Origin: an uncultured Nitrosomonadales bacterium
GTDB taxonomy: Bacteria > Pseudomonadota > Gammaproteobacteria > Burkholderiales > Gallionellaceae
NCBI GenBank assembly: GCA_903885165.1
Contig: CAISHO010000126.1
Span: 1-55,671 of the forward strand
DNA length: 55,671 bases
Direction of reading: 5' to 3'
In this document: positions 1 to 55,671 of the stretch, piece after piece
How positions within the stretch are numbered: position 1 is the first letter of the stretch
How the letters are laid out: each line of letters opens with the position of its first letter
Program-made: the position numbers and the translations under genes
Notes under the pieces: generated by a model
What the model was told of the DNA's origin: nothing
The model's input: the letters and a program-made list of their open reading frames with translations, nothing else
The model's database searches: none

Positions 1-260
1 CCCAGACCTTCTCCCTTGGACGCTCCGGCTACCAGACCCGCGATATCGACGAACTCGACGATGGCAGGTTGCATACGCTGTGGCTTGACGATCTTGGCCA
101 ACTCGGCCATGCGAGGATCCGGCACTTCAACGATACCGACGTTAGGCTCGATTGTGCAGAAAGGGTAATTTTCTGCGGCGATTCCAGCCTTGGTCAGGGC
201 GTTGAACAGAGTGGATTTACCTACATTGGGAAGACCGACAATACCGCACTTCAAGCTCAT
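1..260 (-). CDS. ychF: Redox-regulated ATPase/GTPase YchF (N-terminal part, runs off window start)
   Basis: Reverse translation gives [50 protein letters not shown]...; P-loop; start codon at 260; adjacent to pth. Confidence 0.93.
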
Positions 261-465
261 ATAAATCCTTAAAAATCAAATAATTACAATCATCGCAATA
301 CACAGCAAAAACGTGCGAAAATGCGGAAGAAAAAGGGAAAAGCGCAAGTTTCAGGTCCAGCCGTGAATCTTCCGCCTTGCAAATTGGGTCAATTGTAACA
401 CTCCGGCCAGCGCGCTCCAAAAGCAGACGCAATGCTCAAACAGAAAAAGCCGGGGGGACGGCAAA

Positions 466-915
466 CTAAGCCGCGATGCGCTTGATCATTTTGGCGTGAG
501 GAATGCCGACCTCGATAAACTCGCCGCCTGTCACGACATAGCCTGATTTTTCATAGAAGCCGAGGGCGCTTAGGCGCGCATGCAAAGAAAAAACAACAAC
601 AGCTTGTTTTTCAAAGAATTTTTCTAAATCATTCAAGATGCGCCGTCCGAGTCCTTGCAGCTGACAGTCGGACTGAACGGCCATCTGGCGCAGCTTGACC
701 TCATGGGCGCTTACCGGCACGGCGATCACACAAGCCGACAGCGTATTGTTGGAATCAAACAGACCGAAGTGCAACTGTGCACCCTCGCCGCTTAAATCCT
801 CATCATAGAGACTCAAACCCAGCGGACGGCGCAGCACCTCGTCGCGCAGCGCGCACTCAGATTCATAATCCTCTGATTTAAAATCAATTTTCCTAAAAAT
901 CATATTCAGATTCAA
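466..915 (-). CDS. GNAT family N-acetyltransferase
   Basis: MAVQSDCQLQGLGRRILNDLEKF acetyl-CoA binding motif and SALGFYEKSGYVVTG. Confidence 0.85.
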   Translation of the reverse strand: MNLNMIFRKIDFKSEDYESECALRDEVLRRPLGLSLYDEDLSGEGAQLHFGLFDSNNTLSACVIAVPVSAHEVKLRQMAVQSDCQLQGLGRRILNDLEKFFEKQAVVVFSLHARLSALGFYEKSGYVVTGGEFIEVGIPHAKMIKRIAA

Positions 916-932
916 TTAGAAATCACCAGTTA

Positions 933-1508
933 TCACTTGGTGTGCAGCCTCAGCATCGCAGCTTCCTGCTTGCCTTCTACAATCAGCGGTGCGACATGCA
1001 GCGAATGCTGCATCGCCTCCTCTATCAATTCGCGCTCTTCGCGGCGCGGGTCGTTCAACACGTAGTTGACCACTTCCGCCCTATCACCGGGATGGCCGAT
1101 ACCTAAACGCAAGCGCCAGAAATCTTTGGTGCCGAGTTGCGCGATGATGTCTTTCAGACCGTTGTGCCCGCCGTGCCCGCCGCCCATCTTCAGACGCGCA
1201 ATGCCAGGTTGCAGATCGAGTTCGTCATGCACCACCAGAATCTCGGAGGGCAGAATTTTATAGAATTGCGCCAGCGCACCCACCGCACGGCCGGAGAGAT
1301 TCATAAAGGTCTGCGGCTTTAACAGCGCCACTTCATGACCGTGCAATTGACCGCGCGCGGCTAGGCCGTGAAACTTCGCCTCGGTGCGGAAGTTAAAATT
1401 TTCACGACCGGCTAATTCATCCACCCACCAGAAACCGACATTGTGGCGGGTCGTTTCGTATTCGCGGCCCGGATTACCCAGACCTACAATTAAGCGTATT
1501 TGCGTCAT
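933..1508 (-). CDS. pth: Peptidyl-tRNA hydrolase
   Basis: [44 protein letters not shown]. Confidence 0.97.
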
Positions 1509-1520
1509 ATCTCACCAAAC

Positions 1521-1558
1521 AAAAAACCCGCCATGCTGTTGTCAGCAATGGCGGGCTT
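1521..1558 (-). terminator. Rho-independent terminator-like hairpin between rplY and pth
   Basis: CCCGCCAT (1527-1534)/ATGGCGGG (1548-1555), followed by T6 on the minus strand. Confidence 0.7.
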
Positions 1559-1574
1559 TAAAGGATAAATCCTA

Positions 1575-2201
1575 TTACTTCTTAGCTGGTGCTGCTGGTG
1601 TTTCTGTAGCTGCAGCAGCCGCCTCAACCGCGCCGCGTGGCACGTGTACAGTGGCTACAACTGCTTCAGCAGCGTGTTCGCCGTGTGCGCACAATTCAAC
1701 GCCAGCTGGCAGCTTCAGATCGCCCAGATGTACTGAGTGACCCAATTGCAGATCGGCCAGATCAACTTCGATGAAGGTAGGCAAATCAGCTGGCAGGCAT
1801 GATACTTCTGCGTCGATCATCACGTGGCTGATCTTACCGCCGCCGGTCTTAACGCCTGGAGCGACGTCAGCATTGATGAAGTGCAAAGGCACCTTGATGT
1901 GAATCTTCTTGCTCAGATCAACGCGCTGAAAGTCCATATGCTGAACTTGTTGACGGAAAGGATGGTTAACGAAAGCGCGCAATTGCACCGCTTCTTCTTT
2001 GCCATCCAGAGTCATTGTCAGAATCGATGCGTGAAATGCTTCAGCGCGCAGCTTGTAGTACATTTCGTTATGATTCATTTCGATCATAACTGCGTCGCCT
2101 GAACCGTAAACTACGCCTGGCAGAATACCGGCTTTACGCAGACGGCGGCTCGCACCCGTACCTTGCGTTTTACGTGTTGTTGCATTGAATGTAATCGTCA
2201 T
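1575..2201 (-). CDS. rplY: 50S ribosomal protein L25/general stress protein Ctc
   Basis: MTITFNATTRKTQGTGASRRLRKAGILPGVVYG; between pth and prs. Confidence 0.95.
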   Translation of the reverse strand: MTITFNATTRKTQGTGASRRLRKAGILPGVVYGSGDAVMIEMNHNEMYYKLRAEAFHASILTMTLDGKEEAVQLRAFVNHPFRQQVQHMDFQRVDLSKKIHIKVPLHFINADVAPGVKTGGGKISHVMIDAEVSCLPADLPTFIEVDLADLQLGHSVHLGDLKLPAGVELCAHGEHAAEAVVATVHVPRGAVEAAAAATETPAAPAKK

Positions 2202-2294
2202 TTTTTACTTCTCCAAATATAGAATCGACCGCGACCAGTCGATTCAAACAAACAGCAGCCAACATGGCTGCCATTAAAACTTTACCCAGCCGGC

Positions 2295-3245
2295 TTATTC
2301 TGTGAACAGCGAGCTGACAGATTCTTCGTTATTGATACGACGTATGGTTTCCGCCATCAATTCTGCGGTGCTGAGCTGGCGAATACGGCTGCATTTTTGC
2401 GCCGCTTCCGACAAAGGAATCGTGTCGGTGACTACCAGTTCGTCGATCGCTGAATTTTCGATGCGTTCGATCGCAGGACCGGACAATACAGGATGTGTAC
2501 AGTAAGCCAATACACGGGTTGCACCCTTTTCCTTGAGCGCCTTAGCGGCTTCGCACAAGGTATTTGCCGTATCAACCAGATCATCCATAATCAGGCAAGT
2601 GCGACCGGACACTTCACCAATGATGTTCATCACCTTGGAAACATTAGCGCGTGGACGACGTTTGTCGATAATCGCCAAATCGGCATCCAGCTGTTTAGCC
2701 AGCGCACGGGCACGAACCACACCACCGACGTCAGGGGATACCACCATCAAGTCCGGGTAGTTCTGACGCCATACATCGGCCAGCAAAATCGGCGTGGCAT
2801 AGATGTTATCTACAGGAATATCGAAGAAACCCTGAATCTGGTCTGAGTGTAAGTCCATGGTCAACAGGCGGTCTACACCGGCACCGGTGAGCATGTCTGC
2901 TACGACTTTAGCGGTAATCGCGACGCGCGCCGAACGCGGACGTCGATCCTGACGGGCGTAGCCGAAATACGGCATCGCAGCAGTGATACGACCGGCGGAG
3001 GCGCGTTTCAACGCATCCACCATGACCATCACTTCCATCAAATTATCATTGGTCGGCGCGCAGGTGGATTGCAATACAAAGACATCCCTGCCACGCACAT
3101 TCTCAAGAAGTTCTACCGTCACTTCGCCGTCTGAAAAACGGCCGACTGTCGCCCGGCCCAGTGTGATATCCAAATGCTTTGCAACCGCTTCAGCAAGCTT
3201 TGGGTTAGCATTACCGGTGAATACCATCAAGCTATCGTAGGACAC
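2295..3245 (-). CDS. prs: Ribose-phosphate pyrophosphokinase
   Basis: [56 protein letters not shown]. Confidence 0.97.
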
Positions 3246-3260
3246 GTGAACCCCTTAAGT

Positions 3261-3291
3261 AAAAAAACCAAAAGGGCACCATAAGTGCCCT
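3261..3291 (-). terminator. Terminator/attenuator-like hairpin between tRNA-Gln and prs
   Basis: AGGGCAC/GTGCCCT stem followed by TTTTGGTTTTTTT on the minus strand. Confidence 0.55.
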
Positions 3292-3296
3292 GAATA

Positions 3297-3371
3297 TGGC
3301 TGAGGAGGTAGGGATCGAACCTACGAATGACGGGATCAAAACCCGTTGCCTTACCACTTGGCGACTCCCCA
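3297..3371 (-). tRNA. tRNA-Gln (anticodon TTG), CCA encoded
   Basis: TGGGGAGTCGCCAAGTGGTAAGGCAACGGGTTTTGATCCCGTCATTCGTAGGTTCGATCCCTACCTCCTCAGCCA; acceptor TGGGGAG/CTCCTCA pairs. Confidence 0.95.
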
Positions 3372-3381
3372 ATAAACTGCT

Positions 3382-4206
3382 TCACACCCAATCAAACAAC
3401 GGATGCTTCATTAAACCTTGTACTACTACGCCGCGCTGCGACACTTTCTGTAAAACCGCTTCTGCTTCGCTTTGACTCTCAAAGCTGGCAAACACGCATG
3501 CTCCAGATCCTGTCATCATTGCCCTACCATACTGACCCAGCTCGGCTATGCAACTTGCCACTTCGGGGTAGAGACTACAAACCACCGGTTCCAGATCGTT
3601 TCGGCATTGCTGCAACGAGAGGGCGCGAATTATTATCGAATCCGTGTCCCTTGTCAATCCTGAATTTGAAAATATATTCGCAGTCGGCACATGAACAGGC
3701 GGAAAAAGCACTACATACCAGGCCGGCGGCAGCGCATAAGCCTGCAATTTTTCCCCTACGCCTTCCGCAAAAGCGTTCTCACCAAATACGAATACCGGCA
3801 CATCTGCGCCTAACTTCAGGCCCAACTCCATCAGGCGTATCCGCGACAAACCCAATGACCATAAGCGGTTTAACGCGATCAGGGTGGTTGCCGCATCAGA
3901 ACTGCCGCCCCCTAATCCACCCCCCATCGGAATACACTTCTCCAATTCAATATCGACCCCTAACGTACAGCCGGTTTCTTTTTTCAATAACAGTGCCGCA
4001 CGTACACATAAATCCTGATCTTCCGGCACATCGGCAATATGATTGACGCGATGCACCTCGCCATCGCTGCGCAGGGAAAAATGCAGCGTGTCGTTCAAAT
4101 CGATAAAACGGAACAAAGTTTGCAGCAAATGATAGCCATCCGCACGACGGCCTGTCACATGCAGAAATAAATTCAGCTTGGCTGGAGCCGGACAAGATAT
4201 TTTCAT
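3382..4206 (-). CDS. ispE: 4-(cytidine 5'-diphospho)-2-C-methyl-D-erythritol kinase
   Basis: CPAPAKLNLFLHVTGRRADGYHLL, MGGGLGGGSSDAATTL; start overlaps lolB stop. Confidence 0.96.
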   Translation of the reverse strand: MKISCPAPAKLNLFLHVTGRRADGYHLLQTLFRFIDLNDTLHFSLRSDGEVHRVNHIADVPEDQDLCVRAALLLKKETGCTLGVDIELEKCIPMGGGLGGGSSDAATTLIALNRLWSLGLSRIRLMELGLKLGADVPVFVFGENAFAEGVGEKLQAYALPPAWYVVLFPPVHVPTANIFSNSGLTRDTDSIIIRALSLQQCRNDLEPVVCSLYPEVASCIAELGQYGRAMMTGSGACVFASFESQSEAEAVLQKVSQRGVVVQGLMKHPLFDWV

Positions 4207-4790
4207 TTCGGATTCCATTCCCACTCATCAATCAATAACTGCAACTGCAAGTCCTGACGGGACAAAGCCATACGTTGCGGCAAACTGCGGGCATCTGTTT
4301 CGGCGTAACGCAGATAGCGCACTTCCCAACCCTCCTGACGCAACACTGTCAGGCGGCCCAACTCATCGCGCTCGGCTAGCAAATCACCCTCAGCGGGCAT
4401 ACCCAGCACCCAGTGGTGCAATCCATCCAGTTGCAAGCGCCAGCCCAGCACCTGCATCATCAAGGATTCGACGTCACGATCCGCATAGTGTTTATCGCCG
4501 TTATCTAGCGTGGCCTGATTGCCGTCACGATAAATGCGCGCCGCCGTCTGACCCAGCGGATTGAGCAACAGAATTTCATCGGTCTGCGCCAGATGCACCC
4601 AACGCAGGCCCGCCGTATCCCGCTTGCCCTGATGCTGGATCGAGATACGACCATTCATAGCGAAAGCGGCTGACTCCACTTGCGCGGGACGCGCGACCGG
4701 CGCGACGGGTTGATGCGCACAACCGGCTAGCATGAACAACATAAAAACCCAAAGCGGGGTCAAAACCCGAAATCGGGTCAGGTTTTGCAT
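4203..4790 (-). CDS. lolB: Outer membrane lipoprotein LolB (start could lie further upstream)
   Basis: Lipobox MLAGCA; ISIQHQGKRDTAGLRWVH...; adjacent to ispE. Confidence 0.9.
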   Translation of the reverse strand: MQNLTRFRVLTPLWVFMLFMLAGCAHQPVAPVARPAQVESAAFAMNGRISIQHQGKRDTAGLRWVHLAQTDEILLLNPLGQTAARIYRDGNQATLDNGDKHYADRDVESLMMQVLGWRLQLDGLHHWVLGMPAEGDLLAERDELGRLTVLRQEGWEVRYLRYAETDARSLPQRMALSRQDLQLQLLIDEWEWNPK

Positions 4791-4872
4791 TAACACGTTA
4801 CGCTCCATACTCAAATATCTAAACCGAAGGACCTGCAGTCGACTAACAGATAGCAAACCTCAGGGAATCTGT

Positions 4873-6624
4873 TCAAGGCTGAAAACGCTTGATTACCGCG
4901 CGCAGCATCACATTATCAGGATTTGCCTTAAGACTATTCTGCCAAAGCTTTACAGCCTCCTCCTTATCGCCGCGCGCCCAAAGCGCCTCACCTAAATGCG
5001 CGGCAATTTCAGGATCCGGATTACCCGCATAGGCACGGCGCAACATAGCTACACTCTCATCGAGCCTGCCGCTGCGGAAATATCCCCATCCTACGCTATC
5101 CATAATCGCCAGATCGTCGGGTGCCAGTTGCAAGGCTTTCTCGACCAACTGCACCGCCTCCGGGATACGCACATTGCGTTCGAGCAAACTGTAACCTAAC
5201 GCATTGTAGGCGTGGGCGTGATCCGGTTTGATTTTGATCAGCTTGCGTAGCAACTGCTCGGCCACCTCATAATGACCCAGCATATCACCCAGCATCGCTG
5301 CCTCATACATTAACTCGGGCTGATTGGGCAGCTTGATCAGACTTTGCTGCAAGAACTGATAGGCCTCCCTTTGCTGATTGGTATCGCGCAACAATCGTGC
5401 TTCGATCAACACTAGCTGCAAATGCTGCGCGTCGGTCGAGGCTTGAATTTTCTGTAAGAATAGTCTGGCCTCGGCGTTCTGCCCCTTTTTGCTCAGCAGA
5501 AACACCACTCGCAACTGAGCCGGAAACAGATATTCACCCGAATTCACCTCGCGATAATGCAATAACGCCTCGACCTCATCTTCTTTGGCCTCGCTCAATT
5601 GGCCTAAGAAATACGCCACACCATCCCGCCCCTGGCCGTGTTTACCTAACGCCAGCCTCAACTGAGCTTCAGCCCCCGACAAATCGTTCAGTTGCAGAGA
5701 AATCAGCGCCACGGCGAACGCCAGATCGACGTTATCGGGACTGGCATCCGCTAAAGTCTGAAACTCTTTACGCGCCAGCGAATATTGCTTCTGCTCCAGC
5801 AGCGTACGCGCGTATTGCAGACGGATGTCGTCAGCCTGTGGATGACGAGCCAAATAGGTCGATAACAGCAACAGACTCTGTTCAGGCCTTTTTTTACGCA
5901 GCAGCTGCGCCTCCAGCGACACGACAAAATCCCAGTCCGGCTTAATGCGACTCGCCTCGCGCACTTCATCTAATGCAAGCACCTCATCCCCGGCCGCCTG
6001 CGCCAACTGCGCCACCATCCAGTGTGCCTCGGCCACTTTAGGATAAGGACGGGCTAAATCGCGCACCAGTTGCAGTGCAGCCTTTTTATCCGGATACGCG
6101 GAGAACAGCGGGTAGATTTGCAAAAATATCGGCCCGACATCCGGCTCGGACGACTTGAATACCTTAATAAACTCAGGACGCGCCTCATCCAGACGGCCTC
6201 CGCGCAGTAGTAAGGAAGACAACACGCGCGGCGTCATTCCTGCGCTTGGGTCAATTTCCTGCCAGAAACGGAACGCATCGACCGTTTTATTCATATCGCC
6301 CGATTCCAACGCCAATTGCGCTGCGCGTTTAGCCAGACGAGGATCCCGTGTTTTGCGGGCAATATCCGTACTGCCTTCCACTGCCAACGCCTTGTGGCCG
6401 CGCTGATTGGCAAACTCGGTGAGCAATAACTCATAAAGCAACTCGCTATCGAGTTCGACATCTGGTAGCGGCGGACCAACTTCGGCGACAGGTTCAATCG
6501 TCTTTTCCGTGACAGACTCAGATTGCGCAACCGGTTTCACCGGGATAAGCTCGGTTTGTTTCGGCGCATGCGCGCAGCCGGCAAGCAGCAAACTGCCCAT
6601 AAGCAGATATTTAAAAGTGTTCAT
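4873..6624 (-). CDS. Tetratricopeptide-repeat lipoprotein
   Basis: Lipobox LLAGCAH; TPR repeats such as HAHAYNALGYSLLERNVRIPEAVQLVEKALQLAPDD. Confidence 0.88.
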   Translation of the reverse strand: MNTFKYLLMGSLLLAGCAHAPKQTELIPVKPVAQSESVTEKTIEPVAEVGPPLPDVELDSELLYELLLTEFANQRGHKALAVEGSTDIARKTRDPRLAKRAAQLALESGDMNKTVDAFRFWQEIDPSAGMTPRVLSSLLLRGGRLDEARPEFIKVFKSSEPDVGPIFLQIYPLFSAYPDKKAALQLVRDLARPYPKVAEAHWMVAQLAQAAGDEVLALDEVREASRIKPDWDFVVSLEAQLLRKKRPEQSLLLLSTYLARHPQADDIRLQYARTLLEQKQYSLARKEFQTLADASPDNVDLAFAVALISLQLNDLSGAEAQLRLALGKHGQGRDGVAYFLGQLSEAKEDEVEALLHYREVNSGEYLFPAQLRVVFLLSKKGQNAEARLFLQKIQASTDAQHLQLVLIEARLLRDTNQQREAYQFLQQSLIKLPNQPELMYEAAMLGDMLGHYEVAEQLLRKLIKIKPDHAHAYNALGYSLLERNVRIPEAVQLVEKALQLAPDDLAIMDSVGWGYFRSGRLDESVAMLRRAYAGNPDPEIAAHLGEALWARGDKEEAVKLWQNSLKANPDNVMLRAVIKRFQP

Positions 6625-6701
6625 AGCAATACAGCTTTTGATACGGGAGTACATATTAGGTTATATTCAGCCCAGTCCACAACCACAACGGCCACAGTAC
6701 C

Positions 6702-7724
6702 TTGTCTAACGCGATCCCTGAAATCACACTTTATGCACGCAACCTGACGCGCCGCTTCGGCAATCAGCTCATCATCCACGACCTGACGCTGGAATTAAAG
6801 CGCGGCGAGGTGCTGGGTTTACTGGGCCACAACGGTGCTGGCAAAAGCACCACCTTGCAAATGCTGACCGGCTGCCTGCTGCCCGACAGCGGCGAAATCG
6901 AAATCTGCGGGATCAACCTGAAGAAGAATCCCCAGCTCGCCAAAGCGCACATCGGCTATCTGCCGGAAACACCGCCACTCTACAAAGAGCTGAGCGTAGA
7001 CGATTATCTGACCTTTGCAGCGTACCTGCGCGGCATAAAGAAAGCAGAGGTGGACGACGCACTTAATACGGCTGTAAAACGCTGCGGACTGGAATCGGTT
7101 AGACGAAAAATAATATCAACCTTATCAAAAGGTTATCAACAACGAGTCGGCATCGCTCAGGCCATCATCCACAGCCCTGCCGTGATCGTGCTGGACGAAC
7201 CGACCGTGGGTCTGGATCCCGCGCAAATCCGGGATATTCGCAACCTGATCCGGGAACTGGGCAACACCAGCAGCGTGATCCTCTCCACCCATCTGCTGCA
7301 TGAAGTCGAGAGCGTGTGCGACCGGGTAGAAATCATGCAGCAGGGGCGCTTAATCTACAGCGATTCGAGCCTGCGTATGCAGCACTACGGAGAAGTTTCA
7401 GGCTTTATCATCTCACTGCAAAATCCGCCGCCCATATCCGAATTGCAAGCGATACCCGGAGTCACGCGCGTCGAGCAAGTCTCAGCGAATGATTTCCGCA
7501 TCCTGCATGAAGCCGTGGACAACCCCGGCAGCAGGCTCCTGGCCATCGCTGCCGAAAACAACTGGCAACTGGCGCAACTCACCCCGCTGCACACCACGCT
7601 GGAAGAGGTCTTTGTTAAAATCACCAGCGACAATGCGAATTTGCCCAAAAGACCGCAAGGGTCTTCGCCTAAAAACATAGTCGCACCAAACGCTCCTTGT
7701 TTTGAGCGAGGCCCCCAGCCATGA
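6702..7724 (+). CDS. ABC transporter ATP-binding protein, GldA/CcmA-like (TTG start)
   Basis: [49 protein letters not shown]. Confidence 0.9.
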
Positions 7725-8464
7725 TACGTCTCATCGCAATGCGCGAACTGCGCAGCCTGTTTTCCATGCCCTCGACCTGGTTCGTGCTGGCCGTGTTGCA
7801 ATTCATCTTCGCCTGGTTTTTTCTGGCCAGACTGGAAGCCTTTTTAGAGATCCAGCCGCAACTGGCGCAACTGGCCAATCCGCCGGGCGTGACCATCACC
7901 GTCGCCGCCCCACTGTTCTACACGGCCGCACTGTTGCTGATGATGCTGGTACCGATGTTCACCATGCGGCTAATCGCCGAGGAACGGCGCAATCAGACGC
8001 TCACCCTGTTGCTCGCCGCCCCCTTGTCGGGCAGACACATCGTGCTGGGTAAATTTGCCGGTCTGCTGAGTTTTCTGCTGATCATGATCATCTCGCTGCC
8101 GCTGATGGCCTATTCTTTGGCGCTGGGCACCCATCTGGATGGCGGCCTGCTGCTGGCCAACTGCATCGGCTTAATTCTGCTCACCGCTTGTTATGTCGCG
8201 CTGGGTCTTTATATATCCTCGCTCACCACGCAACCGCTGATCGCCGCGATCGGCGCACTGGCAGTTCTGGTCGGACTCTGGCTGGCCGATATCGGCGCAC
8301 CGGCCGCCGAGTCGCCCTGGCACCAATTTTCCCCCTTGTATCATTTCCAGAATTTCAACGCCGGCCTGCTCGACAGCAGCGATGCGGCTTACTTCGTGCT
8401 GTTCACCGCCGTCTTCCTGCTCTTGACCATGAAGCGACTGCACAACAACCGGGTATACGGATAA
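7721..8464 (+). CDS. ABC transporter permease, GldF-like
   Basis: Hydrophobic multi-TM protein, MRELRSLFSMPSTWFVLAVLQFIFAWFFL, RLIAEERRNQTLTLLLAAPLSG; overlaps ATPase gene. Confidence 0.85.
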   Translation: MIRLIAMRELRSLFSMPSTWFVLAVLQFIFAWFFLARLEAFLEIQPQLAQLANPPGVTITVAAPLFYTAALLLMMLVPMFTMRLIAEERRNQTLTLLLAAPLSGRHIVLGKFAGLLSFLLIMIISLPLMAYSLALGTHLDGGLLLANCIGLILLTACYVALGLYISSLTTQPLIAAIGALAVLVGLWLADIGAPAAESPWHQFSPLYHFQNFNAGLLDSSDAAYFVLFTAVFLLLTMKRLHNNRVYG

Positions 8465-8467
8465 ATC

Positions 8468-9814
8468 ATGCGATTACTCAATTCAATCACACTGCGCAAT
8501 CTGCTTTTCGTAGCCCTGTTGCTGGCAACGGCAATGGGACTAGGCTACGCCGTCTCGCGCCATCCGCTGCAACGCGATCTCACCTTCAACGCCAGCAACA
8601 GTCTGGAACCTGCCAGCATTTCAGTATTAAAACAGCTATCAGGCCCGGTCAATATCACTGTTTACGCCACGATGCAGGATCCGCGTCTGGGCGATATACG
8701 CAAAATCATCCGGGAATTTTTATCGCTTTATCAACGTGAAAAACCCGATCTGAAACTGGTATTTATCGACCCTGAAAAGGAACCCGAAAAAACCCGTGAA
8801 GCGCGCATCCAGCTCAACGGCGAACTGGTGGTCGAATACGCCGGTCGCTCCGAGCACCTCACCCAGATCAACGAACAAACACTCACCTCCGCCCTGCTGA
8901 GACTTGCGCACACCCGCAGTCAGACGGTGATGTATCTGGACGGCCACGGCGAGCGCAAACTGGACGGGCGGGCGAATCATGAACTGGGCACGCTATTCGG
9001 CGCAAAGTTAAAACAAAATGGATTTAAAATTAACAGCTTAAATCTATCCATCGCACAGGATGTGCCGGACAACACCAGTGTCCTGGTGATCACCCAACCG
9101 CAAGTGGACTTGATGCCAGGCGAAATCGACAAGCTGTTGCGTTATGTCGATAGAGGCGGCAACCTGCTCTGGCTGGTCGATGCCGAACCCATGCACGGAC
9201 TGGAACGCCTGACCGAAAAACTGGGTCTGCTGCTGCCACCCGGCATCGTGATCGATCCTGCGGCAACCGAGATGAACGCACCTGCCACCTGGTCGCTGGG
9301 CACGACCTATTTGCCCCACCCCGTGACACACGACTTCAACCTGATCACTGCCTACCCTTCTGCCCGCCCGGTCGCCTGGAATGAAAACACAGAATGGAAA
9401 CATCAAATACTGGTGGAAGTAGCCTCACGCGGCTGGGTCACGCGCAGCGCAGCGGGCGTTAGCCACCCACATTTCGATAAGCAGCACGACACGCCGGGAC
9501 CTGCTACCGTCGCCCTCGCCCTGAACCGCGACATCAACGACAAGGAGCAGCGCATCGTAGTGGTGGGCAACGGTGCATTCTTGTCCAACAGTTTCGCGGG
9601 CAACGGCGGCAACGTCGATCTGGGGGTCAACATGATCAACTGGTTAGCCAGCGACGAACAACTCATCACCTTGCAACCTCGTGCCGCAAAAGATAGCAAC
9701 ATCATCCTGACCAAAATGCAACTTAACTTCATCAGTGTCGGATTTTTACTCGGTGTGCCGCTGCTGCTCGCCGGTTTCGGCACTTATATCTGGTGGCGTC
9801 GTCGCCGTAGTTGA
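8468..9814 (+). CDS. GldG-like ABC-type transport auxiliary protein
   Basis: TM at both ends; [13 protein letters not shown]-type Gldg domain, [34 protein letters not shown]. Confidence 0.82.
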
Positions 9815-9816
9815 TC

Positions 9817-10647
9817 ATGCCTGAACTCCCTGAAGTTGAGACCACACGGCGCGGCTTAGCGCCCCACCTGAAAAACGCGATGATTACCGGCGTCGTTGTT
9901 CGCTGTGCACGTCTGCGCTGGCCGTTCCCGGAAAATCTACAGGAAACCCTGTGCGGACAGCCTGTGCTGGCACTCAAGCGCCGCGCCAAATACCTGCTGC
10001 TCGAGTTTAACAACGGCACGCTGATCCTGCATTTAGGCATGTCGGGCAGCCTGCGCATATTGCCCGCCGCAACCCCTCCGGAAAAACACGACCATTTCGA
10101 TCTGCTGCTGGACAACGGGCAACTGATGCGACTGCGCGATCCGCGTCGCTTCGGCGCAGTACTGTGGCATGAGGGCGAGAGCAACACACATCCGCTACTG
10201 GCAAAACTCGGCCCCGAACCGCTGACCGAGACCGATGGTGTCTATGATTTTGACGCGGATTATCTCTACCGCGCCACCCGCGAACGAAATGTCGCCATCA
10301 AACAGTTCATTATGGACAATCATGTCGTAGTTGGCGTGGGCAACATTTACGCCAGCGAAGCACTGTTTCGCGCTGGCATAGCCCCCAAACTCAAGGCGGG
10401 AAAACTCAGCCGTGCGCGCTGCGCCAGTCTGGTTGAGGTGATACGTGAGACACTGACTGAAGCGATCTTAGCCGGTGGCAGTACGCTGCGCGATTTCGTC
10501 AACGCTTCGGGTAATCCGGGCTATTTTCAACAGCAGCACTGGGTCTACGGTCGAAGCGGAGAACCCTGCCGCCATTGCGGCACGCCCATTATGCAAATCA
10601 AACAGGGACAGCGGTCGAGTTTTTATTGCAGTATCTGCCAAAAATAA
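9817..10647 (+). CDS. mutM: Formamidopyrimidine-DNA glycosylase
   Basis: [15 protein letters not shown]-terminal zinc finger [26 protein letters not shown]. Confidence 0.97.
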
Positions 10648-10813
10648 GGGCATCGCCTATCTGTTCTCTCCCTTGCAGGGCACGTTTTGGCAGGGCCCCA
10701 CTATCCTTGCTAATTGCGACTTGCCGTAAGGTAAAATAGAGCGCTTAATCCCCTCTTCCCGTCACTTTTCAGAATGTTCATTTACGTTTTATCACCATGT
10801 AAGGAGATTTAAC

Positions 10814-11227
10814 ATGAAACGTTTATTCATTGCAGTAGCGGTTGCTGCTACTTTTATCACCACACCGACAATCGCCGCCGATGTGGGTGTCTCAATCAGT
10901 ATCGGCCAACCCGGTTTTTATGGCCGAATCGACATCGGCGACTTCCCTCCGCCACAAGTAATTTATCGTCAGCCGCGCTTCATTGAGCGCGTGCCTGTGG
11001 ATCGTCCGCCTATCTACTTGCGCGTCCCTCCTGGTCACGCCAAAAACTGGGGTAAACACTGTCGGGAATACGATGCCTGCGGCGAACGCGTCTACTTTGT
11101 GCAGGACAACTGGTACAACCGCGAGTATGTGCCGCGTTATCAGGAGAAAAATCGACGTGGAGAACACGAACGTGGCGGCGACCGTCAGGATGATCACGGT
11201 CGCAACGAACATGGTCGAGATCGCTAA
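10814..11227 (+). CDS. Secreted hypothetical protein with charged C-terminal tail
   Basis: Signal peptide MKRLFIAVAVAATFITTPTIAA; RBS AAGGAG upstream; tail GEHERGGDRQDDHGRNEHGRDR. Confidence 0.7.
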   Translation: MKRLFIAVAVAATFITTPTIAADVGVSISIGQPGFYGRIDIGDFPPPQVIYRQPRFIERVPVDRPPIYLRVPPGHAKNWGKHCREYDACGERVYFVQDNWYNREYVPRYQEKNRRGEHERGGDRQDDHGRNEHGRDR

Positions 11228-11362
11228 AACATCGTTGCACAGGGTGGATAAAAACGCGTAGCGCGGCGTCCACCAATTTAATGATTAAACAAAACAAATA
11301 GTTATAACAAATAATCCATTAGCACCGGGTTTACGTTCTAATAGAAAATCTGGGTTTATAAC

Positions 11363-12193
11363 ATGAAGAATACTCTACTCACCTCACTCTGTTTCCTCGC
11401 CTTCTCATTTTCAGTCTGGGCTGCACCGCAACCACACCCCGATCATGTGGTGCTGATCATCGAAGAGAACCACAGCTTCGATCAGATCATGGACAATACA
11501 CAAAAGGATTCTTACATCCATGCACTGGCCAAACGCGGCACGCTGTTTACCCAGTCTTATGGCATTGCGCACCCCAGCCAACCTAATTATCTGGCGCTGT
11601 TTTCCGGCTCAACCCACGGCGTGATAGACGATTATTGTCCATTCAACTTTACCGGCGACAACCTCGCTACCGCATTGATTGATAAGGGCCTGACTTTTAC
11701 CAGTTACTCCGAATTCATGCCGGTCGCGGGATTTCTAAAATGCAACTCTGGCCCCTATCAGCGGAAACACAATCCGGCCGCCGACTGGCAAGGCTCCCGC
11801 CTCCCTGCCTCGGTCAATCTGACCTTTGACGAGTTTCCGCAAGATTTTAGCAAACTGCCCACCGTGTCCTTCGTCATTCCAGACCAGAACAACGACATGC
11901 ACGACGGCAGTTTTGCCACCGCCGATGAGTGGCTGAAAACCCACATCGATCCTTACGTTTCCTGGGCGTTTAAGAACAATAGCCTGTTAATTTTGACATG
12001 GGATGAGGACAACGGCGCGACGGGTAACCATATTGTGACCCTCTTCATCGGGCCCATGGTCAAAACCGGCAGAAGCGCCCAACGTATCGACCACTACACG
12101 GTGCTGCGCACCCTGCTCGACTTCTACAACTTACCGGCATTGGGGGCATCAGCTGAAGCGGTCCCCATCAAGGGAATATGGGGAAAACCCTGA
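11363..12193 (+). CDS. Secreted phosphoesterase/acid phosphatase family protein
   Basis: Signal peptide; HVVLIIEENHSFDQIM, LLILTWDEDNGATGNHIVTLFIGP. Confidence 0.85.
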   Translation: MKNTLLTSLCFLAFSFSVWAAPQPHPDHVVLIIEENHSFDQIMDNTQKDSYIHALAKRGTLFTQSYGIAHPSQPNYLALFSGSTHGVIDDYCPFNFTGDNLATALIDKGLTFTSYSEFMPVAGFLKCNSGPYQRKHNPAADWQGSRLPASVNLTFDEFPQDFSKLPTVSFVIPDQNNDMHDGSFATADEWLKTHIDPYVSWAFKNNSLLILTWDEDNGATGNHIVTLFIGPMVKTGRSAQRIDHYTVLRTLLDFYNLPALGASAEAVPIKGIWGKP

Positions 12194-12365
12194 TATACAA
12201 AGGGGCGCTGTAATCCTCTCCATAAATCTGGTATTGTGACCCGCAGGTTGGATGCTGATCGTTTTTCCGTGCTTCTATTTCCAGACACACCAGAAATACG
12301 AACCATCATTCGCCAATCGACTTACACAGCGTTGAAGCCACCCATTTTAGAAAAGGATCTACTGA

Positions 12366-13583
12366 ATGAAAACATCGTATTTAGACTCTCATCCGGATGA
12401 AAATGGTTTTTTTGGCAAGTATGGTGGTTCATTTATCCCTCCTGTGCTGGAAGGTCCGTTTGCTGAAATCACCAAGGCCTATAAGGAGTTAAAGAACTCC
12501 CCCGCGTTTATTAATGAACTGAAATACGTTCGTAAGCATTATCAGGGCCGTCCTACCCCGGTGTCTTTTGCAAAAAACCTCACCGAACATTGTGGCGGAG
12601 CAAAAATCTATCTTAAACGTGAAGACCTGAACCACACCGGCGCACACAAATTGAACCACTGTATGGCGGAAGTGATTCTGGCCAAACATTTAGGGAAGAA
12701 ACGCGTCATCGCTGAAACCGGTGCCGGACAGCATGGCGTGGCACTTGCAACCGCCGCCGCTTATTTTGGCCTGGAATGTGAAATTCACATGGGGGAGGTG
12801 GACATTATTAAAGAACATCCGAATGTCGTCCGGATGAAGATTTTAGGGGCGCGCGTGGTACCTGCGACCCACGGCCTGAAAACACTGAAAGAGGCGGTCG
12901 ACTCCGCCTTTTCGGAGTACATAAAAGATCCAATTAATTCAATCTATTGCATCGGTTCGGTAGTCGGCCCTCATCCATTCCCGATGATGGTCAGAGACTT
13001 TCAGTCGGTGATCGGATTTGAAGCCAAAGAGCAGTTTGAGGAGATGGAAGGCAAACTGCCTGACAATGTGATCGCCTGTGTCGGTGGCGGCTCAAATGCC
13101 ATGGGCATATTTGCGGGATTTATCGATGATGCCACCGTGAATTTATACGGCGTAGAACCTATGGGCAGAGGTGAAAAACTGGGCGATCATGCGGCTACTT
13201 TAACCTATGGTGTAGAGGGCATCATGCATGGATTTAATTCGATTATGCTCAAGGATGCCAACGGCGAGCCAGCCCCGGTTTATTCGATAGGCTCGGGGAT
13301 CGATTATCCGTCTGTCGGCCCTGAACATGCTTATCTCAAAGAGATCGGCAGAACCAAAGTCGGGCTGTGTAACGATGATGAGGCGGTGGATGCTTTTTAC
13401 AAGCTTTCACAACTGGAAGGCATCATTCCCGCTTTGGAGTCGGCCCATGCGGTTGCCTATGCGATGAAGCTGGCCAAGACCTTGGGTAAAGACCAGACAA
13501 TTCTGGTTAACTTAAGCGGCAGGGGCGACAAGGATATTGATTTTGTGGTCGAAAATTATCCTATTCCGAATGCGAAATTTTAA
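12366..13583 (+). CDS. Divergent tryptophan synthase beta chain-like protein, no adjacent trpA
   Basis: HTGAHKLNH (PLP lysine), [26 protein letters not shown]. Confidence 0.88.
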
Positions 13584-13598
13584 TTTCAACTAAAAAAT

Positions 13599-13646
13599 CG
13601 CTGTCAGGGCAGCAAGATACTTTTTGGCGGTCTGACAGCGCTTTTC
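13599..13646 (+). terminator. Terminator-like hairpin after the trpB-like gene
   Basis: CGCTGTCAG (13599-13607)/CTGACAGCG (13632-13640) followed by CTTTTCG. Confidence 0.6.
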
Positions 13647-13735
13647 GCTAAAATAACGCAAAATTATTTAAAATCAATACTATACAATAAAAAAAGTCTT
13701 GCATCAAAAATCAATGCAAGACGCGATTCCGGTAA

Positions 13736-14510
<775 letters not shown>

Positions 14511-14514
<4 letters not shown>

Positions 14515-15053
14515 TGCACTTGCCCTATCAATTGGTAATACACCTGCCCCGCCCGGCCCGACTTGAGCACCTGCCAGGGCAGCGGCACCTCAAACGGCGC
14601 TCCGGTTTCTACATACACCACGCCATTTTCCGTCAGTCGTTGCGGCAAGACCTCCAGCAACTTCGGCAAAAAATCGCTGACAAACGGCGGATCCAGAAAA
14701 ATCACGTCAAAACGCAGCCCGTCACGCAGCGCGGAGGCGAATTCTAGCCCATCCTGATGCCGTAGCGCTATATTAGAACATCCTAATTTAGTGATATTTT
14801 CGCGTAATGCACGGAATACCAGCGCATTTTTCTCAACCATGACCACCTGTTCGGCACCTCTGGACGCGGCTTCTATCCCCAAAGCACCGCTGCCGGCAAA
14901 CAAATCCAGACACGTTTTTCCGTACAAGGTTTGCCCCAACCAATTGAACAAAGTCTCGCGCACCCGATCCGGGGTCGGACGCAAACCGTCCGCATCCGGA
15001 AAATGAATCACGCGACTGCGCCACTCGCCGCCACCGATCCTGAGCTTATTTAT
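14511..15053 (-). CDS. rsmD: 16S rRNA (guanine(966)-N(2))-methyltransferase RsmD; N-terminus extended past the 15011 GTG, possible AUA start at 15053
   Basis: DPPF motif (FLDPPFV), [16 protein letters not shown]; in-frame upstream codons give [15 protein letters not shown], matching the family N-terminal motif. Confidence 0.88.
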
Positions 15054-16378
15054 TTTGCACTCCCCGAGTCTGTTTCCGGTGCGCCGACGATCACCGTGGC
15101 CATTTTCTCAGGATGTATGTGACGCGCATAGGCGCTGCGTATTTGAGCTACCGTCACTTTTTCAACCCGTGAAGTAAAATCGTCCAGATAAGTCAGCGGC
15201 ATATCGTAGAAACCAATAATACTCAAATAATCCAATATCTTACGATTACTGTCTATGCGCAGCGGGAAGCCGCCGACGATATTCTGTTTAGCCGCAGTCA
15301 ATTCTTTCTCGGTTGGTCCCTTGGCGACAAATTCCGCCACGGTCTTACGCACCAGTGCTAGCGCGCCGTCAGCCTGTTCTTTCTTGGTTTGCAGACCGAT
15401 CTGGAAAGCGCCCGGTTGCTTGAGCGGCATGAAATAGCTGTAGACGCTATACGCCAGACCTCGCTTTTCGCGCACCTCATTCATCAGACGCGACACGAAC
15501 CCACCGCCGCCCAGAATGTAATTGCCCACATACAGCGGGAAATAGTCCGGATCGTTGCGCGACATGCCCGGCACACCGATCAGAATATGGCTCTGGCTAG
15601 CCGGATGAAAGATGCGCAACTCAGAGTACGGGATCTTCATCGCAACGGCAGGCAACGCGGCAACACCTGAGCCTGCCGGCAATTGCGCGGTGAGCTGCTG
15701 TGCGATCGCTTCGGCTTGTGCATGGGTCACATCACCCATGATGGCGACCACCGATTGAGACGCGTTGTAGTGAGCAAGATAGAATGCCTTCAACTCGGCT
15801 GTGGTGATTTGCTCGACACCGGGAACGTCGCCCGAGACGGGCAAGGCATAAGGATGATTACCAAACACGGCCTTTTGAAAGGCCTTGTCCGCAATGGCTT
15901 CCGGCTTAGTCTCGGCTTCTTTCAACGCAGAGAGCAAACGCGTCTTCTCACGTGCCAGTATCGCGTCCGGAAATACCGGATGTTGCAGCACCTGCGCCAT
16001 GATCCTCAAGGCCTCATCGCGTTCAGTGGCATGGCTCAGGGTGCGCAGTGAAACACTTGCTCTATCCTGATCGAAGCTACCACCCAATTGCGCGCCGATA
16101 TCCGCCATGCCGCGTGAAATATCATCTTCGCTCAAACCATCCGCACCCTGATCCAGCAACGCATGGGTCATGCCCGCCACGCCGGATTTGGCAACCTGAT
16201 CGTAACTGCTGCCCGCCGGGACGCTGACTGCCACATCCAGCATAGGAATGTCGTGATCTTCGACAAACAATACGCGAGCGCCACTCGCACTCTGCCAGTG
16301 CTGAATATGCGGCGTGGCAAAAGCGTTGCCAACTGCAAAGCACAAAGCGGCTACCGCCAATAGTTTATTAATGAACAT
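15050..16378 (-). CDS. M16 family peptidase-like subunit lacking the HxxEH zinc motif
   Basis: GVAGMTHALLDQGA in place of HxxEH; C-terminal REKRGLAYSVYSYF; signal peptide. Confidence 0.9.
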   Translation of the reverse strand: MFINKLLAVAALCFAVGNAFATPHIQHWQSASGARVLFVEDHDIPMLDVAVSVPAGSSYDQVAKSGVAGMTHALLDQGADGLSEDDISRGMADIGAQLGGSFDQDRASVSLRTLSHATERDEALRIMAQVLQHPVFPDAILAREKTRLLSALKEAETKPEAIADKAFQKAVFGNHPYALPVSGDVPGVEQITTAELKAFYLAHYNASQSVVAIMGDVTHAQAEAIAQQLTAQLPAGSGVAALPAVAMKIPYSELRIFHPASQSHILIGVPGMSRNDPDYFPLYVGNYILGGGGFVSRLMNEVREKRGLAYSVYSYFMPLKQPGAFQIGLQTKKEQADGALALVRKTVAEFVAKGPTEKELTAAKQNIVGGFPLRIDSNRKILDYLSIIGFYDMPLTYLDDFTSRVEKVTVAQIRSAYARHIHPEKMATVIVGAPETDSGSAK

Positions 16379-17726
16379 GAGCCGCTCCTTCTATCTTGTG
16401 TTTCGGCTTGCCGGACAACGGTTGCGGATCGAGCACCGCAACGGTCAGATTATCATCCTGCAAATACGTCTGTGCGACCTGGCGCACCTGCTCTGCGGTG
16501 ACACCCTGCAATTTCTCCAGCATCACCGGTATCGCCTTGTAGCCCAAACCGATCGACTCCATCTGGCCGATCTGCATCGCCTGATAGAACACGGAATCGA
16601 GTTTGTAGACTTCACCCGCCATCACCTGTGCCTTGACGCGTTTCAACTCTTCTTCACTGATACCGTCTTTCACCAGTTGAGCGATTTCAGCTCGCAGCGC
16701 CGTTTCCATCTCGGCAACCGTTTTGCCTGCGGTAGGTGTTGCCTCCAGGGTGAACAAACCGGGACCGCGCGAAGTCGAGTCGTAACCTACGCCAACCGAA
16801 CTTGCGATCTGCTGTTCACGCACCAGATGTTTGTTGAGCCAGGCCGATTCGTTACCGCCCAACACCCCGGCTAGCATCTCCAGCGCATAAGGCTGCCAGT
16901 CCAGTTTGGGATCGAGGATATTCGGCGCATGGTAACTCATCACCAGCAGCGGCAATTCAGCCGGCGCTTTGACCACCATGCGCTTGATACCGACCTGAGC
17001 CGGCTCGGTAAACTGGCGACGGACGGGCTGCACCTGACGTGGAATTCCACCGTAATAGCGCTCGGCCAGGGCAAACACCTGCTTGGCGTGTACGTCCCCC
17101 GCGATGACCAGCGTGGCGTTGTTCGGTGCATACCATTGTTGATACCAGGCTTGGGCGTCATGGACATTCATCTGCTCAAGATCGCTCATCCAGCCGATCA
17201 CCGGATGCTGATAAGGATGCTCCTGATAGATAGCCGCCATCATCTTCTCCTGCAACAAGGCATGCGGTTCGTCGTCGGTGCGCATGCGGCGTTCCTCCAT
17301 CACCACTTTGATTTCCTTGGCAAATTCTTTCGCGGACAGATTCAGATTGTGCATGCGATCGGATTCGAGTTTCATCGCCAGCGGCAACTTGGACTTATGC
17401 AGTTGCTGAAAATAGGCGGTGTAATCGTTGCTGGTAAAGGCATTCTCACGCCCGCCTGCCGCCGCGATGCGACGTGAAAACTCGCCGGCCGGCACCAAAT
17501 GTGTACCCTTGAACATCAAATGTTCCAGGGCGTGAGCGACACCTGTCTTACCGGTACGTTCATCCATGCTGCCAGCCTTGTACCAGATTTGCTGCACAAT
17601 AACGGGCGCGCGGTGATCTTCTTTCACCACCACTTTGAGCCCGTTTGACAAGGTGCGCTCGGCAACTTCGGTGCAAATTGCCTGTTGCGACCACAACAGC
17701 AACAATGCTACGCAATAAATCCTCAT
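16368..17726 (-). CDS. M16 family zinc metallopeptidase
   Basis: GVAHALEHLMFKGT (HxxEH); signal peptide. Confidence 0.93.
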   Translation of the reverse strand: MRIYCVALLLLWSQQAICTEVAERTLSNGLKVVVKEDHRAPVIVQQIWYKAGSMDERTGKTGVAHALEHLMFKGTHLVPAGEFSRRIAAAGGRENAFTSNDYTAYFQQLHKSKLPLAMKLESDRMHNLNLSAKEFAKEIKVVMEERRMRTDDEPHALLQEKMMAAIYQEHPYQHPVIGWMSDLEQMNVHDAQAWYQQWYAPNNATLVIAGDVHAKQVFALAERYYGGIPRQVQPVRRQFTEPAQVGIKRMVVKAPAELPLLVMSYHAPNILDPKLDWQPYALEMLAGVLGGNESAWLNKHLVREQQIASSVGVGYDSTSRGPGLFTLEATPTAGKTVAEMETALRAEIAQLVKDGISEEELKRVKAQVMAGEVYKLDSVFYQAMQIGQMESIGLGYKAIPVMLEKLQGVTAEQVRQVAQTYLQDDNLTVAVLDPQPLSGKPKHKIEGAAHVH

Positions 17727-17770
17727 AATCCCTCACCTCACAACGCCTAATCGGCATAAAATAACAAAAA

Positions 17771-17789
17771 CAGCCACAAGAAGTGGCTG
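17771..17789. other. Hairpin in the divergent intergenic region between the M16 gene and ftsY
   Basis: CAGCCAC/GTGGCTG stem; T-rich on minus-strand 3' side. Confidence 0.45.
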
Positions 17790-17831
17790 TGTCTATTATG
17801 CCCCAACTCTTGCTATCGGAACGCATCCCAA

Positions 17832-18803
17832 ATGTTTAGTTTTTTAAAAAAGAATACCCCCGATAAAATCACGGCAACCATCGTCGACAAACCCACACGC
17901 AGTTGGGTTGAACGGCTCAAATCCGGCCTTGCCCGCACCGGCAACCAATTAGCTGATTTATTCAGCCGGGGCGGCAAGATTGACGAAGAACTCTACGAAG
18001 AGCTCGAAACCATCCTGATTACGTCGGATGTCGGCATGGATGCAACGGGCGCACTGCTGGCCGATCTGCGCCGCCACGTCAAAGAGCACAAACTATCAGA
18101 AGCCGCCGACCTCAAAGCCGGGCTGGCTCATTGCCTGCTCAAACTGCTCAAGCCGCTGGCCGTCCCTTTGCAAGCCGACACACACAAACCCTTTGTCATC
18201 ATGATGATAGGCGTGAACGGGGCGGGGAAAACCACTTCGATCGGCAAACTGGCCAAATACTTTCAGGGACAGGGACTGTCCGTACTCTTAGCTGCCGGGG
18301 ACACTTTCCGCGCGGCAGCCCGTGAACAACTGATGACCTGGGGCGAGCGCAACAACGTCACCGTGATCGCGCAGCAAAGCGGCGATGCGGCAGCGGTCAT
18401 TTACGATGCAGTCCATGCCGCGCAGGCGCGCAAAATCGACGTAGTGCTGGCCGATACGGCGGGACGCCTGACGACTCAGGCGCATCTCATGGAAGAGATC
18501 AAAAAGGTCAAGCGCGTCATCGCCAAGGTATTGCCCGAGGCGCCGCATGAAGTGCTGCTGGTACTGGATGCCAACACCGGACAAAACGCGCTGAGTCAGG
18601 TCAAAGCCTTCGATCAGGCGCTTGGGGTGACCGGACTGATCCTGACTAAACTCGATGGCACAGCCAAAGGAGGAGTGATAGCCGCCATCGCCCGCGCCCA
18701 TCCGATTCCGATCCGCTTCATCGGCGTGGGTGAAGGACTGGATGATCTGCGCCCCTTTGTCGCCGAAGAATTCGTCCAGGCTTTGCTGGGGATGTCTGCA
18801 TGA
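17832..18803 (+). CDS. ftsY: Signal recognition particle receptor FtsY
   Basis: GVNGAGKTTSIGKLAKYF, DTAGRLTTQAHLMEEIKK, LTKLDGTAKGG. Confidence 0.97.
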   Translation: MFSFLKKNTPDKITATIVDKPTRSWVERLKSGLARTGNQLADLFSRGGKIDEELYEELETILITSDVGMDATGALLADLRRHVKEHKLSEAADLKAGLAHCLLKLLKPLAVPLQADTHKPFVIMMIGVNGAGKTTSIGKLAKYFQGQGLSVLLAAGDTFRAAAREQLMTWGERNNVTVIAQQSGDAAAVIYDAVHAAQARKIDVVLADTAGRLTTQAHLMEEIKKVKRVIAKVLPEAPHEVLLVLDANTGQNALSQVKAFDQALGVTGLILTKLDGTAKGGVIAAIARAHPIPIRFIGVGEGLDDLRPFVAEEFVQALLGMSA

Positions 18804-19540
18804 TCACCTTTAATCAAGTCAGCAAACGCTATTCCAGTGGCTTTGAGGCGTTAAAACAAGTCTCCTTCGAACTTGAAAAAGGCGAAATGGCCTTTTTGAC
18901 TGGCCATTCAGGGGCAGGCAAGAGCACCCTATTGAAACTCATTGCAGCGATCGAACGTCCCAATTCCGGCTCCGTACTGGTCAACAACCAGAATGTCAGC
19001 GCCCTCAAGCGCGCAGCACTGCCCTATCTGCGCCGCAACTTAGGCATTATTTTTCAGGATCACAAACTCTTGTTCGATCGCAACGTATTCGACAATGTGC
19101 TGCTCCCCCTGCAAATCTGCGGTTTCGATCATCGCGAGAGCAGCAAACGGGTCCGCGCAGCACTGGATAAGGTCGGTTTGTTAAAACGCGAAAAAACCAA
19201 CCCCATCGCGCTGTCAGGCGGTGAACAACAGCGTCTGTGCATCGCGCGCGCCATTGTCAATCGACCGTCCATCTTGTTAGCGGACGAACCGACCGGCAAT
19301 CTGGATGCAGAATATGCTCAGGAAATTATGAATATATTCAAATCCTTCCATCAGGTCGGCGTAACGCTGTTGATTTCGACGCATGATGCGGGAGTACTGC
19401 GTGACAACCAGATACGTGTGATTGCACTCAAACAAGGTGAAATACAAACTTCTACGGCCACACCTATCTCTGACGAACAACACGTTGAGCAAACCTGCCT
19501 GCCTACTCACCCTGCAACCGAAGAAAACGAACCCGCATGA
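18800..19540 (+). CDS. ftsE: Cell division ATP-binding protein FtsE
   Basis: [36 protein letters not shown]; follows ftsY. Confidence 0.96.
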
Positions 19541-20442
19541 TGCACGCACTCGCCCAAAAATTCAGCACCCTACTGATCGCCTTTCGACGAATCTTCGCCT
19601 CCCCCGTAGCCGGCATTCTCAATATTCTGGTGATTGGCATTGCGCTCAGCCTGCCAACCGGTATGTATCTGTTACTGCAAAACGCACAAGGACTGGTCGC
19701 ACAAATATCCGGTGCACCACAGATTAGTCTGTTTCTGGCGATGGATACCACACAAGAAGAAGCGGGTAAACTTCGAAAACAACTGGGGCAGCACAACCGG
19801 ATCGCCAATGCGGAATTCATTTCACGCGGCTTGGCACTGGAAAAACTCAAAGAGAGCACTGGCCTTGAAGATGTCATCGCAGGACTAGGCAACAATCCGC
19901 TACCTGATGCCTACATCATCACACCCAAGCAGACGGATGCCAAATCGCTGGAAGATCTGCGCAACGAGCTCCAACGACTACCCGCTGTTGAGCACGCGCA
20001 ACTCGATTCGGCGTGGGCGTACAAAATGGAAGCCTTGTTAGAATTTGCCCGCATCGCGGTGCTGATATTGGCCAGCTTGCTGAGCCTGGGACTGATTGCC
20101 ATCACCTTCAACACAATACGACTGCAAATTCTCACACAAGATGATGAAATTCAGGTTTCAGGACTCATAGGTGCAACCGATGCATTCATCCGTCGGCCCT
20201 TCCTCTACTTCGGCGCAATGCAGGGTTTGATAGGCGGCATAGCGGCCTGGCTAATCATCGCTATCAGCCTGCTTTTTCTCAAAGCGCCGCTCGCCACCCT
20301 GTCACAACTTTACGCCAGCAATTTCACCCTGCATCCCTTGTCCATGGCAGACAGTTTTTCTTTATTGCTTTTCTCTGTATACCTGGGATGGCTGGGTGCC
20401 TGGCTGTCAGTTGGTCGTCATTTGTCGCGTATGGCCCATTAA
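19537..20442 (+). CDS. ftsX: Cell division permease-like protein FtsX
   Basis: 4-TM protein following ftsE, QDDEIQVSGLIGATDAFIRRPFLYFGAMQGLIGG. Confidence 0.94.
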   Translation: MMHALAQKFSTLLIAFRRIFASPVAGILNILVIGIALSLPTGMYLLLQNAQGLVAQISGAPQISLFLAMDTTQEEAGKLRKQLGQHNRIANAEFISRGLALEKLKESTGLEDVIAGLGNNPLPDAYIITPKQTDAKSLEDLRNELQRLPAVEHAQLDSAWAYKMEALLEFARIAVLILASLLSLGLIAITFNTIRLQILTQDDEIQVSGLIGATDAFIRRPFLYFGAMQGLIGGIAAWLIIAISLLFLKAPLATLSQLYASNFTLHPLSMADSFSLLLFSVYLGWLGAWLSVGRHLSRMAH

Positions 20443-20564
20443 CGGGTGACAGGTGCAAAGTTAGTTGACAGCCACGCTTTTTTTAAGAACAATAGACGAC
20501 CTTTTTACGATGCGATAGCCTATACTGTCGATAAGTGTCAACACCTAACAAAACTGGAGTCATC

Positions 20565-20744
20565 ATGGAACAATCGAACTGCAAAAAAATGGTACCTGCA
20601 CTGCTGGTTGCAATCGCTTTATTTTTGGTGGGTGGCTTTTTCCTCAGCAAAGAACTGGGCATGATCTGTGTGATCTTTGGCATCGCCATTGCAGGCTGGG
20701 GCGCAGGCAGCGTGATGGACTCAGAAACACCTGCTTCAGAGTAA
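20565..20744 (+). CDS. Small (about 59 aa) two-TM hypothetical protein
   Basis: MEQSNCKKMVPALLVAIALFLVGGFFLSKELGMICVIFGIAIAGWGAGSVMDSETPASE; GGAG about 5 nt upstream of ATG. Confidence 0.65.
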   Translation: MEQSNCKKMVPALLVAIALFLVGGFFLSKELGMICVIFGIAIAGWGAGSVMDSETPASE

Positions 20745-20829
20745 TTTTAAGACATTCATATCGACCTGAGCTTGACCACTTTATTCAGCGCATTACCACT
20801 TGAATAAATAGCCACTATCAATACCCATG

Positions 20830-20855
20830 AAATGTCCGGTTAAAAACGGACATTT
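20830..20855. promoter_or_regulatory. 9-bp inverted repeat upstream of rpoH (terminator or leader structure)
   Basis: AAATGTCCG / CGGACATTT, 8-nt loop. Confidence 0.45.
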
Positions 20856-20938
20856 CTCACCACCACAGGATGAACCAAATTCCATCCTGGCACTCTCAGG
20901 CAGCGTGTTTGAATGAACTTGTTTAGGAGGATTTTCCG

Positions 20939-21799
20939 ATGAATTTCGCAACCAGTTTACCCGTACCCACAGGCGCTGGCAGTCTGGAAAGTTATATCCA
21001 GCTGGTGAAACGCTTTTCTGTGTTGTCACAGGAAGAGGAATTCACACTGGCCACGCGTTACCGCAATGACAACGATCTTGATGCAGCGCGTCAATTGGTC
21101 ATGTCTCACCTGCGCGTCGTTGTTAGCGTGGCGCGCGGCTACGCGGGCTATGGACTCCCTCAGGCAGATCTGGTTCAGGAAGGCAATATCGGACTGATGA
21201 AGGCCGTTAAGCATTACGATCCTGACTATGGCGTGCGCCTGGTTTCCTTCGCCCTGCATTGGATACGCGCCGAGATCAATGAATTTGTGGTACGCAACTG
21301 GCGCATGGTCAAAATTGCGACCACCAAGGCGCAGCGTAAACTGTTCTTCAACTTGCGTAGCCTGAAGCAAGGCTTGGGTTCCCTCAAACCGCAACAGATC
21401 AGTGAAATCGCCACACAACTAAACGTCAGCGAGAAGGACGTGATTGAAATGGAGTCGCGCTTCGCGGGTCACGAAGTCGCACTTGACCCTCAAGGTGCGG
21501 ATGAAGAGGATAGTTACTCACCCATCCAGTATTTAGCGGATAACGAAGAGCACGAACCGTCAAATATTCTGGAAAGCACAGAAAATGAGCGACTGCAGAC
21601 GACCGGCCTTGCAAACGCACTGGCAAGCTTAGATGAGCGCAGCCGACGTATCGTAGAGGCACGCTGGCTCAATGAAGACAGCAGCGCAACCTTGCACGAA
21701 CTGGCCGCAGAATTCAATGTGTCAGCAGAGCGCATCCGTCAGATCGAACAAAAAGCCTTGAGCAAGATGCAGACAGCGCTGACCTTGAAAGCCGCTTAA
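20939..21799 (+). CDS. rpoH: RNA polymerase sigma-32 factor
   Basis: YIQLVKRFSVLSQEEEFTLATRYRNDNDLDAARQLVMSHLRVVVSVARGYAGYGLPQADLVQEGNIGLMKAVK; RpoH box-like QRKLFFNLRSLK; follows ftsX. Confidence 0.97.
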   Translation: MNFATSLPVPTGAGSLESYIQLVKRFSVLSQEEEFTLATRYRNDNDLDAARQLVMSHLRVVVSVARGYAGYGLPQADLVQEGNIGLMKAVKHYDPDYGVRLVSFALHWIRAEINEFVVRNWRMVKIATTKAQRKLFFNLRSLKQGLGSLKPQQISEIATQLNVSEKDVIEMESRFAGHEVALDPQGADEEDSYSPIQYLADNEEHEPSNILESTENERLQTTGLANALASLDERSRRIVEARWLNEDSSATLHELAAEFNVSAERIRQIEQKALSKMQTALTLKAA

Positions 21800-21820
21800 A
21801 CCTAAAAACCGCAGCTCAAG

Positions 21821-21949
21821 CCACAGAGTTCACAGAGAACGCCAAGAGTTACATTGGTTTTATACTTTTTGCCGCCTCACCCAAAAGGTGTTTGATAAAA
21901 TGTAAATAACTATTTGTTTTTACTCGTTTAACTCGGTGTTCTCTGTGGC
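21821..21949. repeat. Dispersed CACAGAG-type intergenic element, copy 1
   Basis: CCACAGAGTTCACAGAGAACGCC at the left and GGTGTTCTCTGTGGCC at the right form inverted ends. Confidence 0.6.
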
Positions 21950-21992
21950 CAAATTCTTTTTATAGGTTAAACAACCTGCTTCCCCAGAACGT

Positions 21993-22020
21993 AAAAAAGC
22001 CGCACATGTGCGGCTTTTTT
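21993..22020. terminator. Bidirectional rho-independent terminator between rpoH and sspB
   Basis: AAAAAAGCCGCACATGTGCGGCTTTTTT, perfect palindrome with A/T tracts. Confidence 0.9.
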
Positions 22021-22036
22021 ATTTAGTACCAAACTA

Positions 22037-22429
22037 TTACTTTACGATCGTCAACTTAGGCCTAGTCGGCGCAGGTTTATTCGCCGTTTCGCTATTGGTG
22101 ATCGAAGGCGGTTGGGGGTCAGTACCTTGAAATACCAAACCCTGACCGTTTTCCTTGGCAAAGATCCCGATCACAGCGTCAACAGGTACCATCAGATTAA
22201 ATGAAGCACCGCCGAAGCGCCCGCTGCACGTGATCATCTCGTTACCCATCTCCAGATTCTTCACCGCGCCCATACTCAGATTCAGCACGATTTCGCCGTC
22301 TTTGACATAAGCGATCGGCACTTCAGTCTGTTTGTTAACGCGCACTGCTAGATAAGGCGTCAAACCGCTATCCGAACACCATTCGTAAATGGCGCGAATC
22401 AGGTAAGGGCGGGTAGACAGATCGCTCAC
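22037..22429 (-). CDS. sspB: ClpXP protease specificity-enhancing factor SspB
   Basis: STRPYLIRAIYEWCSDSGLTPYLAVRV; overlaps sspA. Confidence 0.94.
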   Translation of the reverse strand: MSDLSTRPYLIRAIYEWCSDSGLTPYLAVRVNKQTEVPIAYVKDGEIVLNLSMGAVKNLEMGNEMITCSGRFGGASFNLMVPVDAVIGIFAKENGQGLVFQGTDPQPPSITNSETANKPAPTRPKLTIVK

Positions 22430-23022
22430 TTGCGCATCGCTCTTTCGCTAGGTGTCAGAGAATCGATGAAACCCTGACGTGAGAACAGACGCTCCGCATA
22501 CTTCATCAGCGGTGCAGCATCCTTACCCATCTGAATCCCATAGTGATCAAGACGCCACAACAACGGCGCAATCGCGACATCCAACATGGAAAACTCGCCC
22601 CCCAGCAAAAACTTCTGCTTGGCTAGGATTTGTGACAATTGAGACAGATTATCACGCACCGCCGCACGCGCCTTATCCGCCGCTTTCCCGCCCTGCTCTA
22701 TCGTTGTGACGTAGCTGTACAACTCTTGCTCAAAGCGATGCAGGAACAGACGAGCGCGACCGCGCATGACAGGGTCGGCAGGCATCAACTGAGGATGCGG
22801 GAAACGTTCATCAATATACTCATTGATGATATTCGCTTCCAGCAACACCAGATCACGCTCAACCAGTACAGGAACTTTGTTGTAGGGGTTGATCGCCGCG
22901 AGGTCTTCTGACTTATGCATCAGATCCACGTCGATCACTTCAAAGTCCATCCCTTTCTCAAACAGTACAATTCTACAGCGATGGCTATAAGGACAAACCG
23001 TCCCCGAATACAATATCATCAT
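22426..23022 (-). CDS. sspA: Stringent starvation protein A (GST-like)
   Basis: LYSGTVCPYSHRCRIVLFEKGMDFEVIDVDL; next to sspB. Confidence 0.94.
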   Translation of the reverse strand: MMILYSGTVCPYSHRCRIVLFEKGMDFEVIDVDLMHKSEDLAAINPYNKVPVLVERDLVLLEANIINEYIDERFPHPQLMPADPVMRGRARLFLHRFEQELYSYVTTIEQGGKAADKARAAVRDNLSQLSQILAKQKFLLGGEFSMLDVAIAPLLWRLDHYGIQMGKDAAPLMKYAERLFSRQGFIDSLTPSERAMRK

Positions 23023-23029
23023 TACTTGG

Positions 23030-24043
23030 TTACCCTTTGATCAACCGGGTGTTCTGCATGTAAGCGCGCACAAGGAAATAACCAGTTCCACCTACCACAC
23101 CGACAACTGCGATGGTGGCAAGAATTGGATAAGAACCGGTACCTGTAACGCCGCCTATCCACACATAACGTTCGAATAGGGTGCCGATTATAATACAAGT
23201 CGCTATTGCATTGATAGCCGCAACATTATGACGCGGACCAGGGAAGCAGAGCGCAACAAAAGGAATCACGAACTTTAGCACCAGCATAGACCACCAAAGA
23301 AAAGCATAGTCGCCGTTTTGCATACCAAATACGCGATCCGTTTCGTCAGGAAGATTACCGTACCAGATAGTCAGGTATTGCGCATCAAACGTATAAATCC
23401 ACAGCAAGGTAAACGCCATCAGCATTTGTGCCAGGTAGTTATAGATCTTATCCGGAACCGGTTTGACCAGCTTATTACCGGAATTCAACAGGTAGATCCA
23501 CACAACCAGGAATGCCAGGAACATACCGAAGTTGCTGACGAACTGTTGCAGACCGTAAATCGCACTGTGCCAGTGAGGCACCAGGGTCATCTCAAAGTCC
23601 CAAGCCACCATCGTGCTGTACAGCACAAAGAAGAACGGAACCCAAGTCGCCACGGTATGAAAACGCGCCGCATCTTCCGGACTACGCTCACTCACAGCCT
23701 GACGCTGAATAAAAACCCAGCATAGTGCCATCATAAAGATGATACCAACTACTTCGCGAGACATCAGCCAGTGAGGCTGATACCAACCCGGCATATGCGC
23801 TTCAGCACCCAAATGCGTCTCCCACCACGGAAACGTGTGCGCCCCCCCTGAAAGCAACACAACCAACAGCACAAAAGCCAAAGGAAACAAGGCATAAAGC
23901 GACACCGCCAGATGACGCACATCATAACGCCACTGTGCATTCACTAGGTGTAACACCGAACACAATGCCACGCCACTCAAGGCGAGCGACAGCACCACGA
24001 CGAAACTGACCGTCAAAACAGCCCAATTACTGTATTCCAACAT
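23030..24043 (-). CDS. actF: Alternative complex III membrane subunit ActF
   Basis: NrfD/PsrC-like multi-TM protein at the end of the act operon; WETHLGAEAHMPGWYQPHWLMSREVVG. Confidence 0.88.
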   Translation of the reverse strand: MLEYSNWAVLTVSFVVVLSLALSGVALCSVLHLVNAQWRYDVRHLAVSLYALFPLAFVLLVVLLSGGAHTFPWWETHLGAEAHMPGWYQPHWLMSREVVGIIFMMALCWVFIQRQAVSERSPEDAARFHTVATWVPFFFVLYSTMVAWDFEMTLVPHWHSAIYGLQQFVSNFGMFLAFLVVWIYLLNSGNKLVKPVPDKIYNYLAQMLMAFTLLWIYTFDAQYLTIWYGNLPDETDRVFGMQNGDYAFLWWSMLVLKFVIPFVALCFPGPRHNVAAINAIATCIIIGTLFERYVWIGGVTGTGSYPILATIAVVGVVGGTGYFLVRAYMQNTRLIKG

Positions 24044-24055
24044 TTTTCTAGCCTC

Positions 24056-24670
24056 CTATTTTGACTGCGCCGTAGCTAAACCGCTCTGACCCTTTTGCAG
24101 AACTTTTCTCACGTAGTTCACTACATGCCAGCGCTCTGTCGATGACAGGTCATTTGCGTAGGAAGGCATTACTGCACCGCCCAAAGTCATATAGCCGTAG
24201 ATATAGCCGTCCGGATAATCCTTGCTCACCCAGGAGTGCATTTCACTACCGGAAGTCAAATTCCACGGCTTCATCACCAACTTCTCACCCACCAGACCAT
24301 CACCGGTACCCGACTTGCCATGACAAGGTGTGCAATAGATAGAGAATAGATGCGCTCCCTTTGCGACAGATTTATCATCCGCAGGAACCGGATTTTGCAT
24401 GGCTTTAGCCGCATCCAGATCTTTAACTGCAACCGTCGTTCCTGCAACCGGCAACGAACGACGAGGAAAAGCCTTCATCCCCGGATTAGTAGGATCTACG
24501 CTTTCCTGCGGTTTGATGCTGATCTGATTCGCCATATCCTGCGACCAGGGCCACGCCTGTGCAAATGTCGGCGCTAACAACAAAGTAATAACCAGCGACT
24601 TGGCGATTGTCTTGTGATCGCCTAGTCGAATGGCTAGGGGTTTCATCATTGCTAAGGATAATTTTTTCAT
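24056..24670 (-). CDS. actE: Alternative complex III mono-heme cytochrome c subunit ActE
   Basis: One CXXCH motif (IYCTPCHGKSGTGDG), distal Met region; operon position. Confidence 0.9.
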   Translation of the reverse strand: MKKLSLAMMKPLAIRLGDHKTIAKSLVITLLLAPTFAQAWPWSQDMANQISIKPQESVDPTNPGMKAFPRRSLPVAGTTVAVKDLDAAKAMQNPVPADDKSVAKGAHLFSIYCTPCHGKSGTGDGLVGEKLVMKPWNLTSGSEMHSWVSKDYPDGYIYGYMTLGGAVMPSYANDLSSTERWHVVNYVRKVLQKGQSGLATAQSK

Positions 24671-25197
24671 TTCCCTGCCTCTTCCTGAATTTCCAATGCC
24701 TTATGCTTAACAAAAATTGCCCTAATTGCGCTGACAGCCGCCTCTTCGACCTCAACCAGGATAGCGATATTGTCTTCTGACACTTTTCTGCTATACAACG
24801 ATGAGCGCTTAGCCGGCAATCCCGCACAAACCAAAAAGCCCAGAATCGTAATGAACACCCCGCCCAGAATGAACATTTCATAGGTCAAAATGAAATTGGG
24901 AGGGAACGGAACGATAGGCTTACCGCCCTTCAACTGCATGTAAAAGTTAGCCTGTCCGCCTGAAATCAGGAAGAAGCCCAGCAACCCACCCATGACTGCG
25001 CCCACCAGGGTAAACCACTGCACATAGACCGGCTTATCACCCAGAAACTCCTCAACTTCAGGATGTTCGATGGGAGATTTAACCACCATGTCGTCACCAG
25101 CGTTAAAACCACTGATGCTGGCAGCGCGCAATTCCTTGACGACTAATTCCGCCTCTTCAAAGTTGCCATACAAGGCAAGTAAATTACGTTTACTCAT
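24667..25197 (-). CDS. actD: Alternative complex III subunit ActD (DUF3341)
   Basis: LYGNFEEAELVVKELR...HPEVEEFLGDKPVYVQWFTLVGAVMGGLLGF; operon position. Confidence 0.9.
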   Translation of the reverse strand: MSKRNLLALYGNFEEAELVVKELRAASISGFNAGDDMVVKSPIEHPEVEEFLGDKPVYVQWFTLVGAVMGGLLGFFLISGGQANFYMQLKGGKPIVPFPPNFILTYEMFILGGVFITILGFLVCAGLPAKRSSLYSRKVSEDNIAILVEVEEAAVSAIRAIFVKHKALEIQEEAGK

Positions 25198-25199
25198 GA

Positions 25200-26564
25200 T
25201 TAGTGCGCTCCTTGTTCAGCGGCTTCACTCTTCTTCAGATGCAGAGTACGGTGATAAACCATTTCCTTAACTTCATACATAGAGACAGAAGGGAACACCT
25301 TACAGAAGATCATAAACAGCAAGGTAAACCAGCCGAAACTACCAAACACCATACCCCACTGAACCATAGAAGGCCATTGATCATGGTCCCATGTCCAAGG
25401 GTACAGACCATGCGAGAAAGTAGGCGCAATGATCATCCAACGCTCTAACCACATACCCAGATTCAGCAGCAATGAAGTTGCAAATAACACTGGAATATTG
25501 GTCTGGAAGCGCTCGAATGCGAATACCAAAGGCACTACCGAACCGCAGAAAATCATCCCCCACCAGAACGGAGCATAAGTACCGGTCGCCTTCTGGATCA
25601 ACACCGCCTTAGAAGCTTCATCATGGCTGTACCATACTGCTGCGAATTCAACCGCATTCAAGTAAGTCCAAACCATCGCAATCGCAAAGGTCAGACGAAC
25701 AATCTTCTTCAGAATGCTCTTGGTCATGTACTCTTCGAAACGGAATGTATAACGCAGGATGATGAACAACGTGATAATCGCCGCACAACCTGAATACAAC
25801 GCACCTGCCACGAAATAAGGCGGGAATGATGTAACGTGCCAACCCGGAGCCTGAGACATGGCAAAGTCTGATGCCACGATAGAGTGCACCGATACCGCCA
25901 GTGGAATCAGGAAACAAGCGATCGTGAGATAAGTCACGCGGAAATTACGCCATTGACGGTCCGTACCTTCCCAACCCAAAGCCAGCAGGGTGTACAACTT
26001 ACGACGCCAGCCGTCAGCCATATTGTCGCGGGCAATCGCCAGATCCGGAATCATCCCGACAAATAAGAACAGAATCGAGGAGCTCAGGTAAGTGAAAATG
26101 GCCATCGCATCCCACAACAGTGGCGACTGGAAATTAGGCCAGATTCCACGCTCGTTAGGGTAAGGCAGCGAGTAGTAAAACTGCCATAAGCGACCGATAT
26201 GTACCAATACGAAAAGTCCAGCGGTCATCAGCGAGAACGTGGTCATGGCTTCGGCGAAACGGTAAATCGGTTTACGCCAGTCCGCATGCATCAGATGCAA
26301 GATCGCAGACAGTAAGGTACCAGAGTGGCTCATACCGATCCAGAAGATGAAGGTAGCGATGTACAAGCCCCATACTTGAGGATTGTTCAGATTCGCCACA
26401 CCCATACCGGTGCGGTACTGATAAATTTCACAACTCACCCCTACGCCAAAAGCGCAGATGGCGCAAAACAAAATGACCCAATACAACTTTCTTGGATTTT
26501 CCAAGCTCTTCATCACATCCTGGTTAATTTTTACCCAGGCTATGTCTTCGCGGATATCTTTCAT
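25200..26564 (-). CDS. actC: Alternative complex III quinol-interacting membrane subunit ActC (NrfD/PsrC family)
   Basis: IGMSHSGTLLSAILHLMHADWRKPIYRFAEAMT; polytopic membrane protein. Confidence 0.93.
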   Translation of the reverse strand: MKDIREDIAWVKINQDVMKSLENPRKLYWVILFCAICAFGVGVSCEIYQYRTGMGVANLNNPQVWGLYIATFIFWIGMSHSGTLLSAILHLMHADWRKPIYRFAEAMTTFSLMTAGLFVLVHIGRLWQFYYSLPYPNERGIWPNFQSPLLWDAMAIFTYLSSSILFLFVGMIPDLAIARDNMADGWRRKLYTLLALGWEGTDRQWRNFRVTYLTIACFLIPLAVSVHSIVASDFAMSQAPGWHVTSFPPYFVAGALYSGCAAIITLFIILRYTFRFEEYMTKSILKKIVRLTFAIAMVWTYLNAVEFAAVWYSHDEASKAVLIQKATGTYAPFWWGMIFCGSVVPLVFAFERFQTNIPVLFATSLLLNLGMWLERWMIIAPTFSHGLYPWTWDHDQWPSMVQWGMVFGSFGWFTLLFMIFCKVFPSVSMYEVKEMVYHRTLHLKKSEAAEQGAH

Positions 26565-26602
26565 TATTATTCCTTAATGGAGTTCCTGTTAGCTTACGTC
26601 GA

Positions 26603-27457
26603 CTAAACTGCGCTCTCGCGCACGCGTTCCAGATACATCACCGAAGGATAGGGGCGCATATCTTCGAATATGCGATAACCGCGCAATTCAGAACCCTCTT
26701 CTTTTTCATCCTTGGTTTGTTTATCTTTGTCGATCTCGACTTGCTGAGCCTGCCATTGCTTGTGTACGCGTGATTCAGGATTAACCAGATTACCAAAGGA
26801 AATCGCACCGGTCGGGCAAGATTGCTGACATGCCGTCTGAACTTCGCCTTCACGCACGATGCGACCTTCGCTCTTGGCCACGCTCTTGGCGGCTGTCAGG
26901 CGTTGCACGCAGAAGGTGCATTTTTCCATCACACCCTTGCTGCGTACCGTCACGTCAGGATTCAACTGCTGACTCATCTCGGCCGGCCAGACTGCATCGT
27001 CAGTCGGATAGTCGTACCAGTTAAAGTAACGCACCTTGAACGGGCAGTTAGCCGAGCAATAACGTGAACCGACGCAACGATTGTAGACCTGTGAATTCAA
27101 GCCATCCGCTGTGTGATTAGTCGCCGCAACCGGGCAAACCGTTTCACAAGGAGCGGCTTCGCACTGCTGACACATCATAGGCAAGAACTGCGCGCCCTGA
27201 TCTGCAAACTCACGACCGTCTTCATCCCAGTAACGCTCGATGCGCATCCAGTGCATTTGCTGACCGTGTTGAAAACGCTCTTTGCCCACCACAGGAATAT
27301 TATTTTCCGCGTAACAAGCGATGCTACAGGCATTACAGCCTGTGCAAGCATCCAGATCGATACTCATCGCCCATTTGTACGGGTCGTGAGGCTTATCATC
27401 AACCGGGTGAGTATGGCGGAATTGTGACCAATTCTCTAATAGATTACTAACAGACAT
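26603..27457 (-). CDS. Alternative complex III Fe-S subunit ActB2
   Basis: CTGCNACSIACYAENN, CQQCEAAPCETVCPVAAT, CVGSRYCSANCPFKVRYFNW, CTFCVQRL. Confidence 0.92.
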   Translation of the reverse strand: MSVSNLLENWSQFRHTHPVDDKPHDPYKWAMSIDLDACTGCNACSIACYAENNIPVVGKERFQHGQQMHWMRIERYWDEDGREFADQGAQFLPMMCQQCEAAPCETVCPVAATNHTADGLNSQVYNRCVGSRYCSANCPFKVRYFNWYDYPTDDAVWPAEMSQQLNPDVTVRSKGVMEKCTFCVQRLTAAKSVAKSEGRIVREGEVQTACQQSCPTGAISFGNLVNPESRVHKQWQAQQVEIDKDKQTKDEKEEGSELRGYRIFEDMRPYPSVMYLERVRESAV

Positions 27458-27460
27458 AAC

Positions 27461-29692
27461 TTAGACCTCCTCCGAAAGATCAACTTGATCTGTGGTCTTG
27501 CGCAAGGCGATTCTTCTGCCCATTTGCATACCACCCGCAGCACCTTCATCTTTGACGATGAGTACACGTGCACCAGTCTTTTTGATACTGACGCGCGTTT
27601 CATGCAACGCCAGTTCGCCGGTTTCTTTGTCAAATATCGCATCCAGAATACCGAATGGATTCACGCCGTAACCCTTGGCGTAACGACCCATCGCTTCGTG
27701 ACCGCGACCCAGTGGTACCGACACCGCATCAGGGTGAATGCCGGGGAACAGATAGGCTTGAGCCTTGATCGAACCGGACTTGGAAGTGACTTCGACCACG
27801 TCGCCATCGACGATACCCAATTCAAGTGCCTTCTTGGGATGAATTTCAACCCATGAATCCCAGACGATCGTAGTCAATGGATCAGGCGACTCCTGCAACC
27901 AGGGTTGGTTGGCATGGCGACCGTCGCGCAGACTGGCCGTCACACCCGGAATAAAGTGCATCGGGAATTTTGCATCAGCCGTTTCAGCCTTGGGTAATTG
28001 CAAACCGGAAGTCGCAGCCTTGTCAGCCAGCGTGGCTGAGGAACTTGAAATCTTCAACACGCCACGAGTCAGCGCTTCATTCCAGAAATTATCGTCATCG
28101 GAACCACCTGCACCCAGCGCACCCTTGTTTTGCAACAGTGAACCACGCAGGTAAGCGTAGTAGTCTTCAAAGTTTTTATATTCGTCAGCGCGACGTTGCT
28201 TGAGCAAAGTCAGCAAGATGTCACCCATGCTGCGGGTATTAGCGTGCAGCTTTTCCATCAGCGGCTGCTGAATATTGAGTTGCATACCATCGGCCAGATA
28301 TTCAGGGACCTGTGTACCCCAGTCTTCCAGCGCGGAATCGAGCGGCAATACCAGATCAGCCTGCATCGCCGTTTCATCCATGTAGTGAGCGAATGCGACC
28401 TTAAAGCCGACCTTGGCCATGTTGTCCTTAAACTTGAACGCGCCCGGTGCGGTAAACACAGGGTTCGCAGCGAAGTTAAACAACACCTTGTATTGGCCTG
28501 CTACCAGACCATCGTTCAGCGACTTGAGTGAGGCTGTGCTGCCGACAATAGGCGCCAATTGCGGGAACGGCACATTGCTTGGCGCTTCGATGGTCTTGCC
28601 GACGTTACCCAACACATGGTTGAGTAAGTTGATCGCCGCTGCGTTTTGCGCGCCGTGCGCATAACCTTCAACTGCACTCCCCGCCAGTATCAGGCTAGGG
28701 CTGCGCAGTTTCAGCAATGCGGCAATTTTATCGATTTGACTCGCGGAAACACCGGTCTCTTTCGTTACATGGGCGTGATCATAAGGCTTGACCAGTTCGG
28801 CGATTTCGCCACTTGTCGTACCCAACGCATTGATGATACCCAATGCCAGAACCCCTTCCGTACCTGGCTTGACAACCAGCCAGCGGTCCGCATTTGCACC
28901 CGTTAAGCTCATCTTGGATTCGACCTGAATCAGCACACCGCGCTGACCATCCATCCCCTTGCGGAACTGCGCATACTGCTGCGAGAAATGCACAGGTGAA
29001 ATCCAGCTACCCAGAAAATCCGCACCAAAAGACAACACGACCTTCGCTTTGTCCAGACGGTAGCGCGGTAGCGCCACGCCATACGATTTCAGATTAGCGG
29101 CACGCACACCCACGGGTGCCAGCGCTTCATACACGAAGTGATTCTTGGTACCGATACTCTCCAGGTAATTGCCCAGCAAGGCTTTGAGATGGCCGCTCAC
29201 ACCACCACTCAGAAAGGCAATTTCCTCTCCCTTCACGCCCGTTAACTTCTCGGCGATCAATGCATAGGCTTTATCCCAGGTGATCGTCTCGCCTTTGTTG
29301 CCATTGCGCAATATCGGTTCGCGCACACGGTCCGGGTTGTAGTGGTGCTGAACACCCGCCTGCCCCAAACCGCACAGCTTGCCTTTATTGATACCGGAAT
29401 CAGGATTACCCTCCAGCTTCAACACACGTCCTTCACGTACACGGCCGTTGATGCTGCAACCGGCATCGCACTGCGCGCAGGTTGAGTTGTAATACACCCC
29501 GATACCGGGAATCATGTAGTCATTTGCTTCGACGTAGGAAACCACGGTTTCCTTACCATCTTCAACTGAAGTGTTACCGCAACCGGAGAGCGCAACTGCG
29601 GCGCCACTCCAACCCAACACTTTCAGAAAATCACGACGATCTATACCACTGTCTATCATCACAGCCTCTCTGGTAAATTCTTTAATTTTCAT
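27461..29692 (-). CDS. Alternative complex III molybdopterin-oxidoreductase-like subunit ActB1 (Tat signal)
   Basis: Tat motif DRRDFLKVLGWSGAAVALSGC; CAQCDAGCSINGR; stop is followed 3 nt later by the ActB2 ATG. Confidence 0.92.
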   Translation of the reverse strand: MKIKEFTREAVMIDSGIDRRDFLKVLGWSGAAVALSGCGNTSVEDGKETVVSYVEANDYMIPGIGVYYNSTCAQCDAGCSINGRVREGRVLKLEGNPDSGINKGKLCGLGQAGVQHHYNPDRVREPILRNGNKGETITWDKAYALIAEKLTGVKGEEIAFLSGGVSGHLKALLGNYLESIGTKNHFVYEALAPVGVRAANLKSYGVALPRYRLDKAKVVLSFGADFLGSWISPVHFSQQYAQFRKGMDGQRGVLIQVESKMSLTGANADRWLVVKPGTEGVLALGIINALGTTSGEIAELVKPYDHAHVTKETGVSASQIDKIAALLKLRSPSLILAGSAVEGYAHGAQNAAAINLLNHVLGNVGKTIEAPSNVPFPQLAPIVGSTASLKSLNDGLVAGQYKVLFNFAANPVFTAPGAFKFKDNMAKVGFKVAFAHYMDETAMQADLVLPLDSALEDWGTQVPEYLADGMQLNIQQPLMEKLHANTRSMGDILLTLLKQRRADEYKNFEDYYAYLRGSLLQNKGALGAGGSDDDNFWNEALTRGVLKISSSSATLADKAATSGLQLPKAETADAKFPMHFIPGVTASLRDGRHANQPWLQESPDPLTTIVWDSWVEIHPKKALELGIVDGDVVEVTSKSGSIKAQAYLFPGIHPDAVSVPLGRGHEAMGRYAKGYGVNPFGILDAIFDKETGELALHETRVSIKKTGARVLIVKDEGAAGGMQMGRRIALRKTTDQVDLSEEV

Positions 29693-29698
29693 GACAGC

Positions 29699-30409
29699 TT
29701 ACTTATGGCACTGCCAGCAGTCGTTAGGACCTTGAGCCTTAACAACACCTGAAGCGTCCGGTTTTGCCGCCGGCTTCTGGAAGCTGTACCAATATGCCTG
29801 ATCACCCACCGGCGTTCCACCAGCAGCGGTAACCGGATGTGCCTTCTCATGGCAGCTCGCACACCAGCCCATAGACAAGGTCTTTTGGCGACGCGCAACG
29901 GTCATGGATTTCACATCACCGTGACAATAGCCGCACGCTTCCTGAGTCGGACGATTTTGCTGTTCGACAAAGCGCTTGATGTGACGCTCATGGTTAAAAC
30001 GCACGAAATCCGGCAGGTCATGAACTTTCTTCCACGGCACCGGCTTCTTTGCATCCCAGTACTTGAACAATTCGACGATGCGCGGTTTATTGCGCACTGA
30101 CTCGATGTTCTGGTGGCAGCCGATACATTTTTGCAGCGGTGGAATCCCCGCAACGGCACTACGCCTAGCATAGGTATGGCAATACTGACAATCAATTTCC
30201 ATACCGCCCTTGAGAGGGTCGCTATTAGTTGGATCGTTAGGATTGCGCAAACCTGCGTGGCGATTATGTGGAAATTCAATAGGCTGCTGAATTTCCGGAC
30301 CTAAACTATCTTCGGTCGTGAGTGTAGGTTGCGGGTCATTCGCTGCATAACTGCTTACAGCCATAAACAAACCCACTAACAAGATAGGTAAACGTAAGAA
30401 ACGGTACAT
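29699..30409 (-). CDS. actA: Alternative complex III pentaheme cytochrome c subunit ActA
   Basis: Five CXXCH motifs: CQYCH, CIGCH, CGYCH, CASCH, CWQCH; signal peptide MYRFLRLPILLVGLFMAVSSYA. Confidence 0.93.
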   Translation of the reverse strand: MYRFLRLPILLVGLFMAVSSYAANDPQPTLTTEDSLGPEIQQPIEFPHNRHAGLRNPNDPTNSDPLKGGMEIDCQYCHTYARRSAVAGIPPLQKCIGCHQNIESVRNKPRIVELFKYWDAKKPVPWKKVHDLPDFVRFNHERHIKRFVEQQNRPTQEACGYCHGDVKSMTVARRQKTLSMGWCASCHEKAHPVTAAGGTPVGDQAYWYSFQKPAAKPDASGVVKAQGPNDCWQCHK

Positions 30410-30718
30410 CGTAAGGACTCCCCCCAGCAGACGAAAGATCACATGCCAAAATTCTGGCATGAACGAACAGGCAAATCGGAATGTTTTTAAAGCGATGTGT
30501 CGCGACGTTTATTTTTAGTTGCTATTGTTTTTAGTTACTGCAAAACTTCGTGTGACGCGACTACGAACGAATAATGTCTGGTTTAAAAAACAAAGTCAAT
30601 ACAGTTTATTACCTGCGTTTATAATCAAGTCAAAAAGTGCTTATGCCACACGTAATTACATGATTTGCTTATATACTTTACCAACCTAAATTACTGGGTA
30701 TAACAAGGGATTTTGCCA

Positions 30719-31348
30719 ATGAATGAAGAGACTGCTGTACTGAATTTTTTCGCCAAAACAGAGAATTTATCACTGGGCTTATCGGTGGCCGAGCAGATAG
30801 ATGAGATACGAATTACGATGAACTCCGCGTTCTGGCAATCTTTGCGCGTGCAGCTTAATAGCTTGATTAATCAACAGGTGTCCGACTGGAAAGCAGAAGT
30901 CATCGAAGACCGCAATGCTACTGAGGTCTTGGTCGGCGTGCAATGCAAGCTGCAAGCTGCGCAACCGCATTACCTTTTCCCCATGCTTGAACAACAATAT
31001 TTGGGAGGTGTCTGGCGCATCTACTTTGGCCTGATGTGGAGTACAGCACCATCGATGACTCAACTTGCCCTGCCCGCTGTTGCAGAACTCAAACAAACGT
31101 TACTCGATTCAGGTTTCAAAACCAATGAGGCTTTTCTTGCCTGGCAGTGGACCAACTTATATCCGCGACGCCGTGACTTCCTGCTGCGCTACTCGCAGCA
31201 ACCTGAAGCATTGCTCGATGAAGTCGAAGCCCTGCTGGCGCGATTGCTGGTCAATCAACGCGAACTAATCACAGCCGCCAACGCCGCACTGCGCACAGCT
31301 CCGGTCAGCATGACGGTTTCACTGGATCAACTGCACCGACAAAAATAA
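30719..31348 (+). CDS. Hypothetical protein, divergent from the ACIII operon
   Basis: Complete ORF with RBS AAGGGA upstream of ATG; no recognised family. Confidence 0.7.
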   Translation: MNEETAVLNFFAKTENLSLGLSVAEQIDEIRITMNSAFWQSLRVQLNSLINQQVSDWKAEVIEDRNATEVLVGVQCKLQAAQPHYLFPMLEQQYLGGVWRIYFGLMWSTAPSMTQLALPAVAELKQTLLDSGFKTNEAFLAWQWTNLYPRRRDFLLRYSQQPEALLDEVEALLARLLVNQRELITAANAALRTAPVSMTVSLDQLHRQK

Positions 31349-31367
31349 CATATTGATTTTAAAAAAT

Positions 31368-32114
31368 TTATACCGGGTTAGCCTGGTCAAAGAAACGATG
31401 TTCGAGACCAAACTGCTCTGCCAGATGCGCGCCTAAAGCCTGCACCCCCAACCTCTCTGTCGCATGATGCCCCGCCGCAATAAAAGCTACGCCTGTCTCG
31501 TTGGCCAGATGGTAATTCTGCTCGGATATTTCGCCGGTCAAAAACACATCCACACCGCGCGCGATCGCCGCTTCAAAATAGCCCTGCGCGCCACCGCTAC
31601 ACCAAGCGATTTTTCGCATAACACTATCACCGTTGCCTATCACCTGCGGGACACGCTGCAAAGCCTCACCTACCCTAGCGGCAAATTGGCTCAGCGTGAC
31701 CGTTTGTACTAGTTCGCCGAAACAAGCGATATTTTGTTCACTGAACCGCCCCTGCTCGACCAACCCCAGCACTTTGCCCAGTTGCGCATTATTGCCCAGC
31801 GTCACATGAGCATCCAGCGGCAGGTGATACGCCAGCAAGCTCACATCGTGTTTTAGCAGCTGCGCGATGCGTCGTTTTTTGATCCCGACAATGCAGGCAT
31901 CCTCATTGCGCCAGAAATAGCCGTGATGAACGATAATTGCATCCGCGCCCCAGGCGATCGCCTCATCCAGCACCGCCTGCGACGCCGTGACCGCCGTGGC
32001 GATACGCAACACCTCGCTTCGCCCTTCAACCTGAATACCGTTGGGGCTGTAATCCTTGAATTGAGCGGTTTGCAACAAGCTTGCGCTATAATCACGTAGT
32101 TCATTGAGTAACAT
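31368..32114 (-). CDS. Nif3-like dinuclear metal centre protein (YbgI family)
   Basis: GADAIIVHHGYFWRNED, LLAYHLPLDAHVTLGNNAQLG, AGHHATERLGVQALGAHLA. Confidence 0.95.
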   Translation of the reverse strand: MLLNELRDYSASLLQTAQFKDYSPNGIQVEGRSEVLRIATAVTASQAVLDEAIAWGADAIIVHHGYFWRNEDACIVGIKKRRIAQLLKHDVSLLAYHLPLDAHVTLGNNAQLGKVLGLVEQGRFSEQNIACFGELVQTVTLSQFAARVGEALQRVPQVIGNGDSVMRKIAWCSGGAQGYFEAAIARGVDVFLTGEISEQNYHLANETGVAFIAAGHHATERLGVQALGAHLAEQFGLEHRFFDQANPV

Positions 32115-32152
32115 GAAATTTCCTAATAGATATCGATCAGGCTCATCTTAAC

Positions 32153-33298
32153 ATGCGTAAACACTGGCTGTTATTCACCCAAACCGTCACCATTGCCCTG
32201 GCGCTGCTGTTCATCATCCATACACTTAAACCTGAACTGCTGCCAACCGCCGCCCGCAACGGCGTTGTGACCCTCTATGAAAACACTGCGCCCGCAGGTG
32301 CACTGCCTGCCACGGGACTTAGCATTGCGGCTAAAAAAGCCATGCCGTCCGTGGTCAATATTTTCACTCGCACCACAGTCAAGACACCGGTCAGCCCGTT
32401 TATGGATGATCCTCGTTTTCGTTTTTTCTTCGGCGACCAGAATGACGCTGAACCGCAAAGCAACTCCAGCTTAGGATCCGGCGTCATTGTCAGCCCGGAC
32501 GGTTTCATCCTGACCAATCAGCACGTCGTCGAGGCGGCCGATCAGATCGAAGTTGCTTTAGCCGATGGCCGCAAAGCTCGCGCCCACGTGATCGGCTCCG
32601 ACCCTGAGACCGATCTGGCCGTGATTAAAATCGACCTGCCCGGCAAACTTCCCGCCATAACCTTCGGTCATCCGGAGACAGCCAATGTCGGTGATATGGT
32701 ACTCGCGATTGGCAATCCGTTCGGCGTCGGACAAACCGTCACCATGGGCATCATCAGTGCTCTCAAACGCAACCATCTGGGACTGAATACGTTCGAGAGT
32801 TTCATCCAGACTGATGCGGCCATCAACCCCGGTAACTCCGGCGGCGCACTGGTAGATATCAACGGCAATCTGATCGGTATTAACAGCGCAATTTATTCTC
32901 CGAACGGCGGATCGCTGGGTATCGGTTTTGCGATTCCGGCCTCGACCGCCAAGAAAACCATGGAACAAATCATCCAGAACGGTTCTGTGACGCGCGGCTG
33001 GATAGGCGCGGCAATACAGGAACTCACGCCCGAGCTGATTGAATCCTTCAAAATGGCGGACTCGAACGGCGTATTGATCACCGAAGTAATCCACAACAGC
33101 CCAGCAGAACGCGCGGGCATCAAGACCGGCGACATTCTAATCTCGATAGATAACAACGCGATCAATGACTGGAATTCCATGCTGGAAACGGTCGCCAACC
33201 TGCCACCCGGCAATGTTGTCGCGGTCAAAGTGCTACGCAAAGGGACTGCGATCGTCTCTCAGGTAAAAATAGGCAAGCGCCCGAAATCCAGGGCGTAA
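32153..33298 (+). CDS. Trypsin-like serine protease with PDZ domain, DegS/AlgW-like
   Basis: N-terminal TM anchor; LTNQHVVEAADQIEV, DLAVIKID, GNSGGALVDINGNLIGIN; PDZ domain. Confidence 0.93.
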   Translation: MRKHWLLFTQTVTIALALLFIIHTLKPELLPTAARNGVVTLYENTAPAGALPATGLSIAAKKAMPSVVNIFTRTTVKTPVSPFMDDPRFRFFFGDQNDAEPQSNSSLGSGVIVSPDGFILTNQHVVEAADQIEVALADGRKARAHVIGSDPETDLAVIKIDLPGKLPAITFGHPETANVGDMVLAIGNPFGVGQTVTMGIISALKRNHLGLNTFESFIQTDAAINPGNSGGALVDINGNLIGINSAIYSPNGGSLGIGFAIPASTAKKTMEQIIQNGSVTRGWIGAAIQELTPELIESFKMADSNGVLITEVIHNSPAERAGIKTGDILISIDNNAINDWNSMLETVANLPPGNVVAVKVLRKGTAIVSQVKIGKRPKSRA

Positions 33299-33421
33299 GG
33301 CAAAAGCACCCGGGTACATTGACATCCTTACCTCACCAAAACAGCGAACTCACTTTGACACGCAACGATTTGTTTAATTGTTAGTAATTTATAAAACCTA
33401 CGGGTAAAAGATTTTACAAAG

Positions 33422-36400
33422 TTAACGTATTACAGACGAAGCACCTTGTTTTAATAACGCCTCAAATTGCTCGATGGGAACGGGCTTGCTGAAGAAATAT
33501 CCTTGGTAATGATTACAACCCAGTAAACGCAAGAGTTGTCTTTGCTCATCCGTCTCCACTCCTTCGGCAATAATGTCCATATTCATGCCTTTCGCCATGG
33601 CAATGATGGTACGTACAATCGAGTTGCCTTCAGGATCTGCTGAAAGATTACGCACGAAAGACTGGTCGATCTTGAGCTGGTTGAGGGGCATCTGCTGAAT
33701 ATATTGCAAGGATGAATAACCTGTACCGAAGTCGTCCAATGAAAACTGAATACCCGTTTCTTTCAGCACATTCATGCATGCAATGATGCTGCCGATATTA
33801 TCGACCAGCATGCTTTCGGTCAGCTCCAGCTTGAGCCTGGCAGGATTGATGGCATGGCGCTGTACGGTCGCCTGAACTTGTGCCACGAAATCAATCTGGT
33901 TGAACTGTCTGGCACTCACGTTTACTGCCAGCACAAGGTCACAGGTGGATAGGTGTTGTTCCCATACCTTAATTTTCGCACAAGCCGTATCAAGCACCCA
34001 AAGACCGATGGGCAAAATCAACCCGGTCTCTTCTGCCAGCGGTATGAATTGCAAAGGCGACACCAATCCCCGTTCCGGATGTATCCAGCGTATCAGTGCC
34101 TCGGCACCGAGGGGATGCTGCGTATCATCCACCTGTATCTGGTAATACAAATGAAATTGATCGCCCTCCAGCGCTTTGCGTAATTCGCCTTCCAGACTTG
34201 CTCGAGCAACAATGGCTAACTGCATCTCAGCATCAAAAAAGCGTAAGGTATTGCGTCCTGCCTTTTTGGCTTGATACATAGCGATGTCGGCTTGCTTCAT
34301 GAGCTCCTCTGCCGCTTCCGGTTGTTTGCCGAACAGGGTGATACCGATGCTGGAAGTGCTATGGTATTCCTGTGCGCCTAACAGATAAGGCTGACTGAGC
34401 GCATATAGAATTTTTTCACCTACCGCTTTCGTGTGCTCCGCCGCTTCGAGTACCTGTTCGCCCAGTATTTTCAGCATCACCACAAACTCGTCACCGCCTA
34501 TCCGGCACACGGTATCGCCTTCACGTACACAGCTCTCAAGGCGAAGTGCGACTTGTTTTAACAACAGGTCGCCCATATCATGACCGAGTGTGTCGTTGAG
34601 TGTCTTAAAATTATCCAAGTCTATGAACAGTAACGCACTTTCCCGGCCACTACGCGCGCTGACAACCAACACCTGCTGAAGCCGTTCAAGCAGAAGCCGC
34701 CGGTTAGGCAAGCCGGTGAGCAAGTCGTAGAACGCCTTATGATAAATATCTACTTCAGCAGCCTTGCGTTCTGTAATGTCAATGTGTGACCCGACATAGT
34801 GCGTGATTACCCCATCACGGGTTTTAACGGCAGTGATGCTGAGCCATTTTGGATAGATCTCGCCACTTTTTCGTTTATCCCAGATTTCCCCTTGCCACTT
34901 TCCTGTGCGGATCAGCGTTTCCCACATTTCGCGATAGAAGTCCGCGTTATGGCGCCCCGAGCTGAACATGCGGGGCGTTTTCCCCACGACCTCTTCAGCT
35001 GTGTAACCGGTATTTTCGGTAAATGCCTGATTGACCCGCAGGATCACATTATTCGCATCCGTGATTATAAAACTTTCTTGCGAATCGAAAGTGGAGGCAG
35101 CGATGCGAAGATCTGCTTCATCTTGCTTACGTATAGTAATATCCAAAAAGGTAACAACAACATTCAACGGAATAGTATCTCCCGGCTCGAATATAGGCAC
35201 CGCATTAAGTAATACCCAGCATAAACTTTCGTCCGGCTTGTAAATTCCCATAATGACATTCAGCTGCGGAATTCCAGTGCGAAATACCACCTGACTGGGT
35301 CGTGTATCCACTAAAAATGGAGTGCCATCTTCATGAATAGTTAGCCAGTCAATCGTTTTTCGCCCCCGTAGCTGTTCAGTTGTCAACCCGAGGATGCGTT
35401 CTGCTGCGTGGTTCCACATTTTGATTGTGCCATCTCGCCGATGTGTGACAACGGCCTCCGACAATACCGACACCACTGCGTGAAAATGATCATCTTTCGC
35501 TTTGAGCAATTCATTCGCTTGTTCGCGCCGGACGTCTTCAATCGCTTTTCGAGTTGTGCTATCTCGGAATACAAAGACAAACAACAACACTCCCTGCACC
35601 CGCATTCCCGACGAGGAAACTTCCAGCGGAAAATTATCAGCGCGCTTTCTTTTCCCCGTAATTTCAATCGGACTACCAACAAAGGAGCGGTCAATTGACA
35701 TTCGGTCGATCTCATTGGCACCGCTTTTGAATATTTCGTCGCTTGCGGGGTCGATGACTAAATCCAGAAGCGACTTATCAACGGCTTCATTTTGTGAATA
35801 GCCAAACATCCTTGCCGCAGCGGAGTTCCATTGGATAATTTTAAAATTTTTATCCGTGGTAACAATAGGCTCGGTCACGGTTTCAACGAGCAAGTCATAG
35901 CTCATTTGTGCTTGCCGGAACAGCTCAGTCATCTCAACTCGGAATGGCATGCCATATTTTCTGGCATAACAGGAAGTCGCCAAAATAGCAGCCATGGCAT
36001 AAATTCCTGCGACATAGTGCCCCACCCTGTTCAGCCACCCCATCGAACTCCCAACGGACGGTTGAATAAGCGCTGCAACCAAGCCCAGGGAGATCATGAA
36101 CAAGGACATCGCATACCAATAATAAAATGGCCTTTGTTCTCTGTTGAAAATCTTTAACAAAAACAAGGCTGAGAGAAAAAATAGAACTGATGAGCACCCT
36201 AAGACTAATTGTCGCAATAATGTTGGGCCAACGCCTTGAACAAAAAATAGCGGCGTGGCACCCCGGATGGCTGCCAACGTGACACCAAGCAGGACAATAA
36301 AAATGCCTGAGACCAGCCAAATCAGGTTGGTTTTTTTTCGCGCTGATCTCGATTCAGGTGTCTCATTCCTCAAGAACAACACGATGCCGACGGCATGAAA

Positions 36401-36772
36401 AACGGCGCTCAGCAGCACACTAAGGTTATAAATTGTGACGTTTACATTGGCACCCTGAGGACCACCGATCAACCATCCTGCCAAAACAGCCCCAACACCA
36501 AAGGTCATTAAACCGCACCCCATCAACAGGATACTGCTCAGCCCGCCCAGAAAATACAATCTCATGGCAATAATCGAGACGAAAATAGGCAGTGCGCCGG
36601 CAAAAATCGTATTCAAAATAGGGAGCAGAAGTGTCGGCTCAAAGGTTTCTGTAGATGCTTCAAGAAACAAAACGAGCATCGTTCCGAGATACGCAAAGGT
36701 TAATACGATTGCGCCAACCATCTGCCTTGAAAGGAAGTGGGTGGGTGCCGCAAGCGGCAGTGTGTTTGACAT
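33422..36772 (-). CDS. Membrane-anchored PAS-PAS-PAS-GGDEF-EAL protein
   Basis: N-terminal multi-TM region; PAS segments; I-site REGD then GGDEF; EALIRW, DDFGTGYSSL. Confidence 0.93.
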   Translation of the reverse strand: MSNTLPLAAPTHFLSRQMVGAIVLTFAYLGTMLVLFLEASTETFEPTLLLPILNTIFAGALPIFVSIIAMRLYFLGGLSSILLMGCGLMTFGVGAVLAGWLIGGPQGANVNVTIYNLSVLLSAVFHAVGIVLFLRNETPESRSARKKTNLIWLVSGIFIVLLGVTLAAIRGATPLFFVQGVGPTLLRQLVLGCSSVLFFLSALFLLKIFNREQRPFYYWYAMSLFMISLGLVAALIQPSVGSSMGWLNRVGHYVAGIYAMAAILATSCYARKYGMPFRVEMTELFRQAQMSYDLLVETVTEPIVTTDKNFKIIQWNSAAARMFGYSQNEAVDKSLLDLVIDPASDEIFKSGANEIDRMSIDRSFVGSPIEITGKRKRADNFPLEVSSSGMRVQGVLLFVFVFRDSTTRKAIEDVRREQANELLKAKDDHFHAVVSVLSEAVVTHRRDGTIKMWNHAAERILGLTTEQLRGRKTIDWLTIHEDGTPFLVDTRPSQVVFRTGIPQLNVIMGIYKPDESLCWVLLNAVPIFEPGDTIPLNVVVTFLDITIRKQDEADLRIAASTFDSQESFIITDANNVILRVNQAFTENTGYTAEEVVGKTPRMFSSGRHNADFYREMWETLIRTGKWQGEIWDKRKSGEIYPKWLSITAVKTRDGVITHYVGSHIDITERKAAEVDIYHKAFYDLLTGLPNRRLLLERLQQVLVVSARSGRESALLFIDLDNFKTLNDTLGHDMGDLLLKQVALRLESCVREGDTVCRIGGDEFVVMLKILGEQVLEAAEHTKAVGEKILYALSQPYLLGAQEYHSTSSIGITLFGKQPEAAEELMKQADIAMYQAKKAGRNTLRFFDAEMQLAIVARASLEGELRKALEGDQFHLYYQIQVDDTQHPLGAEALIRWIHPERGLVSPLQFIPLAEETGLILPIGLWVLDTACAKIKVWEQHLSTCDLVLAVNVSARQFNQIDFVAQVQATVQRHAINPARLKLELTESMLVDNIGSIIACMNVLKETGIQFSLDDFGTGYSSLQYIQQMPLNQLKIDQSFVRNLSADPEGNSIVRTIIAMAKGMNMDIIAEGVETDEQRQLLRLLGCNHYQGYFFSKPVPIEQFEALLKQGASSVIR

Positions 36773-36947
36773 TTTTATGTGTTACCCATCTGTTGATAAA
36801 TCTGAAATCAACACTGGTTCCAGCACGGATCGTAGCGAGTGCAGTGTGCGCGCTTTTTAGGAATGGCGTACAACTATTATGGGATTAACCGACGTTAGTT
36901 CAATTCGCAGCCGGACGTTAGGATTGTTTTATAAAATATAGCCACAC

Positions 36948-38225
36948 TTACATCGCAGGTGCGCTGACGATGCGGATTTCGCGTTGCGGGTAAGGTATCT
37001 CGATACCTGATTGACTAAAGGCACGCCAGATCGCCAGATTCAGATCAGAACGCAAAACGGTCTGTGACAATTCGGGATCTTCAATCCAGACCGACAACTC
37101 CAGCGAAATACCGTTATCGGCAAAGGCCAGTAAATTAACGCCGGGTTTGGGATCGCCAATCACACCGCTATGCGCTGCGGCCGCATCCAGCATGAGCTGC
37201 ATCGCCACCTCCAGCGGACTGTGGTAGGAAATTTGCAGACTCAGGTTGACCTTATTCTTACGGTCGGAATAAGAATGATTGACCAGCGTCTGGGTAATCA
37301 CCGCTTCATTCGGAATCAACGATTCGGCACCGTCCTGCCCTCTCAACACCATATAGCGTCCGGTCAATCGGGTTACCGTACCGTAACGATTGTCCAGCGT
37401 CACCACATCGCCCATCCGTATCGACTTATCCAGCAGAATAATAAAACCGCAGATATAGTTACTGGCGATGCGCTGCAACCCGAACCCCAATCCCACCCCC
37501 AGCGCGCCACCGAACACCGACAGCACGCGGATATCAATCCCCACCAGGGAAAGCGCAACCAGTACCGACAGCACCAGTAGCACACCGCGCGTCACCTTAG
37601 TGAGCAGCACGCGCGAACTAGTATCCATTTCCTCCATAGCCATGATGCGCATTTCCATGAAGCGCCCAAGCCACAAAGCTGATAACACTGTCGCGGCGAT
37701 GGAGATAACACCTTGCAGGATAGTTAATAGTGAAATTGGCTGTTTTCCCAAATTGAAACTTAACTCATCCAGGCCTGCCAGCACGGGGCCCAACAAGCCG
37801 GTGACATGAAGCGCCACGACCAGCCAGGCGACACCGGCAATACTCAACTCCCAGGATTTGAGTTTGACCGAGTCCGAAAATACCTTGTGTAACACGTAGA
37901 CCAGCAGACGAATAAACACCAGAGACAAAAGCAGAGGGATCGCCAGTTTTAGCAGACTGACGGATGTACCGAGATACTTGAAAATACCACGTGCCAGCAA
38001 CACGCCCAACAGCATCAGCAGAGGATACGCAATACGTCTTCCGCCCTTGATGGCCAGATGCTGTGGCGCACCACCCGCCCCCAGACTCTTCTGTATGCGC
38101 GCATTGAGCCACCAGGCCAGCAGCATGATCAAGGCAATCACACCGAGTTGCAAAAATAAACTGACAGGTTCTGCGTTCGAAACAAGATCGATTAATAAAC
38201 TAGGCGACTCATCCGCATTACTCAT
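36948..38225 (-). CDS. MscS-family mechanosensitive ion channel
   Basis: VFGGALGVGLGFGLQRIASNYICGFIILLDKSIRMGDVVTLDNRYGTVT. Confidence 0.93.
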   Translation of the reverse strand: MSNADESPSLLIDLVSNAEPVSLFLQLGVIALIMLLAWWLNARIQKSLGAGGAPQHLAIKGGRRIAYPLLMLLGVLLARGIFKYLGTSVSLLKLAIPLLLSLVFIRLLVYVLHKVFSDSVKLKSWELSIAGVAWLVVALHVTGLLGPVLAGLDELSFNLGKQPISLLTILQGVISIAATVLSALWLGRFMEMRIMAMEEMDTSSRVLLTKVTRGVLLVLSVLVALSLVGIDIRVLSVFGGALGVGLGFGLQRIASNYICGFIILLDKSIRMGDVVTLDNRYGTVTRLTGRYMVLRGQDGAESLIPNEAVITQTLVNHSYSDRKNKVNLSLQISYHSPLEVAMQLMLDAAAAHSGVIGDPKPGVNLLAFADNGISLELSVWIEDPELSQTVLRSDLNLAIWRAFSQSGIEIPYPQREIRIVSAPAM

Positions 38226-38238
38226 TGATTTTATTTAA

Positions 38239-38970
38239 CTATTCTACAGCGACAACGGCTTTCGGTTTCATCCAGTTGGCCACCACGATCCCGGCTTCAT
38301 AGAGTAGCCACAGCGGCATTGCCAGCATGAACTGGGAAACCACATCGGGCGGCGTAAAGACCGCACCGACCACAAACGCACCCACCACCACATAGGGGCG
38401 AATTTCACGCAACTTTTCGATACTGACCACGCCCATACGCACCAGCAGAATCACCACCACCGGCACCTGAAAAGTGATGCCGAAGGCCACGAACATGGAC
38501 AACACAAAGCTCAGATACTTATCGATATCGGTCATCACCGCGACACCCAGCGGGGCGGACGCCGTGATAAAACCGAACACAATCGGGAATACAGCAAAAT
38601 AAGCGAATCCCATACCGCAGAAAAACAACATCGTACTGGCAATGATTAACGGTACGACCAGACGCTTTTCATGCGCATACAGACCGGGGGCTACAAAACG
38701 CCAGATTTGATAGAGGATATAAGGCAAGGCGATCAAAAAAGCCGTCATCATCGCCACTTTAAGCGGCACAAAGAACGGTGTCGTGACATCAGTCGCGATC
38801 ATTTGCCCGCCCTTAGGCAACTTGGCTAGCAGCGGATGCGCCAGCACGGCATAAAGATCAGACGCCCAGGGAAACAGGCAGACGAAAATTATCAGCAGCG
38901 CCACCACCGAATTGAGCAAACGGGTGCGCAACTCAATTAAATGTGCAATAAAAGCTTCGCTGGTGCTCAT
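38239..38970 (-). CDS. tatC: Sec-independent protein translocase TatC
   Basis: FIAHLIELRTRLLNSV, PLKVAMMTAFLIALPYILYQIWRFVAPGLYAHEKR. Confidence 0.97.
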   Translation of the reverse strand: MSTSEAFIAHLIELRTRLLNSVVALLIIFVCLFPWASDLYAVLAHPLLAKLPKGGQMIATDVTTPFFVPLKVAMMTAFLIALPYILYQIWRFVAPGLYAHEKRLVVPLIIASTMLFFCGMGFAYFAVFPIVFGFITASAPLGVAVMTDIDKYLSFVLSMFVAFGITFQVPVVVILLVRMGVVSIEKLREIRPYVVVGAFVVGAVFTPPDVVSQFMLAMPLWLLYEAGIVVANWMKPKAVVAVE

Positions 38971-39326
38971 CCGTTTTTAACCGTGGTGTCTTTTAAAGCG
39001 GGAACCGGTGTCTCAACCGGCATATCAGAGGGCAATTCGGCAACCGCACGATTGATCTGCTGCAAGTGCATATCTGCGCTCTGCGAGACCTGTTGCATCG
39101 AGGCTTGCAACGCCGAGGCTTCTGCCTGAACCTTTTCCTGCAACTGACGGTAGTCATCAATCGCCATGTCGCGTGCGATGTCGGATTTCACACCGTTGAT
39201 ATAGCGCTGCGCACGTCCATACAGGTGACCTAGGGTGCGCGCCACTTTGGGCAGGCGTTCAGGCCCGATGACGATCAACGCCACCACCATCACCACCATC
39301 AATTCCGCCAGGCTAAAGTCAAACAT
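38967..39326 (-). CDS. tatB: Sec-independent protein translocase TatB
   Basis: MFDFSLAELMVVMVVALIVIGPERLPKVARTLG. Confidence 0.95.
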   Translation of the reverse strand: MFDFSLAELMVVMVVALIVIGPERLPKVARTLGHLYGRAQRYINGVKSDIARDMAIDDYRQLQEKVQAEASALQASMQQVSQSADMHLQQINRAVAELPSDMPVETPVPALKDTTVKNG

Positions 39327-39357
39327 TGCAACCCGCCAGACTGAACAGACATTTCAC

Positions 39358-39399
39358 TTCCCTCTCCCCGGCCCTCTCCCAAAAAGGGGCGAGGGGGAC
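39358..39399. repeat. REP-like palindromic repeat between tatB and tatA
   Basis: CCCTCTCCCCGGCCCTCTCCCAAAAAGGGGCGAGGGGGA. Confidence 0.7.
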
Positions 39400-39424
39400 A
39401 AGGATACGCTGCGCGAATTTCATA

Positions 39425-39646
39425 TTAAATATTGCTGTGCGTCTTGCTTTTGACTTCGCCTTCGATGGTTTGACCATCTTCCTTGATCTGCTTGGCGGGT
39501 TCTTCGGTCGCCGTGCCCATGCCTTCCTTGAAACCCTTCACCGCACCACCCAGATCGCTACCGATATTGCGCAGTTTCTTGGTGCCGAACACCATCATCA
39601 CCACGACCAGTACAATCAACCAATGCCAAATACTCAATGAGCCCAT
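39425..39646 (-). CDS. tatA: Sec-independent protein translocase TatA
   Basis: [43 protein letters not shown]. Confidence 0.97.
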
Positions 39647-39663
39647 TTTTTTCCCCTAAAAAG

Positions 39664-40011
39664 TTAATCTCGTTTAACCATAGGCGGGATATTTCCGCCG
39701 CCGATGACATGCACATGTAAATGAAATACTTCCTGACCGCCGCCACGACCGGTATTGATCACCGTGCGAAATCCGTCGGATAAACCCTGCTCTTTGGCAA
39801 GTTTTGGCGCGAGAAGCAGCATCTTTGCCAGCAATGCAGCATGACTCTCATCTGCATCGGCCAACGATGCTAAATGCTGCTTCGGGACAAGCATAAAATG
39901 CACGGGCGCTGCCGGATTGATGTCGTGAAACGCCAATACCTCATCGTCCTCATACACTTTACGACAAGGAATTTCGCCGCGTGCAATTTTACAAAAAATG
40001 CAGTCGCTCAT
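39664..40011 (-). CDS. HIT family (HinT-like) nucleotide-binding protein
   Basis: CIFCKIARGEIPCRKVYEDDEVLAFHDINPAAPVHFMLVPK, HLHVHVIGG. Confidence 0.96.
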   Translation of the reverse strand: MSDCIFCKIARGEIPCRKVYEDDEVLAFHDINPAAPVHFMLVPKQHLASLADADESHAALLAKMLLLAPKLAKEQGLSDGFRTVINTGRGGGQEVFHLHVHVIGGGNIPPMVKRD

Positions 40012-40013
40012 TA

Positions 40014-40331
40014 TTACTCCTTGATCCTACTGTTTTTTTCCGCAATACCCGACAAACCCTCGCGTCGTGCCAACTCGGCCAAGACATCGCTGGCCGACAG
40101 GCCGTGATGCGAGAGCATCACCATGGTGTGAAACCACAGATCCGCTGTTTCATAAACGATGTGCGCTTTATCGCCTTCCTTGCTGGCCAGTATCGTCTCA
40201 GTCGCTTCTTCGCCTATCTTTTTCAAGATGGCGTCTTCGCCCTTGCTGAACAATTTGGCGACATAAGAACTGTCAGGTGAAGCCAGTTTGCGCGCTTCTA
40301 TGGTTTCTGTCAGTGTTTGTAAAATTGTCAT
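40014..40331 (-). CDS. hisE: Phosphoribosyl-ATP diphosphatase
   Basis: [30 protein letters not shown]. Confidence 0.96.
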
Positions 40332-40717
40332 TTTTTATAAATCTCGTCTGGCGATTTTAATACCGCATCCACTGCACACCACTGCCCCTGCTCCAGACGG
40401 GTGAAGAAGCAACTCTCGCGCCCGGTATGACAGGCAATACCGCCCTGCTGTTCGATCTGTAACAGAATCACATCGCTGTCGCAATCGATCCTGATTTCCC
40501 TAACCTTCTGGATGTGGCCGGACTCTTCGCCCTTGTGCCAGATCTTGCTGCGTGAACGCGACCAGTACACCGCCTCAGACTTCGCCGCTGTCAGTTGCAA
40601 GGCCTCACGGTTCATCCACGCCACCATCAGCACCCGACCCGTTTCGGCATCCTGCGCAATGGCAGGAACTAAGCCGTCCTCAGACCATTTCACTTTGTTC
40701 AACCAGGTTTCGTTCAC
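40328..40717 (-). CDS. hisI: Phosphoribosyl-AMP cyclohydrolase
   Basis: [43 protein letters not shown]. Confidence 0.97.
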
Positions 40718-40741
40718 AAAACCTCCAAACCAGCCACCGAG

Positions 40742-40804
40742 ATCACAGAGAAATTCAACACCTTACTTAAAGGTTCTCTCTGTGTTCTCTGTGCGCTCTG
40801 TGGC
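40742..40804. repeat. Dispersed CACAGAG-type intergenic element, copy 2
   Basis: ATCACAGAGAAATTC...GGTTCTCTCTGTGTTCTCTGTGCGCTCTGTGGC. Confidence 0.6.
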
Positions 40805-40820
40805 AAATTGATTTTCAAAT

Positions 40821-41579
40821 TCACAAACGGACCTCGATGCCTTTTGCCGCCATAAACTGTTTGGCCTGCTGTACGGTGTATTCGCCGAAATGGAAGATGC
40901 TCGCCGCCAGCACGGCATCGGCACCGCCTTGGGTGACGCCATCAGCCAGATGCTGCAAATTACCCACGCCGCCGCTGGCGATCACCGGGATTTCCAGCGC
41001 ATCGGTCACGCGGCGAGTTAACGCCAGATCGAAACCGTTTTTCTGTCCGTCTCTATCCATACTGGTCAACAGGATTTCGCCCGCACCCAGCAACTGCATC
41101 TTTTTCGCCCACTCGACCACATCCAATCCGGTCGCTTTGCGGCCGCCGTGGGTGAATACTTCCCAGTTCCCGGGGCTGACCTGCTTGGCGTCGATCGCCA
41201 CCACGATGCACTGCGAACCGTAACGACTGGCCGCATCCGCCACCAACTGAGGATTGACCACCGCCGAGGTATTGATGCTGACCTTGTCAGCGCCCGCATT
41301 GAGCAAATTACGTACATCGCCCACTTCGCGCACACCGCCACCGACTGTCAACGGAATAAACACCTGAGAGGCGACCTGTTCGATGATACGAAAGATTATC
41401 CCTCTGTCGTCAGAGCTGGCCGTGATATCGAGAAAGGTCAACTCATCCGCGCCCTGTTCATCGTAGCGGCGAGCGATCTCGACCGGATCACCAGCATCGC
41501 GCAACTCGACGAAGCTCACGCCTTTCACGACGCGACCATGGGTCACATCGAGACAGGGAATGATGCGTTTAGCTAACAT
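40821..41579 (-). CDS. hisF: Imidazole glycerol phosphate synthase subunit HisF
   Basis: [34 protein letters not shown]. Confidence 0.98.
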
Positions 41580-42329
41580 TTACAGCAACTTCGGCGACAA
41601 TTGGTCGGCCAAGGCTTGTGCCGCACGGAAATCCAGCGTGCCTTCATAGATCGCACGACCGGTAATCGCACCGGTAATACCTTCGCCCTGAACCGCACAA
41701 AGATTGCGCACGTCGTCCAGATTGGTGATGCCGCCACTGGCGATCACCGGCACATGCAGCGGACGCGCCAATGCCACGGTCGCTTCGATATTCACACCGG
41801 TCAGCATGCCGTCACGACCGATATCAGTGTAGATGATCGCTTCCACGCCATAATCTTCAAAGCGCTTAGCCAGATCACCCACGTCATGACCGGTGAGCTT
41901 AGCCCAGCCATTGACCGCGACATTGCCGCCCTTGGCATCCAGACCTACCATGATATGACCGGGGAACGCGTCACAGGCTTCATGCAAAAAGCCCGGCACT
42001 TTTACGGCCGCAGTCCCGATGATGATGTAAGTCACACCTAAGTCTAAGTAACGTTCTATGGTTTCCAGATCGCGGATACCGCCACCCAGTTGTACCGGCA
42101 CATCAGTACCGACCGCTGCGATGATGCTGCGCACGGCAGATTCATTCTTGGGTTTTCCGGCAAACGCGCCGTTCAGATCCACCAGATGAAGGCGGCGAGC
42201 GCCCTGATCCAACCAGTGACGGGCCGTGGCCGCTGGATCTTCGGAAAACACCGTAGACTCTTCCATCAAGCCTTGCTTGAGGCGAACACAGTGACCATCT
42301 TTTAAATCAATCGCAGGAATTATGAGCAT
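41580..42329 (-). CDS. hisA: 1-(5-phosphoribosyl)-5-[(5-phosphoribosylamino)methylideneamino]imidazole-4-carboxamide isomerase
   Basis: [29 protein letters not shown]. Confidence 0.98.
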
Positions 42330-42347
42330 GGCGAATAAGTAGTTTAA

Positions 42348-43061
42348 TTAAGGATTCCAATGGACAAAGTTTTGCAGCAGTTTAAGCCCTGCTGCCTGGC
42401 TTTTTTCGGGGTGAAATTGCACCGCGAATAAATTTTCCTGCGCGACCGCGCAAACAAAGGGCTCTGGATAATCGCTGGTCGCCTGTATCAGGCCCGCATT
42501 TTCCGGTTTCACGTAATAGCTGTGCACATAGTAAAAACGCGCATCCTGCTCGATACCGTCCCACAAAGGATGTACCCCCCTTCCTAACCTTCCCCCTTCC
42601 AAGGGGGCAGGGACAAGCGGCGCATCTCCTTGCCCGGATGCGGATTGCTCAATTCTCCGCACCTGATTCCAACCCATGTGAGGAACTTTGAGCTTTTGGC
42701 CGGCTACATCCTGCATATTGGCGGCAAAACGCAACACCTCGCCCTGCAATACACCTAAGCCCGGCACATCACCTTCCGCACTGTGTTGAAACAACATTTG
42801 CAGACCGATGCAGATACCCAGAAAAGGCTTGCTGCGCGAGGCATGAATCACGGCACTGCGCAGACCCCGCGCATCCAGTTCGCGCATGCAGTCTGGCATC
42901 GCGCCCTGCCCAGGAAATACGACCCGACCAGCTTGCTCGATCACCGTCGCATCGTCGGTGACCACGATGCTGGCAGTCGGCGCGACATGGCGCAAAGCCT
43001 GTTCGACCGAGCGCAAATTGCCCATGCCGTAATCGACAATGGCGACATCAACCATGGTCAC
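42348..43061 (-). CDS. hisH: Imidazole glycerol phosphate synthase subunit HisH with an internal repeat-derived insertion
   Basis: FLGICIGLQMLFQHSAEG; insertion QSASGQGDAPLVPAPLEGGRLGRGV between WNQVRRIE and HPLWDG. Confidence 0.95.
   Translation of the reverse strand: MTMVDVAIVDYGMGNLRSVEQALRHVAPTASIVVTDDATVIEQAGRVVFPGQGAMPDCMRELDARGLRSAVIHASRSKPFLGICIGLQMLFQHSAEGDVPGLGVLQGEVLRFAANMQDVAGQKLKVPHMGWNQVRRIEQSASGQGDAPLVPAPLEGGRLGRGVHPLWDGIEQDARFYYVHSYYVKPENAGLIQATSDYPEPFVCAVAQENLFAVQFHPEKSQAAGLKLLQNFVHWNP
42574..42614. repeat. REP-like palindromic repeat inside the hisH coding frame
   Basis: ACCCCCCTTCCTAACCTTCCCCCTTCCAAGGGGGCAGGGA; core palindrome CCCCCTTCCAAGGGGG 42592-42607. Confidence 0.8.
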
Positions 43062-43660
43062 TACAACACTCCTTTGGTTGACGGCATCATACCTGCCATG
43101 CGTGTATCAGGTTCCAACGCCATGCGTAAGGCCCGACCGAAGGCTTTGAAGATCGTCTCAGCCTGATGGTGCGCATTGCTGCCTGCCAGATTGTCGATAT
43201 GCAAGGTGACCAGCGCATGATTAACAAAGCCCTGAAAGAATTCGTGGAACAGATCGACATCGAAACTGCCTATCGTCCCGCGCACGAATTCACAGTTGAA
43301 CACCAAACCCGGGCGACCCGACAAATCCAGCACCACGCGAGACAACGCCTCATCCAGCGGCACATAGGCGTGACCGTAACGGGTCAACCCTTTCTTATCA
43401 CCCACCGCATTGTTGAATGCCTGACCTAAGGTGATACCCAGATCCTCGACCGTATGGTGCGCATCAATGTGCAAGTCACCCTTCGCGATAATGTCCAGAT
43501 CCAACAAGCCGTGGCGCGCAATTTGATCGAGCATGTGATCTAAGAAGGGCAGACCGGTCTCGAAGCGGGCCAACCCTGTGCCGTCCAGATTTAATTCGAC
43601 GCTGATTTGCGTCTCCAGGGTGTTGCGTATAACTTTAGCGGTGCGCATGTTATGTTCCAT
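43061..43660 (-). CDS. hisB: Imidazoleglycerol-phosphate dehydratase
   Basis: [33 protein letters not shown]. Confidence 0.98.
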
Positions 43661-44773
43661 TTATTGTAGATCGGGTGCTAACCCGACATCCGAAAGGCTT
43701 TCCTGCAAGGCCGCGATAAACTTTTGATTCTCTTCGGGCGCACCGACCGTCACACGCAGGCAATCGGTCAACATCGGATGTCCGCCGTTGAGATTTTTAA
43801 TCAGCACACCGCGCTGTTTCAATCCGTTAAACACGTCTGTCGCATTTACTACGCGGAACAACAGAAAGTTCGCCTCTGAAGCAAACACCTGCAAGCCACT
43901 GATGGCAGCCAACTGTTGATACAGCGCGCTACGATCGAATTTAATCTGCTCGGCTTGCGCCAACAGCACGTCATGGTTGTCGAGCAATTTTTCGGCGACC
44001 AGTTGCGGCAAAACCCCAACATTATACGGCAAACGCAGCTTTTCCAACTGCTCCAGCCAGAGCGTACTACCGACCAGAAATCCCAGTCTCAGACCGGCCA
44101 TACCCAACTTGGAAAAGGTGCGCATCACTAACAGATTCGGATATTCGGATAACTGCGGCACAAAGCTGTCGCTGGCAAAGGCGTAATACGCCTCGTCGAT
44201 CACCACCAAGCCGGGAGCTGCCGCGATGATTTGCCGCACATCGTCCGCACTGAAGATATTGCCGGTCGGATTATTGGGATAAGCCAAGAAGATCAGCGCG
44301 GGTTGCTCACGCTCGATGGCGGCCAGCATCGCGGCTAAATCCAGTGAAAAATCAGCGGCTAACGGCACGCCGACATAACGCATATCGATAAAGGTCGCGA
44401 TCATCTTGTACATGACGAACGAAGGCTCGACCGAGAGCACGACCGCATCAGGCTTATTGACCGCCATCGCCAGCAACTGGATCAGCTCGTCCGAACCGTT
44501 GCCCAGCAGCACCGACATATCGTCAGGCAAATTCAGCAGGGCACTGATCTTTTGTTTCAGCGAGGTCGGATTCGGATTCGGGTAGCGATTGATCTGCGCA
44601 TTCCCCACGATCGCCGCAATTTCCTCGCGCAACGCATCCGGCACCAGATAAGGATTTTCCATCGCATCGAGCTTGATGTAACCGCCGCTGTCTGGCACAT
44701 GGTAACCATGCAAGGCGAGTATTTCAGGGCGAATCAGACTTTGAACCAGCGAGGCAGCAGAAACAGGCGACAT
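43661..44773 (-). CDS. hisC: Histidinol-phosphate aminotransferase
   Basis: [37 protein letters not shown]. Confidence 0.97.
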
Positions 44774-44917
44774 GAGAGGTAACTAAAATGCGTAAAAAGA
44801 CATCTCGAAGCTTACCACAGCTCAATTGAACAGTGACAAAAAACTGGCACGCACCACAAAAAACTGTGTAATCTACAGGTCTGCGTGTACGCGTTTCACT
44901 CTACGGATTAGCCACCG

Positions 44918-46045
44918 ATGAAACAGGTCTGCAATACGAATGAACCGGGAACCCGACTTCTGATCGGCGCTGACGCCATTTTCTGCACGGGGAGTTGGAC
45001 GACAGCCGACATCGCATCGCTCGAACACCTACTGCTGCAAATCCGCTGGCCGTCTGGCGACATAACCTTCGACTGCTCGGCGTTGACCGCGCTGGATACT
45101 TCAGGTGCGTATCTGCTGCTAAAAACCGTGCTCATACTGAAACAGCAAGAACGACAAATCATCCTCTCCGGCCTGAAACCCGAGTTCACCGCGCTGCTGC
45201 AACTGGTTGAATCCAGCGCGAAAAATATAGAGAAACGGCCAAATATAAGCAGCAACTTATTGATTAAAATAGGAAAATTTACAATAAACCGATTTCACAA
45301 TCTGTCCGGGATGTTAGCCTTTATCGGCATGACCGCACTCAGTTTGTTTCACTCGCTCACCCACCCGCAGCGCATTCGTTTTCGCCCAATACTGCACAAC
45401 CTGCAAAGCGCAGGTTTTGACGCGCTGCCCATCGTAGGCCTGCTGTCCTTTCTGATGGGTCTGGTGATTGCCTATCAGGGCGCGGATCAATTGCAACGCT
45501 TCGGCGCCAACATCTTCATCGCCGATCTGGTGGGTCTATCCATGGTGCGCGAACTCTCGCCCCTGATGACCGCGATCATCGTCGCCGGACGCTCCGGTTC
45601 CGCCTACACGGCACAAATAGGCACGATGAAAGTGACCGAAGAAATCGACGCCTTGCGCACCATCGGCATCAGTCCGAGTGAATTGCTGGTTTTACCCAAA
45701 TTGATCGCGCTGATCATCGCCCTGCCGCTGCTCACCGTCTTTGCCGACCTCACCGGATTGCTGGGCGGCATGTTGATGGCCAGCTCAAAATTGGATGTGA
45801 GTTTCGCTATGTTTATCGACCGATTAGGCGACGCGGTTCATTTATCCTCTTTTCTGACCGGCATCGGTAAGGCACCGGTTTTTGCAGCCATCATCGCCTT
45901 GGTCGGCTGTTATCAGGGTTTTCAGGTCACAGGCAGCGCAGACAGCGTGGGGCAGCAAACCACCGTGAGCGTGGTACAGGGCATTTTTCTGGTCATTCTG
46001 TCTGACGCACTGTTTTCCATCGCCTTCAACTGGCTGAATATCTGA
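44918..46045 (+). CDS. STAS domain-MlaE-type ABC permease fusion
   Basis: N-terminal STAS-like FDCSALTALDTSGAYLLL; MlaE-like GLVIAYQGADQLQRFGANIFIADLVGLSMVRELSPLMTAIIVAGRSGSAYTAQIGTMKVTEEIDALRT. Confidence 0.92.
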   Translation: MKQVCNTNEPGTRLLIGADAIFCTGSWTTADIASLEHLLLQIRWPSGDITFDCSALTALDTSGAYLLLKTVLILKQQERQIILSGLKPEFTALLQLVESSAKNIEKRPNISSNLLIKIGKFTINRFHNLSGMLAFIGMTALSLFHSLTHPQRIRFRPILHNLQSAGFDALPIVGLLSFLMGLVIAYQGADQLQRFGANIFIADLVGLSMVRELSPLMTAIIVAGRSGSAYTAQIGTMKVTEEIDALRTIGISPSELLVLPKLIALIIALPLLTVFADLTGLLGGMLMASSKLDVSFAMFIDRLGDAVHLSSFLTGIGKAPVFAAIIALVGCYQGFQVTGSADSVGQQTTVSVVQGIFLVILSDALFSIAFNWLNI

Positions 46046-46899
46046 TGAACACCTCTCCCGCCCTCTCTCCTACCTCTCACCCAAAGAGGGAGAGTGAGTT
46101 AGTCTCACGACGCGAGGCTCTGGCTGATACCACTGTCATCGATATCCGCAACCTTTGCACGAGGTTCGGCGATAACGTGGTGCATGACAACATCAGCCTG
46201 ACCGTACAGCGCGGGGAAATTTTCGCACTAGTGGGCGGCAGCGGGTGCGGTAAATCGACATTATTACGCACCATTTTGCTGCTGCAACGCCCTGTATCAG
46301 GCTCCATCCGGGTATTTGACGAAGAAGTGCTGGGTTTAAACGATGAGCAGGCAAGACCGATGCGCCGCCGCTTTGGCGTGATGTTTGAACGCGGCGCCCT
46401 GTTTGGCTCGCTGACGGTCGCGGAAAATGTCGGCATGGTGTTGCACGAACATACACAACTGAGCGCGCCGTTGATCGAGGAAATCGCTAGACTTAAAATC
46501 GCCTTATCCGGCCTGCCTGCCCACGCCGCCGACAAATACCCCAGCGAACTCTCAGGCGGCATGCGTAAACGCGCAGCCCTGGCACGCGCCCTCGCGTTGG
46601 ATCCCGAACTACTGTTTTTGGATGAACCCACCGCAGGCCTGGATCCATTGAGTGCGGCCGGACTGGACGAACTGGTGAAGCGCTTGCGCGACGCGTTGGG
46701 ACTCACCATTATGTTGGTCACACACGATCTGGATTTATTATGGAACGTGGCGGATCGCGTCGCCGTGCTGGGGGAAGGACATATCCTTGGCATAGGCACC
46801 ATGACAGAACTGTCGAAAATGACCCATCCGGTTATCCGCGACTATTTTTACGGGCCGCGCGGACGAGCAGCAAGCCGGCAGGCAACAGAAGGACTATAA
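46045..46899 (+). CDS. MlaF-like ABC transporter ATP-binding protein with repeat-encoded N-terminus
   Basis: LVGGSGCGKSTLLRTILLL, LSGGMRKRAALARALALDPELLFLDEPTAGLDP. Confidence 0.93.
   Translation: MNTSPALSPTSHPKRESELVSRREALADTTVIDIRNLCTRFGDNVVHDNISLTVQRGEIFALVGGSGCGKSTLLRTILLLQRPVSGSIRVFDEEVLGLNDEQARPMRRRFGVMFERGALFGSLTVAENVGMVLHEHTQLSAPLIEEIARLKIALSGLPAHAADKYPSELSGGMRKRAALARALALDPELLFLDEPTAGLDPLSAAGLDELVKRLRDALGLTIMLVTHDLDLLWNVADRVAVLGEGHILGIGTMTELSKMTHPVIRDYFYGPRGRAASRQATEGL
46052..46100. repeat. REP-like palindromic repeat overlapping the 5' end of the mlaF-like gene
   Basis: CCTCTCCCGCCCTCTCTCCTACCTCTCACCCAAAGAGGGAGAGTGAG. Confidence 0.75.
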
Positions 46900-46901
46900 A
46901 A

Positions 46902-47816
46902 ATGGAAGAGAAATTCAATTTCACACTGGTCGGCCTGTTCGTGCTGGTGTTGGGCGCGGCCCTGATCGGTGGCGCACTGTGGCTGGGCAGCGACCAATCC
47001 TACAGCAAGATTTACGACACTTACCAGATCTACATTAAGGAATCGGTGTCCGGCTTAAACCTCAACGCCCCGGTGCGCTATCGTGGTGTGGAAGTCGGAC
47101 GGGTGCAGAAAATCACTCTCGCACCGGATAACGTCGAACAAGTGCAATTAACGCTCGGCATCGAACGGGGCACACCCATCAAAACGGATACGTTTGCCGT
47201 ACTCCAGACGCATGGACTGACCGGATTGACCTTTGTCGAACTGGCCGGCGGCAGCCGTGAAGCGACAGCACTCAAAGCCGGTAGAGGCGAGCCGTTCCCG
47301 ACCATTCAAACCGGCCCCTCGCTAATGATGCGGCTGGATACCTCAGTCTCAACCTTACTGACTAACCTCAACCGCAGCTCGGAAAACATCAACGCTCTGC
47401 TGAACGAAGACAATCGCCGCGCTATCAGCCATACGCTGGCAGATATCGAAATACTGTCCCATACCCTCGCGGCGCGACGAACCACGATAGATTCGGGACT
47501 GAGCAACGCGGCGCGTACCATGGAGAATACCGCGCAGTTGAGCGCGCAATTACCGCAACTGGCAGCGCGTCTAGGGCACAGTGCGGACACTGTTGATCAC
47601 ATGGCGGGCGAGCTGGCGCGAGCTGCCGGCAGCACCCGTGCCACGATGGACAGCACCCGGCAGTTTGGCAGCGATGCCGCACCCGAGATGCAACAACTCC
47701 TGAACGAATTGCACGAACTGACCTCCTCACTCAGGCGAGTAAGCAGCGAAATCGAACAAAATCCTGCCGTACTCTTGCACGGCAGAGCTGCCGCAAAACG
47801 GGGACCGGGAGAATAA
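46902..47816 (+). CDS. MCE/MlaD family substrate-binding protein
   Basis: MEEKFNFTLVGLFVLVLGAALIGGALWLG; MCE domain YIKESVSGLNLNAPVRYRGVEVGRV. Confidence 0.92.
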   Translation: MEEKFNFTLVGLFVLVLGAALIGGALWLGSDQSYSKIYDTYQIYIKESVSGLNLNAPVRYRGVEVGRVQKITLAPDNVEQVQLTLGIERGTPIKTDTFAVLQTHGLTGLTFVELAGGSREATALKAGRGEPFPTIQTGPSLMMRLDTSVSTLLTNLNRSSENINALLNEDNRRAISHTLADIEILSHTLAARRTTIDSGLSNAARTMENTAQLSAQLPQLAARLGHSADTVDHMAGELARAAGSTRATMDSTRQFGSDAAPEMQQLLNELHELTSSLRRVSSEIEQNPAVLLHGRAAAKRGPGE

Positions 47817-47865
47817 TCATGGTTAGATGTGATATCAAAGTGTACACACACAATCATTTTTTTTG

Positions 47866-48100
47866 CCGGTGGCAGCCCGGCAGCTGGTTACCTTCTTTTG
47901 CATCGCCAAAAGAAGGTAACCCAAGAAAAGTCGACCCCGGTTTGCCGCGCCTTCGGCGTACCCTAGGTTGCCTGCAAACTAACGGGGCTGCGCAACTCGC
48001 CCTAGTTGGGCGCAAACGACACACCCAACTGCGGAGCTCAAACAGTGCTCGCCTAACAACACCGTTGTTTGCAATCAACCTTCGGCGGCGCACAGGGGTT
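47866..48100 (+). repeat. Long structured dispersed intergenic repeat, copy 1
   Basis: Shares GGCAGCCCGGC.GCTG.TTACCTTCTTTTGC.TCGCCAAA.GAAGGTAA...CGACCCC...CCGCGCCT.CGGCGT.CC with copy 2; perfect 14-bp hairpin 47887-47920. Confidence 0.75.
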
Positions 48101-48159
48101 AAGGGTGATACTGAACGCACACATGTATTCCCCGCTGAATTTCACATAGAGCAACAATC

Positions 48160-48741
48160 ATGAAAAAACGCTACCTATACATCTTTATCTTCCTGCTTGC
48201 CGGTTGTTCCGCCTTACAGGCGCCGCATACCGAGTACACCCATCTTTACCTGCTGGATGCCCAACCCACCACCACAGTCGGCACACAACACAACCGGGTA
48301 TTAGCGGTCAGCCCAACCACGGCACGCTCAGGCTACGACACGCCGCAAATCGCCTATCTGCGCCAACCGCTGGAACTGGAATACTTTGCGACGCACCGCT
48401 GGGCCGACACCCCGGCTCATATGATTAAACCCCTGCTGATTCAGACTCTGACACCAAAATATGCCGCCGTCGCCGCAGGTCAGGTCAGCGCCAATTTCAG
48501 ACTCGACACCGAACTGATCCGCTTGCAGCAGGATTTCACCGCGCAACCCAGTCGCGTGCAAATCACACTCAGGGCGCAATTGATAGATGTGCAAGAAAAG
48601 CGCATCATCGCCGTACGTGAATTCGATGCAACAGAACCTAGTGCCAGCGAAGATGCCTACGGCGGCGTACTGGCCGCTAACCGCGCAATGCTGAGAATTT
48701 TGACAAAACTTGCCGAATTCTGCGATGCAGAATCAAAATAA
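48160..48741 (+). CDS. ABC-type transport auxiliary lipoprotein (PqiC/DUF330-like)
   Basis: Lipobox LLAGCSA; YLLDAQPTTT...IAYLRQPLELEYFATHRWADTPAHMIKPLLIQTL. Confidence 0.85.
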   Translation: MKKRYLYIFIFLLAGCSALQAPHTEYTHLYLLDAQPTTTVGTQHNRVLAVSPTTARSGYDTPQIAYLRQPLELEYFATHRWADTPAHMIKPLLIQTLTPKYAAVAAGQVSANFRLDTELIRLQQDFTAQPSRVQITLRAQLIDVQEKRIIAVREFDATEPSASEDAYGGVLAANRAMLRILTKLAEFCDAESK

Positions 48742-48778
48742 ATATTTAATTAAATCAAATATTTAAATGGAGAATATC

Positions 48779-49501
48779 ATGACAAACAATCAAGACACCC
48801 TGACAGCCGATGTACGCAATGCGGTTGAACAGGGGCACGATGTACAAGAATTAGTCAGACAACTCACCCTGCGCAAGATAAGCGCAAGATCGCTGGATCT
48901 TGAATCCTTACGACAAATCGCCGACAGCGTATTGAAAGGCGCGCGCGCCGCCGTACAACACGAACTCAATCTGTCTGCATCACAAACCGACACCGCACGC
49001 ACGCAACTGAAACAGGCCGTCGCAGGACTGGAAGGTGCATTCGCACAACTGGCCGACGCCTCCAAACTAGCCGTTGAGGAAGCCACCAGCCGTGCGCAGA
49101 AATTTACCAGTGAGGACCTGGCAAGGGCGAGCAGCGACCTCAAGAGTCTGGAAGCCCTGTTTATTGAAACCATACAAACCTCGGCCTCGGCTTCCAAGGA
49201 TGCCGCAGGTGAAATCCTGCACGAACTGGCGGCGCATGCTCGCACCCACGGCACCCACATCGGCGCACAGATGAACGAGGCGCTGGCGATTTTTGCACAC
49301 CAACTGAGCGCCACCGGGCAGGCGCAAGCCGCAGCGGGACTGCATCTGGCACAAGCGACGACCGACTTGCTGCGCCAGATCGGTGCCGGTGTATTGAGCG
49401 GACTGGCTGACCACGTCAAACCCGACCAACCTCTCCCAAACCCTCTCCCGAAGGGAGAGGGATCGATCGCCCTTTCCCCCCGTGGGGGGAAAGTTGGATA
49501 G
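48779..49501 (+). CDS. Phasin-like helical protein (DUF6781-like) with repeat-encoded C-terminus
   Basis: Ala-rich amphipathic helices; GGAG upstream of ATG 48779; C-terminus PLPNPLPKGEGSIALSPRGGKVG encoded by palindromes. Confidence 0.7.
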   Translation: MTNNQDTLTADVRNAVEQGHDVQELVRQLTLRKISARSLDLESLRQIADSVLKGARAAVQHELNLSASQTDTARTQLKQAVAGLEGAFAQLADASKLAVEEATSRAQKFTSEDLARASSDLKSLEALFIETIQTSASASKDAAGEILHELAAHARTHGTHIGAQMNEALAIFAHQLSATGQAQAAAGLHLAQATTDLLRQIGAGVLSGLADHVKPDQPLPNPLPKGEGSIALSPRGGKVG

Positions 49502-49508
49502 AGGGTGG
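49430..49508. repeat. Tandem REP-like palindromes at the 3' end of the phasin-like gene
   Basis: CCCTCTCCCGAAGGGAGAGGG (49441-49461) and CCCTTTCCCCCCGTGGGGGGAAAG (49470-49493). Confidence 0.8.
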
Positions 49509-49515
49509 ACTAGTC

Positions 49516-51222
49516 ATGTTATTGCAAGCACTGGCGGCGGTACGTGACCTGTCACGTTTACAGGACATCGTCGCCATCCTGATCCGCTACGGTTTCGGCG
49601 ATCTGGTCGCACGCATGGGACTGACGCACACGCTGGAACGAGCCGGAAAAGTGTTGCACCGCAACAACGCAGCCGAGTACGCGCATCTGCCTGCGCCCAC
49701 CAGGGTACGACGCGCGCTGGAAGAAATGGGGCCGACCTTCGTTAAGCTAGGCCAGGTACTCGCCACCCGCGTCGATTTGTTCGAACCTGACTGGATCGCT
49801 GAGTTCGGCAAACTGCAGGACAGCGCCCCCCCGGTGCCTTATGCCGATATACAGCAGCAACTCACCGAGGACCTGGGTGCCCCGCCCGAAACCGTATTTG
49901 CCGCCTTCGATCCTGTTCCACTGGCCGCCGCCTCGATCGCACAGGTTTACCGCGCCCGCTTAGAAGACGGCAGCGAAGTGGTCGTCAAGGTACGCCGCCC
50001 CGGGATACGTCCCACCATCGAGGCCGACCTGCGCTGGCTGATGCGCTTATCGGAACTAGCCGAATCGGAAAGCCCGGAACTGCGCAGTTTCCGCCCTAAA
50101 GAAGTGGTGCGTCAGTTCACCCAGTCACTGCGCCGTGAACTTGATTTCGCAGTCGAATCTCGCAATGCAGAGCGCATCGCTGCAAATTTCTCAAACTATT
50201 CAGACACACCCGAAAAAAAAGACACGTCACTCGCCCCGCCCATCGTCATTCCCCGCGTCTATTGGCAATGGACCGGCGAGCGGGTTTGCGTGCAGGAATA
50301 TATCGCAGGGATAGCCGGGCGCCAGCTCAAGACCGTAGATGAATCGGGACTGGATCGAAAACTACTCGCCCGGCGCGGTGCGCGCGCGGTATTGAAGATG
50401 ATCGTAGAGGACGGCTTTTTTCACGCCGACCCGCATCCGGGCAATGTATTTTATTTACCGGACAATCGCATCGCCTTCATCGACTTTGGCATGGTCGGCA
50501 GACTGACTGAGGCGCGACGCGAACAGATGACCCGATTGCTGCTAGGTCTGGTACAGCATGAGGCGCCGCGCGTGGTTGAAGTCATGCTCGACTGGACAGG
50601 AAACGGGGTCATTGATGAGGACGGACTGACGCTGGAGATGGAGGCCTTCGTCGATCAATATCACGGCGTGCCCTTAAAACAACTGCGACTGGGCACCATG
50701 CTCTCCGATCTGGTCGCTATCCTGCGCCAGCATCAACTGATGTTACCGGCCGACCTCTCGTTACTGGTCAAAGCCTTCATCTCGCTGGAGGGCATGGGGC
50801 GGGAGCTGGATCCGGACTTCGACATCGCCTCGGAAGCCATGCCCATACTGGAACAATCGCTGCGCGCACGCTATACACCCGCCGCGCTCATCAAACGGGG
50901 GGGGAACGCAATCAGTGAGGCGCTGACCATGATCGCCGGACTCCCTCACGACCTATCCCATTTACTGCGAGCCGCCCGGCGCGGCAAATTGGAAATCAAT
51001 ATCGAAGTCGCACACTTGAAACACGTGGGCAATCAACTCGATGGCGCAGTTAACCGTCTGGCAGTTGGCCTGGTGGTCGCAGCCCTCACCGTCGGTTCCG
51101 CCATCGTGATGACCGTCCCCGGATTGCACTGGCTGGGAATGAGCGGCTTTCTCTGTGCCGCACTGAACGGATTATGGCTGCTGATTTCAATCTGGAAGAG
51201 TAACCGAGCCGACCGGGAATAA
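49516..51222 (+). CDS. ABC1/AarF/UbiB family atypical kinase
   Basis: EMGPTFVKLGQVLATRVDL, FFHADPHPGNVFYLPDNRIAFIDFGMVGRL; two C-terminal TMs. Confidence 0.93.
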   Translation: MLLQALAAVRDLSRLQDIVAILIRYGFGDLVARMGLTHTLERAGKVLHRNNAAEYAHLPAPTRVRRALEEMGPTFVKLGQVLATRVDLFEPDWIAEFGKLQDSAPPVPYADIQQQLTEDLGAPPETVFAAFDPVPLAAASIAQVYRARLEDGSEVVVKVRRPGIRPTIEADLRWLMRLSELAESESPELRSFRPKEVVRQFTQSLRRELDFAVESRNAERIAANFSNYSDTPEKKDTSLAPPIVIPRVYWQWTGERVCVQEYIAGIAGRQLKTVDESGLDRKLLARRGARAVLKMIVEDGFFHADPHPGNVFYLPDNRIAFIDFGMVGRLTEARREQMTRLLLGLVQHEAPRVVEVMLDWTGNGVIDEDGLTLEMEAFVDQYHGVPLKQLRLGTMLSDLVAILRQHQLMLPADLSLLVKAFISLEGMGRELDPDFDIASEAMPILEQSLRARYTPAALIKRGGNAISEALTMIAGLPHDLSHLLRAARRGKLEINIEVAHLKHVGNQLDGAVNRLAVGLVVAALTVGSAIVMTVPGLHWLGMSGFLCAALNGLWLLISIWKSNRADRE

Positions 51223-51223
51223 T

Positions 51224-52261
51224 CTATGCCGTCGGATAACCCACCTGCCATGCACCATCACGATAGATCACCTCACCGTCCAAGGTAAACAGTTCTGTGA
51301 TGGCGAACACATCAACGTGATATCTTGCCGTCGATTTCCTGATCTGCGGCTTGTTGTAACTGCCGTGCTTGGCGCCCAAAGACAGATGCACGCCGCACAT
51401 CCGCTCGTAAGTACCGATGTCGCTGACAATCCGCGTCTGCGTAAAGGTTCTGTTCAAGCCTAAGCCTAACTCGCGCACCCAAACTTCGCCCTCGTCCGCG
51501 CGTATCTGCGCCAGCACCGTATCGAACTCTTCATTTGAATCAATCACATCGACAACGCGGCCGCGACTGACCACCAGGGTGATAGGTTTGACAGGAATAT
51601 TCACCAGAAACGCCGTATCGCCAAAAGAGGATAACCTGACCCGGCCGTTTAAGCCCTCCAGATCCTTCGATTCCGTGAACACTTCGCCGATCGGGAACTG
51701 TCCGCCGACATTGGTCATCTGGCTGTAATCGCCGACATTCAGACGTGCAAGCTCGAATCCTTCCGAAAAAACCAACTCCTCTCCACCGCTGGAAATCACC
51801 CCCACTTGTGCACGGTCAAAGCGCGCTTTCAGTGCATGCCCGACACCGCGCACATAGAGCGGATCATAGGCCAGCGACTCGATATAAAGCACCCCCTCAA
51901 CGCCCGGCATACGCGACAAATGCGGATGCTCAATCACCTTAAGCCCGCGCTTGAATAATTCCACGCGCAGACGAAAAGCATCCAACCTGAAGCTGGTGGA
52001 TTGAACCAGCACCACCAGATCACCGGCAACAAGCGCCATCAACTGAGCGAGGATCGCATCGGGTGACATCGCATCGAAATTGATAAAGGTCGCCTCCGGC
52101 AGGCAACGCTGGTACGCTTGAGTGATCGCAATCGTCAGTTCACATTGTTCATCGTAGACCACGATCGCAGACTGCGTGTGGCAGATCGCCAGCGTCAAAA
52201 TGTCGTGCACATTTTTTTCGGCGGTAGCTAGCACTGCATCGGTAAATATATCGGCTGTCAT
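51224..52261 (-). CDS. Uncharacterised protein, possibly M29 aminopeptidase-like
   Basis: Intact ORF; GLGLNRTFTQTRIVSDIGTYERMCGVHLSLGAKHGSYNK resembles the C-terminus of M29-type proteins. Confidence 0.55.
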   Translation of the reverse strand: MTADIFTDAVLATAEKNVHDILTLAICHTQSAIVVYDEQCELTIAITQAYQRCLPEATFINFDAMSPDAILAQLMALVAGDLVVLVQSTSFRLDAFRLRVELFKRGLKVIEHPHLSRMPGVEGVLYIESLAYDPLYVRGVGHALKARFDRAQVGVISSGGEELVFSEGFELARLNVGDYSQMTNVGGQFPIGEVFTESKDLEGLNGRVRLSSFGDTAFLVNIPVKPITLVVSRGRVVDVIDSNEEFDTVLAQIRADEGEVWVRELGLGLNRTFTQTRIVSDIGTYERMCGVHLSLGAKHGSYNKPQIRKSTARYHVDVFAITELFTLDGEVIYRDGAWQVGYPTA

Positions 52262-52320
52262 GACAGATTAAGCTTTCAAAATGATTAACTGGCGTTACAT
52301 GAACTCAAATTTAAGAGAAC

Positions 52321-52463
52321 AAGCCGGGGGCAGCCCGGCCGCTGATTACCTTCTTTTGCGTCGCCAAAGGAAGGTAATCGAAAAAAGGCGACCCCAGCTT
52401 ACCGCGCCTGCGGCGTTCCCTCGACTATCCTCAAACAAGTGGGGCTGAGCATGTCGCTCAACG
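52321..52463 (+). repeat. Long structured dispersed intergenic repeat, copy 2
   Basis: Aligns to 47866-48000; hairpin GATTACCTTCTTTTG (52344-52358)/CAAAGGAAGGTAATC (52365-52379). Confidence 0.75.
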
Positions 52464-52515
52464 TTTATCTCAAATCGAAACATCCCATTTACAACGTCAA
52501 AATTAGGGGCACAAA

Positions 52516-53109
52516 TCAACTGCCGCTGACACGAAACCATCCGGTGATGCTGCGCCTAGTTCGGTGAGAGATCAGCACTTCGTGCGGAAACATCTCGCTC
52601 AAAAAGATGATCATCGTACCAAATTTCGGCAACACCGTAGCGATAACTGCGACACCGGAAGGATCAAATATCTGCAATTCGCCCCCGTCACGGCTGTGCC
52701 AATCCTCATTCAGATACAACACGGTAGTCAGTATCCGGTTCTTTTTACCGACCAGCACATCGGAATGCTTCGCGTAGCCCGCACCCGCGCCGTAGATCGC
52801 ATAGTGACTTTCGTAATCGAACAAACCCAGATAAAGCGCGCGGTTGAGCCCCATACGCAAGATTTCCATCAACGCCAGATAATCCTGATCGATGCCGTCC
52901 GCCTCATCCAACCAGTCAATCACATCGCCGCGTATGGTGTTGATTTGCTTCTTATCCGCCCCTCGTCCGATATGGGCGGCGTAAAACCGCGCCGGATCAT
53001 CATCCTGACAACGTGTCACCAAACGCAGCAACAATTCATTTTGCAAGGCGTTGTCCAGCACGATATAGCCGGTATCTTCCAACCGGTCGGCGATTTCTGC
53101 GATATTCAT
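52516..53109 (-). CDS. 2OG-Fe(II) oxygenase-like protein
   Basis: YAKHSDVLVGKKNRILTTVLYLNEDWHSRDGGELQIF (HxD) and FPHEVLISHRTRRSITGWFR (distal H, R). Confidence 0.88.
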   Translation of the reverse strand: MNIAEIADRLEDTGYIVLDNALQNELLLRLVTRCQDDDPARFYAAHIGRGADKKQINTIRGDVIDWLDEADGIDQDYLALMEILRMGLNRALYLGLFDYESHYAIYGAGAGYAKHSDVLVGKKNRILTTVLYLNEDWHSRDGGELQIFDPSGVAVIATVLPKFGTMIIFLSEMFPHEVLISHRTRRSITGWFRVSGS

Positions 53110-53205
53110 GGCGATCCTTGTGCAACACGGTGGATCGGGGCTGCCGCGCAAGCAGAACGTGGTCAGTGTGGTAGAAACGGGGGGAAATCAGCCGGCATCG
53201 GCCTG

Positions 53206-54096
53206 TTAGCAATAATCAATCTCTTGTTCAGAACCCGCGTAGCAATTCTGTATCTCGGCAACGACTTTAACGATGCTGGTTTTAGAGAGAATTTTTTTGA
53301 TAATTTTGCTCTTAAACTCATCCATACGCTCACGCAATATCGCATGGTATGCAATCGGCGCGCTTTTGAGCAGCTCGCCCCAGCCCAGTTCGGCATCCGG
53401 TTTATTCTCGCGGGCACTGCGGATCAGATTCTCGATGTCTTTTTGTCTGACACGAGCGACGATACGTCCGTCATTTAACATCGCAAAAATGACCGCGATG
53501 GCGATCACCGCATTGGCATCCAGATCGGTGTCTTTAATCGGGCCGGAAAAATGCTTTTTTCTCAACCACTTCGCACAGTCGACCACCATCTGATTTTCCC
53601 GGCGGGCGAGCATCTCTTTCCGGTAATCATCGTCACCCGTCCAAACCATACTGGGATTGGCGCGACAGATCGCGATGAACAGCGCCTTGATATCGCGTTG
53701 CTGAATAAAAGCATCATTATCAAAATCGGTCAGCATGGTTTGTGCCGGCAGCGCAGACAATTCCTTAATGGCGCGAAACCCCGCCTGAAAAACTTGCTCG
53801 GCACCGTGTTCCAGCAAATAGGACAAATCATTCTCAACTTGCGCCTGACTCAAGCCTAGCGAGACGCAGCCCACCGTCAGATAAAATGCCTCCAACAAGC
53901 CGTCAGCGGTTTTATCGTTGGTGAATTTGCGGGCGACCAGCGCGGTGATCCCGCTCAACTCATGAAACAGGACGTCCGCCGCCTCACCGTGCTCCGCCCG
54001 CTTTGCGAGCGCTTCGATCGTATGCACCAGATTAGGTGTGCGCGAGCTGTAACTGGCCAGTTGCATGGTCAGCTCAGGATCACGCAAAAATATCAT
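53206..54096 (-). CDS. Hypothetical protein (J-domain-led cluster)
   Basis: Intact 296-aa ORF overlapping the upstream gene; no recognised family. Confidence 0.65.
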   Translation of the reverse strand: MIFLRDPELTMQLASYSSRTPNLVHTIEALAKRAEHGEAADVLFHELSGITALVARKFTNDKTADGLLEAFYLTVGCVSLGLSQAQVENDLSYLLEHGAEQVFQAGFRAIKELSALPAQTMLTDFDNDAFIQQRDIKALFIAICRANPSMVWTGDDDYRKEMLARRENQMVVDCAKWLRKKHFSGPIKDTDLDANAVIAIAVIFAMLNDGRIVARVRQKDIENLIRSARENKPDAELGWGELLKSAPIAYHAILRERMDEFKSKIIKKILSKTSIVKVVAEIQNCYAGSEQEIDYC

Positions 54097-54868
54097 CGCC
54101 CAGACTAGGCCGAGCGCCTGCCTTAGGCTGCGATTTCACCTTACCCGGCACCTGTTGACGTAAACGGGTCAACAATTCCTGCGTGTCGCGAGGTGTCGCA
54201 TAATCGTAACCGTATTCCTCGTCCTCTTCCTCTTCCGGACGTGCATGCAGTTCGTTTTCACCCGGCTGCCAGTCTGGGAAGAGTTCCAGTAATACGCGAT
54301 CCCAGGCATCTGAATCGGTGCGGGCAATCGCCAGCGCCAGCGGAATGATGTCGTGATCGGAGGAGGTCTGACCGCTGTTGTGTACGCCGCGCGAGTGAAT
54401 CTCGTTGGCCAACTCGATGATCTCGGTAATCGCGGTGGAGAACAGGGCGGCAAACGCCGTCGTTCCCCAGTCGGTGGATAAGGCGTACTGTATCAGCGCG
54501 GCGCGCCGGTCCAAATCATCGCTGGCAAACAACACGCCGTGAATATGGGCAAACAAGGATTCTGCCAGAAACTCCGGCTCATCCTCTATCATCTCTTCGT
54601 CCCAGACTGCTGCGAAGAAAGCCAGACTCTCGGACCAGGCCTGCGGCGAGATCAACAGAGTCGCCAGCGACAGCTTGCCGCCGTCGAAAGCGGCCAGATG
54701 CATGGAAGCTACTTGCGGCTCCATCGCGTCGAGCACTTCGACGATCGCCAGATCGCCGTACTGTTCGGCCACTTCATCTAACGCTTCTTCAGCCTGCGCG
54801 GTAGAACCGGATAACACCAGCGCGGTGACTTGACGGCTGATCGCCGGATAATTGGTACGTTCAGTCAT
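54080..54868 (-). CDS. Hypothetical protein (J-domain-led cluster)
   Basis: MTERTNYPAISRQVTALVLSGSTAQAEEAL...; start overlaps upstream stop. Confidence 0.65.
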   Translation of the reverse strand: MTERTNYPAISRQVTALVLSGSTAQAEEALDEVAEQYGDLAIVEVLDAMEPQVASMHLAAFDGGKLSLATLLISPQAWSESLAFFAAVWDEEMIEDEPEFLAESLFAHIHGVLFASDDLDRRAALIQYALSTDWGTTAFAALFSTAITEIIELANEIHSRGVHNSGQTSSDHDIIPLALAIARTDSDAWDRVLLELFPDWQPGENELHARPEEEEDEEYGYDYATPRDTQELLTRLRQQVPGKVKSQPKAGARPSLGDDIFA

Positions 54869-55376
54869 TCTTGTCTCCGTTTGCGTCGAACAGATGTTCG
54901 ATATCGTGCCCTGAGGTGAGCTTATCTTCGTCCTCTTCGTCATCACCGCCTTCGCTCTTTTGCAGTGTTTCGAGCGAGTGATCTTCCGCCGTCCAGCGCT
55001 TAGGGTTCTTGAACAGGAACGCCGTCACAATCGCGCGGCGCGCCAACTCAGGATTGGCAGCCCCTACCATCGCCAAGGCCTTTGCCGCCATCTCATCGCT
55101 GCACGACACCATCGCCAGTGTTTTAGCGGCATCGCCCTGATCATACCGTTCACTCTCGGCCAGCAAACCGGCGACATCGTTAAACTGCAAATGCCCCGCC
55201 AGCGCGAAACTGAACAGATTCACATCGTCGATCTGCGACCCTTGCGCAAATTCATCGACCAGCGATTTAACCACTTTGGCATAATATTTTCTGTCCGGCG
55301 GATCACCTAAGGTGTCTTCCATTTGGATACCCAGTTCACGGGACTGATAAGCAAATTCGGGGTGTATCTTTTTCAT
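54861..55376 (-). CDS. Hypothetical protein with acidic C-terminus (J-domain-led cluster)
   Basis: MKKIHPEFAYQSRELGIQMEDTLGDPPDRKYYAKVVKSLVDEF...GGDDEEDEDKLTSGHDIEHLFDANGDKND. Confidence 0.65.
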   Translation of the reverse strand: MKKIHPEFAYQSRELGIQMEDTLGDPPDRKYYAKVVKSLVDEFAQGSQIDDVNLFSFALAGHLQFNDVAGLLAESERYDQGDAAKTLAMVSCSDEMAAKALAMVGAANPELARRAIVTAFLFKNPKRWTAEDHSLETLQKSEGGDDEEDEDKLTSGHDIEHLFDANGDKND

Positions 55377-55406
55377 AGGTTTTCAGCTCTAAAGTGATGA
55401 AGCGTG

Positions 55407-55671
55407 TTACAGCATGATGCCACAACGATTAAACAGTGAATTCCATAAAGACTGCGCCTCCGCTTCCGTATCGAGCACGATGCGGTTGGTCAAAGTCTGG
55501 TTATATTCGCTGCGCTGCTTCGGGTCGGATAGCAACTCATACGCCTTTTTGATGGCATTGAAGCGACTTTCAGCACCGGGATGGGTATTCCTGTCCGGGT
55601 GATAGCGCATGGCCAGTACGCGATACGATTTTTTAATCTCGTCTATCGATGCGTTCGGCGCTACGCCCAAG
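55407..55671 (-). CDS. J-domain (DnaJ-like) protein, N-terminus beyond the window
   Basis: [56 protein letters not shown] with HPD motif. Confidence 0.92.

Follow-up and report, generated by a model that had tools for sequence, protein, structure and literature searches.

The structured repeat between two MCE-operon genes of the window, the whole 55,671-nucleotide stretch of DNA analysed here from an uncultured Nitrosomonadales bacterium, probably combines two kinds of mobile element. Judged from comparison of sequences, this copy is an ISL3-type MITE, and its body is an arm of probably swappable cassettes, most of which carry a single gene.

The element comprises 333 bp (47821-48153) between the stop codon of the MlaD-like ORF (47814-47816) and the start of the lipoprotein ORF (48160), the placement given in the earlier note. 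The limits proposed there, 47866-48100, approximate the core; the true element extends beyond them and includes terminal repeats and a target duplication. The 8-bp duplication reads ATAATCAT on the left and ACAATCAT on the right, with 7 of 8 positions matching (Table 1). The right ISL3-type terminal repeat is clear, and the left one is decayed (10 of 13 positions). In eight relatives, the MlaD-like and lipoprotein genes overlap or lie at most ~50 bp apart, and the element is absent. The insertion therefore opened a 343-bp gap between two otherwise tightly linked genes of the MCE operon. The insertion left both reading frames intact, as the left duplication contains the stop codon and the right one the start codon. 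The terminal repeats, the duplication and the uninterrupted junctions of the relatives identify the window copy as a non-autonomous MITE of ISL3 type, which bears out one candidate of the earlier note. The element has no transposase of its own, being too short at 333 bp and overlapped only by spurious ORFs, and no intrinsic terminator or promoter was found within it on the + strand.

Table 1. Features of the element, its core and its second copy, in window coordinates
Feature	Position	Strand	Remark
Left target-site duplication ATAATCAT	47813..47820	.	Includes the TAA stop of the MlaD-like ORF; 7/8 vs right copy
Whole insertion, ISL3-type MITE with one cassette arm, 333 bp	47821..48153	+	Junction uninterrupted in 8 relatives
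Left terminal repeat, decayed	47821..47834	+	GGTTAGATGTGATA vs consensus GGCTCTATGTGATT
Core (cassette arm), 234 bp	47865..48098	+	nhmmer/CM matches
P1 hairpin GCCGGTGGCAGCCCGGC	47865..47881	+	Counterpart of the palindrome standing alone at relatives' empty cassette sites
Pseudoknot	47873..47886	+	Loop 47873-47875 paired with 47884-47886; 99% paired; double changes in 2/3 pairs
P2 hairpin	47886..47921	+	15 perfect pairs; hairpin of the earlier note
P3, 5' strand CCCCGGTTTGCCGCG	47935..47949	+	Partner 48084-48098; closes the core
P5, 5' strand	47965..47985	+	Partner 48062-48081; subtype sequences differ, complementarity kept
P5, 3' strand	48062..48081	+	
P3, 3' strand GGCGGCGCACAGGGG	48084..48098	+	
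Right terminal repeat	48138..48153	-	Reverse complement TGCTCTATGTGAAATT
Right target-site duplication ACAATCAT	48154..48161	.	Provides the ATG start (48160) of the lipoprotein ORF
Second copy	52323..52457	+	5' part of an arm only, without recognisable terminal repeats

Two copies had been described, and both are real; the second shows the G-C to A-T compensatory change and the G-T wobble reported for it, and of the core it has the 5' part alone. The same genome (2.44 Mb, 151 contigs) has about 20 more copies, with 70-93% identity and many of them fragments. When aligned in one orientation, several copies have sequence in common outside the limits of the earlier note, TTCTATGTGATTT..AGTGGGT to the left and its inverse to the right, and copy L010 is flanked on either side by TAAATAAT, an 8/8 target duplication. 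MITEs in other genomes of the genus (L372, L377, L385) share the ends and the core and also have 8/8 duplications. The same ISL3-type ends, GGCTCTATGTGATTYRTAGTGG, are used in the window's genome by an unrelated short element with the perfect 8-bp duplications CTTAATCT and AACAGAAT at its flanks. A second short repeat family that lacks the core has the same ISL3-type ends (L033, L037, L032 and L036, on contigs C7, C99, C79 and C53 of G000), and two of its copies show perfect 8-bp duplications.

A candidate for the transposase with matching ends that the earlier note had proposed to look for is another copy of 1.26 kb (L389), where the same terminal repeats enclose ORFs matching HTH_Tnp_ISL3 and DDE_Tnp_ISL3 (PF01610, E 5e-39). 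However, this transposase is split into two ORFs, the copy has no matching duplication, and no ISL3 transposase was found in the window's own genome as assembled. The window element resembles ISL3-family insertion sequences and their derived MITEs in its terminal repeat GGCTCTATGTGATT.., its 8-bp duplication, the lack of its own transposase and the same-ended transposase copy in the genus. It differs from them in that its body is a captured cassette arm, present without ISL3 ends in other genomes, and not an internally deleted insertion sequence. Separately, a 527-bp element (L398:1524-1949) has ISL3-type ends, an 8/8 duplication and a DUF559 (nuclease-like) ORF; ISL3 ends may also serve as carriers of small genes, as in this case.

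The window region folds more stably than its shuffles, with z of -4.7 and -4.5 on the two strands and 0 of 200 shuffles as stable. The 14-bp hairpin originally reported (47887-47900 with 47907-47920 around CATCGC) is exact and gains one pair, G47886-C47921, to reach 15 bp. The minor stems CGCCC-TAGTT-GGGCG and AACAAC-ACC-GTTGTT had to be abandoned, as other copies do not keep them and their bases pair elsewhere; the comparative model pairs AGGTTGCCTGCAAAC..AACGG with CCGTTGTTTGCA..CAACCT, and AGTTGGG with CCCAACT. Among the arms, which are 196-256 bp long, 34 dereplicated copies were compared for P1, P2 and the three-pair pseudoknot. These helices were 95.1% paired, compared with 31-58% in slid controls. 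Double changes were found in 61 cells and in 20 in shuffles; kinship of the copies inflates these counts, and the slid controls are the safer comparison. P5 retains its pairing (27.8 vs 18.6 with swapped partners; 139 arms), despite wholly different subtype sequences. The covariation across the 34 copies supports selection on the folded form, as had been proposed from two copies, and the additional copies show strong compensatory changes that include the pseudoknot.

Selection on a fold may act on a transcript, and the earlier note had listed an RNA element among its candidates. The core would then be a structured non-coding RNA, either a regulatory RNA or a component of a ribonucleoprotein. 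The very stable fold, the compensatory changes with an H-type pseudoknot, and the complementarity of P5, which survives complete sequence change, are consistent with this. However, G-U pairs fill only ~5 of the 778 cells in the tested helices, vs 61 with double changes. On the + strand of P5, A-C mispairs (124) outnumber G-U pairs (61); judged by how the mispairs differ between strands, the + strand is not favoured. A search of Rfam 15 with the window element gave no match, even at E 5; furthermore, the arms are convergent pairs around unrelated genes, and no promoter is consistently directed into the arm. We consider the RNA explanation distinctly unlikely. Because G-U intermediates are nearly absent, a role of the fold at the DNA level is at least as likely as one in RNA. 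The rare G-U pairs in P1 and P2 and the A-C excess in P5 argue against a plain + strand RNA and are compatible with a structure in DNA or with correction templated by the hairpin.

A search of 40 relatives returned matches to the core as +/- pairs in one fixed orientation. The loci compared were 20 of these paired places and 111 further stretches of named genomes, most of which belong to Gallionella, Sideroxydans and Ferrigenium and a few to Rhodocyclaceae and Curvibacter. Using a profile of the core, adjacent cores were convergent in 72 cases and otherwise arranged in 7 before removal of duplicates; in the non-redundant set, 64 pairs were convergent and at most 5 were arranged in another way (p 8e-33). 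In the convergent orientation the 5' hairpins point outward, and divergent pairs were not found. The interval between the arms of a pair either is short, at ~0.1-0.35 kb, or measures 0.6-2 kb and holds a single ORF. Of the 48 gene-sized intervals, 47 had an ORF of 100 aa or longer and 42 had exactly one that reached 140 aa; the longest ORF covered a median of 77% of the interval. The 47 interval proteins fell into 44 clusters, and 13 of the 64 pairs held no gene. The comparison of these loci showed that the core corresponds to one arm of a larger paired, gene-bearing cassette type in related genomes.

In about half of the cassettes, the ORF is preceded on its own strand by the motif GATAGsCAAAACAATTCGACTCCGGTACATTGGAG, which lies 50-90 bp inside the arm. 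By the spacing TAGsCA-17-TACATT, this motif is a putative promoter. The motif includes a near-palindrome, CTCCGGTACATTGGAG (cassettes L068, L069, L117, L146 and others), which could be the operator for a common regulator. Neither a recombinase nor a transposase was found to accompany the arms regularly, be it as cargo or as a partner. Copies of an IS110-family transposase adjoin arms at L095, L140 and L251 (records of G043 and Ferrigenium straubiae KS03), and these arms all break at profile position 68, which suggests that the arm is a specific IS110 target.

The arrangement of the pairs also bears on whether the arms have any conserved function. They might be parasitic leftovers whose hairpins are kept by hairpin-templated repair, the convergent pairs being survivors of loss. 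Templated correction would suit the near absence of G-U intermediates, and many copies are indeed fragments; 13 of the 64 pairs hold no gene. However, convergent pairs occur and divergent ones do not, and selective loss leaves three features unexplained: the single ORF in each pair, the promoter-like motif aligned with it, and the different cargo at the same sites. We find this account hard to credit.

The cargo is rich in defence families, and a defence role is predicted from these families. Searches with Pfam and PADLOC identified Mrr restriction (PDC-S02), T5orf172, AbiJ_NTD4 (PDC-S32), Abi_alpha, a STAND-like ATPase (PDC-S59), RelA/SpoT (PDC-S33, E 3e-104), TIR/SEFIR (bSEFIR, 1e-47), HEPN, DUF4357 (PDC-S14, 2e-101) and Old/Gaj-like ATPases. 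A retron-type reverse transcriptase (RT-Toprim_I-C, 2e-163) is encoded at L081:1206-2965 in two ORFs with an apparent frameshift. DUF2971, DUF3800, DUF4238 and DUF4236 were also found, together with many proteins without any match.

Single, diverse and often defence-related ORFs with structured ends that resemble recombination sites recall the gene cassettes of integrons, and the arms could be taken for unusual attC sites. Identity with attC was ruled out, since the box order RYYYAAC..GTTRRRY occurs in 0 of 155 arms. In addition, each gene here lies between two inverted arms, often with the promoter-like motif, at scattered sites; integron cassettes carry one site each and stand in tandem arrays, and no integrase was found as cargo. 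An integron origin is extremely improbable.

The cassettes recur at particular sites whose cargo differs between genomes, namely folB-xerD, acuI, spoT/pirin, mutT, cobT and hemH. The folB-xerD junction is closed (58-203 bp) in six genomes, and in at least four more it is occupied by cassettes that differ in their genes; in the window's genome, an arm lies 2 kb from folB. A single copy of AACC-GCCGGGGGTAGCCCGGC-GGTT stands in two of the closed junctions; this is the hairpin found outermost at both ends of a cassette. Ten solo copies of this 17-bp outer palindrome were found in the genus. Because 9 of the 10 stand beside genes that flank cassettes in other genomes, compared with 2 of 30 control loci, the solo palindrome is the empty state of the cassette site, whether as a target or as a deletion scar between palindromic ends. 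Identity between arms at different sites and in different genomes is often 90-98%, and two arm subtypes can be mixed within one cassette. Both observations are as expected if arms recombine, and from these sequence patterns we infer homologous exchange through the arms. The outer palindrome suggests an end-specific step beyond homologous recombination.

The flanks outside the arms are more inverted-repetitive than random pairings (19.5 vs 11.6). Intergenic palindromes, GGCCGTTCGCCCTGAG..TCGAAGGG, GTAGGTTGGGT..ACCCAAC and GGGTGGGCAACAAGTTGCCCACC, form nested inverted repeats around or lining most cassettes (e.g. L068, L117, L351), and several of them match the published GTAG-headed REP form.

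These properties recall REPINs and BIMEs with RAYT transposases, which are intergenic inverted hairpin doublets with compensatory changes and excision-like footprints (PMC3116915, PMC2817692, PMC3733652), excision being recorded for REPINs (PMC3116915). The arms could accordingly be oversized REP- or REPIN-type elements moved by REP-associated tyrosine (Y1/HUH) transposases; this would fit the terminal hairpin, the inverted doublets, the nested inverted repeats outside the arms and the solo palindromes that look like excision products. A Y1_Tnp-like (RAYT-like) gene that scores under the Pfam threshold is located at L071:335-877, with mutT on one side and the left arm of a cassette on the other. 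However, no sampled cassette has a Y1 gene between its arms, and Y1_Tnp genes went undetected in 39 of the 106 genomes with arms; the association is weak (p 0.05), and a dependence of the arms on RAYT/Y1 transposases is not supported. The arms, at 200-240 bp, are several times longer than REPs of 20-40 bp, and they enclose one unrelated gene. They also do not have the REP form of a GT(A/G)G head with a short GC-rich palindrome of 20-40 bp, as GTAG occurs only within the P1 loop of some arms. We regard movement by such transposases as unlikely.

Two systems of Neisseria share other traits with the cassettes. In minimal mobile elements, a given pair of conserved genes flanks different whole-gene cassettes, which are apparently exchanged by homologous recombination (PMC3898611). 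Different whole genes between conserved flanks were also found here at folB-xerD, acuI, spoT and mutT. In contrast to those elements, all cassettes here have long inverted arms in common, and their outer palindrome is also the mark of an empty site. Correia elements are likewise intergenic and transposase-less with inverted ends, and they are 100-155 bp long with a TA duplication and 26-bp ends; the same source, in the part available, gives them no gene-bearing paired form like these cassettes (PMC3898611). REPINs with RAYTs and minimal mobile elements are the closest published kinds. The available parts of the literature on them (PMC3116915, PMC2817692, PMC3733652, PMC6006769, PMC3898611) do not describe single genes enclosed by structured inverted arms of 200 bp, with an empty site marked by a palindrome. 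A search of the open literature by sequence strings and by concept found no description of the cassette type; most subscription journals were outside its scope, and it is no proof of novelty.

The distribution was surveyed with a covariance model of the first 84 arm positions. Arms were detected in 106 of 300 genomes and 53 of 134 genera of the order, and in 66 of 369 genomes and 55 of 272 genera of the class. Convergent pairs, with and without genes, were also present in other families. The cassette type is widespread and apparently undescribed. The window element had no match among plasmids or phages; the second arm subtype gave one weak match among plasmids, on a 2.5-Mb Variovorax replicon, and none among phages. 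The only exact match to the arm pattern among 2.9 million viral contigs is in L321 (IMGVR_UViG_3300033513_000550), at 5632-5650.

Taken together, the reading of the window copy as a MITE with a cassette arm as its body would work as follows. Two arms with their 5' hairpins outward enclose a single gene, in many cases together with a conserved promoter-like motif for that gene. Fixed chromosomal sites differ between species in holding the cassette of one gene, that of another, or the 17-bp outer palindrome alone. In the most likely mechanism, the folded arms would act as ends at the DNA level, with the outer palindrome as the point of attachment or excision. Cassettes arriving as DNA from relatives would replace the residents via the near-identical arms, and single defence genes and other accessory genes would in this way be traded at standing sites. 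In the lineage of the window, one arm would have been captured between ISL3 ends and then spread as a MITE, an ISL3-family transposase presumably acting in trans to insert it into the 8-bp target at the MlaD/lipoprotein junction.

A broader proposal, to which we give not quite an even chance, is that mobile gene cassettes with such arms form a class of their own, new and without relation to integrons, transposons or REPINs. The folded inverted arms and the palindromic attachment point would bring genes, each with its promoter, singly into standing sites in many families of Gammaproteobacteria (in the GTDB sense). The class would serve as a platform for the exchange of anti-phage genes, with either an enzyme or recombination through DNA in its folded form as the driving force.

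Should the cassette reading prove right, a repeat commonly dismissed as intergenic noise, present in about one third of the sampled genomes of the order, would mark the sites and the trade of single defence genes. A search for paired arms would then be a direct handle for new defence genes, and the cassettes would offer a natural platform with empty and loaded states. It would also raise the question of which enzyme reads the folded ends.
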